A stretch of DNA of 64,000 nt from Gilliamella sp. wkB171 (GTDB lineage Bacteria; Pseudomonadota; Gammaproteobacteria; Enterobacterales; Orbaceae). The notes under the pieces were generated by a model that saw only the letters and a program-made list of their open reading frames with translations, did not search any database and was not told the origin of the DNA. Numbering within the stretch: position 1 is the first letter of the stretch; each line of letters begins with the position of its first letter. The translations under genes were made by a program, and so were the position numbers. The stretch covers positions 1 through 64,000 of the forward strand of contig NZ_LYST01000031.1 of NCBI RefSeq assembly GCF_001693755.1. Direction: 5' to 3'. Below, piece after piece: positions 1-64,000 of the stretch.

Positions 1-159
1 TTTTATAGCTTTTATTTTGATTTTTTTATATTTAAATGCAGATAATTTTTGAAAAAAATTGATTGAAAAGATAAAAGTTAAAACAACTATTAAGAATTAT
101 TACAAAATATTATACAATACCCCGATATTTCTAAAAGCGTATCAAATGAGAGAATCATA

Positions 160-1050
160 ATGAGCTGGATTGAGAAAATTCTAAGTAAAAATAATATATC
201 GTCAGATCATAAAAAAGCGAATATTCCTGGTGGTGTTTGGACCAAATGTAGTAACTGTGAGCAAATTATTTATCAAGCTGAATTGGATCGTAACTTAGAG
301 GTTTGTCCTAAATGTGATCATCATATGCATATTCCTGCACGTGTAAGATTATATCGGTTTTTAGATGAAGGTTCTGATGTTGAAATTGGATCTGAATTAG
401 CGCCTAAAGATATTCTAAAATTTAAAGATACTAAAAAGTATAAAGATCGCTTATTAGCGGCTCAAAAAGAAACGCACGAAAAAGAAGCTATGGTTGTAAT
501 GAAAGGCACTTTATTAGGGATCCCTGTTGTGGTAGCTTGTTTTGAATTTGCTTTTATTGGTGGGTCAATGTCTTCTGTTGTGGGTGCTTTATTTACACGT
601 GCAGCAGAACAGGCGATTGCTGATAAATGTCCATTAATTTGTTTTTCAACTAGTGGTGGTGCTCGCATGCAAGAAGCACTTTTTTCACTCATGCAAATGG
701 CAAAAACAAGTGCAATTTTAGCTAAAATGCAAGATGAAGGTTTACCTTATATTTCGGTGATGACCGATCCTACTATGGGCGGCGTATCAGCGAGTTTAGC
801 TATGCTAGGTGATATTAATATTGCTGAACCTAAGGCATTAATTGGCTTTGCTGGTCCAAGGGTCATTCAGCAAACTGTACGTGAAACCTTACCTGAAGGT
901 TTTCAGCGTAGCGAATTTTTACTTGAAAAAGGTGCATTAGATATGATCATTCATCGTAAAGATATGCGTTCTAAAATTGCCAGTTTATTAGCTAAATTAA
1001 TGAAATTACCAAGCCCTTTTTATGATGTCACCAATAACGAGACAAATTAA
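160..1050 (+). CDS. accD: Acetyl-CoA carboxylase carboxyltransferase subunit beta
   Basis: AccD with AccA transfers the carboxyl group from carboxy-biotin on AccB to acetyl-CoA, giving malonyl-CoA for fatty acid synthesis in the cytoplasm. The 296-residue protein has the N-terminal zinc ribbon with cysteines at 30, 33, 49 and 52, then the crotonase-like carboxyltransferase fold with glycine-rich stretches ([10 protein letters not shown] and [12 protein letters not shown]) that form the oxyanion region. Length is close to the enteric protein (304). The ATG follows a GAGAG ribosome site. It heads a + strand run with folC, dedD, cvpA and purF, the same order as in enteric bacteria; folC begins directly at the stop codon, so the two are very likely co-transcribed. 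Confidence 0.97.
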
Positions 1051-2328
1051 GTGAGCATTCAAAATAAGAAACCTAATGCTAAGTCTGATTTACAATCATG
1101 GCTTAGTTATTTAGAGCAACTACACCCTTTGGCCATTGATTTGGGGTTAGATCGTGTTAGAGCCGTTGCTCAAAGGCTTAACTTATTACAACCAGCTCCT
1201 TATGTATTTACTGTTGCAGGAACAAATGGTAAAGGCACAACGTGTAAAACACTTGAAATGATATTGCTTGCAGCAAATATGCAAGTAGGCGTGTATAGTT
1301 CCCCTCACCTTTTACGTTTTACTGAACGCGTACGAATCAATAATCAAGAATCGACCGAGCAAGAAACAATAAATGCATTTATTGAAATTGAAAATGCTCG
1401 AGGTGATATTTCACTGACTTATTTTGAATATGCAACACTTGCGGCTTTATATCAATTTAAGCGAGCCAATTTAGATGTTGTTATTTTAGAAGTCGGGTTA
1501 GGTGGGCGTTTTGATGCGACTAATATTGTTGATGCTGATGTGGCTATTATTACTTCGATAGCTATAGATCATGTCGATTATTTAGGTAATACTCGTGAAA
1601 GCATTGGTCGAGAAAAAGCAGGTATATTTAAGTCTAAAAGTATTGCTATTGTTGGGGAGCCAGACATTCCTCAATCAATTTTTGATGTTGCAAATGCTGT
1701 CCATTGTCCTTTATATGCGGTAAATCAAAATTGGTCTTATCAGCAAACAGATAAAAGTGTTTGGGAATTTTGTTCTGACAAATGTCAATATCCATCTTTA
1801 GTGACTCCTCATGTGCCGTTAGCAAATGCAGCCACTGCTATTGCTGCGTTAAATTATTCATCAATTAAGATTTCTCAGCAACAAATAAATGAAGGATTAG
1901 GTAAAGCAAGCCTAACGGGACGATTTCAAATCGTAAAAACTAACCCACTTGTTATTTTAGACGTTGCACATAACCCTCATGCTGCGCATTATTTAGCTAA
2001 TCAGTTAAATTCTTTAAAAGCCGAAAATAAGCATATTGGTCGAGTCATGTTTGTAATTGGTATGCTGAAAGATAAGGATATCAAAGGTACTTTGTCGTTA
2101 TTAAATGGGGATGCTTGGTATTGTGCATCACTTTATGGCGATCGAGGGTGTAGCTGTGATGTATTAAAACAATATTTAGTAGAGAATAATGCCCATAATG
2201 TTTTAACATTTGATCATGTTTGTGATGCTTACCGGGCAGCACTTCAAGATGCTCAAAAAAATGATATTATTGTGGTGTGTGGATCTTTTCATACTGTATC
2301 TGCAGTCTTAGCTGAAATTGATGATTAA
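1051..2328 (+). CDS. folC: Bifunctional folylpolyglutamate synthase / dihydrofolate synthase
   Basis: FolC joins glutamate to dihydropteroate to make dihydrofolate and then extends the polyglutamate tail of folates. The 425-residue protein carries the Mur-ligase-type P-loop GTNGKGT at residues 57-63 and the ligase signature EVGLGGRFDATN around residue 148. The C-terminal glutamate ligase domain includes the LDVAHNPHA segment. The start is GTG, abutting the accD stop with no spacer; the N-terminus (LQSWLSYLEQLHPLAIDLGL) aligns with enteric FolC, supporting this start although the ribosome site is weak, so translational coupling to accD is likely. Its end overlaps or touches the start of dedD. 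Confidence 0.96.
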   Translation: MSIQNKKPNAKSDLQSWLSYLEQLHPLAIDLGLDRVRAVAQRLNLLQPAPYVFTVAGTNGKGTTCKTLEMILLAANMQVGVYSSPHLLRFTERVRINNQESTEQETINAFIEIENARGDISLTYFEYATLAALYQFKRANLDVVILEVGLGGRFDATNIVDADVAIITSIAIDHVDYLGNTRESIGREKAGIFKSKSIAIVGEPDIPQSIFDVANAVHCPLYAVNQNWSYQQTDKSVWEFCSDKCQYPSLVTPHVPLANAATAIAALNYSSIKISQQQINEGLGKASLTGRFQIVKTNPLVILDVAHNPHAAHYLANQLNSLKAENKHIGRVMFVIGMLKDKDIKGTLSLLNGDAWYCASLYGDRGCSCDVLKQYLVENNAHNVLTFDHVCDAYRAALQDAQKNDIIVVCGSFHTVSAVLAEIDD

Positions 2329-2332
2329 TTTT

Positions 2333-2926
2333 ATGGAAAATAAAAAAAATAATAACAGCACTCCAAATAGGATCCGAAATCGATGGGTCGGTTTTGCCAC
2401 TTTATTGTTAATTTTAGCAGCAGTTGCTCCATCGATTTTAACCGATAAATCCAATTTACCCACTTCTTCAACGCCTATTTTACAACCAGAAATTGTTAAC
2501 CAGCAAAATCAAGTTATTACATCACCAACTGAATCTGGAAACCACCTTGATAATTCAAATAATGAGGTTGTTGATATTCCTTATATTCCGGAAGATGACC
2601 AAAATTCAAATACGTTATCTTCAAATAATATTTCAACAAGTGATGATAGTGTTTCATCAGTAAATAATAAGCCAGTAGTATCAAGTCAAGAAACTAAACC
2701 TTACATGATTCAACTTACTGCGTTAAAAAATAGACAAAAAATAGAAGAGCTTGTAGCTTTATTACGATTGAATAACTATAACGTTAGGCTAATTCCCAAA
2801 AATCCTGAACCTAATCAGCTTATTAAATTGCAGGTTGGGCCTTACGCTAAAAGAGAACAAGCAGAACAAGTTATTGTTGATCTAGATACTTTGACAAAAC
2901 TTAAAGGTATTATAGTGGCGAACTAA
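2333..2926 (+). CDS. dedD: Cell division protein DedD (SPOR domain)
   Basis: DedD is a bitopic inner-membrane protein that binds denuded septal peptidoglycan and aids cell constriction. The sequence shows a short basic cytoplasmic N-terminus, one membrane helix (about residues 17-36), a long low-complexity Ser/Asn/Pro-rich periplasmic linker and a C-terminal SPOR domain of about 75 residues (YMIQLTALKNRQKIEELVALL onward). Three starts are possible in one frame: TTG 2318, ATG 2321 and ATG 2333. I chose 2333 because it gives the expected short N-terminus; none has a clear ribosome site, and the first two overlap the folC stop. Position between folC and cvpA matches the enteric cluster. Confidence 0.87.
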   Translation: MENKKNNNSTPNRIRNRWVGFATLLLILAAVAPSILTDKSNLPTSSTPILQPEIVNQQNQVITSPTESGNHLDNSNNEVVDIPYIPEDDQNSNTLSSNNISTSDDSVSSVNNKPVVSSQETKPYMIQLTALKNRQKIEELVALLRLNNYNVRLIPKNPEPNQLIKLQVGPYAKREQAEQVIVDLDTLTKLKGIIVAN

Positions 2927-2979
2927 ATACAGTAACTATAATAAAATAAATTCTTAATATAAGATTGTGAGTGATTATG

Positions 2980-3468
2980 ATGATGAATTGGGTTGATTTT
3001 ACGATTATTGGGGTCATTGTTTTTTCTGCATTAATTAGCATTGTTCGAGGTTTTGTTCGAGAAGCTTTATCCCTTATCAGTTGGATACTTGCTTTTTTTA
3101 TTGCTAGCCGATTTTATTCTCATATTACTCAGTATTTGACTTATTTTGATAGTGATGTGGTTAAAATTGCGGTTGCTATTGCTATTTTGTTTATTGCTAC
3201 ATTATTGGTTTGTACTATAGTGTCTTATATTATTGGTCAGTTGGTTCAAAAAACTGGGTTATCAGGTACAGACCGCGTTTTAGGGATTTGTTTTGGTGTG
3301 TTACGTGGTATTTTAGTCGTTGCTGCAGTACTTTTCTTTATTGATACTTTTACTCCTTTATCACAATCTCAATATTGGACTCAGTCTCAGCTTATTCCAC
3401 ATTTCCATTTTATTATTCGTTGGTTTTTTGATTATATCCAAAATTCGTCTTCTTTTTTAGCGCATTAG
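2980..3468 (+). CDS. cvpA: CvpA family inner-membrane protein
   Basis: CvpA is an inner-membrane protein first linked to colicin V production and found next to purF in many proteobacteria; its molecular role is still unclear. The roughly 160-residue protein has four hydrophobic segments (about residues 5-25, 28-50, 62-85 and 100-120) and the conserved RGFVREALSLISW motif after the first helix. In-frame starts cluster at GTG 2971 and ATG 2977, 2980 and 2983; the GTGAG ribosome-like sequence before them favours 2977-2983 and I give 2980. It lies between dedD and purF, consistent with one operon. Confidence 0.9.
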   Translation: MMNWVDFTIIGVIVFSALISIVRGFVREALSLISWILAFFIASRFYSHITQYLTYFDSDVVKIAVAIAILFIATLLVCTIVSYIIGQLVQKTGLSGTDRVLGICFGVLRGILVVAAVLFFIDTFTPLSQSQYWTQSQLIPHFHFIIRWFFDYIQNSSSFLAH

Positions 3469-3486
3469 ATTTGAGGTGATAGTTAT

Positions 3487-5013
3487 ATGTGTGGTGTTGT
3501 TGGTATCGTAGGATGTAGTACAGTTAATCAATCAATTTATGATGCTCTAACGGTGTTACAACATCGAGGGCAAGATGCGGCCGGAATTGTTACTATTGAT
3601 GAGCAAAATCGCTTTCGTTTACGTAAAGCTAATGGTTTGGTTAAAGATGTTTTTCAAGAACATCATATGCAACGGCTTCAAGGTAAACTGGGTATAGGGC
3701 ATATTCGTTATCCAACAGCAGGTAGTTCTAGCCCATCCGAAGCTCAACCTTTTTATGTTAATTCACCTTACGGTATTGCGCTTGCACACAATGGTAATTT
3801 GACTAATACCGACCAATTGCGAGATAAAGTATTTGAACTTGCTCGCCGCCATATCAATACTAACTCAGATTCAGAAGTCCTTTTAAATATTTTAGCTAAT
3901 GAACTGGATAAATTTCCAACTTACCCGTTAACGGCTGATAATATCTTTCAGGCTGTTCATCAAGTACATAATATTATTCAGGGTGCTTACGCTTGTGTTG
4001 CTATGATTATTGGGCATGGGCTTGTTGCATTTCGTGATCCATATGGTATTCGTCCTTTAGTGATAGGAAAACGCGTACTTGATAATGGTAAAACTGAATA
4101 TATGGTTGCGTCAGAAAGCGTTGCATTAGATATTCTTGATTTTGAATTAATGCGTGATGTTGAACCCGGGGAAGCTATTTATATCACTCAAGATGGTCAA
4201 TTATATGCGCAACAATGTGCAGATAATCCTCAATACTACCCATGTATTTTTGAATATGTCTATTTTGCCCGACCAGATTCGCTAATGAATGGGGTATCTG
4301 TTTATCAATCTCGTATTTTAATGGGGCAAAAGTTAGGTCAAAAAATAGCGAGGGAATGGAAAGATATCGATATTGATGTTGTTATTCCAATTCCTGAAAC
4401 TTCTTGTGATGCAGCACTCGAAATTGCACGTATCTTAAATAAACCTTATCGACAAGGATTTGTTAAAAATCGTTATATTGGCCGTACATTTATTATGCCA
4501 GGACAAAGTGCACGTAAGCTTTCAGTGAGAAGAAAGCTTAATGCTAATCGTATAGAATTCGAAGGAAAAAATGTTCTTCTGGTTGATGATTCAATTGTAC
4601 GAGGCACTACTTCAGAGAAGATTCTTGAAATGGTACGCTCTTGTGGTGCTAAAAAAGTGTATTTGGCTTCGGCGGCGCCAGAAATAAGGCACCCTAATGT
4701 TTATGGCATCGATATGCCCGTTGCCAGAGAGCTTATTGCTTATAATCGTAACGTTGAGCAAATCGCTAAAGATATTGGTGCAGATAAACTTATTTTCCAA
4801 AACCTTGATGATTTAATTGCTGCAATACGAGAATTAAATCCTAACATTACTCATTTTGAATGTTCGGTCTTTGATGGCAAGTATATTACTCAAGGTATAA
4901 ATGATACTTATTTGTCACTTTTAGAAAAAAAACGCAACGATGATAAAAAAGTGTTTTGCCAAAAAGAATCCGAAAATTTAGAAATTTATAATGAAGATCA
5001 ATCGTATAATTGA
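3487..5013 (+). CDS. purF: Amidophosphoribosyltransferase
   Basis: PurF makes 5-phosphoribosylamine from PRPP and glutamine, the first committed step of purine synthesis. The 508-residue protein begins MCGVVGIVG, so removal of Met exposes the catalytic N-terminal cysteine of the class II glutaminase domain (residues 2 to about 235). The phosphoribosyltransferase domain follows, with the PRPP-binding signature [16 protein letters not shown] near residue 365. Length equals the family norm of about 505. A GAGGTGAT ribosome site precedes the ATG. It is the last gene of the accD-folC-dedD-cvpA-purF run and is followed by a strong terminator hairpin. The C-terminal tail after about residue 475 is variable and charged. 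Confidence 0.97.
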
Positions 5014-5031
5014 TTAGTTGAAGATATCTAA

Positions 5032-5067
5032 AAACAGATAAATTTTTGTTAATTTGTCTGTTTTTTT
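5032..5067 (+). terminator. Rho-independent terminator after purF
   Basis: A 12-bp stem (5032-5043 paired with 5052-5063, one G-U wobble in RNA) with an 8-base loop is followed by a run of T residues, 18 bases after the purF stop. This closes the accD-purF operon. Confidence 0.85.
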
Positions 5068-5465
5068 ATTTATTTTCTATTTTTCCCTCTCGATATCTTT
5101 TCAATAACAAAAAAGTCATAAAAATAATATCATTATATATCAATTAATTATAACTTAATGTAAAAAAGCCTTTTAATAATTAAATCATATTAATCATTTG
5201 AAAAAAAACAATATTTGATATATTTACAAAAAAAAATCAAAAAAAAATAATAAAATCATTTTGATAAATGACAGTTTTGTAATATGATCCTAGCCAATAA
5301 GAGGTTTTGTAAAAAAATCCACAATTTTTAAATAAATTTAAGTATAGAAAAACAATAAATTTGAACCATAAGTGTACAAGGTTTGATGACAACTATGCTT
5401 ATTGAGAATAAAAAAACTTGTTACTTTGTAGCAATGTTGCCGGTGAAATATAAGGAATAATTAAG
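5068..5465 (+). promoter_or_regulatory. AT-rich leader and promoter region of the inverse autotransporter
   Basis: This interval has no plausible gene and is extremely rich in A and T, with several poly-A runs. A sigma70-type promoter can be read at 5261-5288: TTGATA, a 16-base spacer, and TATGAT. It would give a 5' leader of about 170 bases before the ATG at 5466, whose ribosome site is AAGGA at 5454-5458. A long leader and A-tract-rich DNA before a surface adhesin suggest xenogeneic silencing or post-transcriptional control; this is inference. Confidence 0.5.
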
Positions 5466-8165
5466 ATGAGAAACAATCTTAATTTAAAAGTTATCTCTGC
5501 GCTAATTGTTATAGCTCTAGGTTGTCAAACAACATGGGCTGCGGACAGTAACGTTTCTAGTCCAGTAACTGCTGTTGATAGCAATAAGATAATTGAATTA
5601 AAAGATGGTACTAAAGTTCGTGAAATGGTGAATAACCAACAACGTAGCTTATATCAAATTGCTTTGCTAAGTAGTATATCTATTGCTGAATTAAGAGCAA
5701 TGAATGCTGGTCGTTATGATAAAAAAGATGTGGTTGAGATTGGGGAACGATTGGTTCTTCCTGAAAATTCGCCATTATTACCAGCGATAAAGAAAGTAGA
5801 TCCTGATAGCCAAAATAAATATGCGAATTTGCCTAAATTAGGATCTGATGACACATATGATCCTAAAGTGGATAAAAGTGCTTTAGCCAGCCAAGTTGCA
5901 TCAACAATTCAAACTTTAGCGAGTCAAGATTGGAAACAGATAACCTCTCCAGATAATGGCGGTTTGTCAGGTCATATAAAGAGTAGAGCTAAAGATTATG
6001 CTGAGGATTATGTCCGCAGTGGTGTTAGAAACCAAGTTGTTGATCCAATCAAAAGTGCAGCACAAGACTTTTTAGGTCGTTTTGGTACTGCGCAATTGCA
6101 ATTCGATTTAAGTGATAAAGGTACGTTTAATAACGTCAATCTTAAATTGTTTAGCCCTTGGTTAGATACAGAAGATACATTGATATTTACTCAACTTTCT
6201 TTTCAAGAATATGAACATAATCGGCGTATTGGTAACTTTGGTATAGGTCAACGTTGGGATGTAGCAGATAAAAAGTGGTTATTGGGTTATAACGTATTTT
6301 TCGACCATGATTTTCAACGATCTCATAACCGTTTAGGGGTAGGTGCTGAAGCTTGGACCGATTACATGAAGTTTGCTGTTAACTATTATCATCCATTATC
6401 AGATTGGAAAGACTCCAAAGACTTTGATGATTATTTAGAACGAGCAGCTAGAGGATTTGATATCCGTTTCCAAGGCTATTTACCTCAATATCCACATCTT
6501 GGTGGTTCTTTAATGTATGAACAATACTATGGTGATAAAGTCGCATTGTTTGGCAAAGATAATTTGCAAAAAGACCCAAGAGCAATCACGGCTAGTATTG
6601 ATTATACGCCAGTTCCGCTTTTTACGATCAAAGCTGAACATAAGCGTGGACAAGATAATAAAAAGGCAACTAAAGCTGAATTGACGATGAACTATCGTAT
6701 TGGTACACCTTTAAAAGATCAACTTGATCCTGATATGGTTCAGGCTGCTCGTTCAGTTAAAGGTAGCCGTTATGATCTTGTCGATCGTAATAACTATATT
6801 GTGCTTGAATATAAAGATAAAAAAATGAGTGTCGATCTAGGACTTGAAGCACTTCAGTTACTTGAAGGTGAGTCTTACGGCGTTACTATTGGTGTACATA
6901 ATGCTAAAGGTTTAAATAGCCTTTCATGGTCTGGTGACATGATGGAAATTGATGCTGGAGGCGGATTTTTATGCTCTACTGTTGGAATATGTACAGCTTC
7001 TAGTTGGATGACGCCTCCTGCTGATACAAATAATTGGAAGATTGTCGCGCCGAATTATGTTGATGCAAACGGTCAGCGTCACCCAATCAGTACTAATGGT
7101 AAATATACTTTATCTGTTACAGTGACTGATGGTAAAGGTAAATCGGCGACATCTAACTCTGTTACTTTCGAAGTTTTGCCTAATCCATCAATGCGCAAAA
7201 TTGGAGTTTGGGCTGTAGATAAAGGTGGGAATAAAACTGCTTTAGCAATGAATCCAGCAGATGGGCAAAGTGCAATAACCGTATTAGCAACGTTAGTTAA
7301 ACCAAAGGTTATTAATGGTTCAATTACCTCTGCACAAGATGTAATAGGTTTTAGTGATGATGATTTAATGAATCGTATTCCAGAAACTTTTGATGCAGTA
7401 TTAAAAGGCTGGACAGCGACTAGTAATGGTAAGAAAATTAGTTTAATTAATGGTGTTTCTGGTAATGTTAGCTCTTGTCCGACACAAGAACCTTGTATTA
7501 TTGTTAAAGGTTTTGAAAAAGTAAAAATGGGACAAAAAGCTTCTTCCAAGTCAGCAACAGCAGCAGGTACAGAGGTCATAGGTGATAGTTATCTTTTAGA
7601 TGTTGCTTCTAACATTGAAGGTGTTGTTGAGTTTTCTATCACAATTGATCAGTTTGGGACATCGTTTAATAAAGCGACCGTAGATTTCTCCGGCGGTAAA
7701 GCAGGAATAGTAAAAGTTTATCGTAGTGATGGTGTATTAGTAGCAAGAAGCGAAGGTCATCTTCTTCAATTTGACCCAAGCGGCCCAAATGAGTGGAAAG
7801 TTGATTCTGAATATTATGTAAAAGCTTATCCTATGGGTTACGAAGATGAAGCACATGAAATTAAAAATCCATTTATAATTTGGTCATTAGTGGGTTCAAA
7901 TGAGCTTGCATGTCCTGGTAGTAAGGCAACAAGTGCATTACCAGATTTTGTGAAGAACCCTAATGGACCTTGGTTTAATGTCGCTATGGGTGTTGATGCT
8001 CATTACACATTAAGAAGTTTAAGAACACAAAGTTATGCGTCTTCAGGGAAGAGTATTGAAAAGAGTGAAGGAGCGCCGACTTATTTGAATTTAGCAACAC
8101 TTAATGCATCGCCACTAGCTTGTGCTGGGGATCAAGGATTTAAATTGCAAGTCGTTGTTAATTAA
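5466..8165 (+). CDS. Intimin/invasin-like inverse autotransporter (SinH-like)
   Basis: This is a predicted outer-membrane adhesin of the type Ve (inverse autotransporter) family. The 899-residue protein starts with a signal peptide (residues 1-25, ending TTWA), then a LysM-like module at about 50-103 (SLYQIALLSSISIAELRAMN) for peptidoglycan contact. A 12-strand inverse autotransporter barrel follows at about 165-450, with typical segments such as GIGQRWD, LLGYNVFFDHDF, RLGVGAEAW and GFDIRFQGYLP. The passenger (about 455-899) begins with an Ig-like beta sandwich (ending SNSVTFEVLP) and continues into sequence I do not recognise, with a few cysteine pairs suggesting disulfides. Domain order and the exported protein encoded next resemble Salmonella sinH-sinI. 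Ligand unknown. Confidence 0.85.
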   Translation: MRNNLNLKVISALIVIALGCQTTWAADSNVSSPVTAVDSNKIIELKDGTKVREMVNNQQRSLYQIALLSSISIAELRAMNAGRYDKKDVVEIGERLVLPENSPLLPAIKKVDPDSQNKYANLPKLGSDDTYDPKVDKSALASQVASTIQTLASQDWKQITSPDNGGLSGHIKSRAKDYAEDYVRSGVRNQVVDPIKSAAQDFLGRFGTAQLQFDLSDKGTFNNVNLKLFSPWLDTEDTLIFTQLSFQEYEHNRRIGNFGIGQRWDVADKKWLLGYNVFFDHDFQRSHNRLGVGAEAWTDYMKFAVNYYHPLSDWKDSKDFDDYLERAARGFDIRFQGYLPQYPHLGGSLMYEQYYGDKVALFGKDNLQKDPRAITASIDYTPVPLFTIKAEHKRGQDNKKATKAELTMNYRIGTPLKDQLDPDMVQAARSVKGSRYDLVDRNNYIVLEYKDKKMSVDLGLEALQLLEGESYGVTIGVHNAKGLNSLSWSGDMMEIDAGGGFLCSTVGICTASSWMTPPADTNNWKIVAPNYVDANGQRHPISTNGKYTLSVTVTDGKGKSATSNSVTFEVLPNPSMRKIGVWAVDKGGNKTALAMNPADGQSAITVLATLVKPKVINGSITSAQDVIGFSDDDLMNRIPETFDAVLKGWTATSNGKKISLINGVSGNVSSCPTQEPCIIVKGFEKVKMGQKASSKSATAAGTEVIGDSYLLDVASNIEGVVEFSITIDQFGTSFNKATVDFSGGKAGIVKVYRSDGVLVARSEGHLLQFDPSGPNEWKVDSEYYVKAYPMGYEDEAHEIKNPFIIWSLVGSNELACPGSKATSALPDFVKNPNGPWFNVAMGVDAHYTLRSLRTQSYASSGKSIEKSEGAPTYLNLATLNASPLACAGDQGFKLQVVVN

Positions 8166-8177
8166 TAATAGATTTTA

Positions 8178-8201
8178 GGTTGTCGAAGTTAATCGACAGC
8201 C
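8178..8201 (+). other. Intergenic hairpin between the adhesin and its partner gene
   Basis: A 9-bp inverted repeat with a 6-base loop (8178-8186 with 8193-8201, one G-U) lies 13 bases after the adhesin stop. No T-run follows, so it is more likely an RNA processing or stabilising hairpin, or a partial attenuator, than a full terminator. A smaller 5-bp hairpin follows at 8214-8230. Confidence 0.5.
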
Positions 8202-8281
8202 TATTACTGGGAACACCAACCAAAGTGGTGTATTTATATAAATACAACATGTTAATTTAGAAATAAAATAGGAAGTTAAAC

Positions 8282-9343
8282 ATGAAAAATTTAACGTTAA
8301 AAAAAGTTGCATTCGGCTTATTATTAGCTGGTTATGCTTCAAGTAGTGCATTTGCTGCTGTACTAACAGCAGAGACATCAGCGCCAATTCATGGTAATGC
8401 GCCAATACTTTCAAAGACAAGTGCGGATGTAGACCATACTGTGTCCTTAACAATTACAACTGATGCCGCAGGTCAAACACCAATTGCAGATACAGATCAA
8501 GTTAAAGTTGGTCAGTATTTTAAAATTTCATATAATTTGAAAGATAAAGATGGTGATGTTGATAATAAAAACATTGAACAAACAGTTACTTTTTTCGTAA
8601 GACAAAAAGATGCTGCTGGTAATTTTGGTGATTGGAAAAAAATCAATACACTTGAAGGTTTAACATCAACAGCAACAACAAATGTAAATGGTGTGTCTCA
8701 AGGTACAATTATATTCAAGATCAATAGTGAATTTAGTGGTGCTGATGAAATTGGTTTCACCTTACAAGAACAGACAGAATTTGGTTTACCAAATACGAAT
8801 AAATGGTTGAACGTATCTGATATCTGGTCAAAAGTGCCACCTGAAGTTGATGACAATAAGCCAACAAAACCTTCAGAGGAAAAACATGGTCCTGGTGATA
8901 CCCCTCCTAGTAAAGGTCCTATCATCGATGATGGCTATAGAGTTGGTATTTTCAAATATGATACTGATGGTAATTTAGATTTAACTGTTAACTATACAGT
9001 TAAACCTGCGACAGGTGATGCTCCAACACCTAAATATTATGAAAAATATGGTGCTGTAGTATGGGACGACGCAAACAAGAACAATCTTCCTGATGCAGGC
9101 GAGTTAGTGAAAACATCTTCATATACATACACTTGGACGCTATCTAATGATCCAGCAGCAACAGCTGATTATCAGGATGCTGTAACCACTGAAGCTTTAA
9201 CCGGAACCTCAACTACAACAGGTACGAATGATACAATCTATTTAGGTAGTTCAGACGGTGCCAAGAATAATAATGAGCTTTATAACACTAAATACAAAGC
9301 TGGTGCGCAAGGTTACTTGTTGAAAGTTGCAACAGACAGATAA
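8282..9343 (+). CDS. Exported two-domain protein beside inverse autotransporter (SinI-like)
   Basis: A 353-residue exported protein with a signal peptide of about 25 residues (ending SSAFA) and no other membrane segment. It appears to contain two beta-rich domains separated by a charged Pro/Lys/Glu linker at about residues 182-212. The first domain (about 35-180) has alternating hydrophobic strands; the second contains WDDANKNNLPDAGE at about residue 260, which looks like a calcium-binding loop of bacterial Ig or dockerin type. The ribosome site AGGAAG is well placed. Its position after the intimin-like gene recalls the SinI autotransporter-associated family; that assignment rests on context and architecture. 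It ends at a strong terminator, so the two genes probably form one unit. Confidence 0.72.
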   Translation: MKNLTLKKVAFGLLLAGYASSSAFAAVLTAETSAPIHGNAPILSKTSADVDHTVSLTITTDAAGQTPIADTDQVKVGQYFKISYNLKDKDGDVDNKNIEQTVTFFVRQKDAAGNFGDWKKINTLEGLTSTATTNVNGVSQGTIIFKINSEFSGADEIGFTLQEQTEFGLPNTNKWLNVSDIWSKVPPEVDDNKPTKPSEEKHGPGDTPPSKGPIIDDGYRVGIFKYDTDGNLDLTVNYTVKPATGDAPTPKYYEKYGAVVWDDANKNNLPDAGELVKTSSYTYTWTLSNDPAATADYQDAVTTEALTGTSTTTGTNDTIYLGSSDGAKNNNELYNTKYKAGAQGYLLKVATDR

Positions 9344-9387
9344 TATTATTCGTATTGAATTAATATAGTTCTGTTTTTTAATAGATT

Positions 9388-9415
9388 AAAAACCACTCTT
9401 ATGAGTGGTTTTTTT
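9388..9415 (+). terminator. Rho-independent terminator after the SinI-like gene
   Basis: A perfect 11-bp stem with a TTAT loop (9388-9398 with 9403-9413) runs into a T-tract. It closes the adhesin locus. Confidence 0.9.
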
Positions 9416-9498
9416 ATTAGTTTTTTGTAAGTTACTATCTTTATAGCATGCTATTTCTATTATAGAATAAATATCACAATCACTTATTTGATAATATT

Positions 9499-9705
9499 AT
9501 GATCATTCCATGGCAAGAACTAGATTCAAATACGCTGAATAATTTAATTGAATATTTTGTGTTACGTGAAGGTACGGATTACGGTTTGCAAGAAATATCA
9601 CTTATTGAAAAAGTAGATAATGTTAAATCTCAATTGATTGCGGGAAAAGCGGCAATTTTTTGGTCTGAACTGCACCAAACGATCGACATCAAGCTTGTTA
9701 AATAA
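9499..9705 (+). CDS. yheU: YheU family protein (UPF0270)
   Basis: A 68-residue protein closely matching the enteric YheU family: it begins [20 protein letters not shown] and has the conserved VLREGTDYG and WSELHQT segments. The biochemical role of the family is unknown. In enteric genomes yheU lies a few genes from crp, and here it sits just upstream of crp on the same strand, which supports the call. No strong ribosome site is visible before the ATG. The protein is soluble, without signal peptide or membrane segment. Confidence 0.88.
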
Positions 9706-9750
9706 TCACTAAATTCCTTATAGCTTAGTATATAATTTATCGCTCAACTT

Positions 9751-9759
9751 TGTTATAGT
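9751..9759 (+). promoter_or_regulatory. Candidate extended -10 promoter for crp
   Basis: TG, one base, then TATAGT lies 36 bases before the crp start, in a form typical of extended -10 promoters. No good -35 hexamer is seen 17 bases upstream, and no palindromic CRP box was recognised nearby. Confidence 0.4.
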
Positions 9760-9794
9760 GTGTAAATTGGAAATTGGATTGAGAGGAAGGAATA

Positions 9795-10424
9795 ATGATT
9801 GGTAAACAGCACACGGATACAACATTAGAATGGTTTTTATCGCATTGTCATATTCATAAGTATCCCGCCAAAAGCACTCTCATTCATCAAGGCGAAAAAG
9901 CAGAAACTCTCTATTACATTGTAAAAGGCTCTGTTGCGGTATTAATTAAAGATGATGAAGGCAATGAGATGATATTATCTTATTTGAATCAAAATCAATT
10001 TTTGGGCGAATTAGGTTTGTTTGAAGAAGGTACAGAACGAAGTGCTTGGGTTAAAGCTAAAACAAGTTGTGAAGTGGCCGAAATTTCTTACAAAAAATTT
10101 AAGCAACTTGTTCAAGTCAATCCTGATATTTTAATGCGACTTGCAAGTCAAATGGCAAGCCGTTTACAAGTAACATCAGAAAAAGTGAGTAATTTAGCCT
10201 TTTTAGATGTTGCTGGTCGCATTGCTCAAACGCTATTAAATCTAGCCAAACAACCCGATGCAATGACTCATCCCGATGGTATGCAAATTAAAATTACCCG
10301 TCAAGAAATAGGTCAAATTGTTGGCTGTTCACGTGAAACTGTAGGTCGAATTTTAAAAATGCTAGAAGATCAACATTTAATATCGGCACATGGTAAAACC
10401 ATTGTGGTTTATGGAACCCGTTAA
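9795..10424 (+). CDS. crp: cAMP receptor protein, global transcription regulator
   Basis: CRP binds cAMP and activates catabolic promoters or represses others. The 209-residue protein has the cyclic-nucleotide-binding beta roll (about 1-115, with [15 protein letters not shown] forming the cAMP pocket: Glu and the Arg-Ser pair), the long dimerisation helix (about 112-137) and a winged helix-turn-helix. The recognition segment [21 protein letters not shown] (about 168-188) is nearly identical to the enteric one. Length matches E. coli (210). A strong AGGAAGGA ribosome site precedes the ATG. Here crp is followed directly by uppS and the envelope operon, which differs from the enteric neighbourhood. 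Confidence 0.97.
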
Positions 10425-10440
10425 TTGATGATGGCTATAT

Positions 10441-10470
10441 TTGATCAAAAAATTTATAAAAAGCTATATA
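10441..10470 (+). promoter_or_regulatory. Candidate promoter of the uppS-lpxD envelope operon
   Basis: TTGATC and TATATA are separated by 18 bases, 16 bases before the uppS ATG. It lies between the crp stop and uppS and could drive the whole uppS-cdsA-rseP-bamA-skp-lpxD run with a very short leader. Confidence 0.4.
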
Positions 10471-10486
10471 TGGATTGGCATACCTC

Positions 10487-11218
10487 ATGATTCAACAAAG
10501 ATCTATTCCCAATCATGTAGCAATTATTATGGACGGCAATGGTCGTTGGGCTCAGCAACGAGATCAATTACGTGCAGTTGGGCATAGGGCTGGTTTAAAA
10601 GCTGTTCGTAAAATTGTCAGTTATGCATCAACCTTAGGTGTTAAAGCTTTGACTTTATATGCATTTAGTAGTGAAAATTGGAAGCGTCCTCAAAATGAAG
10701 TTTCAGCATTACTTTCACTTTTTATTTACGCGTTAAATCGTGAAATGAAAAGCCTGCATAATAATAATGTAAAGTTAAATATTATTGGTGATATTTCGCA
10801 ATTTAATGAACGATTGCAAACTATGATTATTAAAGCAGAACAACTAACAAAAAACAATTCTGGGTTAGTATTGAATATTGCAGCTAATTATGGTGGGCGA
10901 TGGGATATTATTCAATCAACTAAAAAAATGGTTAAACGTGTTTTAGATGGTAAAATCACTTTAGATGATATTACCGAAACATACTTTGCTTCACAAATCA
11001 GTATGAACGAATTACCCGATGTCGATCTCGTTATTCGCACTGGCGGTGAGTATCGAATTAGTAATTTTTTGTTATGGCAAATAGCATATTCAGAATTTTA
11101 TTTTACTGAAGTTTTATGGCCGGATTTTGATCAAACTTCATTTGATAAAGCAATTGATGTTTTTAATACCAGAGAACGACGTTTTGGTGGTATTCAAACA
11201 GAGGAACATTCATGTTAA
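10487..11218 (+). CDS. uppS: Undecaprenyl diphosphate synthase
   Basis: This cis-prenyltransferase adds eight isoprene units to farnesyl diphosphate to make the C55 lipid carrier for peptidoglycan and O-antigen. The 243-residue protein shows the catalytic loop IMDGNGRWA with Asp16, the SSENWKRP segment and the [15 protein letters not shown] motif near the C-terminus. The ATG at 10487 gives [19 protein letters not shown], matching the family; an in-frame TTG at 10475 is less likely. It overlaps cdsA by 7 bases, indicating translational coupling. The usual upstream partner dxr is not present. Confidence 0.95.
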
Positions 11219-12054
11219 TTCAACGATTATTGGCTGCAATTGTGCTCATTCCACTGGTGCTAATTATACTTTTTTTTGCTCCATTATCCGTTTTTGTTGT
11301 TATTATGATGATAATTGGTGGTATAGCAGCATGGGAGTGGGCTCAATTCTTACACATTACTAACCAACAGAATAAATTGTTTTTCGCTCTTCTAATGGTA
11401 GTGATATTGGCTGTACTTTATTTTATCCCAATTTCAATTGAATTAAAATTAACACTCTATAGCGTAATATTATCATTATCCATTGTTTGGTGGTTAATTG
11501 CACTAATTTTGGTTATGACTTATCCCAAAACTGCACATTATTGGTTCAATTCTATTACATTAAAATTACTGTTTGCTTTTTTTACATTAGTGCCTTTTTT
11601 CCTTGGTATGGTGGGATTAAGGTCGGTCAATTATAGTTCAAATTGTTATACAGGAGCAACTTTGTTGTTATATGTATTTGTTCTTGTATGGGCTACTGAT
11701 ACAGGCGCATATTTTGCTGGACGAAGTTTTGGAAAAAGAAAATTGGCGCCAAAAGTATCACCCGGTAAAACAGTAGAAGGATTTATTGGTGGAGTAAGTC
11801 TGGCTGTAGTCATTAGCGTCCTTGCATATTTTTCGAATCTTATTAATATTAAATTTAATGTATTTTTTATTAGTTCATTATTGGCAATTTTGGTTTCAGT
11901 ATTAGGTGATCTCACTGAAAGTATGTTTAAACGAGAAGCAGGTATAAAAGATAGTGGCAATCTGATACCTGGTCATGGTGGTCTTTTAGATCGAATAGAT
12001 AGTTTAACAGCAGCAGTGCCTATTTTTACTGTATTATCTTTGCATTTACTATAA
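11212..12054 (+). CDS. cdsA: Phosphatidate cytidylyltransferase (CDP-diglyceride synthase)
   Basis: CdsA converts phosphatidic acid and CTP to CDP-diacylglycerol, the precursor of all bacterial phospholipids, at the inner membrane. The 280-residue protein has about eight membrane helices and the conserved C-terminal signature beginning [20 protein letters not shown] and continuing through [13 protein letters not shown] (about residues 228-262), which holds the catalytic aspartates. Length agrees with E. coli CdsA (285). The ATG lies inside the end of uppS, following AGAGGAAC. The next gene is rseP, as in enteric genomes. Confidence 0.96.
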
Positions 12055-12068
12055 AAAGGTTATAGATT

Positions 12069-13385
12069 TTGCTTTGGTCACTGTTGTTATTTATCATTAC
12101 TATCAGTATATTAGTGACTATACATGAATTCGGTCACTTTTTTATAGCTCGTTTATGTGGAGTTCGTGTTGAATGTTTTTCCATTGGATTTGGAAAAAAA
12201 ATATGGTCGCATAAATTTTCAAGTGGAACTGAATTGGTTATTGCTATGATTCCTCTTGGTGGTTATGTTAGAATGCTAGATGGAAGATCGAAAGAATTAG
12301 CAACCATTGATAAAAGCTCGGCTTTTGATAATAAAAAACTATGGCAAAGAGCTGCAATCATATTTGCTGGTCCTATGGCTAATTTTGTTCTAGCGGCGGT
12401 AATTTATTGGGGTATTTTTTTACTTGGTGTGACAGTTTATCCTGTCAAAATTAAACAAACGATACCCAGCACGCCTGCATCGACAATAAATTTACCTGTC
12501 GATGCAGAGTTGAAAAAAGTAAATGATATTCAGATAGACAGTTGGAATGATGTAAATCTAGCTCTGATGTCGGTTATGGGGCAACATAATGTGTCTTTAA
12601 CCTACTTAGTACCAACTAATAATAGTACAGACGAAATTAGAAAAACTGTCGATATTAGCCATTGGCGATTTGATGTAGAGAAAGAATCAGCAATTACAGC
12701 ATTTGGTTTTATTCCTAAAGCATTGGAAATTTATCCAATTGTGAGTAAAATTGTGCCAGAATCTGCAGCTGAAAAAGCAGGATTACAAATTGGTGATAAA
12801 ATTATCAGTTATAATAATAAACTTTATACTGATTGGGATGATTTTTCAGCTGAGATAAAAAAAGCAAATAAACTAACATTGAAGGTCGAACGGAAGAATC
12901 ACGATGTTGAACTGCTTCTTACACCGACCATTCAAAAAAATGGAGAAGGTGTAGCGGGTTTATATCCTTCTTCAAACGCGGTAGTTAGGCAGTATGGTTT
13001 TTTTGAAGGATTAGGTAAAGGCATTGAGCAAACAGTATTAACAACAAAATTAACTGTAGGTTCACTTTATCAGCTAGTGACAGGTGTTATTGGGCTTAAG
13101 CATTTATCTGGACCAATAACGATAGCAAAAAGCGCAGGGCAAACAGCAAGTTATGGTTTCACGCCTTACTTATACTTTCTCGCTTTTATCAGTGTAAGTT
13201 TAGGGGTTATCAATCTTGTTCCATTACCAATGCTAGATGGCGGGCACCTTGTCTTATTATTATGTGAAAAGATTAGGGGAAAAGCTTTATCTAATATAAC
13301 TCAGGAACGATTATTTCGTATAGGGTTTTTATTATTGATGGTAATAATGGGAATTGCACTATTTAATGATGTTTTACGATTGTGA
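12069..13385 (+). CDS. rseP: Site-2 intramembrane metalloprotease RseP
   Basis: RseP cleaves the anti-sigma-E factor RseA within the membrane and clears signal peptide remnants. The 438-residue protein has the zinc motif HEFGH at residues 19-23 in the first membrane helix, tandem periplasmic PDZ domains (about 115-300) and the C-terminal membrane segment with NLVPLPMLDGGH carrying the third metal ligand. The start is TTG at 12069: it is preceded by AAAGG at 12055-12059 with a 9-base spacer, and the resulting N-terminus aligns with E. coli RseP. The downstream bamA gene keeps the conserved order. Confidence 0.95.
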   Translation: MLWSLLLFIITISILVTIHEFGHFFIARLCGVRVECFSIGFGKKIWSHKFSSGTELVIAMIPLGGYVRMLDGRSKELATIDKSSAFDNKKLWQRAAIIFAGPMANFVLAAVIYWGIFLLGVTVYPVKIKQTIPSTPASTINLPVDAELKKVNDIQIDSWNDVNLALMSVMGQHNVSLTYLVPTNNSTDEIRKTVDISHWRFDVEKESAITAFGFIPKALEIYPIVSKIVPESAAEKAGLQIGDKIISYNNKLYTDWDDFSAEIKKANKLTLKVERKNHDVELLLTPTIQKNGEGVAGLYPSSNAVVRQYGFFEGLGKGIEQTVLTTKLTVGSLYQLVTGVIGLKHLSGPITIAKSAGQTASYGFTPYLYFLAFISVSLGVINLVPLPMLDGGHLVLLLCEKIRGKALSNITQERLFRIGFLLLMVIMGIALFNDVLRL

Positions 13386-13410
13386 TGGGATGAGGTTATA
13401 AACATTTACA

Positions 13411-15834
13411 ATGAAAATAAATAAATTACTTATAGCATCTTTGCTGTTTAGTACCACAGCGGTATACAGTTCCAACGCATTTTGTGTTGATGATTTTGTG
13501 GTAAAAGATATTAAATTCGAAGGATTACAACGGGTTACTCCGGGAGCTGCATTGCTTGAAATGCCTGTTCAAGTTGGTGATTATGTGAATGAAGCCGATC
13601 TTGGACGTATCATCAAATCACTTTATGCGAGTGGCAATTTTGATAACATTAGTGTTTCTCGTGATGGTGATCGATTAATTGTTCATGTTCAAGAACGGCC
13701 AACTATTGCAAGTATTACTTTTTCTGGTAATAAATCAGTTAAAGATGACATGTTAAAAAAGAATTTAGATAGTTCTGGAATTCGAGAAGGTGAAGCATTG
13801 GATCGTACAATGCTTTCAGGAATAGAAAAAGGGCTAGAAGATTTTTATTATAGTGTCGGTAAATATAACGCAAAAATCAAAGCTGTCGTTACACCATTAT
13901 CTCGAAATCGTGTTGATCTGAAATTAGTTATTGCAGAAGGGAAATCTGCACTAATCGATCAAATCAATATTGTCGGTGCGAAAGCTTTTTCTTCTGAAGA
14001 GCTTATTGCCCGTTTTTCTTTGAGAGATGAAGTTCCTTGGTGGAATATGCTTGGTGATCGTAAATACCAAAAACAAAAATTAGCTAACGATCTAGATGAA
14101 TTACAAAGTTTTTACCTCAATCGTGGTTATGCTCGATTTAATATTGAATCAACTCAAGTAAGTTTAACGCCAGATAAAAAAGGCATTTACGTCACCATTA
14201 ATATTCATGAAGGTGAGCAGTACAAACTATCCGGTCTTGATTTTAAAGGTAATTTTGCTGGTCATAAAGATGCTATTGCTAAAATGGCAAAAGAAAACGT
14301 AACAATTGGTGAGCTGTATAACGGCAAAAAAATTACCGATGTTGAAGATAACATTAAACGTTTACTTGCTAATTTTGGTTATGCTTATCCCCGAGTGGCT
14401 ATACAACCAGAAATGGATGATGCCAACCATCAGGTCAAATTAACTGTCATGGTTGATGTAGGCCAACGTTATTATGTTCGTAATATTAAAATCGTTGGTA
14501 ACACTGTTACTAGTGAAAGTGTTGTTCGTCGTGAACTTCGCCAAATGGAAGGGGCTTGGTTAAGTAACGGTTTAGTTGAGCTAGGTAAAGATCGATTAAA
14601 TCGACTTGGCTTTTTTGATACAGTCGAAGCAAACACTGAACGTGTTCCAGGCGTTGATGATCAAGTTGATATCATTTATAAAGTTAGTGAACGTAACACA
14701 GGTAGTATCAAATTTGGTGTTGGTATTGGCTCAGATAGTGGTATAAGTTTTAATGCCGGTATTTCACAAGATAACTGGTTAGGTACAGGTAACAGTGTAT
14801 CATTTGATGTGAATACTACAGATACTGACAAAACTGCATCCATCTCAATTGTTGACCCGTATTTTACAGTGGATGGTGTCAGTTTAGGTGGAAGTATTTA
14901 TTATAATACCTATAAAGCTGATGATGATAAAGATGAATCAGAATATTCGAGTAAAACATGGGGAGCCTCTGCTAATTTAGGTTTTCCAATTAGTGAGAAT
15001 AATTTTGTTCGTTTTGGTACCGAATACGCAAATCATAAATTATCAGATATGAAAGCCCAATATGGTATGTGGCGATATTTTGATAAAATGGGCGAAAACA
15101 CAAAAGATAAACACTCTATATCGTTTGATACCAATGACTTATTACTAAATGCATATTGGACTTATAATTCGTTAGATCGTGGCTTTTTCCCGACTGATGG
15201 TTTAAAAATAACCTCTAACGCTAAAATTTCTGTGCCAGTATTTGATAACCGTTTTTACAAGCTAGTTACTGACGCTTCTTATTATTTACCATTTGATTCT
15301 GAACATCATTGGGTCTTTTTAACTCGTGGCCGTTTAGGTTATGGTAATGGTCTCGGCGGTAAAGAATTACCATTTTATGAGAACTTCTATGCTGGTGGTT
15401 CAACAGTGCTTCGTGGTTTTAAATCAAATACTGTTGGCCCTAAGGCTGTATATTTCAATAACGGTAAAGGTTGTAGCGGTTTAGATGATACAAGTACATG
15501 TACAAGGTCTAAAGATGCGGTTGGTGGTAATGCTATTGCTTTTGCTAGTACTGAATTAATAGTGCCAACACCATTCATTGGTGAAAAATATGTAGATAAT
15601 GTTCGTACCTCTGTATTTTTTGATGCTGGTACAGTATGGGATACCGAATGGGACTTTAAAGGACATGATATTCCGGATTATAGCTCTGCATCTGATATAA
15701 GAATGTCAGCAGGTTTAGCTGTGCAATGGATGTCCCCTTTAGGACCATTAGTCTTTTCTTATGCACAGCCGTTTAAAAAATATAATGGAGACTCGGCTCA
15801 ACAATTCCAGTTTAATATAGGATCGACATGGTAA
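13411..15834 (+). CDS. bamA: Outer membrane protein assembly factor BamA
   Basis: BamA is the Omp85 core of the machine that inserts beta-barrel proteins into the outer membrane. The 807-residue precursor has a signal peptide (about 1-25), five POTRA domains (about 28-425) and a 16-strand barrel ending in a C-terminal aromatic (FNIGSTW) as expected for a BAM substrate signal. The barrel has the [15 protein letters not shown] segment, matching the conserved loop 6 VRGF region (here LRGF). Length equals E. coli BamA (810). It lies between rseP and skp, the conserved envelope operon. Confidence 0.97.
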
Positions 15835-15873
15835 TGTCATGTCAAAATTAATAAATAGACATAGGTGATAAAA

Positions 15874-16362
15874 GTGAAAAAAATTATTTCAGTTCTAGGT
15901 ATAAGTGCTGCATTACTATTTACAGGTATGGCAAATGCAGAAGTAAAAATTGGTGTGGTTGATGTTATGTCAGTTTTACAAAAAATGCCACAACGAGAAA
16001 CAGTAGGTAAAGCCTTGGATAAAGAATTTGAAGCAAGAGCTAAATCTCTGCAAGAAGAAGAAAAGAAAGCAGGAGATGCTGCTGCTCGTCTCAAGAAAGA
16101 TGGTCTAACTTTATCTGCTTCTGAAAAAACTAAATTAAACAAAACAATTTCTGATTTTGAAAACAAAGCTAAAGCATTTTCAGCTGATTATCGCAAACGT
16201 GAAACAGAAGAAGCTGGCAAATTATTAACTAAAATTCAAGAAGCAGTTAAAGATATTGTTACTACTGAAAAGTACGATATTATTTTAAAAGCTGAAGCGA
16301 CATTATCAGCATCAGATGCTGTAGATATCACAAATAAAGTGTTGGAAAAGGTTAGTAAATAA
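15874..16362 (+). CDS. skp: Periplasmic chaperone Skp/OmpH
   Basis: Skp is a trimeric periplasmic holdase that carries unfolded outer-membrane proteins to BamA. The 162-residue precursor has a signal peptide (about 1-21, ending GMANA), a hydrophobic trimerisation body and long Lys/Glu/Ala-rich helical tentacles (about 50-125). The frame opens at GTG 15865, but the AGGTGA ribosome site at 15863-15868 fits GTG 15874 and gives [16 protein letters not shown], the expected signal peptide. Length matches E. coli Skp (161). Its stop overlaps the lpxD start by one base. Confidence 0.93.
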
Positions 16363-17390
16363 TGTCAGCTTTTTGTTTAAAACAACTAGCTCAACAGCTT
16401 GATGCGAAGTTACATGGTGATGGTGAATTATCCATCACCGGTATTGCTTCAATGCAAAGTGCACAATTAGGGCAAATTACTTTTTTGTCTGATAAAAAAT
16501 TGCAAAGTAACTTATTAGAATGTAAAGCTTCTGCTGTTGTGATGACAGAAGATAGTCTTGAATATTGGAAGGGGGCTGCTCTAATTGTCAAAAATCCCTA
16601 TCTTGCTTATGCCAAATTAGCCCAGTTACTTGATACTACACCTGTACCTGCTGAAGGTATAGCAACGACTGCTGTAATAGATCCAACAGCTAAATTAGGT
16701 ACTAATATTTCGATTGGAGCAAATGCTGTTATCGAAAGTGGTGTTGTACTTGGAAATAATTGTATTATTGGTCCAGGCTGTTTTATAGGAAAAAATACGA
16801 CGATTGGCTCAGGGACAAAATTATGGGCTAATATCTCTGTATATCATAATTGTATAATTGGTGATAATTGTTTAATTCAATCCGGTACCGTCATTGGTGC
16901 AGATGGATTTGGATATGCTAATGATCGCGGTAAATGGATCAAAATTCCACAATTGGGCCGAGTTGTCATTGGTAACAATGTAGAAATTGGTGCTTCAACA
17001 ACAATTGATCGTGGTGCACTCGATGATACAGTAATTGGTGATGGCGTGATTATCGATAACCAATGCCAAATTGCGCATAATGATGTAATCGGTGATCATA
17101 CTGCGGTCGCTGGTGGCGTTATTATGGCGGGAAGTTTAACTATTGGTCGTCACTGTATGATTGGTGGAGCGAGCGTCATTAACGGGCATATGGAAATATG
17201 TGATCAAGTTACCGTAACAGGAATGGGAATGGTTATGCGACCTATTAAAGAACCTGGTGTTTACTCATCTGGGATCCCATTACAAGAAAATAAAGTATGG
17301 CGAAAAACCGCTTCATTGGTATTGCATATTGATGAAATGAATAAACGTTTGAAAGCGCTTGAGAAGAAACTATTAAATGTCTCGACGTAG
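16362..17390 (+). CDS. lpxD: UDP-3-O-(3-hydroxyacyl)glucosamine N-acyltransferase
   Basis: LpxD adds the second 3-hydroxyacyl chain in lipid A synthesis, using acyl-ACP. The 342-residue protein has an N-terminal uridine-binding domain (about 1-100), a left-handed beta helix of hexapeptide repeats (about 103-310) and a C-terminal helix. His239 in [13 protein letters not shown] corresponds to the catalytic base, at the same number as in E. coli. The ATG overlaps the skp stop (TAATG). In most relatives fabZ, lpxA and lpxB follow; here tig follows after a short gap with its own promoter, so the lipid A cluster is split. Confidence 0.96.
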
Positions 17391-17410
17391 GCGATTACGG
17401 TCGGTATAAT
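17382..17410 (+). promoter_or_regulatory. Candidate promoter for tig
   Basis: TCGACG and a perfect TATAAT are separated by 17 bases; the -35 box lies in the last codons of lpxD. It would give a leader of about 80 bases before tig. Confidence 0.6.
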
Positions 17411-17498
17411 GCTTGCCTATTTTATCAATTTTTTTAGCTCAATTATTAAGTTAAACTAATTTTGAGCAGATATTATTTAATAATTTTGAGGTATGAAG

Positions 17499-18800
17499 AT
17501 GCAAGTTTCGGTAGAAACAACACAAGGTTTAGGTCGACGTTTATCAATTACAATTAAAGCAGAAGACATTAAAAAAGCGGTTGATAAAGAACTCATTAAT
17601 ACTGCAAAAAAAGTACGTATTGATGGCTTTCGTAAAGGAAAAGTACCTTTAAAAATTGTTGAGCAGCGTTATGGGGCGTCTATTTTACAAGATGCATTAA
17701 GTGATTTAATGCAACGAAATTTTGTTGATGCAATTATTCAAGAAAAAATTAATCCAGCTGGCGCACCAACTTATTCTCCTACTCAGTTTAAAGAAGGAGA
17801 AGATTATACCTATACAGTTGAATTCGAAGTTTATCCGGATGTAAAAATTAAAGATCTAGATAAAATTGAAGTTGAAAAACCTGTTGCTGAAGTAAATGAT
17901 GCTGATATTGAGACAATGATCGAAACATTACGTAAACAACAAGGCACTTGGAAAGAGGTAGATCAATCTGCACAAGAACAAAATCGTGTTACTTTAGATT
18001 TTGTTGGTCAAGTTGATGGTACTGAATTTGAAGGTGGTAAAGCGGATAATTTTACTCTAGTTTTAGGTCAAGGTCGTATGATTCCTGGCTTTGAAGATGC
18101 AATTATTGGTCATAAAGCTGGTGATAAATTTGATATTAATGTCACTTTCCCTCAAGACTATCATGCTGAAAATTTAAAAGGTAAACCGGCTGTTTTTGCT
18201 GCAACATTAAACAAAGTTGAAGAGTTAGAATTGCCAGAATTAAATAAAGACGTTATCAAACGATTTGGTATTGCTGATGGTACTGTTGAAAGTTTACGTG
18301 CAGAAGTACGTAAAAACATGGTACGTGAGCTTAATGCAACTATTCGTAATAAAATAAAAGCGCAAGTCATTGATGGTTTAGTTAAGAATAATGAAATTGA
18401 TGTTCCTAATGCGTTGATTGAACGCGAAATTGATGTATTACGCCAACAAGCAGTCTCTCGATTTGGTGGTAATGTGAAACAAGCAATGGAACTACCTAAA
18501 GAACTTTTTGAAGCAGAAGCGAAACGTCGCGTATCGGTGGGATTACTATTTGGTGAAATCATTGAAAGTAATAAACTTAAAGCTGATGAAACACGAGTAA
18601 AATCATTAATTGATGAAATTGCAACAGCTTATGAAGATCCAAAAGAAGTCATAGAATATTATCATAAAGATAAAAAGGCTATGGATAACCTTCGTTCTGT
18701 AGCGTTAGAAGATCAAGTTGTTGATTTATTATTAGCTAGCGCTAAAGTAACAGATAAAAATTACTCATTTTCTGAATTAATGAATCAGCAAGTAGCTTAG
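17499..18800 (+). CDS. tig: Trigger factor, ribosome-associated chaperone
   Basis: Trigger factor binds at the ribosome exit tunnel and helps nascent chains fold. The 433-residue protein has the ribosome-binding domain (about 1-145) with the signature DGFRKGKVP near residue 42, an FKBP-type prolyl isomerase domain (about 150-245, with [14 protein letters not shown]) and the C-terminal chaperone domain. The frame contains ATG at 17493 and 17499; the GAGG site at 17488-17491 is too close to the first, so 17499 is chosen, giving [15 protein letters not shown] as in E. coli. It precedes clpP, clpX and lon in the standard order. Confidence 0.96.
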
Positions 18801-18842
18801 TTTTTATTATCTGTTTCATTTAATCAAAAAAGATCACTTTAG

Positions 18843-18880
18843 AGCCCAAATAAGGATTGTCTGTTTGGGCTATTTTGTTT
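18843..18880 (+). terminator. Terminator between tig and clpP
   Basis: An 8-bp stem (18843-18850 with 18864-18871) with a 13-base loop is followed by a T-rich stretch. It lies between the tig stop and the clpP ribosome site and may attenuate read-through into clpP. Confidence 0.65.
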
Positions 18881-18895
18881 AATTAGGAGATGAAA

Positions 18896-19498
18896 ATGCC
18901 TTTAGAACCATATATGAGCGTTATTCCAATGGTTGTTGAACAAAGCTCGCGAGGAGAAAGAGCTTACGACATATACTCACGATTATTGAAAGAACGCGTT
19001 ATATTTTTAACTGGTCAAGTTGAAGATAATATGGCGAATTTAATTATTGCTCAGATGTTATTTCTAGAAGCTGAAAATCCTGAAAAAGATATTTATTTAT
19101 ATATTAATTCACCAGGCGGTGTCGTCACAGCAGGCATGGCTATTTACGATACAATGCAGTTTATAAAACCAGATGTAAGCACTATTTGTTTGGGACAAGC
19201 ATGTTCAATGGGGTCACTACTATTGACAGCTGGTACTAAAGGTAAACGTTATTGCTTACCTAATGCTCGGGTTATGATTCATCAACCATTAGGTGGTTTT
19301 CAAGGACAAGCTTCCGATATTCAAATTCATGCTCAGGAAATTTTACAGGTAAAAAGTCGATTAAATAGTATTTTAGCCAAGCATACCGGTCAAGATATCA
19401 GCGTGATAGAAAAAGATACCGATCGTGATAACTTCATGTCTGCCGAAAAAGCAGTTGAATATGGTTTAGTTGATGCCATATACAGTAAACGATCATAA
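18896..19498 (+). CDS. clpP: ATP-dependent Clp protease proteolytic subunit
   Basis: ClpP forms the tetradecameric serine protease chamber used with ClpX or ClpA. The 200-residue protein shows the full catalytic triad: Ser104 (GQACSMGS), His129 ([10 protein letters not shown]) and Asp178 (DTDRDNF). The start is ATG 18896, six bases after AGGAG; an in-frame ATG at 18890 lies against that site and is unlikely. The N-terminal 10 or so residues before the conserved axial loop may be a short propeptide. clpX follows after 21 bases, so the two are likely one operon. Confidence 0.96.
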
Positions 19499-19519
19499 TA
19501 AATAATTTAGGTGGTAAAA

Positions 19520-20785
19520 GTGAATAAAGAAAGTTCTGAAAAATTACTCTATTGTACTTTTTGTGGGAAAAGTGAACATGAAGTTCGTAAATTAATTGCT
19601 GGTCCATCATCTATTTATATTTGTAACGAATGCATAGGATTATGTAATGATATCTTAAAAGAAGAAACTAAGAGCTTCCTTTCTCATGAAGAGTTTGTTA
19701 GTAAACCTTTACCGACTCCACATGAAATTCGAAAACATCTTGATGAATATGTGATTGGTCAAGATCGAGCAAAAAAGGTTTTATCGGTTGCTGTTTATAA
19801 TCACTATAAGCGCTTACGTAGTCATGCTAGCCGTAATGATGTTGAATTAGGTAAAAGTAATATTCTATTAATCGGACCAACGGGTAGTGGTAAAACATTA
19901 TTAGCTGAAACGTTAGCACGTTTTTTAGATGTTCCTTTTGCTATGGCTGATGCCACAACGTTAACTGAAGCTGGTTATGTCGGTGAAGATGTTGAAAATA
20001 TCATTCAAAAGTTATTACAAAATTGTGACTATGATGTTGAAAAAGCTCAGCGAGGAATTATTTATGTCGATGAAATCGATAAGATTTCACGAAAATCTGA
20101 TAATCCATCTATCACTCGAGATGTATCTGGTGAAGGCGTTCAACAAGCACTTTTAAAAATTATTGAAGGAACTATTGCTTCGGTTCCACCTAAAGGTGGG
20201 CGTAAACATCCCCAGCAGGAATTTTTACAAGTTGATACTTCTAAAATTTTATTCATTTGTGGTGGCGCATTTAGTGGTTTAGATAAAGTTATCGAAAATC
20301 GAGTTTCTACTAACACCGGCATAGGTTTTGGCGCTGATGTTAAAAGTACCAAAAATAAAGCAACTGAATCCGAATTATTGGCGCAAATCGAATCAGAAGA
20401 TTTAGTCAAATTTGGTTTGATTCCAGAATTTATTGGACGATTACCAGTGATTGGGACATTGTCTGAACTGGATAAAGAGGCATTAATTAGTATATTGACT
20501 GAACCGAAAAATGCTTTAACAAAACAGTTTGAAACACTTTTTGATTTAGATGGTGTTGAACTTGAATTCACTCCAGAGGCATTAGCTGCTATTGCAACTA
20601 AAGCTTTAAAACGAAAAACTGGAGCACGTGGCTTGCGTTCAATTGTTGAAAATATTTTGTTAGATACTATGTATGACTTACCATCAAACAAAAATATTAA
20701 AAAAGTGATAGTTGAAAAAGAAACGGTTGAACAGTCGCAAACACCAAGTTTAGTATACCGAGATAATGTTGAGCTTTCAGCATAA
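19520..20785 (+). CDS. clpX: ATP-dependent Clp protease ATPase subunit ClpX
   Basis: ClpX is the AAA+ unfoldase that recognises SsrA-tagged and other substrates and feeds ClpP. The 421-residue protein has the N-terminal zinc finger (first cysteines at 12 and 15, then CNECIGLC), Walker A GPTGSGKT and Walker [10 protein letters not shown]. It also has the ClpP-docking IGF tripeptide (IGFGADV) and the C-terminal AAA small domain. The frame opens at GTG 19511, but AGGTGG at 19509-19514 serves as ribosome site for GTG 19520, which gives the enteric-like N-terminus. lon follows after its own promoter. Confidence 0.95.
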
Positions 20786-20793
20786 TTTTAGAT

Positions 20794-20822
20794 ATGCTTG
20801 TTAGTTTTTGACTCACAAGCAT
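20794..20822 (+). other. Hairpin after clpX
   Basis: ATGCTTGT (20794-20801) pairs with ACAAGCAT (20815-20822), with an extra AGT/ACT pairing inside the loop. No T-run follows, so this is at most a weak or Rho-assisted terminator of clpPX. Confidence 0.4.
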
Positions 20823-20916
20823 TAGTTCAAATAATTTAGGTATAATTACGTATAGATCGTATAGATATTGTCAAGATGTTTCAGGAATAGTATGTATTCA
20901 AATCATAAATTATAGA

Positions 20917-20944
20917 CTTGAATATCTAAAAACGACCCCAATAT
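20917..20944 (+). promoter_or_regulatory. Candidate heat-shock (sigma32) promoter of lon
   Basis: CTTGAAT at 20917-20923 and CCCCAATAT at 20936-20944 with a 12-base spacer closely follow the RpoH consensus (CTTGAAA, then CCCCATNT). The lon ATG is about 37 bases downstream. lon is a classical RpoH regulon member, which supports the reading. Confidence 0.75.
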
Positions 20945-20980
20945 CAACATAATAGGTTTTGTACTATTAGAGAGAATAAA

Positions 20981-23416
20981 ATGAAAACAAAACAAACTAA
21001 CCAAATGATTATGCCTATTTTACCATTACGTGATGTCGTTGTTTTTCCACATATGGTAATCCCTCTCTTTGTTGGTCGTAATAAATCAATACGTTGTCTT
21101 GAAAGTGCAATGGAAATGGACAAACAAGTTTTTCTTGTAACCCAAAAAAACCCTTCACAAGATGATCCTGAGATTGATGATTTATATGAAATTGGTACTG
21201 TAGCAAATATTTTGCAATTACTTCAACTGCCTGATGGCACAGTGAAAGTGTTAGTTGAAGGCGTCGAAAGAGCAAAAATTGTTGATATTGTCGAGCAAAA
21301 AGAAGATGATTTTTTCGTTGCTAGTATTCAACCATTGCATGAAAAAAATAAAGATAGTGATTTGAATGAAGCTTTAATGCGGGTTGTGCTTTCTAATTTT
21401 GATGATTATGCAAAACTGAATAAAAAAGTCACACAAGAAGTTGTTGATTCAATTCGATTAATCAAAGAGCCTTCTCAACTTGCTGATTCAATTGCAGCTA
21501 CGCTATTTTTGAAAGTTGAACAAAAACAAGAGTTACTTGTTACCGCTAATTTAGAAAAGCGTTTTGAATTGCTTATCTCATTAATGGAAGCGGAAATTGA
21601 TTTATTGCAAGTTGAAAAAAATATCCGCCAGCGCGTTAAACAACAAATGGAAAAAGCGCAAAAAGAGTATTATCTTAACGAACAGATCAAAGCAATTCAT
21701 AAGGAATTAGGTGATATCGATAATAAACCTGATGAATATGAAGAACTAAAAGAAAAAATTACTAAGGCAAAGATGCCTCAAGAAGCGACTGAAAAAGCAT
21801 TAGCGGAGCTTAATAAACTCAAAATGATGCCAGCAATGTCTGCTGAGGCAACAGTGGTCCGTGGTTATATTGATTGGATGATACAAATTCCATGGCATAA
21901 ACGTTCGAAAGTCAAAAAAGATATTGAAGCTGCACAGAAAGTTTTGGATAAAGATCATTATGGTTTAGAGCGAGTTAAAGACCGTATTTTAGAGTATTTA
22001 GCCGTACAAGGACGAGTTAATAAAGTTAAAGGTCCAATTTTATGTTTAGTTGGTCCTCCAGGGGTAGGTAAAACATCGTTAGGTCAATCTATTGCTAAAG
22101 CAACAGGTCGTCAATATGTACGTATGGCGCTCGGTGGTGTTCGAGACGAAGCCGAGATTCGTGGCCATAGACGTACTTATATTGGTTCTATGCCAGGTAA
22201 ATTGATTCAACGTATGGTTAAAGTCGGTGTCAAAAATCCGTTATTTTTACTTGATGAAATTGATAAAATGGCATCAGATATGCGGGGCGATCCTGCTTCA
22301 GCTTTATTAGAAGTGCTTGATCCAGAACAAAATAATGCATTTAGTGATCACTACTTAGAAGTTGATTATGACTTATCGGATGTGATGTTTGTTGCTACGG
22401 CGAATTCAATGAATATTCCTGCTCCTTTATTAGATAGGATGGAAGTCATTCGTCTATCAGGTTATACCGAAGATGAAAAATTGAATATTGCAAAGCAGCA
22501 TTTAATTTCGAAACAGATTGAAAATAATGGATTAAAATCAAAAGAAATAGAGATTGATGATTCAGCGATTATCGGCATTATTCGTTATTATACTCGAGAG
22601 GCTGGTGTACGTAGTTTAGAACGAGAAATTGCAAAAATTTGCCGTAAAGTGGTTAAGCAACTAGCTTTAAACAGTAAGTTGAAAAAAGTAACTATTACGC
22701 AAGATAACCTTAAAGATTTCTTAGGTATTCAACGGTTTGATTACGGTAAAACTGATAATGAAAATCGCGTAGGGCAAGTTATTGGCCTCGCATGGACAGA
22801 AGTTGGTGGTGATTTATTGACAATTGAATCGGTAAGTGTTCCTGGTAAAGGAAAACTAACATATACAGGCTCGTTAGGCGATGTTATGCAAGAGTCTATA
22901 CAAACGGCATTGACGGTTGTACGTTCTCGAGCAGAAAAATTAGGCATTAATAGCGATTTTTACGAAAAACGCGATATACATGTACATGTTCCTGATGGTG
23001 CGACACCAAAGGATGGGCCAAGTGCTGGTATTGCCATGTGTACATCATTAATTTCTACACTAACCGGTAACCCTGTCCGATCAGATGTTGCCATGACAGG
23101 TGAAATAACTTTACGGGGTGAAGTGTTACCTATCGGTGGGCTAAAAGAAAAATTACTGGCAGCACATCGCGGTGGCATTAAAACAGTAATTATACCAAAG
23201 GATAATGTTAAAGATTTAGAGGAAATTCCTGATAATGTAAAATCAGAAGTTGATATCAGACCTGTCCAATGGATTGATGAAGTGATCACCATTGCATTAC
23301 AGAATAATCCATTTGGTATCGAACCACTGAAAAAAAACATTAAATTAAAACCTTCTTCAAAAAAGGCTACAAAAGTAGTGAAAACTAAAATTCCTACACA
23401 TGCCCAATTGAATTAA
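20981..23416 (+). CDS. lon: ATP-dependent protease Lon
   Basis: Lon degrades misfolded and short-lived regulatory proteins in the cytoplasm. The 811-residue protein has the N-terminal substrate-recognition domain (about 10-205), a coiled-coil linker, an AAA+ module with Walker A GPPGVGKTS near residue 358 and Walker B LFLLDEIDK, and the protease domain. The catalytic Ser lies in PKDGPSAGIAM (about 679) and the Lys in LKEKLLAAHRGG. A Lys-rich tail of about 30 residues follows. AGAGAG precedes the ATG. It has its own heat-shock-type promoter upstream and a strong terminator downstream. Confidence 0.97.
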   Translation: MKTKQTNQMIMPILPLRDVVVFPHMVIPLFVGRNKSIRCLESAMEMDKQVFLVTQKNPSQDDPEIDDLYEIGTVANILQLLQLPDGTVKVLVEGVERAKIVDIVEQKEDDFFVASIQPLHEKNKDSDLNEALMRVVLSNFDDYAKLNKKVTQEVVDSIRLIKEPSQLADSIAATLFLKVEQKQELLVTANLEKRFELLISLMEAEIDLLQVEKNIRQRVKQQMEKAQKEYYLNEQIKAIHKELGDIDNKPDEYEELKEKITKAKMPQEATEKALAELNKLKMMPAMSAEATVVRGYIDWMIQIPWHKRSKVKKDIEAAQKVLDKDHYGLERVKDRILEYLAVQGRVNKVKGPILCLVGPPGVGKTSLGQSIAKATGRQYVRMALGGVRDEAEIRGHRRTYIGSMPGKLIQRMVKVGVKNPLFLLDEIDKMASDMRGDPASALLEVLDPEQNNAFSDHYLEVDYDLSDVMFVATANSMNIPAPLLDRMEVIRLSGYTEDEKLNIAKQHLISKQIENNGLKSKEIEIDDSAIIGIIRYYTREAGVRSLEREIAKICRKVVKQLALNSKLKKVTITQDNLKDFLGIQRFDYGKTDNENRVGQVIGLAWTEVGGDLLTIESVSVPGKGKLTYTGSLGDVMQESIQTALTVVRSRAEKLGINSDFYEKRDIHVHVPDGATPKDGPSAGIAMCTSLISTLTGNPVRSDVAMTGEITLRGEVLPIGGLKEKLLAAHRGGIKTVIIPKDNVKDLEEIPDNVKSEVDIRPVQWIDEVITIALQNNPFGIEPLKKNIKLKPSSKKATKVVKTKIPTHAQLN

Positions 23417-23430
23417 TAGTCCTTAAAATT

Positions 23431-23460
23431 AAAAAGATCAACTGATGTTGATCTTTTTTT
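23431..23460 (+). terminator. Rho-independent terminator after lon
   Basis: A 12-bp stem (23431-23442 with 23447-23458) with loop TGAT ends in a T-run, 14 bases after the lon stop. Confidence 0.92.
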
Positions 23461-23500
23461 TATCTCTTATAATTCCGATAATAGCCAATTTAACTAAATA

Positions 23501-23509
23501 TGCTATACT
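23501..23509 (+). promoter_or_regulatory. Candidate extended -10 promoter for ppiD
   Basis: TG, one base, then TATACT lies 40 bases before the ppiD start and just after the lon terminator. The -35 region is poor. Confidence 0.4.
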
Positions 23510-23549
23510 TGCCAAATTAAAACTTAAGGTGTATGGAGAAAAGCAAGAA

Positions 23550-25406
23550 ATGATGGATACAATCCGTAAAGCGGCAAATAATATTGTCGTTAAGATTATT
23601 TTTGCAATCATTATTTTATCTTTTATATTTACAGGGATTGGTTTTTTGGGGTTTGGTGGTAGTAACAAAGCTAACGATGCTACACTATATATTGCAAAAG
23701 TTGATGGAGAAGGTATTAGTCGAGCTGAATTTGAAGCACGCGCAAAAGAAGTTACCTCAACGTCAATGGGTGATCTTGCATTTATTAAACAACTTCGTCG
23801 GAACGTATTTTATTCTGAAATTACCAACTATTTAGCCTATAAATTTTCTCAACAACTTGGTGCAAATATAAGTAATGACCAAGTAAAAGAGTTTATAAGA
23901 CAGCAAAGAGTATTTTTTGACAATGGTAAATTTAGTAATGAAAAATATTTAGACCTCTTAGCTGCCAATGGTTACACACCAGATACTTATGGTGAAGGTA
24001 TAAGATCATCTTTACAACAACAACAAGTCATAGACGCTCTAATCAATTCGAGTTTTGTTTTACCTGTGGACTCAGAAATTTCTAAATTGAAGGAGCAAAC
24101 TCGAACCATTTATACAGCAGCGATTAATCCCAATATTGTTAATCTCGATGATGTGAAAATTACGTTAGAGGATGAGCAAAAGTATTATGACGAACACCAA
24201 AGTGAATTTTATAAAAAAGAGAGAGTGAAATTTAATTATATTTTAAATGAAGAATATCAATATAATAAAAAAATTCATGTTAGTGATGATGAGGTAAAAC
24301 AAGAATTTAATCACAATATTAAAGATTATACTTTTCCTGCAAAAAAATCTTATAGCGTTATTTATATCAAAGATAAACAACAGGCTGATGATATTGTTAA
24401 TGAATTAGCATCAGGTAGCAGTTTTGAAAGTATTGCTAAAACTGTTAATCAAGATAATGCATCTCCATATGGTAAAAATGGTTCATTAGGTTGGTTTGTT
24501 GATGATGATTCTTTACCACAGGCATTTAAAGATGCACACTTGGATACAATAGGACAAATATCTAATCCTATTGCTGTTGATGAAGGATATCTTATTGTCA
24601 AATTAGATGATATTCAACCCGCTAAAGCAATGGATTTTGATTATGCTAAGTCTATTATCGAATCAAAAATTAAGCATTCGAAAATAAAAAATGCATTTGA
24701 AACTGTAGAACAGAAAATCCAAGCTGCAGTTAACAAAAATCCTAATTCATTAGAATTGATTGCTAAAGAGTCTGATTTACCACTATTTAATTCTGATTGG
24801 GCCTATTTTAATGATGTATCAACTATTTTACGTTATCCTGAAGTTAGAGATGTTGCTTTTAGTGATGAAATGATAGTTGATGGTAAAGTAACAGGTAAAG
24901 TGTCTGAAATGATAACCGTCGGACAAGGTTTAGATTTGTCTGATTTTGTCATTCAGGTGGTTGATTATCGACCAGAAGGTATTGCACCTTTTGATGAAGT
25001 TAAAGATGAAATTAATAAAAAATTACATCAAGATATTGCTAATAGCCGTTTCCAAGCTACTGTTAATAGCACAATGGAACAATTAAATGATAAAGGTAGT
25101 TCTGCAAATGTGCAATTTTCCAAAAATTATACCCTGCATCGTAATGACAATGATCTCGATGCGCGTGTTGTAAATATGGTGTTTGATCTGGTACCATCAA
25201 CAACATCTAAACGCGTGTATGGCGTAGAATATTTAAATGATAAAAGTGCGACAGTTGTTGTGTTAACGGGTGTTAATACTCCTAGCGAATCGAAAGACAT
25301 ATCATCAGAATTATTACCATTATTCATGAATAATACCTATTATTATTTAGCTGAAGATATCCGTTCTAAAGCTAAAATTGAAATAATGCCGGATGCAAAT
25401 TTGTGA
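23550..25406 (+). CDS. ppiD: Peptidyl-prolyl isomerase-like periplasmic chaperone PpiD
   Basis: PpiD is an inner-membrane-anchored periplasmic chaperone that works near the Sec translocon on emerging proteins. From ATG 23550 the protein has 618 residues (E. coli 623), begins MMDTIRKAANN, has one membrane helix at about 16-36, a SurA-N-like helical region, and one parvulin domain at about 225-330 (KKSYSVIYIKD to GYLIVKLDDI). The frame is open further upstream to 23445, but that part lies in the lon terminator and is not coding. The order lon-ppiD-comEA-like matches the enteric lon-hupB-ppiD-ybaV region except that hupB is absent here. Confidence 0.94.
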   Translation: MMDTIRKAANNIVVKIIFAIIILSFIFTGIGFLGFGGSNKANDATLYIAKVDGEGISRAEFEARAKEVTSTSMGDLAFIKQLRRNVFYSEITNYLAYKFSQQLGANISNDQVKEFIRQQRVFFDNGKFSNEKYLDLLAANGYTPDTYGEGIRSSLQQQQVIDALINSSFVLPVDSEISKLKEQTRTIYTAAINPNIVNLDDVKITLEDEQKYYDEHQSEFYKKERVKFNYILNEEYQYNKKIHVSDDEVKQEFNHNIKDYTFPAKKSYSVIYIKDKQQADDIVNELASGSSFESIAKTVNQDNASPYGKNGSLGWFVDDDSLPQAFKDAHLDTIGQISNPIAVDEGYLIVKLDDIQPAKAMDFDYAKSIIESKIKHSKIKNAFETVEQKIQAAVNKNPNSLELIAKESDLPLFNSDWAYFNDVSTILRYPEVRDVAFSDEMIVDGKVTGKVSEMITVGQGLDLSDFVIQVVDYRPEGIAPFDEVKDEINKKLHQDIANSRFQATVNSTMEQLNDKGSSANVQFSKNYTLHRNDNDLDARVVNMVFDLVPSTTSKRVYGVEYLNDKSATVVVLTGVNTPSESKDISSELLPLFMNNTYYYLAEDIRSKAKIEIMPDANL

Positions 25407-25442
25407 TGTAGTTCGTAAAATTACAGAAAATTTGTTTAATTT

Positions 25443-25476
25443 AGAAAAGTCACTTAGGTGACTTTTCTCATTTTTT
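25443..25476 (+). terminator. Rho-independent terminator after ppiD
   Basis: A perfect 11-bp stem (25443-25453 with 25458-25468) with loop TTAG is followed by a T-rich tract after a short interruption. Confidence 0.85.
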
Positions 25477-25560
25477 AAATGATTAATGCCATATAGTTTT
25501 ATTCAATGACATAGTAATAAAGCATATTAATTGCATAACTATATTTAAGAGGTTAATCAA

Positions 25561-25866
25561 ATGAAACTATTTTCCCTAGTCTGTCTTTTATTATCGAGTC
25601 TAGCATTTTCTAATGTAAGTTTAGCTGATAAGTTACCTAATGAAGCAGCTAAACAAGATCAGCAACAAATAACTCAAGTCAATATCAATACCGCTTCGGC
25701 TGAGGAACTCACAAAAGTATTAACAGGAATAGGCGCAAGTAAAGCTAAAAAAATTGTTGAGTATCGTGAAAAATTTGGGCCTTTCGTTTCAGTAGAACAA
25801 TTAAAAGAGGTATCAGGTATTGGTCAAGCAACATTGGATAAAAATGCTGGTAAAATAGCATTATAA
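25561..25866 (+). CDS. ComEA/YbaV-like exported helix-hairpin-helix protein
   Basis: A 101-residue protein with a signal peptide (about 1-22, ending NVSLA) and two helix-hairpin-helix motifs: VNINTASAEELTKVLTGIG and QLKEVSGIGQATL. This is the ComEA family, whose members bind incoming double-stranded DNA in the periplasm during natural transformation. The enteric member YbaV lies after ppiD exactly as here, so this is the YbaV position. The AAGAGG ribosome site is clear. Whether it serves competence or another role cannot be read from the sequence; no pilus or comEC gene lies in this window. Confidence 0.88.
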   Translation: MKLFSLVCLLLSSLAFSNVSLADKLPNEAAKQDQQQITQVNINTASAEELTKVLTGIGASKAKKIVEYREKFGPFVSVEQLKEVSGIGQATLDKNAGKIAL

Positions 25867-25876
25867 GTTAATTAGG

Positions 25877-25908
25877 CAGTCGACGGCCAACCTCGTCGGC
25901 TGTTTATC
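25877..25908. terminator. Hairpin between convergent comEA-like gene and priA
   Basis: A 9-bp stem with one G-U wobble (25877-25885 with 25894-25902) and an 8-base loop lies between the two convergent stops. T-tracts are short on both sides, so a modest bidirectional terminator is the best reading. Confidence 0.5.
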
Positions 25909-25921
25909 TAGATGGCTTCGA

Positions 25922-28093
25922 TTAATTATCTATAGGATCAACATCTATGCTCCACCTAACTTTGCTTGATTCATTCCATTTTTCTATTGCTATAATCAAT
26001 TGGTCTAAAATCGTTTGAAGCTTTTGCCGATTAGTATGTTGTACTAATAACTGCCAACGATGATAGCCCGCTTTTTTGGCTTGATTTGCTGGCATAGGAC
26101 CAAGTAACCATAAAGCGGGATCGTCACAATACATTTTTAACCACTCATATATGCGTTGTAAAAATGTTGGTGCATATTGATTATTACGATCTGCTGCACG
26201 AATTAATGTTTGGTAACTAAATGGCGGTAATAGGGTTTTTTGACGTTCTAACAACGTCTGTTTGGCAAACTCTTGATATCCTTGATGAAGCAAAATATTT
26301 AATAAAGGATGATCTGGATGATAGGTTTGTAAAATTACCTCCCCCGCTTTGGTCTCACGTCCTGCTCTACCAGATACTTGCGTATAGATTTGTGCAAATC
26401 GTTCTGTTGCCCGAAAATCACTTGAAAACAATGCACCATCAACATCAACAATACCAACTAAAGTAACATTCGGAAAGTGATGACCTTTAGCTAAAATTTG
26501 GGTACCAACTAAAATGTGGGCACCACCTTGCTCAATAGTTTGTAAATATGTATCGAGTGCACCTTTTTTAGATACAGTATCACGATCAATTCGACTAATT
26601 TTTATTTCTGGAAATAATATTGCTAATTGTTTTTCAAGTTGTTCTGTACCAAATCCAACAGGTACTAAGTGCGTTGAACCACATTTAGGGCATTGTTTAG
26701 GTACACCCCTTGGGGTATCGCAATAATGGCAGCTAAGTTTATTTTGCTGTTGGTGAAAGGTATACGGTCTATCACAACGTGGGCACTCAGCAATCCAACC
26801 ACAATCATGGCATATCAATAAAGGCGAAAAACCTCGTCGATTTAAAAATAACATGACTTGATTGTTATTGTTTAAATGTTTTTTTATTTGTTCAATAAGT
26901 GGTTGAGATAATCCTGCCGATAGGACTAATCCTCTTATATCTAAAATAGATTGTTTTGCTAGCTGCGCATTTCCTGCTCGTTTAGTTAACTGTAATAATT
27001 GATAACGATGATTTTGGACATTATTCAAGGTTTCAAGTGACGGTGTTGCAGAACCTAGTAATATAGGAATATTATCGAATTTGGCACGAATAATGGCTAA
27101 ATCTCTTGCATTATAACGCCACCCTTCTTGTTGTTTGTAAGAGCTATCATGTTCTTCATCAATAATTATTATGCCCAGATCTTTAAACGGTGTAAAAATT
27201 GAAGAGCGAGTACCAACGACAATGGCATTTTCACCATTCTTACTCCTTAACCAAACGTTCAATCTTTGCTTATCGGTTAATCCTGAATGTAAAATATCAA
27301 TCGGTGCGTTAAAGCGTTGTTCAAAACGTCTAATTGTTTGTGGCGTTAAACTAATTTCGGGTACTAATACTAAAGCCTGCTTGCCTTTTGCTAAAATGCC
27401 AGTAAGGACATTTAAATAAACTTCCGTTTTACCTGATCCAGTGATCCCTTCTAACAAAAATACTGAAAAATGATCATTTTGTTGATTGATTGTATTAATG
27501 GCTTGGATTTGTTCGTTATTTAATACAATAGTATTACGATTAGTTGAAAAATTAGATTGCCATGGAATGTTATTTGGTTGTTGACTGATTTGGGTAATCA
27601 ATTGTTTTTTTTGTAATTGATGATATATAGTTAAGCTTAAGTCTGAATCATGCAACTGGTTATTTCTAAATAAAGATAATAACAATTTTTGTTTTGGTGC
27701 TCTTGATAATGTATTTAAATCAATATTTTGACCTAATTGCGTCAGTTGCCATTGTTTAATTTCATCTTGGCAAGCTTTGCGACCTTGGCGTAACAAAATA
27801 GGCATAGCGTGAAATAAAACTTCGCCAACGGGATAATGATAGTAATTAGCTGCCCAATTTAATAATTTCCAAATTGAATTTGTAAACAACGGTTGCTCGT
27901 CAATTATTGAGACAATTGATTTTAAGTGTTCAATTTCAATGTCGGTTTGCTGATCTATTTTAACAATAATACCTATAGCAAAACGTTTACCAAAAGGGAC
28001 TTTTACCCGCATACCCACTTGAGCAGGAGAGGTTAAAAAATAGTCATAAAGTTGGTAAAGCGGTACCGGTAAGGCTACATGAGCGATCAGCAT
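25922..28093 (-). CDS. priA: Primosomal protein N', replication restart helicase
   Basis: PriA is the 3'-to-5' helicase that recognises stalled forks and recruits the primosome to restart replication. The 723-residue protein has the N-terminal 3'-binding domain (about 1-105), helicase motifs with Walker A GITGSGKTEVYL and the DEEH box, and the zinc-binding insertion with paired cysteines (CHDCGW, CPRC, CHYC, CPKC at about 435-480). Helicase motif VI includes QVSGRAGR. Length is close to E. coli (732). It is transcribed alone on the - strand, convergent with the comEA-like gene. Confidence 0.97.
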   Translation of the reverse strand: MLIAHVALPVPLYQLYDYFLTSPAQVGMRVKVPFGKRFAIGIIVKIDQQTDIEIEHLKSIVSIIDEQPLFTNSIWKLLNWAANYYHYPVGEVLFHAMPILLRQGRKACQDEIKQWQLTQLGQNIDLNTLSRAPKQKLLLSLFRNNQLHDSDLSLTIYHQLQKKQLITQISQQPNNIPWQSNFSTNRNTIVLNNEQIQAINTINQQNDHFSVFLLEGITGSGKTEVYLNVLTGILAKGKQALVLVPEISLTPQTIRRFEQRFNAPIDILHSGLTDKQRLNVWLRSKNGENAIVVGTRSSIFTPFKDLGIIIIDEEHDSSYKQQEGWRYNARDLAIIRAKFDNIPILLGSATPSLETLNNVQNHRYQLLQLTKRAGNAQLAKQSILDIRGLVLSAGLSQPLIEQIKKHLNNNNQVMLFLNRRGFSPLLICHDCGWIAECPRCDRPYTFHQQQNKLSCHYCDTPRGVPKQCPKCGSTHLVPVGFGTEQLEKQLAILFPEIKISRIDRDTVSKKGALDTYLQTIEQGGAHILVGTQILAKGHHFPNVTLVGIVDVDGALFSSDFRATERFAQIYTQVSGRAGRETKAGEVILQTYHPDHPLLNILLHQGYQEFAKQTLLERQKTLLPPFSYQTLIRAADRNNQYAPTFLQRIYEWLKMYCDDPALWLLGPMPANQAKKAGYHRWQLLVQHTNRQKLQTILDQLIIAIEKWNESSKVRWSIDVDPIDN

Positions 28094-28240
28094 TAAGTGT
28101 CACAATTAAAATTAATCAAGGTCAATATTGTACTGAGTTTTTATATAACTCGCAAAAGCTAGCTAACATCATTTGTTTTTTATGGATTTTATCTAATAAG
28201 TTATCGATTAAACTTTAAAATTTAAACGGTAACCTATTGA

Positions 28241-28277
28241 TTGACATATGGTATCGTTTTATAAAATTTGTTATCCT
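28241..28277 (+). promoter_or_regulatory. Candidate promoter for moaCDE
   Basis: A perfect TTGACA at 28241-28246 is followed by TAAAAT at 28262 (15-base spacer) and by an extended -10-like TG, one base, TATCCT at 28269-28277. Either could be used. The leader of 40-50 bases is too short for a molybdenum cofactor riboswitch, and no such fold was recognised. Confidence 0.45.
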
Positions 28278-28314
28278 CAGATTAGAATAAGTAATATTTT
28301 TTAAGGAATACAAA

Positions 28315-28791
28315 ATGCCAGAAAACTTTTCACATATTAATCATAATGGTGATGCACATATGGTTGATGTGTCTAATAAACAAATAACGGCACGAGAAGC
28401 AAGAGCTGAATCACAGGTTTTGATGAACTCAGAAACACTAAACATGATTATTGAAGGTAAACATCACAAAGGTGACGTTTTTGCCACTGCTAGAATTGCA
28501 GGTATTCAAGCTGCTAAAAAAACTTGGGAACTTATTCCCCTTTGTCATCCGCTTTTACTGAGTAAGGTTGAAGTTAATATTGAAGCTGATATTGTTAATT
28601 CTTGTGTTAGAATTGAGTCCGTATGTCGATTGCAAGGTCAAACAGGGGTTGAAATGGAAGCACTGGTCGCCGCATCTATAGCGGCTTTAACGATATATGA
28701 TATGTGTAAAGCTGTCCAAAAAGATATGGTTATTAGTCAAGTAAGATTATTAACTAAAACCGGTGGTAAATCGGGTGATTTTGCCATCTAA
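28315..28791 (+). CDS. moaC: Cyclic pyranopterin monophosphate synthase MoaC
   Basis: MoaC completes the rearrangement, begun by MoaA, of GTP to cyclic pyranopterin monophosphate, the first molybdenum cofactor intermediate. The 158-residue protein has the family motifs [14 protein letters not shown] and [22 protein letters not shown]; Asp129 and Lys132 correspond to the catalytic pair. The AAGGA ribosome site is well placed. moaD and moaE follow directly, but moaA and moaB, which usually precede moaC, are not next to it. Confidence 0.96.
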
Positions 28792-28809
28792 TAATAAATT
28801 AGTCATAGT

Positions 28810-29055
28810 ATGAATAGAATTATTTTTTTCGCTCAAATAAGAGAGCTCATTGGTGTTGAAAGTATCTTATTAGATGTTAGTCAACTGTCGGTATCTGATC
28901 TATTACAAAAATTAAGCCAGCAAGGCAATAAATGGTCAATGGCATTAACAGAAAAAACTGTATTATGTGCCGTTAATCAATCATTGGTCGATTTTGATTA
29001 TATAATACAGCCTGATGATGAAATCGCTTTTTTTCCTCCAGTGACAGGCGGCTAA
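28810..29055 (+). CDS. moaD: Molybdopterin synthase sulfur carrier subunit
   Basis: MoaD is the ubiquitin-like small subunit of molybdopterin synthase; its C-terminal glycine carries the thiocarboxylate sulfur used to make the dithiolene. The 81-residue protein shows the beta-grasp pattern and ends FFPPVTGG, giving the required terminal Gly-Gly. Length matches the family. The gene starts 18 bases after moaC and ends 4 bases before moaE, consistent with a tight operon. Confidence 0.95.
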   Translation: MNRIIFFAQIRELIGVESILLDVSQLSVSDLLQKLSQQGNKWSMALTEKTVLCAVNQSLVDFDYIIQPDDEIAFFPPVTGG

Positions 29056-29059
29056 AAAA

Positions 29060-29503
29060 ATGGATATTATTCAAGTTGGTGATGAACAAATAGATGTCAT
29101 CAAATTAAATACTTGGTTATCTGAACTATCACAAGACGGTGCGGTTGTAACATTTATAGGTAAAGTTCGTTCACTTGACGAGCAGCCCCTTAGCCTTTTT
29201 TTAGAACACTATTCTGGCATGACAGAAAAAGTACTACGTCAAATTGTTAATCAAGCTCGTGAACGTTGGCAATTAAGTCGTGTGGCGGTTATTCACCGAG
29301 TAGGTGAAATAAGTACTAATGAACAAATCGTTTTTGTTGGAGTCAGTAGTGCCCATCGTGCGGATGCCTTTGCTGCGGCTGAATTCATTATGGATGTATT
29401 AAAAACTCAAGCGCCTTTTTGGAAAAAAGAACGTACAGGTAATGGGGACAATTGGGTCGAGCCTAAAAATTCTGATATACAAGCATTGAAAAAATGGCTT
29501 TAA
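29060..29503 (+). CDS. moaE: Molybdopterin synthase catalytic subunit
   Basis: MoaE is the large subunit of molybdopterin synthase and converts cyclic pyranopterin monophosphate to molybdopterin using sulfur from MoaD. The 147-residue protein has the conserved TFIGKVR segment, LEHYSGMTE, HRVGEI and the C-terminal KTQAPFWKKERTGNG region with the active-site lysines. The start lies in the moaD stop region with a GGCGG site just upstream. The following gene ybhL also follows moaE in enteric genomes. Confidence 0.95.
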   Translation: MDIIQVGDEQIDVIKLNTWLSELSQDGAVVTFIGKVRSLDEQPLSLFLEHYSGMTEKVLRQIVNQARERWQLSRVAVIHRVGEISTNEQIVFVGVSSAHRADAFAAAEFIMDVLKTQAPFWKKERTGNGDNWVEPKNSDIQALKKWL

Positions 29504-29562
29504 TCTCCATTTAATATATAATAGATAGAGTATGTTACATAATATTTTATAAGAGGTAAAGG

Positions 29563-30261
29563 ATGGCAAATTATTCATCTAATAGTTCAATAATTGAAAA
29601 ATCGACAAGTCGTGTACAAACCTATATGAGTCATGTTTACGGCTGGATGACTGTTGGACTATTATTAACAGCTTTAGTTGCATGGTATGCATCAACTAAT
29701 CTGCAATTATTACAGTTATTATATCGAGGTATGTGGGTATTATTAATTGCTGAGTTAGGGCTAGTTTTTGTTATTTCTGGTTTTATCAATCGTTTATCTG
29801 GCGCAGCGGCAACCACATTGTTTATGCTCTATTCAGTTTTAAATGGTTGCACGTTTTCTATCTATTTTATAGTTTATACTTCGTCCTCGATTGCTAGTGT
29901 ATTTTTTATTACAGCAGGCATGTTTGCTGCGATGGCTTTTTATGGCTATACCACTAAACGTGATTTATCAGCCTTCGGTCGCTTTTTATTTATGGGACTA
30001 ATTGGTATTGTAATTGCCTCATTGGTTAATCTCTTTTTGCAAAGTGAGCCATTAATGTGGGCTGTAACTTACATTGGCGTGTTTGTTTTTGCAGGATTAA
30101 CTGCTTATGATAATCAAAAACTCAAAGAGTTAGGCGAAAATATATCTTATGATGATCAAAATGTATTTAGACGCTTTGTCATTTTAGGTGCATTAACTTT
30201 ATATCTTGATTTCATTAACCTGTTCATTATGCTGCTAAGGATTTTTGGCGATCGTCGATAA
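29563..30261 (+). CDS. ybhL: Bax inhibitor-1/YccA family membrane protein YbhL
   Basis: A 232-residue inner-membrane protein of the BI-1 (TMBIM) family with seven hydrophobic segments. The N-terminus has the QTYMSHVYGWMTVGLLLTA pattern and the C-terminal part has TYIGVFVFAGLTAYDNQKLK, containing the conserved aspartate of the pH-sensing pair, and ends LFIMLLRIFGDRR. These match enteric YbhL closely, as does the position after moaE. Family members conduct calcium in some cases; the bacterial role is unsettled. A GAGG/AAAGG ribosome site precedes the ATG. Confidence 0.92.
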   Translation: MANYSSNSSIIEKSTSRVQTYMSHVYGWMTVGLLLTALVAWYASTNLQLLQLLYRGMWVLLIAELGLVFVISGFINRLSGAAATTLFMLYSVLNGCTFSIYFIVYTSSSIASVFFITAGMFAAMAFYGYTTKRDLSAFGRFLFMGLIGIVIASLVNLFLQSEPLMWAVTYIGVFVFAGLTAYDNQKLKELGENISYDDQNVFRRFVILGALTLYLDFINLFIMLLRIFGDRR

Positions 30262-30280
30262 TGGTATTTTTATTGATTTA

Positions 30281-30306
30281 GAGGGCTCTATTAAGAGCCT
30301 TTTTTT
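30281..30306 (+). terminator. Rho-independent terminator after ybhL
   Basis: A stem centred on GGCTCT/AGAGCC (30284-30289 with 30294-30299), extended by A-T and G-U pairs, is followed directly by a T-run. Confidence 0.85.
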
Positions 30307-30440
30307 GTTAGTTGTTTATTAGTAATTTATTTTTTAGTCTTTTATATTAAAATTTTCGCAGAAAATACTGTGTTTTAATATAGAATACCTTTTTTTATTT
30401 CTTATATACTTAGTATTAAGTTTAATATTAGAGAATTACT

Positions 30441-32261
30441 GTGAAAAAATTATATTCCTTTGTTCTAATAAACATTTTTATTTCATCAATCATTGCCATT
30501 CGTTATTTTGTTGTTCCTGGAGCATTATTTAATTGGGCCGGAATTACCTTTTCAATTTTTGCAGTAATTGGACACTTTTTCTCAGTTTATTTATTGCTTT
30601 TAATTATTTGTATTCCGCTGCTTTGGATAAAACCATGTTTTCGTAATCTCATTTTGATAGTATTATTTGGTTTTTTTCAAATTGGATTATTTATCGATAC
30701 TATTGTTTTTCAACAATACCGATTTCACATAAATCTCTCTGTTTTATCAATGGTATTTTCTGGGCAGGTGGTGGATTTTTCTTTATTCACTTATTGCTTA
30801 ATGTTTGCATTAATTATTGCTTCACTTTGTCTAGAGTGCTTTATTCTTTATTGGATTAATAACAAATTTGCAATAGCACAGACTAAGTCTAAATTTCTAC
30901 GTTTATCTACTATTTTTCTTATTTTTGCTTTTTTTATTAGCCATATTGTGCATATGATTGCTTTTTATTATGCTTATTCTCCAATTATGGTAGTAAAAGA
31001 ATATATTCCCTTATATCGTCCGTTTACGTCCAAAAAAATAATGGAATTTTTTGATAAACAAGGGCAACGTAAAGTTATTTATGAAAAAGATGATGAACAT
31101 ACAGGTATCCATTATCCTAAACATACACTTGTTATTAATTCTGATAACAATAAACCTCAAAATATTATGTTTATTGTATTAGACTCCTGGCGTTATGATA
31201 CGTTTAGTGAGCAAATTTCACCTAATACTTATCGTTTTACACAACAAAATAATGGGGTTATTTTCAATAATCATTATTCAACGGGTAACGCTACTCGGAC
31301 GGGTATCTTTGGGTTATTTTATGGCATCCCTGGTACTTACTGGGATGCATTTTTGCGTAATAGTGTTCCATCTTTGTTCGTTACGACATTACAAAAAGAA
31401 AATTTTAATATTGGTATTTTTACCTCAGCTAAGGTGACTGCCCCAGAATTTGATCGGACAGTATTTGCAACAATTAAAAATTTAAGAATAAGTAGTCACG
31501 ATGGCCCAGCTTCAAGTCGCGATAAACAGATCACAAATGATTGGTTAGCTTGGTATAAACAACGTGATACCTCTAAACCAAGTTTTTCATTTTTGTTTTA
31601 TGATGCACCTCACGCTTATGATTTTCCAAATGATTTTGAGGTAAAATTTAAGCCAATTGGCGATCTTGATTATATGACATTAAATAATAATACTGATCCT
31701 GTGCCAATTTTTAATCGTTATAAACAAAGCGTCTATTATGATGATTATTTATTGCAAAATGTTTATGATGAACTACTTAAATCAGGAACGTTAGATAATA
31801 CCTTAATTATTATTACTGGTGACCATGGTCAAGAAATGAATGATAATAAGCTTGGTTTTTGGGGGCACAATGGCAATTATACTGATGCTCAAACCAAAGT
31901 TCCGTTTATTATTATTGGCGCTAAAAATTTAGAGCAATTAAAAGATAATGCCGCTAAACTGACTAGTCACGAAGATGTAGTTCCGTCATTAATGAAACAT
32001 TACTTATATGTGGAAAATGATATAAGTGATTATTCAACAGGGTATGATTTATTTAACCCAATCACTAATCGTAATTGGTTATTGATGTCAAATTATAGTT
32101 CCTATGCAGTTCGTACGCCGGATAATATTTATCTTGTTAATAGACTCGGTATTAGTCATTATATGGATTCGCACAATCACGAGATTGATGCAACGCCTAA
32201 CTATAGCTATATCCAAGCGGCGATAGGTAATATGCGTTATTTTTATCAACCGGCTAATTAG
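30441..32261 (+). CDS. yejM: Inner-membrane sulfatase-like protein YejM/PbgA
   Basis: YejM (PbgA, LapC) senses lipopolysaccharide at the inner membrane and controls LpxC turnover through LapB and FtsH. The 606-residue protein has five membrane helices in residues 1-200, then a basic linker and a periplasmic alkaline-phosphatase-superfamily domain (about 232-600). Recognisable blocks are FIVLDSWRYDTF, YSTGNATRTGIFGLFYG, PGTYWDAF and TGDHGQEMND. Length is similar to E. coli (586). It starts at GTG 30441 after GAGA. It is monocistronic and convergent with sppA. Confidence 0.9.
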   Translation: MKKLYSFVLINIFISSIIAIRYFVVPGALFNWAGITFSIFAVIGHFFSVYLLLLIICIPLLWIKPCFRNLILIVLFGFFQIGLFIDTIVFQQYRFHINLSVLSMVFSGQVVDFSLFTYCLMFALIIASLCLECFILYWINNKFAIAQTKSKFLRLSTIFLIFAFFISHIVHMIAFYYAYSPIMVVKEYIPLYRPFTSKKIMEFFDKQGQRKVIYEKDDEHTGIHYPKHTLVINSDNNKPQNIMFIVLDSWRYDTFSEQISPNTYRFTQQNNGVIFNNHYSTGNATRTGIFGLFYGIPGTYWDAFLRNSVPSLFVTTLQKENFNIGIFTSAKVTAPEFDRTVFATIKNLRISSHDGPASSRDKQITNDWLAWYKQRDTSKPSFSFLFYDAPHAYDFPNDFEVKFKPIGDLDYMTLNNNTDPVPIFNRYKQSVYYDDYLLQNVYDELLKSGTLDNTLIIITGDHGQEMNDNKLGFWGHNGNYTDAQTKVPFIIIGAKNLEQLKDNAAKLTSHEDVVPSLMKHYLYVENDISDYSTGYDLFNPITNRNWLLMSNYSSYAVRTPDNIYLVNRLGISHYMDSHNHEIDATPNYSYIQAAIGNMRYFYQPAN

Positions 32262-32265
32262 TTAG

Positions 32266-32297
32266 TTCTCTATCCTTTTATTCAAAAGGATAGAGAA
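32266..32297. terminator. Perfect 14-bp hairpin between yejM and sppA
   Basis: A perfect inverted repeat of 14 bp (32266-32279 with 32284-32297) with loop ATTC sits between convergent stops. Neither side has a T-run beyond the stem, whose own arms contain four T residues, so it acts as a barrier or an atypical bidirectional terminator. Confidence 0.6.
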
Positions 32298-32303
32298 GAA
32301 TTC

Positions 32304-34127
32304 TTAACGAACATCAGCGCAGTTTAAACAATAAATATAGCGATTTTGGCTATCGTGAAATTTATTCCATAAAGATACTTGTTGTTTTAACTGTTTAGCT
32401 TGTGGTAATTGATCGAAAAATATTTCAGCAGTTGATTTTGGCAGCATTGTTAGCATCTCAGAATAAAAACTATTGAACCAACTTACATCTGGTTTAAGCC
32501 AGTCAATTTTATAATCCGTTAAATTAGCTAATGTAACTGCTGTTTCAATAGCGTCATCAAAATCACCAAGTTTATCAACTAAACCAATGTTGCTTGCTTC
32601 TGAACCTAACCAAACTTGGCCTTGAGCTATTTTATCCACTTGTTCTGTTGACATATTTCTTGCTTTGGCAACTAATGAAATAAAGGTATTGTATCCATTA
32701 TCAATATTCATTTGTATTAGTTGGCTCATTTCATCCGGTAGATTTCGAGTAACACTATTATTTGCAAGTGGTGATGTTGTTACACCATCATTGTAAACAC
32801 CAATGTGAGATAATGATTTTTCAAAGGTTGGAATGATACCAAAAATACCAATAGAGCCGGTGATTGTATTCGGACTAGCAATAATGTAGTCTGATGCTGT
32901 CGATATCCAATATCCACCAGATGCAGCCATTCCGCCCATAGAAACTACTACAGGAATTTGATAACTGCGTAGTGCTTCTAACTCACTACGAATCGCTTCA
33001 GAGGCATCAACACTTCCGCCAGGACTGTTAACTCGTAATATAACAGCTTGAACATTTTGATTATCCAAGTTGTTACGGATATTTCTAAGCTGTTCAACAA
33101 TATCTTGGCTGCCCGCTATATCAGTGTTATTTTCACTGTCAGTTATCGTACCATTGACAAAAACAACGGCGATTAATGGTTTATCGTCAGTTTGTTCATT
33201 TTTTTCTGTCAATTTATAGTCATAAATACTTAATTGATGTTGATTCTGAACAATATCGAGATCATATTGATAATTGGATGCAACAACGTCAACTAAACCA
33301 GTAGATAACGCATATTGACTCATACTTCCTTTAGCTGCTTTTAACTCTGACAACATATCAGTAGGATTTGGAACTAATTGACTAGGGGCTTTTTTACGTT
33401 GTACCGAAATATCATTAAGATAATTTTCCCACATGGCTGAAAGCCAGCGCGTCGTATTGCTTTTTGCTGCATCTGACATATCGTCTCGAATGAATGGTTC
33501 AATTGCAGATTTGTATGTGCCTACTCGGAAAATATGAGTATTAATTTTTAAGTTATCTAATAAGGTTTTATAATATAAATTATTCGCTGATAGCCCGTAT
33601 ACATTTACTGCACCTAATGGTGTTAAATAAATTTTATTAGCATAACTAGCTAGGTAATATTGGCTTTGGTTAAAATTAGAACCAATTGCATAAATTGGTT
33701 TGTTAGCCTCTTTAAATTTGGATAAATATTTACCCACATATTGTAATGAGCTCATATCTGCACCAACAAAATTATCCAATTTTAAAACCATACCATCAAT
33801 ATTAGGATCTGTTGTTGCTTGCGCTATTTTTTGTGTTAATTCAAATAAACTATTTTCACGAGAGGTATTTACTTTTTTGCCATATATTTTATTTTGTAAT
33901 GCATAAATCTCATCGTCATATCGCGTACTATCAACAATAACACCTTCTAAATCAAGTACAAGCGTGCCATATTGTGGAACGATATCCTGTTTTTTCAAAT
34001 CTTTTATCAGTTCAATGCCACTAAAAATAAGAATAATAGCAATAAAAAATATTAGATTTAGAAAAATTTGTCTAAAAACGTTGATGGTTTTCCAAATTAA
34101 TTTTATGACTGATAATACAGATATCAT
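32304..34127 (-). CDS. sppA: Signal peptide peptidase SppA, 67 kDa type
   Basis: SppA is an inner-membrane serine protease, facing the periplasm, that degrades released signal peptides. The 607-residue protein has an N-terminal membrane anchor (about 20-38) and two tandem peptidase S49 domains. Lys206 in GTYKSAIEPF is the catalytic lysine of the first domain and Ser403 in MGGMAASGGYW is the nucleophile in the second, matching the E. coli Lys209/Ser409 dyad. The tail after about residue 590 contains two cysteines (CLNC). It is the last gene of the - strand segment that starts at pcnB. Confidence 0.94.
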   Translation of the reverse strand: MISVLSVIKLIWKTINVFRQIFLNLIFFIAIILIFSGIELIKDLKKQDIVPQYGTLVLDLEGVIVDSTRYDDEIYALQNKIYGKKVNTSRENSLFELTQKIAQATTDPNIDGMVLKLDNFVGADMSSLQYVGKYLSKFKEANKPIYAIGSNFNQSQYYLASYANKIYLTPLGAVNVYGLSANNLYYKTLLDNLKINTHIFRVGTYKSAIEPFIRDDMSDAAKSNTTRWLSAMWENYLNDISVQRKKAPSQLVPNPTDMLSELKAAKGSMSQYALSTGLVDVVASNYQYDLDIVQNQHQLSIYDYKLTEKNEQTDDKPLIAVVFVNGTITDSENNTDIAGSQDIVEQLRNIRNNLDNQNVQAVILRVNSPGGSVDASEAIRSELEALRSYQIPVVVSMGGMAASGGYWISTASDYIIASPNTITGSIGIFGIIPTFEKSLSHIGVYNDGVTTSPLANNSVTRNLPDEMSQLIQMNIDNGYNTFISLVAKARNMSTEQVDKIAQGQVWLGSEASNIGLVDKLGDFDDAIETAVTLANLTDYKIDWLKPDVSWFNSFYSEMLTMLPKSTAEIFFDQLPQAKQLKQQVSLWNKFHDSQNRYIYCLNCADVR

Positions 34128-34150
34128 AATTAGCCCTTTTAGTCGTAATG

Positions 34151-34969
34151 TTAGCTCTTCGCTTCTATATTTCGTTTTTTGAAATATTTTTTATCTTCAA
34201 AACGCAAACAGGTTAATTTACCGCCCCAACAACAGCCAGTATCGAGAGCATAGATATTATCAGGAGTACCTTTACCATTTAAAGCGGCCCAATGGCCAAA
34301 AGCGATACTGTATTGAGCTGGAATTTTTGAAGGTAATAAAAACCAAGGTTTTAGTTTTGTAGGCGCTTGATCTGGTGATTTTTTGAAATAAAAATCAAGT
34401 CGGCCATCTTCATAACAAAACCGCATTCGTGTGAGTGCATTAGCAATGTAACGTAAACGGTCTAATCCTTGTAAATCACAAGACCATTCATCAGGGAAAT
34501 TACCGTACATTTTATCGAGAAAAAGTGGATATGAATCACTCGATAACATAACATTTAAATCATTAGCACATTTTTTTAATGTATCGAGATCCCATTGAGG
34601 TGAAATACCCGCGTGGGTCATAATCAGTTTTAACTTTTCATCTATTTGAACTAATGGTTGTTTACGTAGCCAATTCATTAATTCATCGTAATCAGGCGCA
34701 TTGATCACACTGTCAAGATTATCTTTCTTTTTTGCTAATGTTACATTGGCATAAATCGATAATAAATGTAAATCATGATTACCTAAAACTAAACGAATTT
34801 GACTACTTAAATTTTTTACAAATCTGAGCACGTCTAACGATTTTGGTCCTCTGGCAACCAAATCACCGGTTAACCACAAAGTATCAGATGATGAAAAACC
34901 CGCTTTATCAAGCAAACGCATAAACTCATCATAACAACCATGAATATCACCAATGATTAGGTTTGCCAT
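34151..34969 (-). CDS. apaH: Bis(5'-nucleosyl)-tetraphosphatase, symmetrical
   Basis: ApaH splits Ap4A to two ADP and also removes Np4 caps from RNA. The 272-residue protein has metallophosphatase motifs GDIHG (7-11), GDLVARG (35-41) and GNHD (63-66). The open frame extends 25 codons upstream, into the end of rsmA, but ATG 34969 lies four bases after the rsmA stop, has GGAAAT as ribosome site and gives the family N-terminus [12 protein letters not shown]. In enteric bacteria apaG lies between rsmA and apaH; here it is absent. Confidence 0.95.
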
Positions 34970-34973
34970 AATA

Positions 34974-35771
34974 TTATTTCCATGCGTTTGCGAGTTTACA
35001 ATATTGTTGTACTGACAAATTTTCAGCACGTAAATTAGGATCAATATCTAATTCAATTAATTGGTCCGTTGTAAACATATTACTTAAACTATTGCGAATC
35101 GTTTTGCGCCTTTGATTAAAGGCTTCTGTAGTGATGCGAGAAAGTATTTTAACATCATCAACTAAATAAGGTTTTTGTTTGTAGGGAATTAACTTGACAA
35201 CAGCAGAGTTAACTTTAGGTGCCGGTTTGAACGCGGTAGGCGGAACTTCTAACACAGGAATAATTTGGCAATAATATTGTGCCATTACACTTAATCTTCC
35301 GTAATCTTTACTATTTGGTGCCGCGACAAGTCGCGTGACTACTTCTTTTTGTAGCATAAAATGCATATCATCAATGATATTGGCATATTCAAATAAATGG
35401 AACATTAACGGTGTAGAAATGTTATAGGGTAAGTTACCAAATACTCTTAATGGTTTACCTAATTGTTGATTTAACTCATTAAAGTTAAAGGTTAGAGCAT
35501 CTTGTTCAATAACAGTTAATTTATTTTTTAACAAAGGATTATCAATCAATCTACTGGCTAAATCTCTATCAATTTCTATAACTGTTAAATGGTCAACATA
35601 TTTACTGACTGGAACTGTTAATGCAGCTAGACCAGGACCGATCTCTACAAGAGCCTGATCTGATTTAGGTTGAATAGCTGCGACAATACTTTCAATAATA
35701 TAATCATCATGTAAAAAGTTTTGCCCGAATCGTTTACGGGCAAAGTGACCTTGGTGTACACGGTTAGTCAT
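34974..35771 (-). CDS. rsmA: 16S rRNA dimethyladenosine transferase RsmA/KsgA
   Basis: RsmA dimethylates two adjacent adenines near the 3' end of 16S rRNA and acts as a late checkpoint in 30S assembly. The 265-residue protein begins [20 protein letters not shown], has the SAM motif [11 protein letters not shown] near residue 42, and the NLPYNIS active-site motif. The longer frame with 11 extra codons lies within the end of surA and is rejected because the ATG at 35771 matches the family. It overlaps the surA stop by 8 bases, so coupling is likely. pdxA, usual between surA and rsmA, is absent. Confidence 0.96.
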
Positions 35772-37077
35772 GTTTTTCTTCACCTGTGATTTTGATATAA
35801 GCATCGCCTTTTAATTCTTGGATCCATACTTGCGCTTCTTCACCAAATTTACGGTTGAAAATTAATCGATAAGCTTGATCTTGTTTAACTGCATTTGTAC
35901 CATCAGTCTGTTTAGTATCGATTAATTGGATCAAATGCCATCCAAACGATGATTTGATTGGTTGACTAATTTCGCCTTTCTTTAATTGAACTAAAGCATT
36001 TCTAAAACCAGCGTCATAAACATCGGCTCGACTCCAACCTAAATTACCGCCATTTTCAGCAGAGCCAGGATCTTGAGAATTAGCTTTAGCAGCTGCTTCA
36101 AAAGTTGTCGCTCCACTTACTATAGATTTACGGATATCAGACAGTTTTTGTTTGGCAATTTGGTCTGTTACAAGCACATTAGTTTTAATTAAGATATGGC
36201 GAGCATTAAATTCATCGATGGTGAATTTTTTCGGTGCTTCAGAACGTGTATCATCAACTTTTAAAATATGTAATCCAACACCGGATCGAATTGGACCAAT
36301 AATACTTCCTTTTGGTGCTCGAATTAATCTTTCTTCAAAAATGGTAGGTAATTCATTGAGTTTATGCCAGCCCATATCACCACCTTTTAAAGCAAGATCA
36401 TCATTTGAATATGAGGTCGCTAATTTCGCAAAACTTTCACCTTTTTCGGCTCGACGGATAATGTCGGTTGCTTTGTTAGTCGCATCATCTATTTGTTGTT
36501 TAGAGGCTTTTTCTGGAACGGATATAAGAATATGGCTTACTTTAACATCTATATTGTTAGAGGTTTGTTGAGACATATTTTTAGCTAAGTTTTCGACCTC
36601 TTTTTCAGAGATTTTAATTCTTGGTCTGACTTCATTCATTCGGGCTTGGTCTATTAACATATCGTTATGTATACGTTCACGATAAGCGCTATAACTTATT
36701 CCCATTGTTGAAAGTTTGCTTCTAAGTTGATCGATTGTCATACCATTTTCTTCAGCAATTTTAGCAATCGCATTGCTTACTTGATCATCACTTACTGTAA
36801 TTTTAGCTTTAGCGGCTTTTTGCAAGATTAGATTTTCAACAATCAAACGATCCAGAATTTGTTGCCTCAATACTTTATCATTTGGCAAATTACGTGGATC
36901 GGTGCTTGCTTTTATGGTTTTTAACATATCATTAACGTCACTTTCTAATATGACATTGTTATTAACTACTGCAGCAACTTGCTCAACGACTTTAGCGGCA
37001 GCATTAGCTGATAAAGGATTAATCACTGCTATACTTAAACTTAAGTTTAAAGCGATAAGTAATTTAGATATTTTCAT
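35764..37077 (-). CDS. surA: Periplasmic chaperone/prolyl isomerase SurA
   Basis: SurA escorts outer-membrane proteins to BamA. The 437-residue precursor has a signal peptide (about 1-27, ending SANAA), the N-terminal chaperone domain (about 30-170), two parvulin domains (about 180-280 and 290-390) and a C-terminal helix. The frame opens at TTG 37086, but ATG 37077 gives a normal signal peptide start (MKISKLL). It lies downstream of lptD, one of its best-known clients, as in enteric genomes. Length is close to E. coli (428). Confidence 0.95.
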
Positions 37078-37158
37078 ATTATTCAACTCATTTTATTTGC
37101 TACAGTTGATAATAACTGTAATTAAGTTAATTAGTTATGTTGTGCGTTACTAATATAA

Positions 37159-39522
37159 TTATTCAAATGCTGTTGTATAAGGTAGTTTACCAAAATTCAA
37201 CATTTTTGCTTTTACATCACGATTATGGCCTAGACCCATTAACTCAAAATTAACTGAAAGTTTATTTTCATATTTACTATCATGGGATATCCAATCCCAA
37301 TCTGTCAATTTACGTCCATATTGAACAGTCATACCCCAACAGCAGTCACTATAATGTAATCCAACTGAGCCATCTGCGGTTTGCCCCAATTTAATATCAT
37401 AATAATAAGAACCAACAGCATCTATTGTTTGAGATAATGGCCAAGTAGTCACAATACCTGCTTGGGAAATATCTTGTTTATAGCCTTTATATAACGAACT
37501 TTTATCTACCGTATTAATATAGTTATGATTAGCATAACGATAAGATAGCTGTAGTAATTTCTCACTTGAAGGACGATACTCAAGTATCGTGTTGGCTAAA
37601 GAAATAGTATCAATACGTGTATCGTATTGTACACCACTTCTAAAAATCACATCGTCAGTAATACGCCAGAAATTATCCGATGCCCAAGTAATACTACCTG
37701 TATCAGAATTTTTATCTATTTCGGTATTGTGTTCACTGGTTTTTGATTTAGTAAAATAGGTGATTTGTCCGATTGATAAATTAAATTTTTCTACCTTGCT
37801 TTCATCGTAAAAACGAGTCGTCACACCAGTAGCGATATTATTAGCTGATGCAATGCGATCTAACCCACTATAAGGGAGATCTCTAAATAGACCGATATAA
37901 TCGTATTGTAAGAAAGTAGAATCATAGCTGCCAATATTTGACTGATTGCGATATGGAATATATGTATATTTTACTCGTGGCTCTAAAGTTTGGGTATAAC
38001 CCTCAATCAGATCAAAATCACGCTCAAAAATCACTTTTCCATCGATACTAAATTTAGGCATAAAACGATTAACACTTTTGTCTAAGTTTTGGTATCTTTC
38101 AATAGATTTTTTAATATTATCTTGGTTGTAGTGCGTTGCCATTAAACCACCAGACGCACTTAATGAAGCCCATGTATTGGTGATAGTATAATCAAGAGTA
38201 GGTTCAATATGTGCACGCCAAGCTTTCGGGTTATTTTTTCCTGAACTTAAAAAGCGTGATACTTGTGAAAAGGTTTTAAATTTAAATGGACCAAAATCAT
38301 AATTATAATAGTTCATATTTAATTGTGGTTGAGTTTGGTATAGTGAATCTCTAACTCCATCATGGAATGCTTGGAAGTGTCTATAACCCAGAGTAATATC
38401 CCAACTAGGATCATTGTAGCCAATTTTATAAAATTGAGTTAAATATCCAGCTGTTTGTGACGCATATTTAGAGTTCAAATCTGTTAGATATTGATTGTCA
38501 CTTACGCGTGTAGTATCTGCCTTAAAACGCCAATTGTAATTAATTAACTCATCGTTTTTCCAGTAGAATAACCAACGATGGCGGTTATCATCATAATTTT
38601 GACCATTTAATAATCTATCTCGATCATCATCATATTTGTTATCATGTTGTAACCAATCAAAAGCCACCGTGCCTAAACCTAATTGATTTAAATAGCGGAA
38701 CTCTGTCTGTAACTGAACGCCTCTACGCTGTAATATTCTTGGGGTAAATGTTGCATCATAGTTAGGTGCAATATTCCAATAAATTGGTAACGAAAAATCA
38801 ATACCATCGACACTATCATAATTTAAATTAGGCATTAGCAAGCCTGAACGGCGTTTATCACCAGTTGGTAACTGTAAATAAGGTGAATATAAAACCGGTA
38901 CTTTCCCAATACGAAATACTGCATTCCATACTTCAAGTAATTGCTCTTCATTATCATGGATCACTGTGCTACCTTTTACACTCCATGTGCTGTCATCGAC
39001 AGGACAAGATGTAAAACTACCATTTTTCAAAATAACATAGCGATTTTTTTCAAGCTTCATCTCGTCTGCGTTACCGCGGCCTAGTCGGTTAACCAGATGA
39101 TAATCACTCGGTGTAATATTCGCATCATTATTATCAAGATTCATCAAGGCATCATTGCCTTTAATTCTTATCAAATTATCTTGATAAGTAATATCGCCTT
39201 GCAAAGTAACAAGTCGATTACTTTTATCATGAGAATCAATCGTTACTCTATCTGCTTGTACGGTACGATTCCCTTGTTCGACAACTACATCACCTTGATA
39301 AATTATTTTGTCTGGATAAAGTGCTTCAAACTGGTTTGCTTCGGCATCAACAGGCAGTGTTTGGATATCACCCTCAACTAATGGGCGATCGAATTTAGGC
39401 ACATCGATGAGGCATTGTGGATTATTAATAACAGCTTTAGGTAATCCGATAGCATAACTGCTACTATTATATAGACAAAGAGTAACGGTTATTGCAATAA
39501 ATGAAGGCGCTAATTTTTTCAT
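37159..39522 (-). CDS. lptD: LPS-assembly protein LptD
   Basis: LptD forms the outer-membrane barrel that with LptE places LPS on the cell surface. The 787-residue precursor has a signal peptide (about 1-24), a periplasmic beta-jellyroll (about 50-190) with the OstA repeat pattern, and a 26-strand barrel. Cys37, Cys173 and the pair Cys727-Cys728 correspond to the four cysteines that form the two non-consecutive disulfides in E. coli, so oxidative maturation is conserved. It is the first gene of the lptD-surA-rsmA-apaH run. Confidence 0.96.
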   Translation of the reverse strand: MKKLAPSFIAITVTLCLYNSSSYAIGLPKAVINNPQCLIDVPKFDRPLVEGDIQTLPVDAEANQFEALYPDKIIYQGDVVVEQGNRTVQADRVTIDSHDKSNRLVTLQGDITYQDNLIRIKGNDALMNLDNNDANITPSDYHLVNRLGRGNADEMKLEKNRYVILKNGSFTSCPVDDSTWSVKGSTVIHDNEEQLLEVWNAVFRIGKVPVLYSPYLQLPTGDKRRSGLLMPNLNYDSVDGIDFSLPIYWNIAPNYDATFTPRILQRRGVQLQTEFRYLNQLGLGTVAFDWLQHDNKYDDDRDRLLNGQNYDDNRHRWLFYWKNDELINYNWRFKADTTRVSDNQYLTDLNSKYASQTAGYLTQFYKIGYNDPSWDITLGYRHFQAFHDGVRDSLYQTQPQLNMNYYNYDFGPFKFKTFSQVSRFLSSGKNNPKAWRAHIEPTLDYTITNTWASLSASGGLMATHYNQDNIKKSIERYQNLDKSVNRFMPKFSIDGKVIFERDFDLIEGYTQTLEPRVKYTYIPYRNQSNIGSYDSTFLQYDYIGLFRDLPYSGLDRIASANNIATGVTTRFYDESKVEKFNLSIGQITYFTKSKTSEHNTEIDKNSDTGSITWASDNFWRITDDVIFRSGVQYDTRIDTISLANTILEYRPSSEKLLQLSYRYANHNYINTVDKSSLYKGYKQDISQAGIVTTWPLSQTIDAVGSYYYDIKLGQTADGSVGLHYSDCCWGMTVQYGRKLTDWDWISHDSKYENKLSVNFELMGLGHNRDVKAKMLNFGKLPYTTAFE

Positions 39523-39596
39523 TAATGATTAAAAGTAATGATGATTATTTTAATTTAAGCATTATAGCGGTTATTTATAAAAGTGCGAAAGAAAAA

Positions 39597-40931
39597 TTAA
39601 TGTTTAGCCCTGCGTTTATTTCTTTTACTCAACTGGTTAACCATGCTAATTCTTTTCTCAATTGAGGTATGTTGAAATTCATCCCACCATTTAGCTAAAT
39701 CTAATAATTCCCCTTTTTCAATAGATGCCCGCATTTCTAATAAATCATAAGCTGCTCGGAATTTAGGATGTTCTAAAATGGCAAATGCACGTTTACCTTC
39801 ACGCTTTTTCATGCGTAATTGTAGTCGCCAAATATCACCCATTATCGATGTTAAACGTTTTGGAATAGCAATAATTTGACATTGTTCACTTAAAATATCA
39901 TTGATAGCCATCGAAAAAGCATCATGGAATTGTAAGCCACTTTCAACACACGTTAATTGTGTTTGTTCCATAATTGGATACCAGAAGAAAGCAGCAAATA
40001 AAAATGCTGGATTAATACGTTGATTATGATCAATTCGGTAGTCAGTATTTTTTAAAACCTGTTCAATCATCTTTTCTAAATAGCTATTGTTATTTCCGGT
40101 AAATAATCGTTGAATAACTGGAAATAATTGTTCAAACAGATGATACTCTTTCAATAATAGGTAGGTTTTGTATCCATGACCTGATTGCAGTAACTTTAAT
40201 GATTCATCAAATAAACGAGCTGCAGGAATATTTTTTAATAACGGCGCAAGCTCTTTAATTGGTTCTGCTGTTGCTTGCTCAATTGTCATGTTGAGTTTTG
40301 CTGCAAAGCGAATTGTTCTTAACATTCGCACAGGATCTTCTCGATAGCGAATTTGCGGATCACCAATTAAGCGAATAATACCATTTTGTAAATCTTTTAT
40401 GCCTCCACAATAATCGCGCAGTGTAAAATCTTTAACACTGTAATAAAGCGCGTTCATTGTAAAATCACGTCGCAAAGCATCTTGTTCAATCGTACCATAG
40501 ACGTTATCACGTAATAACATACCGGTTTGCGATCGTTTGGCAACATTACTTTGCTCATCTTGAGAACTATGTTCGCCACGGAAGGTAGCAACTTCGATAA
40601 TCTCTTTACCAAACATAATGTGTGCAAGACGAAAACGGCGGCCGACTAAACGGCAATTTCGAAATGTTTTTTGCACTTGTTCAGGTGTCGCATTTGTGGT
40701 GATATCGAAATCTTTTGGTATTTTTCCTAATAAAAGATCGCGAATACAACCACCGACTAAATAAGCTTCATATCCTTGTTTGTTTAAACGATAAAGAACT
40801 TTTAATGCATTTTCACTGATATTTTTACGAGAAATATTATGTTCATTACGTGAAATAGAAATATAGCGAGATTGTTTGTGTTCTTCATGGCGAAACATTT
40901 TGCGATAAAAGCGAGAGACTTGTTTAAAAAT
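39597..40931 (-). CDS. pcnB: Poly(A) polymerase I, with ATT start codon
   Basis: PcnB adds poly(A) tails to RNA 3' ends and so promotes decay by exonucleases. The 444-residue protein has the nucleotidyltransferase signature [18 protein letters not shown] with its two catalytic aspartates, the [15 protein letters not shown] block and a basic C-terminal tail. The only upstream conventional start is TTG 40958, with no ribosome site. The codon aligned with the E. coli N-terminus is ATT at 40931-40929, preceded at ideal distance by GAGGTG (40941-40936); the protein then starts [14 protein letters not shown]. coli pcnB is known to use AUU, so I give this start. ATG 40898 would cut conserved sequence only slightly and is the main alternative. 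Confidence 0.9.
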
Positions 40932-40977
40932 AGTGCACCTCAAACGTGTATGAACCAAAATGGCAATATAGCGCGCG

Positions 40978-41006
40978 ATTATATAATAATTGCTTATAAC
41001 TTTCCA
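40978..41006 (-). promoter_or_regulatory. Candidate pcnB promoter
   Basis: On the - strand, TGGAAA (41006-41001) and TATAAT (40983-40978) are separated by 17 bases. Transcription would start about 40 bases before the ATT start of pcnB. Confidence 0.6.
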
Positions 41007-41382
41007 TTTTTCTTATTATCCGAATTTTAATTGGATGAAAAGCAGGTATTTTCTCATTTTAAATGAATATTCTATTTGATTTTTTGGCAATAATTATCAA
41101 CAATAGCAGTTTATAGAGTAGAATTAGTCAAATAGCTTTAAAAGGCATCAATACCTGTTTATACATATTTCATGCATTATTTAACAAGCTGATTAAGGTT
41201 TACTACAACCTATGCTCAAAACTTCTTTTTTAATTCATTGTAGAAAACAATAGATATAGGAAGCAAATTAAACATTTTGCTTAATTTTGTGAGTAACATG
41301 AGTAATAGTAGTTTAACAAATCGCTACTGACAAAAAGTCGATTGAGTATATAACATTAACTGATAACTTATTGGGGGACATT
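41007..41382 (+). other. Non-coding region upstream of oxyR
   Basis: No gene or structured RNA was recognised in this AT-rich interval between divergent pcnB and oxyR. It should hold the oxyR promoter. TTGAGT at 41342 with TAACTT 16 bases on is a weak candidate. I did not find a convincing OxyR half-site array. The oxyR ribosome site GGGGGA is at 41373-41378. Confidence 0.4.
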
Positions 41383-42309
41383 ATGAATATTCGTGATTTG
41401 GAATATTTTGTTTCGTTAGCTGAATTTCGTCATTTTCGTAAAGCCGCTGATGCTTGCAATGTGAGTCAACCAACATTAAGTGGACAAATCAGAAAATTGG
41501 AAGATGAACTTGGTGTAATGTTGCTAGAACGTACTAGTCGTAAAGTACTATTTACACAAACAGGTATGATGCTTGTTGAGCAGGCTAAAGAGATCTTACG
41601 CAATATCCAAATCTTAAAAGAGATGGCAAGTCGTCAAGGTGAAGAGATGTCTGGTCCGATGCATATTGGCTTAATACCAACAATTGCACCTTATCTATTA
41701 CCACATGTAATAACGGTATTACACGAATCTTTTCCGCAGCTTGAACTCTATTTACATGAAGCACAAACTGCCAATATAGTTGCTCAACTTGAGAGTGGTA
41801 AGCTCGATTGTGCCATTGTTGCACAGGTTAAAGAAACATCACAATTTATAGAATTACCATTATTTGATGAACCGATGTTTTTAGCGGTTCCGGCTACCGA
41901 CGAATTAGCCAGTAAAAGGACAATTAAACTTTCTAGTTTAAAAGGGCATAAGTTTTTGATGTTAGAAGATGGTCATTGTTTACGTGAACATGCAATGGGA
42001 TATTGTTTTCAAGTCGGCATTGATGAAGATAAACAATTTAAAGCGACAAGTCTTGAAACATTACGCAGTATGATTTCTGCTGGGCGAGGTATTACGTTGT
42101 TTCCTGAATTAGCAGCACCAAATGAACGTATTCGTGATAATATTTGCTACATTCCTTGTACAGATCCTGTTCCAGTGCGAAGCATTGCTCTGATATATCG
42201 TCCGGGATCGCCGTTACGTTCCCGTTATGAAACCATTGCTAAAACAATTCGAGATCACATGCCAAAAGTATTTGCTGAGAAAGAGCGTTTGTTAGAAAAA
42301 GCGAATTAA
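41383..42309 (+). CDS. oxyR: Hydrogen peroxide-responsive LysR regulator OxyR
   Basis: OxyR activates peroxide-defence genes when a disulfide forms. The 308-residue protein has the LysR winged helix-turn-helix (residues 1-60, MNIRDLEYFVSLAEFRHF) and the C-terminal sensor domain. Cys199 and Cys208, in LEDGHCLREHAMGYC, are at the same numbers as the redox pair of E. coli OxyR. ATG 41383 is chosen over TTG 41371 because the latter is part of the GGGGGA ribosome site region. fabR follows within 40 bases; in E. coli sthA lies between them. Confidence 0.96.
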   Translation: MNIRDLEYFVSLAEFRHFRKAADACNVSQPTLSGQIRKLEDELGVMLLERTSRKVLFTQTGMMLVEQAKEILRNIQILKEMASRQGEEMSGPMHIGLIPTIAPYLLPHVITVLHESFPQLELYLHEAQTANIVAQLESGKLDCAIVAQVKETSQFIELPLFDEPMFLAVPATDELASKRTIKLSSLKGHKFLMLEDGHCLREHAMGYCFQVGIDEDKQFKATSLETLRSMISAGRGITLFPELAAPNERIRDNICYIPCTDPVPVRSIALIYRPGSPLRSRYETIAKTIRDHMPKVFAEKERLLEKAN

Positions 42310-42348
42310 TGATTGACTAAGTTAAAATTACCAAAATCGACTGAAATA

Positions 42349-42993
42349 ATGAAAAATGCCAAAACTTCGGGGGTTCGTGCTCAGCAAAAAGAGCGAACTC
42401 GTCGTACATTAATAGAAGCTGCATTTAATCAACTTAATGCTGAGCAAGGTTTTGCTAGTTTAAGTTTGCGTGAAGTTGCACGTGAAGCAGGTATTGCTGC
42501 TACTTCTTTTTATCGGCACTTTCGTGACATGGATGAATTAGGTTTGGCGATGGTTGATGAAAGTGGTTTAACTCTTCGTCAACTTTTGCGACAAGCACGT
42601 AAACGTATTGAAAAGGGCGGAAGTGTGTTACGAACCTCTGTAACAACCTTTATTGAATTCATTGATAAAAATCCTAAAGTTTTTTTATTACTACTGCGTG
42701 AAAAAGCGGGTACATCATCGGCTTTTCGTTCTGCTATTGCTCGAGAAATTCAACATTTTATTGTCGAATTGGTTGATTATTTGGATAATGCTAATGACAT
42801 GCCTCATCAATATAACGAAGCTCAAGCGGAAGCAATGGTTACCATTGCTTTTAATGCAGGAGCCGAGGCTTTAGATTTTGACCTAATACAACGCCAAAAA
42901 TTAATCGAAGATCTTATATTCCAACTTCGTATGGTTTCGCGCGGTGCCTATTACCTTTATCACAAAGAGTTAATTAAGCAAGAAAATCACTGA
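42349..42993 (+). CDS. fabR: TetR-family regulator of unsaturated fatty acid synthesis FabR
   Basis: FabR represses fabB and fabA-type genes according to the saturation of the acyl pool. The 214-residue protein has the TetR helix-turn-helix ([24 protein letters not shown]) and a C-terminal ligand domain very similar to enteric FabR ([25 protein letters not shown]). The frame opens at TTG 42313, but ATG 42349 gives an N-terminus just before the conserved [13 protein letters not shown] and is preferred; neither has a good ribosome site, suggesting coupling to oxyR. Confidence 0.92.
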
Positions 42994-43184
42994 TTTTAAA
43001 TTTTTATACTGACATGTAGAGTGAATTTACTGTTTTTAATAAACTAACGTGTCATATTATTTGTTAAATACCTAATTTGATAAATTCAAATATTGATTAA
43101 CAAATTGTATTATTTATTCTATTGTTAAGTCTTCATATTCATTCCAATTGCAAATAGGCAATTTTTTTAATAGGGATAAATTGA

Positions 43185-44213
43185 ATGACTAAATTCTACA
43201 TTGGCTTAATTTTTTATTTTATCTTTACCCTTAGCAATTATGCATATTCAGATGTAGGGTTTAAGCAAATCTATTACGATAAACAAAGTAGCCGACCGTT
43301 GAATATAGCAATATGGTATAAAGCGAATAATCAACAAGATAGCGTAATGGTTGGCGATAATGCTATTTTTTATGGTTATAAAGTTCTATTCAATGCAACC
43401 CCTGTTTTAGATTATCATAAGCATCCCTTAATTGTTCTCTCGCATGGTTATGGCGGCAGCCAGCAAAATTTAAGTTGGCTTGCCTATGAACTGGCCGAAA
43501 AGGGGTATATTGTCGCTGCACCAAATCATCCAGGGACTACACTGTTTAATAGAGATATTCATCAATCTTCTAAATTATGGTTACGCCCACAAGATTTGAG
43601 TAGAACAATTGATTATTTGAAAGAAGATGAGACTTTAGCAAACTCGATTGATATGAATAATATATCAGCGATTGGGCATTCCCTTGGTGGTTGGACGGTA
43701 ATTGCACTTGCTGGAGCAAAATTTGATACAGAGCTTTTTAAGCAAGACTGTACAATTCATTCCCATTTGAAAGCTTGTCAATTAGTGACTGAACTCGGCC
43801 TTGATAATCCAAAATTAAATCAAAGTTTATTCGATCCAAGAATAAAATCATTTATCTCTTTAGATGCAGGAGTAGCCAGAGGTTTTACTTCGGAAAGTTT
43901 AAAAGATATTAGCATCCCTTCTTTAATTATTGGTGCAGGAATTGATGTAGGTGATATGGATGCAGAGCTTGAATCAGGCTATTTAGTGCAGTTCCTGCCA
44001 AAATCACTATCTACTTATACGGTGATACCAGATGCGATGCATTTTAGTTTTATACAAGTTTGTAAACCACAGGCAATAGAAATATTAGAGCAAGAAGCTC
44101 AAGGCGAAGGTATTATTTGTAAGGATGGTGGGGAACGAACTCGAGCCGAGATTCATCGTGAAATAATTAAACAAATTACTACTTTTTTAGCTCAAATAAA
44201 TTTAACCCCTTAG
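43185..44213 (+). CDS. Exported alpha/beta hydrolase, dienelactone/PAF-acetylhydrolase-like
   Basis: A 342-residue protein with a likely signal peptide (about 1-22) and an alpha/beta hydrolase fold. The oxyanion region is LIVLSHGYGG (about 80), the nucleophile elbow is AIGHSLGGW (Ser about 165), an acidic residue lies in the GIDVGDMDAE region and the catalytic His is probably in AMHFSF near residue 286. The set resembles the bacterial family of dienelactone hydrolase / platelet-activating-factor acetylhydrolase-like lipases; the substrate is unknown. The AGGGAT ribosome site is good. It stands alone between fabR and the convergent pntAB operon. Confidence 0.75.
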   Translation: MTKFYIGLIFYFIFTLSNYAYSDVGFKQIYYDKQSSRPLNIAIWYKANNQQDSVMVGDNAIFYGYKVLFNATPVLDYHKHPLIVLSHGYGGSQQNLSWLAYELAEKGYIVAAPNHPGTTLFNRDIHQSSKLWLRPQDLSRTIDYLKEDETLANSIDMNNISAIGHSLGGWTVIALAGAKFDTELFKQDCTIHSHLKACQLVTELGLDNPKLNQSLFDPRIKSFISLDAGVARGFTSESLKDISIPSLIIGAGIDVGDMDAELESGYLVQFLPKSLSTYTVIPDAMHFSFIQVCKPQAIEILEQEAQGEGIICKDGGERTRAEIHREIIKQITTFLAQINLTP

Positions 44214-44220
44214 CTCTTAT

Positions 44221-44255
44221 AAAATTACTGCGGCTAGGCCGCAGTAATATTTTGT
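44221..44255. terminator. Bidirectional terminator between hydrolase gene and pntB
   Basis: A perfect 11-bp GC-rich stem with a 3-base loop (44224-44234 with 44238-44248) has T-rich tracts on both strands, between two convergent stops. Confidence 0.9.
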
Positions 44256-44278
44256 ATTCTCTATAAGACTAATTATCA

Positions 44279-45673
44279 TTAAAGATTTTGTAACACTTTT
44301 TCAACACTATCTTTGGCATCACCAAATAGCATATAACTATTTTCTTTGAAGAATAGTGGATTTTGAACGCCGGCATAACCGGTATTCATTGAACGTTTAG
44401 AAATGATAACCGTTTTAGCTTTCCAAACTTCAAGAACTGGCATACCTGCGATAGGGCTATTTGGATCTTCTTCCGCCGCTGGGTTAACCGTATCATTTGC
44501 ACCAATGACCCATACAACATCCGTATCAGGGAAGTCGTCATTGATTTCGTCCATTTCAAGCACGATATCGTAAGGTACTTTAGCTTCAGCTAATAATACA
44601 TTCATATGTCCCGGTAAACGCCCTGCTACAGGGTGAATACCAAATCTTACCTCAATACCCATAGCTCGTAGTTTTTCAGTAATGTTACTGACTGCACCTT
44701 GTGCTTGTGCAACCGCCATACCATAACCTGGAACAATAATAACTGAGCGTGCTTCTTTTAAAGTTTGTGCAACTTCAGCAGGTTGAATTTCACGGTATTC
44801 ACCTTGTTCTTCTTCTGAAGAGCTTGATGAACTGCCATCACTACCAAAACCACCGGCAATTACGCTAATAAATGAGCGATTCATTGCTTTACACATAATG
44901 TAAGAAAGAATTGCGCCTGAAGAACCAACTAAAGCACCAGTTACAATGAGTAAATCATTACCTAACATAAATCCTGCCGCAGCGGCCGCCCATCCAGAAT
45001 AGGAGTTAAGCATTGAAATAACAACTGGCATGTCTGCGCCACCAATTGATGCAACAAGATGGAAACCAAAGACTAATGCTATAAGTGTCATAATGAGTAA
45101 ACAAAATAGCGCGCCAGCTCCTGTTTGCAGATTGACAAATGTAAACATAAGTATTACAGATACTACAATAGCAGCAAGGTTCCAATAGTGTTTATTTGGA
45201 ATAGATAATGGTTTTGAACTAATACGACCATTTAGTTTGCCAAAAGCGACAATCGAACCAGAGAATGTAACCGCACCAATAAAAACACCAACAAATATTT
45301 CGACCAAATGAACGGTAATTTCACTCGATGAGAAGGTAAAAATATGTGAGTCTAAAAAGCTATTAAAACCAACTAGTACCGCAGCCATACCAACAAAACT
45401 ATGAAGTAGTGCAACAAGTTCTGGCATTTGTGTCATTTCTACTTTTTTGGCTAAATATAAACCAATAGCCGCGCCAATAATCATCGCAATGATGACCCAA
45501 TGTAATCCACCATTGATGCTAGCAATCGCGGCAACAAGTGCAATTGCCATACCGATCATGCCATAGATATTACCCGATTTAGCTGATTCTTGATTGGAAA
45601 GACCACGTAGACTGAATATAAACAGTAAGGCAGCAATTACATAAGCTGCTTGAATAATTCCATTACTTAACAT
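44279..45673 (-). CDS. pntB: NAD(P) transhydrogenase subunit beta
   Basis: PntB with PntA forms the proton-translocating transhydrogenase that makes NADPH from NADH at the expense of the proton gradient. The 464-residue protein has about nine membrane helices (residues 1-260) and the C-terminal cytoplasmic dIII domain that binds NADP(H), with [15 protein letters not shown] and the [21 protein letters not shown] block. A Ser/Glu-rich hinge (about 280-292) links the parts. AAGGAGAG precedes the ATG, and pntA ends 15 bases upstream, so they form one operon. Confidence 0.96.
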
Positions 45674-45688
45674 TATTGATACTCTCCT

Positions 45689-47221
45689 TTATTTGCCACG
45701 TTGGAACATTTTTAGCATTCTTTGGGTAACAAAGAATCCACCAAAAATATTGATACTAGCAATTAAAATAGCAACAAAGGCAATTGCCGTAGTTAAGCCA
45801 TTATCATCACCGACTTGTAATATTGCACCAACTAAAATGATACCTGAAATCGCATTAGTTACTGACATGAGCGGTGTATGTAAAGAATGAGTTACATTCC
45901 ATACTACGTAATAACCAACTACACATGATAGAGCAAATACGGTAAAGTGACCTAAAAAGCTTTCAGGAACAGAATTAGCCAACCAGAAGAAAGCAATGAT
46001 TATTAACGCTAAAATGCCATACTTTTTGCGTGGATCCATTGGTTTAGGTTCTGGTTTAGCAACCGGCGCTGCAACTTTTTTCTGCGGCTGTGCTGATACT
46101 TGAATTGGTGGTGCAGGCCATGTTATTTCTTTATCTTTAACTACCGTTACGCCACGAATAACCACATCGTCAAAATTAATGTCGATGTTGCCATCTTTTT
46201 CTTTGGCAAGTAGTTTTAATAAGTTAACAATGTTAGTTCCATATAATTGTGATGCTTGAGCTGGCATGCGATTTGCCAAATCAGTATAGCCAACAATTTT
46301 TACATTGTTATCTGTTTCATAAACTTCACCTGGCTTAGTTAATTCACAGTTACCACCGGTTAAAGCCGCTAAATCAACAATAACGCTACCTGGTTTCATT
46401 GATTCAACCATCTCTTTCGAAATCAGTTTTGGTGCTGGTTTACCTGGAATTAATGCTGTAGTAATGATGATATCAACATCTTTAGCTTGTTCTGCAAATA
46501 ATGCCATTTCAGCTTCAATAAAGGCAGCAGACATTTGTTTTGCATAACCATCTCCAGAGCCGGCTTCTTCTTCAAAGTCTAACTCTAAAAAGTCAGCGCC
46601 CATACTATTAATTTGTTCAGCAACTTCAGGGCGAGTATCAAAAGCTCGAACAATTGCACCAAGGCTAACAGCAGCGCCAATTGCTGCAAGACCAGCAACA
46701 CCTGCACCAATGACTAATACTTTTGCCGGTGGCACTTTACCTGCGGCAGTGACTTGACCTGTAAAGAATCGGCCAAACTGATTGGCAGCTTCAATCACAG
46801 AACGATAGCCAGCAATATTTGACATAGAACTTAGTGCATCTAACGATTGAGCACGAGAAATACGTGGTACACAATCCATAGCCATGACTGTAATATTTTT
46901 GGCTGCTAATTTTTCTAGTAGTTCTTTATGTTGAGCTGGATAAATATAACTGATAAGGGTTAAACCCTCTTTCATTAATGCGATTTCATCATCTGTTGGT
47001 GCATGAAATTTTAAAATCAAGTCATTTTGCCAAATGTCATGTGTGTTTTGAATTGTTGCTCCAGCATCAATAAATGCTTGATCTTCAAAGTGAGCAGCAT
47101 GCCCTGCACCCTGTTCTACAGAGACTGTAAATCCAAGTTTTAACAGTTGTCCAACTGTTTGTGGAGTTGCTGCAACTCTAGCTTCATTGGCTAACCGCTC
47201 TTTTGGTATACCGATATGCAT
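45689..47221 (-). CDS. pntA: NAD(P) transhydrogenase subunit alpha
   Basis: PntA carries the NAD(H)-binding dI domain (residues about 1-380) with the dinucleotide motif [15 protein letters not shown] near residue 170 and [14 protein letters not shown] Pro/Lys linker (about 375-400) and four membrane helices follow (about 405-505). The 510-residue length equals the E. coli subunit. The start [20 protein letters not shown] matches the family. AAGGA precedes the ATG. An extended -10-like TG, one base, TAAAAT lies about 50 bases upstream on the - strand (47271-47263) and may be the promoter. Confidence 0.96.
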
Positions 47222-47969
47222 TTCGTTACATCCTTATGTTTAGTGTTTATTAATGATTTTCGATTTTAGCATAAATTAGCGGCAGTGCGAGTAAGGAATT
47301 TATTTTTTATCTACCAAGTCACATTATTATCATAACTAATAAGTAGCTTGTCGATTCTTTCTTAAATGGCGCAATAATCAATTTATTATTTGCCAAGTTG
47401 TGTTTGTTAAATATTGATTTCATTAATTATTTAAGTTTTGTTTTTATTTTCTAAATTATGATGTTTATCACTCTTTTTATCATCTAGCTCCGTTATACTG
47501 ATCAAATAATACTCAAAGAATAAGTCTATTTTTTCGAAAAAATATAAGGTTATTCTGGGATATTTAGATGAACATAAATCTAAAAAAATTTATTTTATTT
47601 CAACTGGTTGTAATGAGCTAAAAATAGCAAAGATAAAATGCTAAAAGCAAAAAGAAAGTTATAGAGAAATATCGGTATTTTGTGTTATGTGAATTGTGAA
47701 TATTGTTATCGCTACACAACTAACTAGAGTGAATATATAAAAGTATAAGTAAAAAAGTATTAATAATTTAGTCAAAACTTAATTGGATTTGATAACTTGA
47801 TGTAACGAGAACTATTTAGTTAGCGTCCTGATTATTTGCTATCAAGTATGAATTTTTTTGCTTTATCTCATTACGGTAATAAAGCGACCAAAGATACTTT
47901 AATTAACTTTGGTAAAGATAATAATCAAATTAAGTGGTTTATTTAATCAAGGATTGATAAAAAATTGTA
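47222..47969. other. Long AT-rich non-coding interval with ribokinase debris at its right end
   Basis: About 750 bases without an intact gene. The left end should hold the pntA promoter. Near the right end, about 47900-47985, short + strand blocks in two frames (NFGKDNNQIK, then LFNQGLIKNCNV) resemble the segment of ribokinase around its GDDxFG motif, broken by a frameshift. These would be the upstream part of the decayed ribokinase that follows. Nothing else was recognised. Confidence 0.45.
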
Positions 47970-48506
47970 ATGTTAGAAACGAACTTAAAAAAATCTGATA
48001 TCTTATTAGCGCAACTTGCAAAATCTAGTGATGCTGTTTTTAATGTAATAAAATTAGCTAAAGCTTTAGGCATTGAAGTCATTGTTAATCCTATTGCTTA
48101 TTTTAACAAGATGATACAACTATTACTTTATATTAATAAAATTACATCTAATAAAATTCAAACAAGTTTAATGTTTGGCATTAACGTAAATAGTTTTGAT
48201 ACGATCAAACTAATTGTTAGTAAAATTCATTCCTTTGATATTCAAACCATTATCACCCTATTCAATAGTAATGGTCCTCTCGCTTTTTATGTTAAAAATT
48301 ATAGATATATTCAAATTTCTGGATTTGCCTTATTTAGCATGTTCGAAATGGTCAACAATTTTATTTACGCTTTAAGTTTATCACAAGCTGACGGAAAGTT
48401 TTTTTACCCGATAGCCGATGGTGCTGTTGCATTTTTAGTGGTTGAACGTGAAGGAACATCAACTATGTCATCTTGTCAAAATGTACTTGATAGAATGGCG
48501 AATTAA
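47970..48506 (+). pseudogene. Decayed ribokinase (PfkB family)
   Basis: The frame encodes 178 residues, about half of a ribokinase (about 305), and is probably a remnant. Stretches still align by eye: KKSDILLAQL...IKLAKALGIEVIVNP, ITSNKIQTSLMFGI (for ITPNETEAxLLxGI), IQTIITLFNSNGPLAFY, ALSLSQADGKFFY and EREGTSTMSS. The catalytic TTGAGDTF segment has become FEMVNNFIY, losing the anion hole and the base Asp, and the substrate-binding N-terminal half is missing or in pieces upstream. Its place before a nucleoside hydrolase and an MFS gene matches a nucleoside-utilisation set in which ribokinase would phosphorylate the released ribose. That it is non-functional is inferred from the lost motif. 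Confidence 0.75.
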
Positions 48507-48530
48507 AAATTTACTAGAGGAAAACGCTTA

Positions 48531-49487
48531 ATGACAAATCAACCTAAAAAAATCATTCTTGATTGTGATCCAGGTCATGATGACGCTATTGCCATTTTAT
48601 TGGCGCATGGTAATCCTAATATTGAATTATTAGCGGTAACAACTGTAGTTGGGAATCAAACATTAGAAAAAGTGACCCGTAATGCTTTATCAGTTGCCCG
48701 TATTGCTAACATAACTAATATTCCTTTTGCCGCTGGTGCTGTTCGACCACTAGTGAGGAATGTTGAAATTGCACCAGATATTCATGGTGATTCAGGTTTG
48801 GATGGTCCTGTATTACCCGAACCCGCTATTCAATTGGATTCTAGGCATGCTATTGATTTAATTATCGATACAATTATGTCTCATCCACCCAAAACTATTA
48901 CCTTGGTCCCAACTGGTGGCTTAACCAATATTGCGATGGCTGCACGCAAAGAACCCAAAATTGTCGAAAGAGTCAAAGAAGTAGTTTTAATGGGCGGTGG
49001 TTATCATGTAGGTAACTGGAGTGCAGTGGCTGAATTTAATATAAAAATCGATCCAGAAGCCGCCCATATAGTATTTAATGAAAAATGGCCTGTGACTATG
49101 GTGGGATTAGATTTAACTCATCAAGCTCTCGCAACGCCTGAAGTAATTGAAAAAATCTCAGCAATCAAAACAAAACCAGCAACATTTGTACTTGAAATGC
49201 TTGAATTCTTTGGAAAAATGTATAAGCAAGCACAAGGTTTTACTTATCCACCAGTACATGACCCTTGTGCTGTAGCTTATGTTATTAATCCGGATTTAAT
49301 TAAAACTCGACGAGTTCCTGTTGATATAGAGCTTACAGGAACATTAACTTTAGGTATGACCGTTGCTGATTTTCGTTTTCCAGTCGATGAAACTTGCCAT
49401 ACACAAGTGGCAACAAAACTTGATCATGCAGGTTTTTGGGATTTAATCGTTGATGCATTAAAGCGAATTGGTGAGGTAAATGTATGA
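48531..49487 (+). CDS. Nucleoside hydrolase, probably uridine-preferring
   Basis: The enzyme hydrolyses ribonucleosides to ribose and a base. The 318-residue protein has the calcium/ribose motif DCDPGHDDAIAILLA at residues 10-24, VTTVVGNQT, DIHGDSGLDGP, the VVLMGGGYHVGNW block and the late His-Asp of PPVHDPCAVAY. These are typical of the IunH/RihA family. Several blocks (EFNIKIDPEAAHIVF, VGLDLTHQALATPE) strongly recall the uridine hydrolases of actinobacterial uridine operons, which I know from memory only. AGAGGAAA precedes the ATG. It follows the dead ribokinase and overlaps the MFS gene by 4 bases. Confidence 0.9.
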   Translation: MTNQPKKIILDCDPGHDDAIAILLAHGNPNIELLAVTTVVGNQTLEKVTRNALSVARIANITNIPFAAGAVRPLVRNVEIAPDIHGDSGLDGPVLPEPAIQLDSRHAIDLIIDTIMSHPPKTITLVPTGGLTNIAMAARKEPKIVERVKEVVLMGGGYHVGNWSAVAEFNIKIDPEAAHIVFNEKWPVTMVGLDLTHQALATPEVIEKISAIKTKPATFVLEMLEFFGKMYKQAQGFTYPPVHDPCAVAYVINPDLIKTRRVPVDIELTGTLTLGMTVADFRFPVDETCHTQVATKLDHAGFWDLIVDALKRIGEVNV

Positions 49488-50878
49488 TTGCACAAAGCAA
49501 CGATAAAAAAAGTATTTTAACATTAATGATTGCGTTACTTGCAGCTTGTGTTGCTTTTCAGCTCAATGCAAGTATGTTAAGCCCTGTATTAGTGACTATA
49601 GCCAAAGAATTAGGCACCAATGATGCAGCTGTTGGATTTTCACAAACTGCTTTTTTTACTGCGGCAGCGCTGTTTTCACTTTTTCTTCCGCGCTTGAGCG
49701 ATATCAAAGGTCGTAAAAAAGTATTAACGGTTATGTTATTGATTATGACAATAGGAACAATATTAGCTGCTGTTGCACCTAATATTGAAGTTTTATATGC
49801 AGCGCGCATTATTCAAGGCGTATCTGGTCCTGTTGTTCCACTTTGCTTACTTATGCTTAGTTACGAAGTAAAAGATGTCAAACAATATGGCATGTTAATG
49901 GGTATTATCACCGCAGTGAATGGTGGTATTGCTGGTGTCGATGCGATAGCAGGTGGCTTACTTGCTACTTATTGGGGCTTTCGTTCTGTATTTTGGGTAA
50001 TTGCAGTGGTAGCAGCTATCTCAACTTATCTAGTCTTTCGTTTTGCTCCTGAATCTAAGCCTTCAGCAGGAACTAAAATGGATTGGTTAGGGGTTATATT
50101 AATAGTCTTAACGCTTGCTGCATTATTATTGGCACTGAATGAAGCAGGTAATTTGGCTAATGCAAATTGGTTGATTGTTACTGGCTTAACCGTATTTGCC
50201 ATTGTTTGTTTTATTGTATTTTGGAATGTCGAAAAACGAAATAAACAACCTTTGGTGACAACAACTCATCTGAAAAAACGTGCTACTTGGGCTTTATTGT
50301 TAACAACCACCTTAACTATGACAGGTATTTTTGCCATAGTGAATGGTTTAGTTATGTCACTTGCACAAAATCACGATATAGGATTTGGCTTAAATCCTGA
50401 TTGGGCGTCATTAATTTTGCTGACACCTTATGCTTTAATTGGCTGGTTTGTCGGACCATTTTCTGGTCGCTTAGCACCAACGATTGGATATAACAATGTC
50501 CTCAAATTGGGTTTGATTGGTTGTATTGTTGGTATCTTAGTGATCTTATTTTATGGTGTGCATTCCTTACCTATCTTATCAATCGGTGTAATTGCACTAG
50601 GCGTCTTTTACGCAGGAATGGCCAATATTATCTTAAATGGTTTAGGTGTTGTCTTATCACCTGCCGATAATCAAGGATTTTTACCTGGAATGAATGCCGG
50701 TGCGTTTAACTTAGGTGCAGGATTAAGTTTTGCGTTATTACCCGCAGTTCAAATGATAAATGGTAATACGATGACGGGGTATTTTAATGGTATTTTAGTA
50801 GGATTAGTGATTACTATTTTAGCGTTATTTAGTAGTTTCTTAATTCCTCGACCAATCAATGCAGAAGTAACGCATTAA
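49484..50878 (+). CDS. MFS transporter, probable nucleoside uptake
   Basis: A 464-residue major facilitator with about 14 hydrophobic segments, the count of the DHA2-like branch. The cytoplasmic loop after helix 2 has LSDIKGRKKVLTV (motif A), and helix 4 has AARIIQGVSGPVVP. The ATG overlaps the hydrolase stop (ATGA), so the two are translated together; a GAGG site lies upstream. Linkage to a nucleoside hydrolase and a ribokinase remnant suggests that it imports uridine or another nucleoside, but the family also holds drug exporters and the sequence alone does not decide. Confidence 0.85.
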   Translation: MIAQSNDKKSILTLMIALLAACVAFQLNASMLSPVLVTIAKELGTNDAAVGFSQTAFFTAAALFSLFLPRLSDIKGRKKVLTVMLLIMTIGTILAAVAPNIEVLYAARIIQGVSGPVVPLCLLMLSYEVKDVKQYGMLMGIITAVNGGIAGVDAIAGGLLATYWGFRSVFWVIAVVAAISTYLVFRFAPESKPSAGTKMDWLGVILIVLTLAALLLALNEAGNLANANWLIVTGLTVFAIVCFIVFWNVEKRNKQPLVTTTHLKKRATWALLLTTTLTMTGIFAIVNGLVMSLAQNHDIGFGLNPDWASLILLTPYALIGWFVGPFSGRLAPTIGYNNVLKLGLIGCIVGILVILFYGVHSLPILSIGVIALGVFYAGMANIILNGLGVVLSPADNQGFLPGMNAGAFNLGAGLSFALLPAVQMINGNTMTGYFNGILVGLVITILALFSSFLIPRPINAEVTH

Positions 50879-50881
50879 TTA

Positions 50882-50908
50882 AAAAACGGGATAACCCATC
50901 CCGTTTTT
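50882..50908 (+). terminator. Rho-independent terminator after the MFS gene
   Basis: A perfect 11-bp stem (50882-50892 with 50898-50908) with loop AACCC ends in five T residues, 4 bases after the stop codon. Confidence 0.92.
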
Positions 50909-51443
50909 ACTCTTTCAAAAATACCACAATCAAATTCAACTTTATTAGCCTTGTTCTGTGCATAAGTGTAGGCACTAAGCTGTTAAAAATTTGTCTTGCG
51001 TGGCTAAATATTTTTTCAAATTGAAAACTAGTTACAGCAACAATGATATTTAACACTCAATTAAATAGCGCGATTATGACTTGTTCTTTATCATTTGATT
51101 ATTTGCTTTATCTACATTATTCACAATATCAATAATAGTAAGCATGTTGTTGATTAGATTATTCTCTTTTAAAACTATAATAAAAAAGCATCGGTAGATT
51201 TTAATTTTGGGGAATGGATAGTTCAGCTATTGGTCATGCTATATCTTAGGCGATTTTAGAGTTATTTATTGACACGTGGTAAACAACAGGCTTACCTTGC
51301 GTGTCCTTAATTCAATATCCACAATTAAACCTAACTGCTACAACAAGCAGCTGTATTATCAACGCGCCAATTATCACAAAATTAACGTGCAGGCATTACA
51401 TGATCAACAATCCTAACTAATCATGATAGTAATGACTGAACTG
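50909..51443. other. Non-coding interval, possibly gene debris
   Basis: About 530 bases with no open frame of useful length in any frame and no recognisable RNA. The part from about 51240 to 51440 has a less A/T-skewed composition than true spacers here and reads as short peptides broken by many stops, which suggests an old decayed gene. I could not identify it. Confidence 0.35.
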
Positions 51444-51605
51444 TCAGAGACTATTTAGTTTATCACCACTATCCAAATGGCTTTCACTTAAAACTCCCTG
51501 GTGTTGAACAACACGGTGCGTTGTATCGATTTCGTTTGCAGAAACGGCTTTTGATACAACATATGCAATAAATCCAGCTAACAGTATGTATAATAGACTT
51601 TTCAT
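51444..51605 (-). CDS. Small exported or membrane-anchored protein, unknown
   Basis: A 53-codon frame on the - strand beginning MKSLLYILLAGFIAYVVSKA. It has an excellent AAGGGAG ribosome site 8 bases before the ATG and a promoter-like TTGACT at 51661-51656 upstream. Residues 4-18 are hydrophobic, followed by VSA-NEID, so it could be a signal peptide with cleavage near residue 23 or a membrane anchor; the remaining 30 residues are polar and His/Ser-rich. No family was recognised. It is divergent from mukF and ends in the debris region. The good ribosome site is the main support. Confidence 0.55.
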   Translation of the reverse strand: MKSLLYILLAGFIAYVVSKAVSANEIDTTHRVVQHQGVLSESHLDSGDKLNSL

Positions 51606-52010
51606 TTGTTTTCTCCCTTATAAAAAAGATAACCATTATTATTAATATAACTATAAGTCAAGAAAATGGTACAATAATTAAACAATTAATTCCATAACAT
51701 ATCAAGATCATTTAAGATTAAAATTCAATCATGATAATTATTTTTTTGTTGTCGTTGATCTTTTCAACGACAAAAATAGGATTAATCGAAAATAAAAAAA
51801 GAAAATCTCAATTATTATATGTATTTTTAATTAAATTGACTTTGTTGCTTTTTAATTAAGTTAAATGATAAATCTCAAACTTAGTTATTTTTAACTACTA
51901 CAAATTGTTATATAATCGATAATATTTTGTCTTTAGCACAATATATTGTGTTTCTCATATTATTTCTAAGATACGTTTAAAAATTTAGTGTCTTTAATTA
52001 AGGAACCGCT
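51606..52010. other. Non-coding divergent promoter region before mukF
   Basis: About 400 bases between the small - strand ORF and mukF, very AT-rich with no further gene. It must hold the promoter of mukFEB and that of the small ORF. No clear -10/-35 pair stood out for mukF. The mukF ribosome site AAGGA lies at 52000-52004. The methyltransferase gene cmoM that precedes mukF in E. coli is absent. Confidence 0.4.
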
Positions 52011-53333
52011 ATGATGGATTTTTCCCAATCAGTGCCAGAATTGGTCTCTTGGGCAAAAAAGAATGATTTTTCAATTAATTTGCCGGTGGAACGGCTTGCA
52101 TTTTTATTGGCGATTGCCGTATTAAACAGCGAGCGTTTTGATGGTGAAATGACCGAATCTGAATTAATTGATGCTTTCAGGCATGTTTCACAAATTTTTG
52201 AACAGAGTGAAGATACCATCACTGTTCGAGCAAATAATGCCATTAATGACCTAGTGCGTCAGCGGCTAATTACGCGTTTTGCTAGCGAAATGACTGATGG
52301 ATATTCTATTTATCGTTTGACGCCGTTAGGTATTGGTATTTCTGATTACTACATTCGCCAGCGGGAGTTTTCAACGTTACGTTTGTCTATCCAATTATCC
52401 ATTGTTGCTCAAGAGTTAAAACGAGCCGCTGATGCAGCATTGGAAGGAGGGGATGACTTACACTGGCATCGAAATGTGTTTGCTCCACTAAAATATTCAG
52501 TTGCTGAAATATTTGATAGTATTGATATTACTCAACGAGTGATGGATGAGCAGCAAGCCGATGTAAAACAAAATATTTCGGCATTATTAAGTCAAGACTG
52601 GCAAGCTGCTATTACCAGTTGTGAAGGACTATTAACCGAAACTTCGCAAACCTTACGAGAGTTGCAAGATACGCTGGCCGCAGCAGGTGATAAACTTCAA
52701 GCTAGCCTATTGTTAATTCAAGATGCGACATTAGCTAATCCCGATTTAGATAAAATTAATAACGTGGTAATCGATCTACAAGGTAAGCTAGATCGAATTA
52801 TTGGTTGGGGGCAAAAAGCGATAGATCTTTGGATAGGTTATGACCGACATGTTCATAAATTTATCCGTACAGCAATTGATTTAGATAAAAATCGTGTATT
52901 TTCTCAACGATTACGTAAATCGATTCAGAGCTATTTTGATTTACCTTGGTCCCTGACTTTTGCTAATGCCGACCGTCTACTTGATATGCGTGATGAAGAA
53001 CTTGCTTTACATGAAGCTGAAGTCACAGGTGAATTACCATCAGAACTTGAATATGAAATGATTGAAGAACTTCAAGAACATATTATTGCGCATATTGAAC
53101 AAAATTTATTGGTTTTTAAACAACAAAATAAACCACTTGATATAAGTGTTGCCATTCGTAGCTATTTAGCACAGTTCCCACGCGAACAACATTTTGATAT
53201 TGCAAGATTATTTATCGATCAAGCTATTCGTCTAGGTATTGCCGAAGATGATTTGCTCGGTATCCCTGCCGAATGGAAACCTATCAACGATTATGGAGCT
53301 AAGGTACAAGCACATGTCATCAACAGATATTAA
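52011..53333 (+). CDS. mukF: Chromosome partition protein MukF (kleisin)
   Basis: MukF is the kleisin of the MukBEF condensin, bridging MukB heads and binding MukE. The 440-residue protein equals E. coli MukF in length, begins [20 protein letters not shown], has an N-terminal winged-helix dimerisation domain (about 1-120), a helical middle and a C-terminal winged helix for MukB contact. AAGGA lies 6 bases before ATG 52011. The mukE start lies within its last codons, so translation is coupled. Confidence 0.96.
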
Positions 53334-54099
53334 AGAATTAGAACAAACTGCTCATCATATTGATGAGGTTATCGGACGTATTGCAGCGAGCTCTCAAGCG
53401 TCAATCGATAAATACATGCCGGTAAAATTAGCTCAAGCAATTGCTAATCCTATTTTTCCTGAATTGGATAGTTTGCTTCGTTCTGGGCGTCATATAGGTA
53501 TTGATGAACTCGATCAACATGCTTTTTTAATGGATTTTCAACTTGAGCTTGAACAATTTTATCAACGCTATAATGTTGAGCTAATACGCGCACCGGAAGG
53601 TTTTTTCTACCTTCGCCCTCGATCAACAACATTAATTCCTCGTTCTGTTCTATCAGAGTTAGATATGCTTGTTGGTAAAGTGCTTTGTTACCTCTATTTA
53701 AGTCCTGAACGGCTAGCTCACGAAGGTATTTTTACCTTACAAGAGTTGTTTGATGAACTGGTGTCTTTAGCTGATGAAAGCAAACTATTAAAGTTGGTCA
53801 ACCAGCGTTCAACTGGGTCTGATTTAGATCGGCAAAAACTCTTTGATAAAGTTAAAACGGCCCTAAATCGTCTGCGCAGATTAGGTATGATCTTTTTTAT
53901 TGTCGGTAATGACAGCAGCCGTTTTCGAATTAATGAATCTATTTTCCGTTTTGGCGCTGACGTGCGCAGTAGTGACGATGCCCAAGAAGCACAATTACGC
54001 CTAATTCGGGATGGTGAAGCGATCAAAATTGAATCATCACTTATCTTAGATGATAATAATGAAGAACAAGATGATGAAGTTAACGAGGAGATTGAATAA
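53314..54099 (+). CDS. mukE: Chromosome partition protein MukE (kite subunit)
   Basis: MukE is the kite subunit of MukBEF, a dimer of winged-helix proteins that binds the MukF middle region. The frame is open from 53239, but ATG 53314 gives [10 protein letters not shown] like the E. coli MSST start. The 261-residue protein is longer than E. coli MukE (about 234) because some 27 residues lie between this start and the conserved [16 protein letters not shown]. The core ([36 protein letters not shown]) is very well conserved. It overlaps mukF by 20 bases and ends 2 bases before mukB. The acidic C-terminal tail is as expected. Confidence 0.95.
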
Positions 54100-54101
54100 T
54101 T

Positions 54102-57100
54102 ATGATTGAACACGGAAAATTTCACTCCTTAACCTTAATCAACTGGAATGGTTTTTTTGCCAGAACATTTGAATTAGATCAACTTGTCACCACACTTTCT
54201 GGGGGGAATGGGGCAGGTAAATCAACCACCATGGCGGCTTTTGTTACCGCATTGATTCCTGATTTAACCTTACTACATTTTCGTAACACTACCGAAGCTG
54301 GTGCAACTTCTGGTTCTCGAGATAAAGGTTTACATGGTAAATTAAAACCTGGTGTTTGTTATTCGATGCTTGATGTGATTAATTCACGTCATCAACGGAT
54401 TATATGTGGTGTTCGATTACAACAAGTTGCGGGTCGTGATAAAAAAGTCGATATTAAACCTTTTCTAATACAAGGTTTACCTGTTGAAATCAAACCAACA
54501 GAATTAGTAACAGAAAGAGTAAACGACAAACAAGCACGAATTCTATCACTGCCTGAATTAAAAGATAAAATTGAATCAATAGAGGGCGTGATTTTTAAAC
54601 AATTTAACTCTATTACTGATTATCACTCAGTGATGTTTGATTTTGGTATATTACCAAAACGATTACGTACCTCATCTGATCGAAGTAAATATTACCGATT
54701 AATTGAAGCGTCACTTTATGGTGGGATTTCAAGTGCCATTACTCGTTCATTGCGTGATTACTTATTACCTGAAAACAGTGGTGTACGTAAAGCTTTTCAG
54801 GATATGGAGGCGGCACTACGTGAAAATCGCATGACATTAGAAGCGATTCGCGTTACGCAATCTGATCGCGATCTATTTAAACACCTCATTACTGAATCAA
54901 CTAATTATGTGGCAGCGGATTATATGCGGCATGCTAATGAGCGCCGTGTTCATATTGAATCGGTACTTGGTTTGCGTCGAGATATGTTTAAAACACAAGA
55001 TTTGTTAATCAGTCATCAATATCGTCAAGTTGAAATGGCAAAAGAGCTCAAAGAGTTTCAAGAAGCCCAAAATGACCTAGAAACTGATTTACAAGCGGCA
55101 AATGACCATCTTAATCTAGCGCAAACAGCTTTACGCCAACAAGAAAAAATTGATCGCTATCAAGCGGACTTAGATGATCTTAATCTAAAACTTGAAGAAC
55201 AAAATGAAGTTGTTATTGAAGCGAATGAACAGTACCAAAGCTACCGTGATCAGGCTGAACAAACTGAACAAGAAGTTGATGAAATAAAAACGCAATTAGC
55301 TGATTATCAACAAGCTCTTGATGTGCAGCAAACGCGGGCAATTCAGTATCAACAAGCTTTGCAAGCGTTGAAAAATGCACAGTCTTTATGCCATTTACCA
55401 AAATTGGGGATCAGTAATATCGAAAATCACTTTGACGTTTTTTCTGAAAAACAAAAAGAGATTACCGAGCAAGTTTTAGAACTTGAGCAAAGATTAAGTG
55501 TTTCTGATGCCGCGATTAATCAGTTTGATCGTGCTTATCAACTTGTAATAAAACTGGTTGGTGATGTTGTTCGTAGTGAAGCATTTACTGCTGCTAAAGA
55601 AGCACTAAGACAATGGCCTTCACAATGTTATCAAGCTGAACAAGCTGAACATTTACAATTACAACTTGATGAGCTTGAACAACGCTTTTTTGAACAAAAA
55701 GAAGCAGAATCACTATTAAACCAATTTTGCAAACGTATTGGTCGACATGTTAATTATGATGAACTTGATGAACTAAAACAGGAACTTGAAGTTCAGTTAG
55801 ATGAAAATGCGGAACTTGCTAATCAATCTAGTGAAAAACGCATTGAATTTAGACAAGAACTTGAACAAATTCAATCTAAAATAGCGGATTATCGACAAAA
55901 AGCACCAATGTGGATAAAAGCACAAGATGCTTTAATTGCCTTACAAGAACAAACCGGACAAAGTTTTACCCACAGTCAAGCTGTCACGCAACATATGCAG
56001 CAGCTGCTTGAGCAAGAACGAACATTGGTTACAGAGCGCGATCAGATAACTTTTAAACGAACTCAATTAGATACACAAATAGAACAACTCAATCAACCTA
56101 GTGGTGTTGATGACGGCCGTTTATCGGCATTAGCTGAGCGGTTTAATGGTGTACTTCTTTCTGAAATTTATGAAGATGTGACTATTGAAGATGCGCCTTA
56201 TTTCTCGGCATTATATGGTCCTTCAAGACAAGCGATTGTGGTACCGGACTTATCGTTAGTCAAAACGCAGCTTGAAAATCTTACTGCTAGCGAAGAAGAC
56301 TACCCTGAAGATATCTATTTTATTGAAGGCGATCCTTCTTCATTTGACGACAGTGTATTTGATTGTGAAGAGATGAATAAAGCGGTATTGGTTAAAACTG
56401 GTGATCGTCAATGGCGCTTTTCCAGTTTTCCAACGGTACCATTATTTGGCCGAGCTGCTCGTGAAGTTCATCTGGAAAAATTATCGGCAGAGCGTGATGA
56501 ACTTCATGAACGTTATGCCACTATCTCGTTTGATTTACAAAAATTACAACGTATAGAACAAAATGTGGGTCAATTTATTGGTGAATATTTATCCGTTGCC
56601 TTTGATATTGATCCTGAAGCAGAAGCACAAAAATTATCAACCAGACGCAACGAGATTGAGCGTCAATTATCCTCTCAAGAAGCGATAGATAAGCAGAATC
56701 AACAACAAGTAGCTAATTGCAAAGAGCAGTTAGCAACGGTTAATCGTCTAGTTGCGCAAATGCATTTATTAGCTGACGAAGATTTAGCGGACCGGGTTGA
56801 TGATTTACGTGAACAAGTTGCCGAAGCACAAGATGCTGCACAATATGTTGGTCGCAATCGTCACACTGTTTCTGAGCTTGAGCCTATTGTGGCCGTTTTA
56901 CAAAGTGACCCAGAACAGAACGAAGCGTTACGTGAGCAATATAATACCGTTAAGTCGCAACAACAGACTATTCGTCAACAAGTGTTTGCACTTACTGAAG
57001 TTATGCAACGCCGAGCCCATTTTAGTTATGAAGATTCAGCCGGCATGTTAAATGAAAACGCCGATTTGAACGAAAAGTTACGTGCTCGTTTAGACGTTGT

Positions 57101-58520
57101 AGAAGCACAGCGAACTGATGCTCGTCGCCAAATGCAGCAGTATCAAGATAAGTATAATCAATACAATCAAACATTAGCTTCATTAAAAAGTGCATTTGAA
57201 ACTAAACGTGACATGCTTAATGAACTGCATAAAGAGATTGAACAAATTGGTGTTAAAGCTGATGCCATCACGGAAGAGAGGGCTAGGGTACGTCGTGATG
57301 AGATCCATCAAAAATTAAACAGCAACCGTCAGCACTGTAGTTCGCTCGAGAAACAACTGATTATGTGTGAAAGCGAAATGACGCAAATGCAAAAACGTTT
57401 AGCTCAAACACTCCGTGATTATAAACAATTACGTGAACAGGTTGTTGAAGCCAAAGCTGGTTGGTGTTTAGTTTTACGGCTCGTCAAAGAAAATAGCGTT
57501 GAACGACGATTACATCGTCGAGAATTAGCTTATTTAAGTGCTGATGAACTGCGCTCAATGTCAGATAAGGCGCTAGGTTCACTACGTTTGGCTGTGAATG
57601 ATAATGAACATTTACGTGATGTATTACGATTATCTGAAGATCCAAAACGTCCGGAACGTAAAATTCAATTTTATATTGCGGTTTATAAACATCTTCGTGA
57701 ACGAATTCGTCAAGATATCGTCAAAACAGATGATCCAATTGAAGCAATTGAGCAAATGGAAATTGAATTATCACGTTTAACTGAAGAATTAACCTCGCGT
57801 GAGCAACAATTAGCGATAAGTTCGAAAAGTGTGGCAAACATTATTCGAAAAACTATACAGCGTGAACAAAATCGTATCCGTATGCTTAACCAAGGTCTAC
57901 AGGCTGTGGCATTTGGACAAGTTAACGGTGTACGCTTAAATGTTACCATTCGTGAAGCTCACTCATCATTATTAGCTGCATTAGCCGATGATCAAAATGA
58001 GCATCAAGATCTGTTTAGCAATAATCGTATTACCTTCTCAGAAGCGTTAGCTAAACTTTATCAACGTTTGAATCCACATATTGATATGGGGCAACGAACT
58101 GCACAAAATATTGGGGAAGAGCTGTTAGATTATCGAAACTATCTCGAGCTGGATGTTGAAGTTAATCGTGGTGCTGATGGTTGGTTACGCGCGGAAAGTG
58201 GCGCATTATCAACTGGTGAAGCAATTGGTACTGGTATGTCAATCCTCTTGATGGTCATTCAAAGTTGGGAAGAAGAATCAAAACGTCTACGTAATAAAGA
58301 TATTTTACCATGTCGCTTATTATTCTTAGACGAAGCTGCCCGATTGGATGCTAAATCAATTGCCACATTATTTGAGCTGTGTGAACGACTCGAAATGCAA
58401 CTGATTATTGCAGCACCAGAAAATATCAGCCCAGAAAAAGGGACTACTTATAAACTGGTGCGTAAAGTAATGAATAACCAAGAACATGTACATGTGGTTG
58501 GTTTAAAAGGCTTTGCTTAG
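54102..58520 (+). CDS. mukB: Chromosome partition protein MukB (SMC-like)
   Basis: MukB is the SMC-like ATPase of the MukBEF condensin that organises the chromosome. The 1472-residue protein (E. coli 1486) has the head half with Walker [10 protein letters not shown] and Lys40, long heptad-rich coiled coils (about 280-650 and 790-1100), a central hinge (about 655-785, with [14 protein letters not shown]) and the C-terminal head with signature [12 protein letters not shown] and Walker [12 protein letters not shown]. It is the last gene of mukFEB and is followed by a terminator. Confidence 0.97.
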
Positions 58521-58548
58521 TTTTTATTTGATATTATCTTAAACAGAT

Positions 58549-58578
58549 TTCGCCGAGTATTATCGGCGAATCTTTCCT
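58549..58578 (+). terminator. Terminator after mukB
   Basis: TTCGCCGA (58549-58556) pairs with TCGGCGAA (58563-58570) with a 6-base loop, followed by an interrupted T-rich tract. Confidence 0.75.
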
Positions 58579-58911
58579 TTTCTGTATATTTATCTTCATT
58601 AATGTCATTTTATATATCTCGATGATTTACAATGTCTTGTGCGAAAGTTATGACATTGTTGCCCGTTATAGCTGATAATTTTTTGCAGCTATTGTCTGGT
58701 CTTGCTGTTAATAATATCGATGGTGATGCAGAAATTGCATTAAACATTTATGTAAAAGGGTGTCCATTGTAAACGAAGGTATCGCTGCTTGTCGTGGTAA
58801 CAATTTATAGTCGCGTGACTTGTCAAAAAGTTTAAGGAAAGATTAATGCTTATATAAAAACTTGCTTAATCATTTTTTAGATTAGTTGTGAAATAAACTT
58901 GTTAAATCATC
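58579..58911. other. Interval between mukB and lemA terminators, possible debris
   Basis: No convincing gene. A short + strand frame from ATG 58632 to the stop at 58770-58772 would encode 46 residues (MSCAKVMTLLPVIADNF...), but it lacks a ribosome site and matches no family I know. Its codon choice looks more like coding DNA than the flanks do, so it may be the relic of a larger gene. Confidence 0.3.
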
Positions 58912-58951
58912 AATAAAAAATAACCTTCTTTGCCTTAAAAGCTAAGAAGGT
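58912..58951 (-). terminator. Terminator after lemA
   Basis: On the - strand, ACCTTCTT (58951-58944) pairs with AAGAAGGT (58930-58923), with a second short GC pairing inside the loop, followed by a T-run. Confidence 0.8.
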
Positions 58952-58977
58952 ATTTACAATCACAATTGTTGGTTGGA

Positions 58978-59610
58978 TTAATCTTGTTCTGAATTGTTAC
59001 TGGTTTTTTCTTTCATTTTTTTTACGCTTTGTGAGGCTACCGATGCCATTCTACCCATAGTGTCTCTTAAAATTTTTCCATCATCGGTTTTAAACGAAGC
59101 TAATTGATCGATACCATTTTCGTCAACTTCAAAATATGAAGCTTCATTAAATCCTAGTTTACTAGCGTAAAATAAATGTGGAATGCTACCACGAGTTGCA
59201 TTATAGTTTTGCACTGCAGCATTGTAAGCTTCTCGTCTTTCTAGAACAGTATTTTCAATTTCGTCTAATTGAACCATCAATTGTTGATATGTTGTATTTG
59301 CCTTTAAATCTGGATATCGATTTGCCAACATTTGAACATTACCTATTATATGAGAGGCTTCTGATGAGGCTGCATTAGCTTGGCTAATACTATCACTTTC
59401 AGTAATGGTAAAATGAGTTAATTTTTCATGATCCCCATAGCTTGATGCTATATCTGAAAGGCGTTGTGCTATATCGTGTCTTTTTTTGATTGTTGCATAG
59501 ATATTTGATTGTTTCTGTTTGACATTTTCGGCTAAACCTCTAAGTTTATTATATGCAAAAAACAGCCAACCAATGATAAGGATGAGAATTATAATCAAAG
59601 TTGTAAACAT
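58978..59610 (-). CDS. LemA family protein
   Basis: A 210-residue protein with one N-terminal membrane helix (about 3-20) and a long helical body. It has the LemA pattern: YNKLRGLAENVKQKQSNIYATIKKRHDIAQRLSDIA, a later NRYPDLKANTTYQQLMVQLDEIENTVLERREAYNAAVQNYN-type block split over residues 95-143, and LFYASKLGFNEASYFEV. Family members are exposed on one side of the membrane; function is poorly known. AAGG lies 6 bases before the ATG. It is monocistronic with its own terminator. Confidence 0.88.
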   Translation of the reverse strand: MFTTLIIILILIIGWLFFAYNKLRGLAENVKQKQSNIYATIKKRHDIAQRLSDIASSYGDHEKLTHFTITESDSISQANAASSEASHIIGNVQMLANRYPDLKANTTYQQLMVQLDEIENTVLERREAYNAAVQNYNATRGSIPHLFYASKLGFNEASYFEVDENGIDQLASFKTDDGKILRDTMGRMASVASQSVKKMKEKTSNNSEQD

Positions 59611-59949
59611 AAATGACCTTTTAAATAATTGTATATTTTTTATTTATTTGAATAAATTTCCCTAATCTTATTAGCATAATATTCACAACTAAGATTAAAT
59701 GATCACTAACTCGTTTTTGTGAATTTATATCATTTACACTACTCAGGGAGCCTCTATTTTATAGATGTCCAAAACAGTTGTTTTGGTCACAATAGTAAGG
59801 GGGCTAATTGCCAATTTATTATTAAATTGGCAAAAGCGATTTGAACGGTATCATATATTTTTAGTTTTTACAACTTATTGTTAATTATAGAATTGTTAAA
59901 AATGCTATCTATTTTAAGTTATGATAGACATAATTAATTAGATGATGAA
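59611..59949. other. Intergenic region with clustered inverted repeats
   Basis: About 340 bases without a gene. Two perfect inverted repeats lie close together: an 8-bp stem with a 2-base loop at 59769-59786, and an 11-bp stem with a 4-base loop at 59808-59833. No T-run follows either. They may be remnants of a mobile-element end or a structured RNA; I could not assign them. Confidence 0.45.
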
Positions 59950-59977
59950 ATATAAAAAACCGCCATTTTAGGCGGTT
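59950..59977 (-). terminator. Terminator after the phosphatase gene
   Basis: On the - strand, AACCGCC (59977-59971) pairs with GGCGGTT (59964-59958) over a 6-base loop, then a T-run. It lies about 35 bases after the phosphatase stop. Confidence 0.9.
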
Positions 59978-60011
59978 CATTCACTTAACCAACTGGAACG
60001 TAAATTCACTA

Positions 60012-60533
60012 TCACTCTTTTGCTATTTTGTTTAAAGCCAATGGCAAGAATTCATTTAATTGACTTTCTACTTTGATATAAGCTTCTAAAGGTTTTTGAT
60101 AGGGATCAGAAAGATCTTCATTTTTACCTGTAGAAAACTCAGATAATGTGAAGACTTTACCTTTTGCTTGTGGATATTGTTCTAAAATTTTTGCTTTATG
60201 TTTTTGTGTCATAGTCAGCAAATATTCTGATTTATCAATATCCGCTTTTGTTAATTGTGTTGCTTTATGTGATGAGATATCAATACCATGTTGTTTTAAT
60301 ACCGTCACTGTCCCTTGTTCTGGTGCGGTTTCTTTAGGATCAACATTCACACCTCTTGATTGCACGATAATATTTAGATTATGTTTTTTTACATAATCAT
60401 TTGCCAAGGCTTCAGCCATTGGACTACGTCCCGTATTACCAGTACAAACAAATGTAACAATATGATCTAATGCAAAGCAAGAACTACTAAAAAATACAAA
60501 TAAACAAACTAAAAATTTTTTTAACATAGACAT
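60012..60533 (-). CDS. Exported low-molecular-weight protein phosphatase
   Basis: A 173-residue protein of the low-molecular-weight phosphatase/arsenate reductase family with a signal peptide (about 1-21, ending SSCFA). The P-loop is C30-TGNTG-R36 followed by SPMAEAL, and the general acid is Asp143 in LSDPY. The third position after the two glycine/asparagine residues is Thr34; in Bacillus YwlE the equivalent threonine selects phosphoarginine, while tyrosine phosphatases have isoleucine there. Export is unusual for this family. An AGGA ribosome site 6-9 bases before the ATG supports the start and thus the signal peptide. Substrate unknown; the gene has its own terminator. Confidence 0.85.
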   Translation of the reverse strand: MSMLKKFLVCLFVFFSSSCFALDHIVTFVCTGNTGRSPMAEALANDYVKKHNLNIIVQSRGVNVDPKETAPEQGTVTVLKQHGIDISSHKATQLTKADIDKSEYLLTMTQKHKAKILEQYPQAKGKVFTLSEFSTGKNEDLSDPYQKPLEAYIKVESQLNEFLPLALNKIAKE

Positions 60534-60678
60534 TCTATTTCCTTTATCAATGGCTTATTACAATTTAAGCAAATTTTATACTAAATAACATTAAACACAA
60601 GTTTATCATAGTGTTATAACTTATTAGCTTTTGATTTATCAAATAACAATATAATAAAAAACAAGAAACCGATTATGT

Positions 60679-60921
60679 TTACCTGTTGTTGTTTTGTTTA
60701 ACTAAATACAAAATATTATTTATGGCGGTTTTAGATTGTTGGCTGTTTTTCCAACAAGTTGAGCCTGTTAATAATGCGCCTTTGCTTAGAATTTCATCTA
60801 AAGTGGCGTGGCGTAATTTATCAAAAGAATCAAGTTCCATTTGTTCAAGTCTGTCAATAATTTTGCCACCCACAAATTTTAGTTGTAACAATTGTTGTCG
60901 CTCTGTTTCTGAAAAAGCCAT
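60679..60921 (-). CDS. Small helix-hairpin-helix protein
   Basis: An 80-residue protein with a helix-hairpin-helix region LLQLKFVGGKIIDRLEQMELDSF split as two helices, a second helix LRHATLDEIL and a conserved GSTCWKNS segment. It resembles small stand-alone proteins of Pasteurellaceae and Vibrionaceae of unknown function; DNA binding is suggested by the motif only. AGGA lies 5 bases before the ATG. It is downstream of the ClbS/DfsB gene with about 45 bases between, so may share its transcript. Confidence 0.7.
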   Translation of the reverse strand: MAFSETERQQLLQLKFVGGKIIDRLEQMELDSFDKLRHATLDEILSKGALLTGSTCWKNSQQSKTAINNILYLVKQNNNR

Positions 60922-60965
60922 ATCATTCCTATTTGGATTACATTAATATTAATTTTAATTTATAT

Positions 60966-61481
60966 TTAAACTTGTTCACTTAACTTTTTCCACTTTCTGA
61001 TTTTGGTTCGAAATGATTTAAACGGTGCCACAGAATTAATATGAATAAAGCGCGCTACGTTCCAAGATTCAGGGAAAGGTTTAGTCCAATTACGTCTGTC
61101 TTTAATAAATAACGTATCATCATCCAAAGATTCAATCCAATTATTCCAGATAACAAGTTTCTGGTTAAATAATGTAATTAGTTCTTGTAATGAATAATCC
61201 TGATAAATCTTATAAAAGTGTTGATATAATGTGCCTAACTGATTCCATTTGTAGCCTTCTGCTGGTAATGTTGGGGTTTGTCCTGCAAGTTCATCATCAT
61301 CCCAAGACTTAACAAGATCCAGCCATCCTAACTGATAAGCAATCATTTGCGCAGGAGTACGATCGACACCATGAATTAACTGATCTTTTTGAGATTCTGT
61401 TAACGTATCAAATTCTTCAATAAACAATTTAGCGGTTTTGTTTATTTCATTCAATAACTGTTGTTTACTGGTATAAGCCAT
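60966..61481 (-). CDS. ClbS/DfsB family four-helix bundle protein
   Basis: A 171-residue protein of the DinB-like ClbS/DfsB family: it starts MAYTSKQQLLNEINKTAKLF and has the TPAQMIAYQLGWLDLVKSW block, KWNQLG and the C-terminal NVARFIHINSVAPFKSFRTKIRKW. ClbS of E. coli protects from colibactin, but most family members are uncharacterised and no colibactin genes are here. ATG 61481 is chosen, as TTG 61487 is only 3 bases from the AAGGA site. It begins 13 bases after the chorismate mutase-like stop, so they are probably an operon. Confidence 0.85.
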   Translation of the reverse strand: MAYTSKQQLLNEINKTAKLFIEEFDTLTESQKDQLIHGVDRTPAQMIAYQLGWLDLVKSWDDDELAGQTPTLPAEGYKWNQLGTLYQHFYKIYQDYSLQELITLFNQKLVIWNNWIESLDDDTLFIKDRRNWTKPFPESWNVARFIHINSVAPFKSFRTKIRKWKKLSEQV

Positions 61482-61494
61482 AGGCAAACTATCC

Positions 61495-61809
61495 TTATTT
61501 CTCTTTATTTTTAAATTGCTTTAATTCTTCATCAATAAAATAACGAACCAAATTAGCATATAACGCTTTAATAATATCGCCATTTAGTCCTAACTCATTG
61601 GCCCAAAGCTTTCGTTGCTCAAGCATAGTGTCAACACGGGCTTTGGCTTGTACAGCACTAGCACTTTTTTTAAATTCACTAGCAGCTTTAACATATTCAA
61701 AGCGAGCTGCAAATAGCTTAATAACAGTGTAATCAATCTGATCTATCTCTGAACGAATATCGTCCATATTACAGCATTGTTTGGGTGTTAACTTAGGATT
61801 ATATTGCAT
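61495..61809 (-). CDS. Chorismate mutase / isochorismate pyruvate lyase-like protein
   Basis: A 104-residue all-helical AroQ-type protein. The pattern MDDIRSEIDQIDYTVIKLF, YVKAASEFKKS, RVDTMLEQRKLWANELGL and the LYANLVRYFIDEELKQF tail is closer to PchB-type isochorismate pyruvate lyases than to the bifunctional chorismate mutases. PchB makes salicylate and also has weak mutase activity; no salicylate or siderophore genes are near, so the role is open. AGGAT precedes the ATG by 7-8 bases. It is the first gene of a small - strand group lying downstream of the integrase scar. Confidence 0.82.
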   Translation of the reverse strand: MQYNPKLTPKQCCNMDDIRSEIDQIDYTVIKLFAARFEYVKAASEFKKSASAVQAKARVDTMLEQRKLWANELGLNGDIIKALYANLVRYFIDEELKQFKNKEK

Positions 61810-61887
61810 GATATTTATCCTGTTAAAAATTAATCAATGACTATCCTAACATTATGCTGTTTTATATAAAACTATTAATCATAATTT

Positions 61888-62027
61888 TTAATTTTGAATT
61901 ATATCTTTGTAGCTTTTTGGGGGGATTATTTTTACTATAACTCGTTTTAACTCGTAAATATCTATTCCACTGTCAAACAATGAGTAATTTTTATCGCTAG
62001 GCTTGCTTTGGTGTGGCTATCTGTCAA
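61888..62027 (-). pseudogene. Tyrosine-type integrase N-terminal remnant
   Basis: On the - strand from TTG 62027, LTDSHTKA is followed, after a one-base frameshift at about 62004, by KPSDKNYSLFDSG (62004-61966). Together they recreate the typical start of a tRNA-adjacent P4-type integrase (LTDxxIKxAKPxDKxYxLxDxxGLY). The sequence after the DSG is degraded and the rest of the roughly 400-residue enzyme is gone. It lies about 200 bases from the 3' end of tRNA-Leu, on the same strand, as expected for such integrases. The identification is by pattern, and the remnant is short. Confidence 0.65.
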
Positions 62028-62231
62028 AGGGTGGTTTGAATAGCCACTTTTCACCTTTGGGGGTATCTAATTATAAAGGTACTTTATCCTACCCCAAGAT
62101 ATACTCCCATTATTTTGGTTGTAAATGTGTCCTACTAATGCTTACGAAATAGTAAAACAGGCTATAAGCCTTAATTATACTGGCTTGGATGTGGTTTAAA
62201 GGATTTTAAAGAATGTTACTGAATATTGAAT
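62028..62231 (-). other. Possible attachment-site flank of the lost element
   Basis: This stretch separates the tRNA-Leu 3' end from the integrase remnant. It contains TTTGGGGGTATCT at 62056-62068 and related G-rich blocks in opposite orientation (CCCC at 62092-62095 and CTCCC at 62105-62109), like arm-type integrase sites. No second copy of the tRNA 3' end was seen in the window, so the other att end cannot be placed. Confidence 0.35.
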
Positions 62232-62317
62232 TGGTGCCGTGGGCGGGACTTGAACCCGCATGCCCTTAGAGCACTACCCCCTCAAGATAGCGTGTCTACC
62301 AATTTCACCACCACGGC
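62232..62317 (-). tRNA. leuU: tRNA-Leu (anticodon GAG)
   Basis: The 86-base gene has acceptor arms GCCGTGG and CCACGGC, a D-arm with AAATTGGTAGACAC, an anticodon loop TTGAGGG giving GAG, a long variable arm typical of class II tRNA-Leu, the T-arm GGGTTCAAGTCCC, and an encoded CCA end. It lies just downstream of secG, as leuU does in enteric genomes. Confidence 0.95.
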
Positions 62318-62324
62318 GCCGTTT

Positions 62325-62696
62325 TTATTCTGGAATATCTGATGTTGGGTTCTTATTCTCAGATTTGATAACAGGATCTACTGTCGGTGCTTGACCTGTA
62401 GTTTGTTGCGTGGTTACAGGAGCATTATCTTCAATATTATTGAACTCACCACTAGAAGTGATATGGCTGCGACTACCCAAATTAGATAAAATAATACTTA
62501 GTATAAAAAATAAAACACCGAGTAACGTTGTTGTGCGAGTTAAAAAATTACCGCTTCCAGATGAGCCAAACAACGTTGCAGATGCACCAGCACCAAAAGA
62601 CGAACCCATATCGGCGCCTTTTCCTCGCTGGATTAAAACTAAAACGATGATCGCAACTGCGATAATCAAATAACTGATAATCAAAAGTTCGTACAT
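62325..62696 (-). CDS. secG: Preprotein translocase subunit SecG
   Basis: SecG is the small non-essential subunit of the SecYEG channel. The 123-residue protein has two membrane helices (about 1-22 and 52-72), the conserved cytoplasmic loop LIQRGKGADMGSSFGAGAS and LFGSSGSGNFLTR, and a polar Thr/Pro/Asn-rich tail. E. coli SecG has 110 residues. AGG lies 5 bases before the ATG. It is followed by tRNA-Leu after 7 bases, so the two probably share a transcript. Confidence 0.95.
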   Translation of the reverse strand: MYELLIISYLIIAVAIIVLVLIQRGKGADMGSSFGAGASATLFGSSGSGNFLTRTTTLLGVLFFILSIILSNLGSRSHITSSGEFNNIEDNAPVTTQQTTGQAPTVDPVIKSENKNPTSDIPE

Positions 62697-63080
62697 TTCA
62701 ACCTGTCAATTTTTATGTGTTATACAACAGAATTTAATTTTGCGAAATATTAGCGAAAGACTCGCCAACAAGCAAGTAAAATTTAAGTTATTGTTGGTAT
62801 AATTTAAGATTTAAGTGTTTAAATCGATGACTACTAATATTTTTTAGCGTTGGTATTAAAATTAATAAAAATCTTTTTTTACTAAAAATTTAAATTAATC
62901 TTCATATTTTTTATATAATCAATATAGTAAACAGTTTTCAAAACAATTTTATATTATGGCTAAGTCTAATTTAATGATATTGCCGACCCGTTTAGATTGA
63001 TATCGCGATATTCGGTTGTGTGTTTTTTGTGAAAATCAGTATAATAGACGCCATTTTTATTTATAGTCCATGCTCGTTTT
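62697..63080. promoter_or_regulatory. Divergent promoter region of secG and thiI
   Basis: No gene was seen in these 384 bases. The thiI promoter is probably TTGTGT at 63016-63021 with TATAAT at 63040-63045 (18-base spacer). A perfect 12-base palindrome, ATATCGCGATAT, lies at 63000-63011 directly before that -35 box and could be an operator. No thiamine riboswitch was recognised. Confidence 0.5.
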
Positions 63081-64000
63081 ATGAAATTTATTGTTAAGCT
63101 TTTCCCTGAAATTACCATCAAAAGTGATTCTGTACGTTTACGTTTTATTAAAATATTAACCAGTAATATTCGCAATATTCTCAAAAATCATATTAAAGAA
63201 GTGGCGGTTATTCGTTACTGGGATTATATTGAAGTTCGCCCAAAAATTGTCGATAGTGAAAATCAAATTTTAGAATATCTAATGCGTATTCCTGGTATTC
63301 ATCATATCTTAGCGGTTGAAGAGCTCACTTATGTTGACGTCCATGACATCTACGAAAAAGCATTAAATTACTATGCTCCTCTTATTGAAAACAAAACGTT
63401 TTGTGTTCGAGTTAAACGTCGAGGAAAACATGATTTTACTTCAATTGATGTAGAGCGTTATGTTGGTGGCGGATTAAATCAACATGTTGCCTCAGCCAAA
63501 GTTAAATTAACTCGACCTGATATCACGGTGAACCTTGAAATTGATAAAGATAAATTATTATTAGTTAAAGGCAGATACTGTGGAATAGGTGGCTTTCCAA
63601 CTGGAACTCAAGAAGATGTCTTATCACTTATTTCAGGAGGATTTGATTCAGGTGTTTCCAGTTATATGTTAATTAGGCGTGGCTGTAGAGTGCATTATTG
63701 CTTTTTCAATCTAGGGGGAAAAACTCACGAAATTGGGGTTAAACAGATGGCTCACTATTTATGGGAACGGTTTGGTTCATCTCATAAAGTTCGCTTTATT
63801 GCCATTGATTTTTCTAACGTTGTGGGTGAGATTCTAGAAAAAATTGATGATGGTCAAATGGGCGTTATCTTAAAAAGGATGATGATTCGTGCTGCAGCAA
63901 AAATAGCTCAGCGTTATAACGTTGAAGCGCTTGTTACCGGCGAGGCGTTAGGGCAAGTATCAAGCCAAACATTAACAAACTTACGTTTAATTGATAATGT
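63081..64000 (+). CDS. thiI: tRNA 4-thiouridine synthetase ThiI, 3' end beyond window
   Basis: ThiI makes 4-thiouridine at tRNA position 8 and supports thiazole synthesis for thiamine. The 306 codons present start [21 protein letters not shown] (first 20 residues cited in part) and include the ferredoxin-like and THUMP domains (about 1-165) and the PP-loop [13 protein letters not shown] near residue 183. Further on come [11 protein letters not shown] and the block ending [19 protein letters not shown]. Identity to enteric ThiI is evident throughout. The window ends before the rhodanese domain and its catalytic cysteine, so their presence cannot be judged. Confidence 0.96.

Follow-up and report, generated by a model that had tools for sequence, protein, structure and literature searches.

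The pcnB gene of Gilliamella sp. wkB171, which encodes poly(A) polymerase I (PAP I), probably starts at an AUU codon (40931-40929, minus strand) that is placed by the ribosome site GAGGUG and is orthologous to the start of E. coli pcnB. This start would have been inherited and kept by purifying selection in the Orbaceae and in most of the sampled families of the order, with a low yield that moves with initiation factor 3 (IF3). We give this joint claim a probability of about 0.88. The gene lies in a stretch of 64,000 nucleotides that was analysed as a whole and is called the window here (features in Table 1).

Table 1. Features at the start of pcnB in the window and the basis of each assignment
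Feature	Position	Strand	Basis
pcnB CDS (poly(A) polymerase I, 444 aa, read from ATT)	39597..40931	-	NF008634, TIGR01942
ATT initiation codon (putative)	40929..40931	-	ATT with ribosome site in 44/44 family genomes; homologous to annotated E. coli K-12 pcnB ATT
Shine-Dalgarno GAGGTG, 4 bases 5' of ATT	40936..40941	-	Pairing, conservation
TTG, only conventional upstream in-frame start; rejected	40956..40958	-	Counterpart in 3/44
In-frame ATG, codon 12 counted from ATT; rejected	40896..40898	-	Met in 18/44, without ribosome site
Promoter-like TGGAAA-17-TATAAT, then GC-rich CGCGCGC	40978..41006, CGCGCGC reaching 40965	-	Consensus scan

The open frame of pcnB spans 41012-39597 on the minus strand and closes with a stop at 39597. 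Its first ATG, GTG or TTG codon is TTG 40958, with which the list of open reading frames begins. Downstream of this codon the minus strand reads CACGTTT GAGGTG CACT ATT TTT AAA CAA GTC, so that GAGGTG ends 4 bases and its GAGG core 6 bases before ATT, and the pairing energy of the site is -6.9 kcal/mol. The sequence-only reading had called this ribosome site ideal. That description holds for the strength of pairing; it does not hold for the match to the anti-Shine-Dalgarno, which is off-centre though the pairing is strong, and the site of E. coli pcnB is termed 'poor' in the accessible part of one paper (PMC9764084). Initiation at AUU would place formyl-Met at this codon and give a product beginning Met-Phe-Lys-Gln-Val.

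PcnB models cover most of the product read from ATT. TIGR01942 scored 511.3 bits, far over its cut-off (305.65), and NF008634 (PcnB, PRK11623) scored 701.3 bits, marginally under its curated cut-off of 702. The closest named matches, in an alignment led by the window PcnB as query, were those of Gilliamella apis (84% identity) and G. apicola (83%). The ATT residue aligns with the first position of NF008634, and the first eleven residues resemble those of E. coli (IFTRVANFCRK), in keeping with the earlier claim that the N-terminus read from ATT aligns with E. coli PcnB.

We compared the pcnB upstream regions of 44 Orbaceae genomes, the window's own included, all of which carry the gene. In every one of them the homologous codon was ATT, preceded by a ribosome site that was usually GAGGTG and otherwise GGGGTG or GGAGT. 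Across 39 distinct rows the mean majority base was 1.00 for ATT and 0.93 for the ribosome site, versus 0.50 across positions -45 to -21 (25 bases). Between the upstream in-frame stop and ATT, 17 of the 44 genomes had no ATG, GTG or TTG, and six had none as far as the conserved domain; an in-frame ATG upstream of ATT was present in four. Judged from these alignments, the recurrence of ATT together with a ribosome site is more than chance.

The same comparison bears on the two conventional codons from which pcnB could be read instead. Were TTG 40958 the start, ATT would be an ordinary isoleucine codon, and this TTG is indeed the only conventional in-frame codon upstream in the window. Yet, as had been noted from the letters, it has no ribosome site: it was not among the starts with a pairing of -5 or better. 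Its counterpart is found in only 3 of the 44 relatives, its place lies beyond an in-frame stop in 23, and it stands 20 bases after TATAAT, which would leave a leader of about a dozen bases. We rejected TTG 40958 because of its poor conservation and missing ribosome site and regard such a start as extremely improbable. The second candidate, ATG 40898, would yield a shorter protein and is canonical and in frame; its pairing energy, however, is +1.9 kcal/mol, its place is Met in 18 of the 44 relatives, the remainder having Phe, Leu or Ile there, and the eleven residues before it are those with similarity in E. coli. It was set aside on the same two grounds, and we consider a start there very unlikely. 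None of the family genomes lacked ATT and used ATG 40898 in its stead.

Nor was conserved coding sequence seen upstream of ATT. In 39 of the 44 family genomes a TATAAT lies at -62 to -39 relative to ATT, and in 19 the GC-rich CGCGCGC follows it directly (TATAATCGCGCGC). We argue from the placement of TATAAT and from the variable bases that the region upstream of ATT is promoter and leader rather than coding sequence. The consensus scan itself returned five promoter-like sites in the region versus 3.3 expected by shuffling, which is not significant alone. GC-rich discriminators are often linked to stringent control. The CGCGCGC behind TATAAT would match the ppGpp/DksA control reported for E. 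coli pcnB promoters in the available text of PMC9764084. In the window, pcnB (region 39522-41386) is flanked by lptD downstream and by a divergent oxyR upstream, unlike the gluQ-pcnB-folK arrangement of E. coli K-12, and the AUU start is therefore not an effect of the E. coli operon.

The order sample comprised 148 genomes, 137 of them with pcnB at the threshold used. Scored together, the family and order samples gave 173 genomes, many of them close relatives, so that the following counts are not independent. ATT behind a ribosome site was found in 117 genomes, ATC behind a site in eight, ATT or ATC without a strong site in seven, and other configurations in 41. ATT or ATC thus occupied the homologous place in 132 of 173 genomes, and ATH was found in the majority of genomes for 16 of 25 families. 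The earlier expectation that the rare start is conserved in the Gilliamella lineage was borne out, and its conservation proved wider than supposed. Among 80 named loci, some of which belong to the same genomes, 51 had ATT and 13 ATC with a site, one had ATA with a site, three had ATT or ATC with no strong site in front, and the remaining 12 were other. Positives included Citrobacter, Enterobacter, Serratia, Photorhabdus, Proteus, Aeromonas, Shewanella, Psychromonas and Photobacterium. The loci scored as other are eight Vibrio loci, Hartigia, Gullanella, L329 and L342. In L329 and L342 the next codon is ATC or ATT, preceded by a weaker AAGGT site, and these two may be AUH starts after all.

We also placed the homologous codon by a protein profile that ignored the codon itself, although choosing the profile seeds by ATH with a site brought in a mild circularity. 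At a score of at least 12, reached in 201 loci, the codon was ATT in 157, ATC in 22, ATA in one and other in 21, 14 of which had ATT with a site one codon on; AUG occupied the homologous site in none of the 201 loci where it could be placed. Profile placement was one codon off in families f12 and f13 and in a few others, for which the adjacent ATH with a site was taken instead, and a few codons assigned at low score (in one f3 locus, f18 and some f9 loci) are possibly spurious. In four f21 loci the codon just before the homologous one is ATG. In five f16 loci (L066, L069, L073, L076 and L081) a GTG within AGGTG is in frame with ATT or ATC, and either GTG or ATT/ATC could be the start.

Most Vibrio lack the AUH start, and so do certain other families and symbionts. 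The 41 genomes lacking it (of 173) include all eight of f8, all three of f14, seven of the eight of f22, which groups with Vibrio on the protein tree, and eight of the nine of f3. An in-frame ATG occurs in 42 of the 53 loci scored without AUH, and in 37 of those 42 no ATG is well paired. Exceptions with a good site are ATG in L074, L119, L150, L155 and L313 and GTG or TTG in L085, L111, L144 and L174. An ATG without a good site fits selection for low output, as if by another route. The contrast is only modest because the ribosome sites of the control gene recR are weak too (median -2.2 kcal/mol).

For the class, 149 genomes were sampled, of which 140 had pcnB at the threshold used and 138 of these lay outside the order; the 89 loci examined came from the better-scoring end, which biases this sample towards closer relatives. 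From the upstream stop as far as the conserved domain, ATG was missing from 40 of the 89 loci, and ATG, GTG and TTG were all missing from 12. In the 40 loci without ATG, ATH stood behind a well-spaced site in 15 of 119 cases, NTG in 0 of 27 and codons other than ATH in 41 of 819 (ATH versus other, P=0.0025). Over all 89 loci the enrichment was not clear, at 20 of 224 for ATH versus 126 of 2025 for other codons (P=0.08). Six of the 12 loci without a canonical codon have ATT with a pairing of -5.5 or better at a fitting spacing (L186, L223, L236, L242, L255 and L264), the clearest single case being L223, where CGGAGGTGCACG is followed by ATT. Of the other six, four have a weaker ATT or ATC, L246 has none that is clear, and L263 has only CTG. 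AUH starts of pcnB thus probably occur in other orders. As a separate observation, 32 of the 89 loci (among L177-L265; for example L181, L183, L199, L201, L206 and L227) carry TATTATAC no more than 200 bases before the conserved domain, a count given without a chance expectation; the motif may be a promoter box followed by a short leader.

On a FastTree phylogeny of 113 PcnB proteins, built with the N-terminus excluded and labelled AUU, AUC, AUA or other, the start labels required 16 changes, about 12 among AUU, AUC and AUA and about four between AUH and other. Taken by itself, the label AUC requires 12 changes, 11 of them forced by well-supported branches. No shuffle of the labels was as low, and such clustering is as expected of an inherited trait. 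ATT usage bias had also been considered as proof of the start and was demoted. A naive test of ATT versus ATC/ATA gave P=6e-13, a value that ignores phylogeny and is not to be taken at face value; we set it aside because a phylogeny-matched comparison showed internal conserved Ile columns to be similar. In 90 non-Orbaceae genes the ATT share was 0.79 at the start and 0.80 and 0.71 at internal columns. By ATT share the start came second among 10 conserved Ile columns outside the Orbaceae, itself counted, and first among 24 columns in 30 Orbaceae genes.

As a control we used recR, in which a canonical codon was sought 8 to 30 codons before the conserved motif. Five of 30 loci were unanchored and dropped, and all 25 anchored loci had a canonical codon (24 ATG and one GTG). 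The sister enzyme gene cca had been tried as a neutral control and was dropped for recR: searched within 8 codons of the conserved motif, its 30 order loci (L347-L376) gave 14 GTG, nine ATG and four TTG, that is GTG or TTG in 18, and three (L350, L373 and L374) had no canonical codon. Weak starts may be a habit of the nucleotidyltransferase superfamily.

The AUU could be real and nevertheless be kept by some other constraint on the first codons or the mRNA, such as an RNA element or the N-terminal peptide, rather than by selection for a weak start. The N-terminal peptide of PcnB is itself conserved, and the spacing of the ribosome site is strikingly fixed (exact G[AG]GGTG-N4-ATH in 139 of the 190 loci scored as ATH with a site). 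Against this, the third base of the start moves among U, C and A, yet G is unseen at the site. No special RNA fold was found around the start in the two segments folded, from the window (z=0.63) and L106 (z=1.97), both of which were less stable than their shuffles. The ATGs of the AUH-less loci also look as if low output were kept by other means, with the exceptions given above. We hold such a constraint unlikely as the reason for the conserved codon and favour selection for a weak start at AUU.

In the mechanism that we propose for the AUU start, the strong ribosome site would recruit the 30S subunit to the pcnB AUU, and IF3 would reject most of the complexes that pair initiator tRNA with this codon. 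The yield of pcnB would consequently be low and would move with IF3 activity relative to 30S subunits. Window pcnB has the sequence precondition for discrimination by IF3, namely a start other than AUG, GUG or UUG. What the sequence comparison shows is the homology of the codon, its ribosome site and conservation, the lack of alternative starts in many relatives and an ATT start in infC of the same genome; from these we infer that initiation takes place at AUU in the cell, that IF3 discriminates against it in Gilliamella, that the protein level is low and that selection acts on low dosage. Selection on low poly(A) polymerase levels and the tie to IF3, both suggested in the sequence-only reading, draw on the E. 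coli literature and on the pattern of codon change. A single point mutation would turn the start into AUG, and keeping a poor start in the majority of genomes for 16 of 25 families can be taken as evidence of long-term dosage selection at initiation. More tentatively, the AUH start may be ancestral in gammaproteobacterial pcnB and selected because synthesis is thereby coupled to how much IF3 there is per free 30S subunit, tuning RNA decay driven by tails to translation capacity, with the lineages that lost it having taken AUG or GUG, mostly with a poor site; we regard this wider scenario as possible but doubtful. Overproduction of PAP I has been reported as toxic, in seeming contradiction to the growth to OD 1.5-3.5 that the available passages of the same paper record (PMC11760895). 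Start callers that consider only ATG, GTG and TTG, noted as a habit in the accessible text of PMC5601948, may misplace pcnB, although the E. coli Nissle record that we examined is correct. Lineages without AUH, such as most of the sampled Vibrio, offer natural replicates for the purpose of the rare start.

In E. coli, Binns and Masters reportedly described the AUU start of pcnB in 2002 and found that AUU limits translation (PMID 12068810). In the records of E. coli K-12 and Nissle 1917 the annotated pcnB begins at the homologous ATT, and GAGGTG-N4 before ATT is common to the window, K-12 and Nissle. E. coli reads CGAGGTGTACT ATT TTT ACC CGA, with the same 4-base spacing as in the window, in another organism and another gene neighbourhood. 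According to the part of PMC9764084 that is available, the AUU and the ribosome site, there called poor, keep PAP I low in E. coli. Open PubMed Central literature, available as partial texts, yielded no mention of a pcnB AUU outside E. coli, which the 2002 paper may discuss, and its passages contained no report of an IF3 test on pcnB; in the accessible text of a paper on pcnB transfer, 'start codon' is used only for a distance (PMC8208693). For E. coli the AUU start is a finding of 2002; what is added here is its breadth, of which the open texts contained no earlier report.

Rare starts with a comparable design are known from other phyla. In Staphylococcus aureus, cvfC1 (AUU) and ccpN (AUA) have strong extended Shine-Dalgarno sequences and gave lower yields than AUG in reporters, as stated in the available excerpt of PMC13009471. 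Like pcnB, these genes pair a Shine-Dalgarno with AUU or AUA and are described there as conserved; unlike it, they are unrelated genes of another phylum, the conservation of cvfC1 being named for staphylococci (PMC13009471). The sigR gene of Streptomyces starts at GTC, and the title of the paper names IF3-mediated repression (PMC5472188); on this partial record sigR resembles pcnB in its rare start and differs in codon, gene and phylum.

A parallel within the window's own genome is infC (L346, G000:C8:51218-51724), in which an in-frame TGA is followed by GAT and by ATT AAA GTC behind GGAGGA, with no ATG, GTG or TTG in the 22 codons after ATT. In work by Butler et al. (1987) and Sacerdot et al. 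(1996), infC, which encodes IF3, is said to start at AUU and to be autoregulated. In the accessible passages of PMC9410913, infC and pcnB are named as the two E. coli genes that start with AUU, and IF3 is described as discriminating against the AUU of infC. The window's genome seems to have retained in infC the AUU start on which IF3 autoregulation relies in E. coli, and its infC and pcnB share a rare AUU behind a ribosome site. Since pcnB is not IF3's own gene, any effect of IF3 on it would run one way, with no feedback loop.
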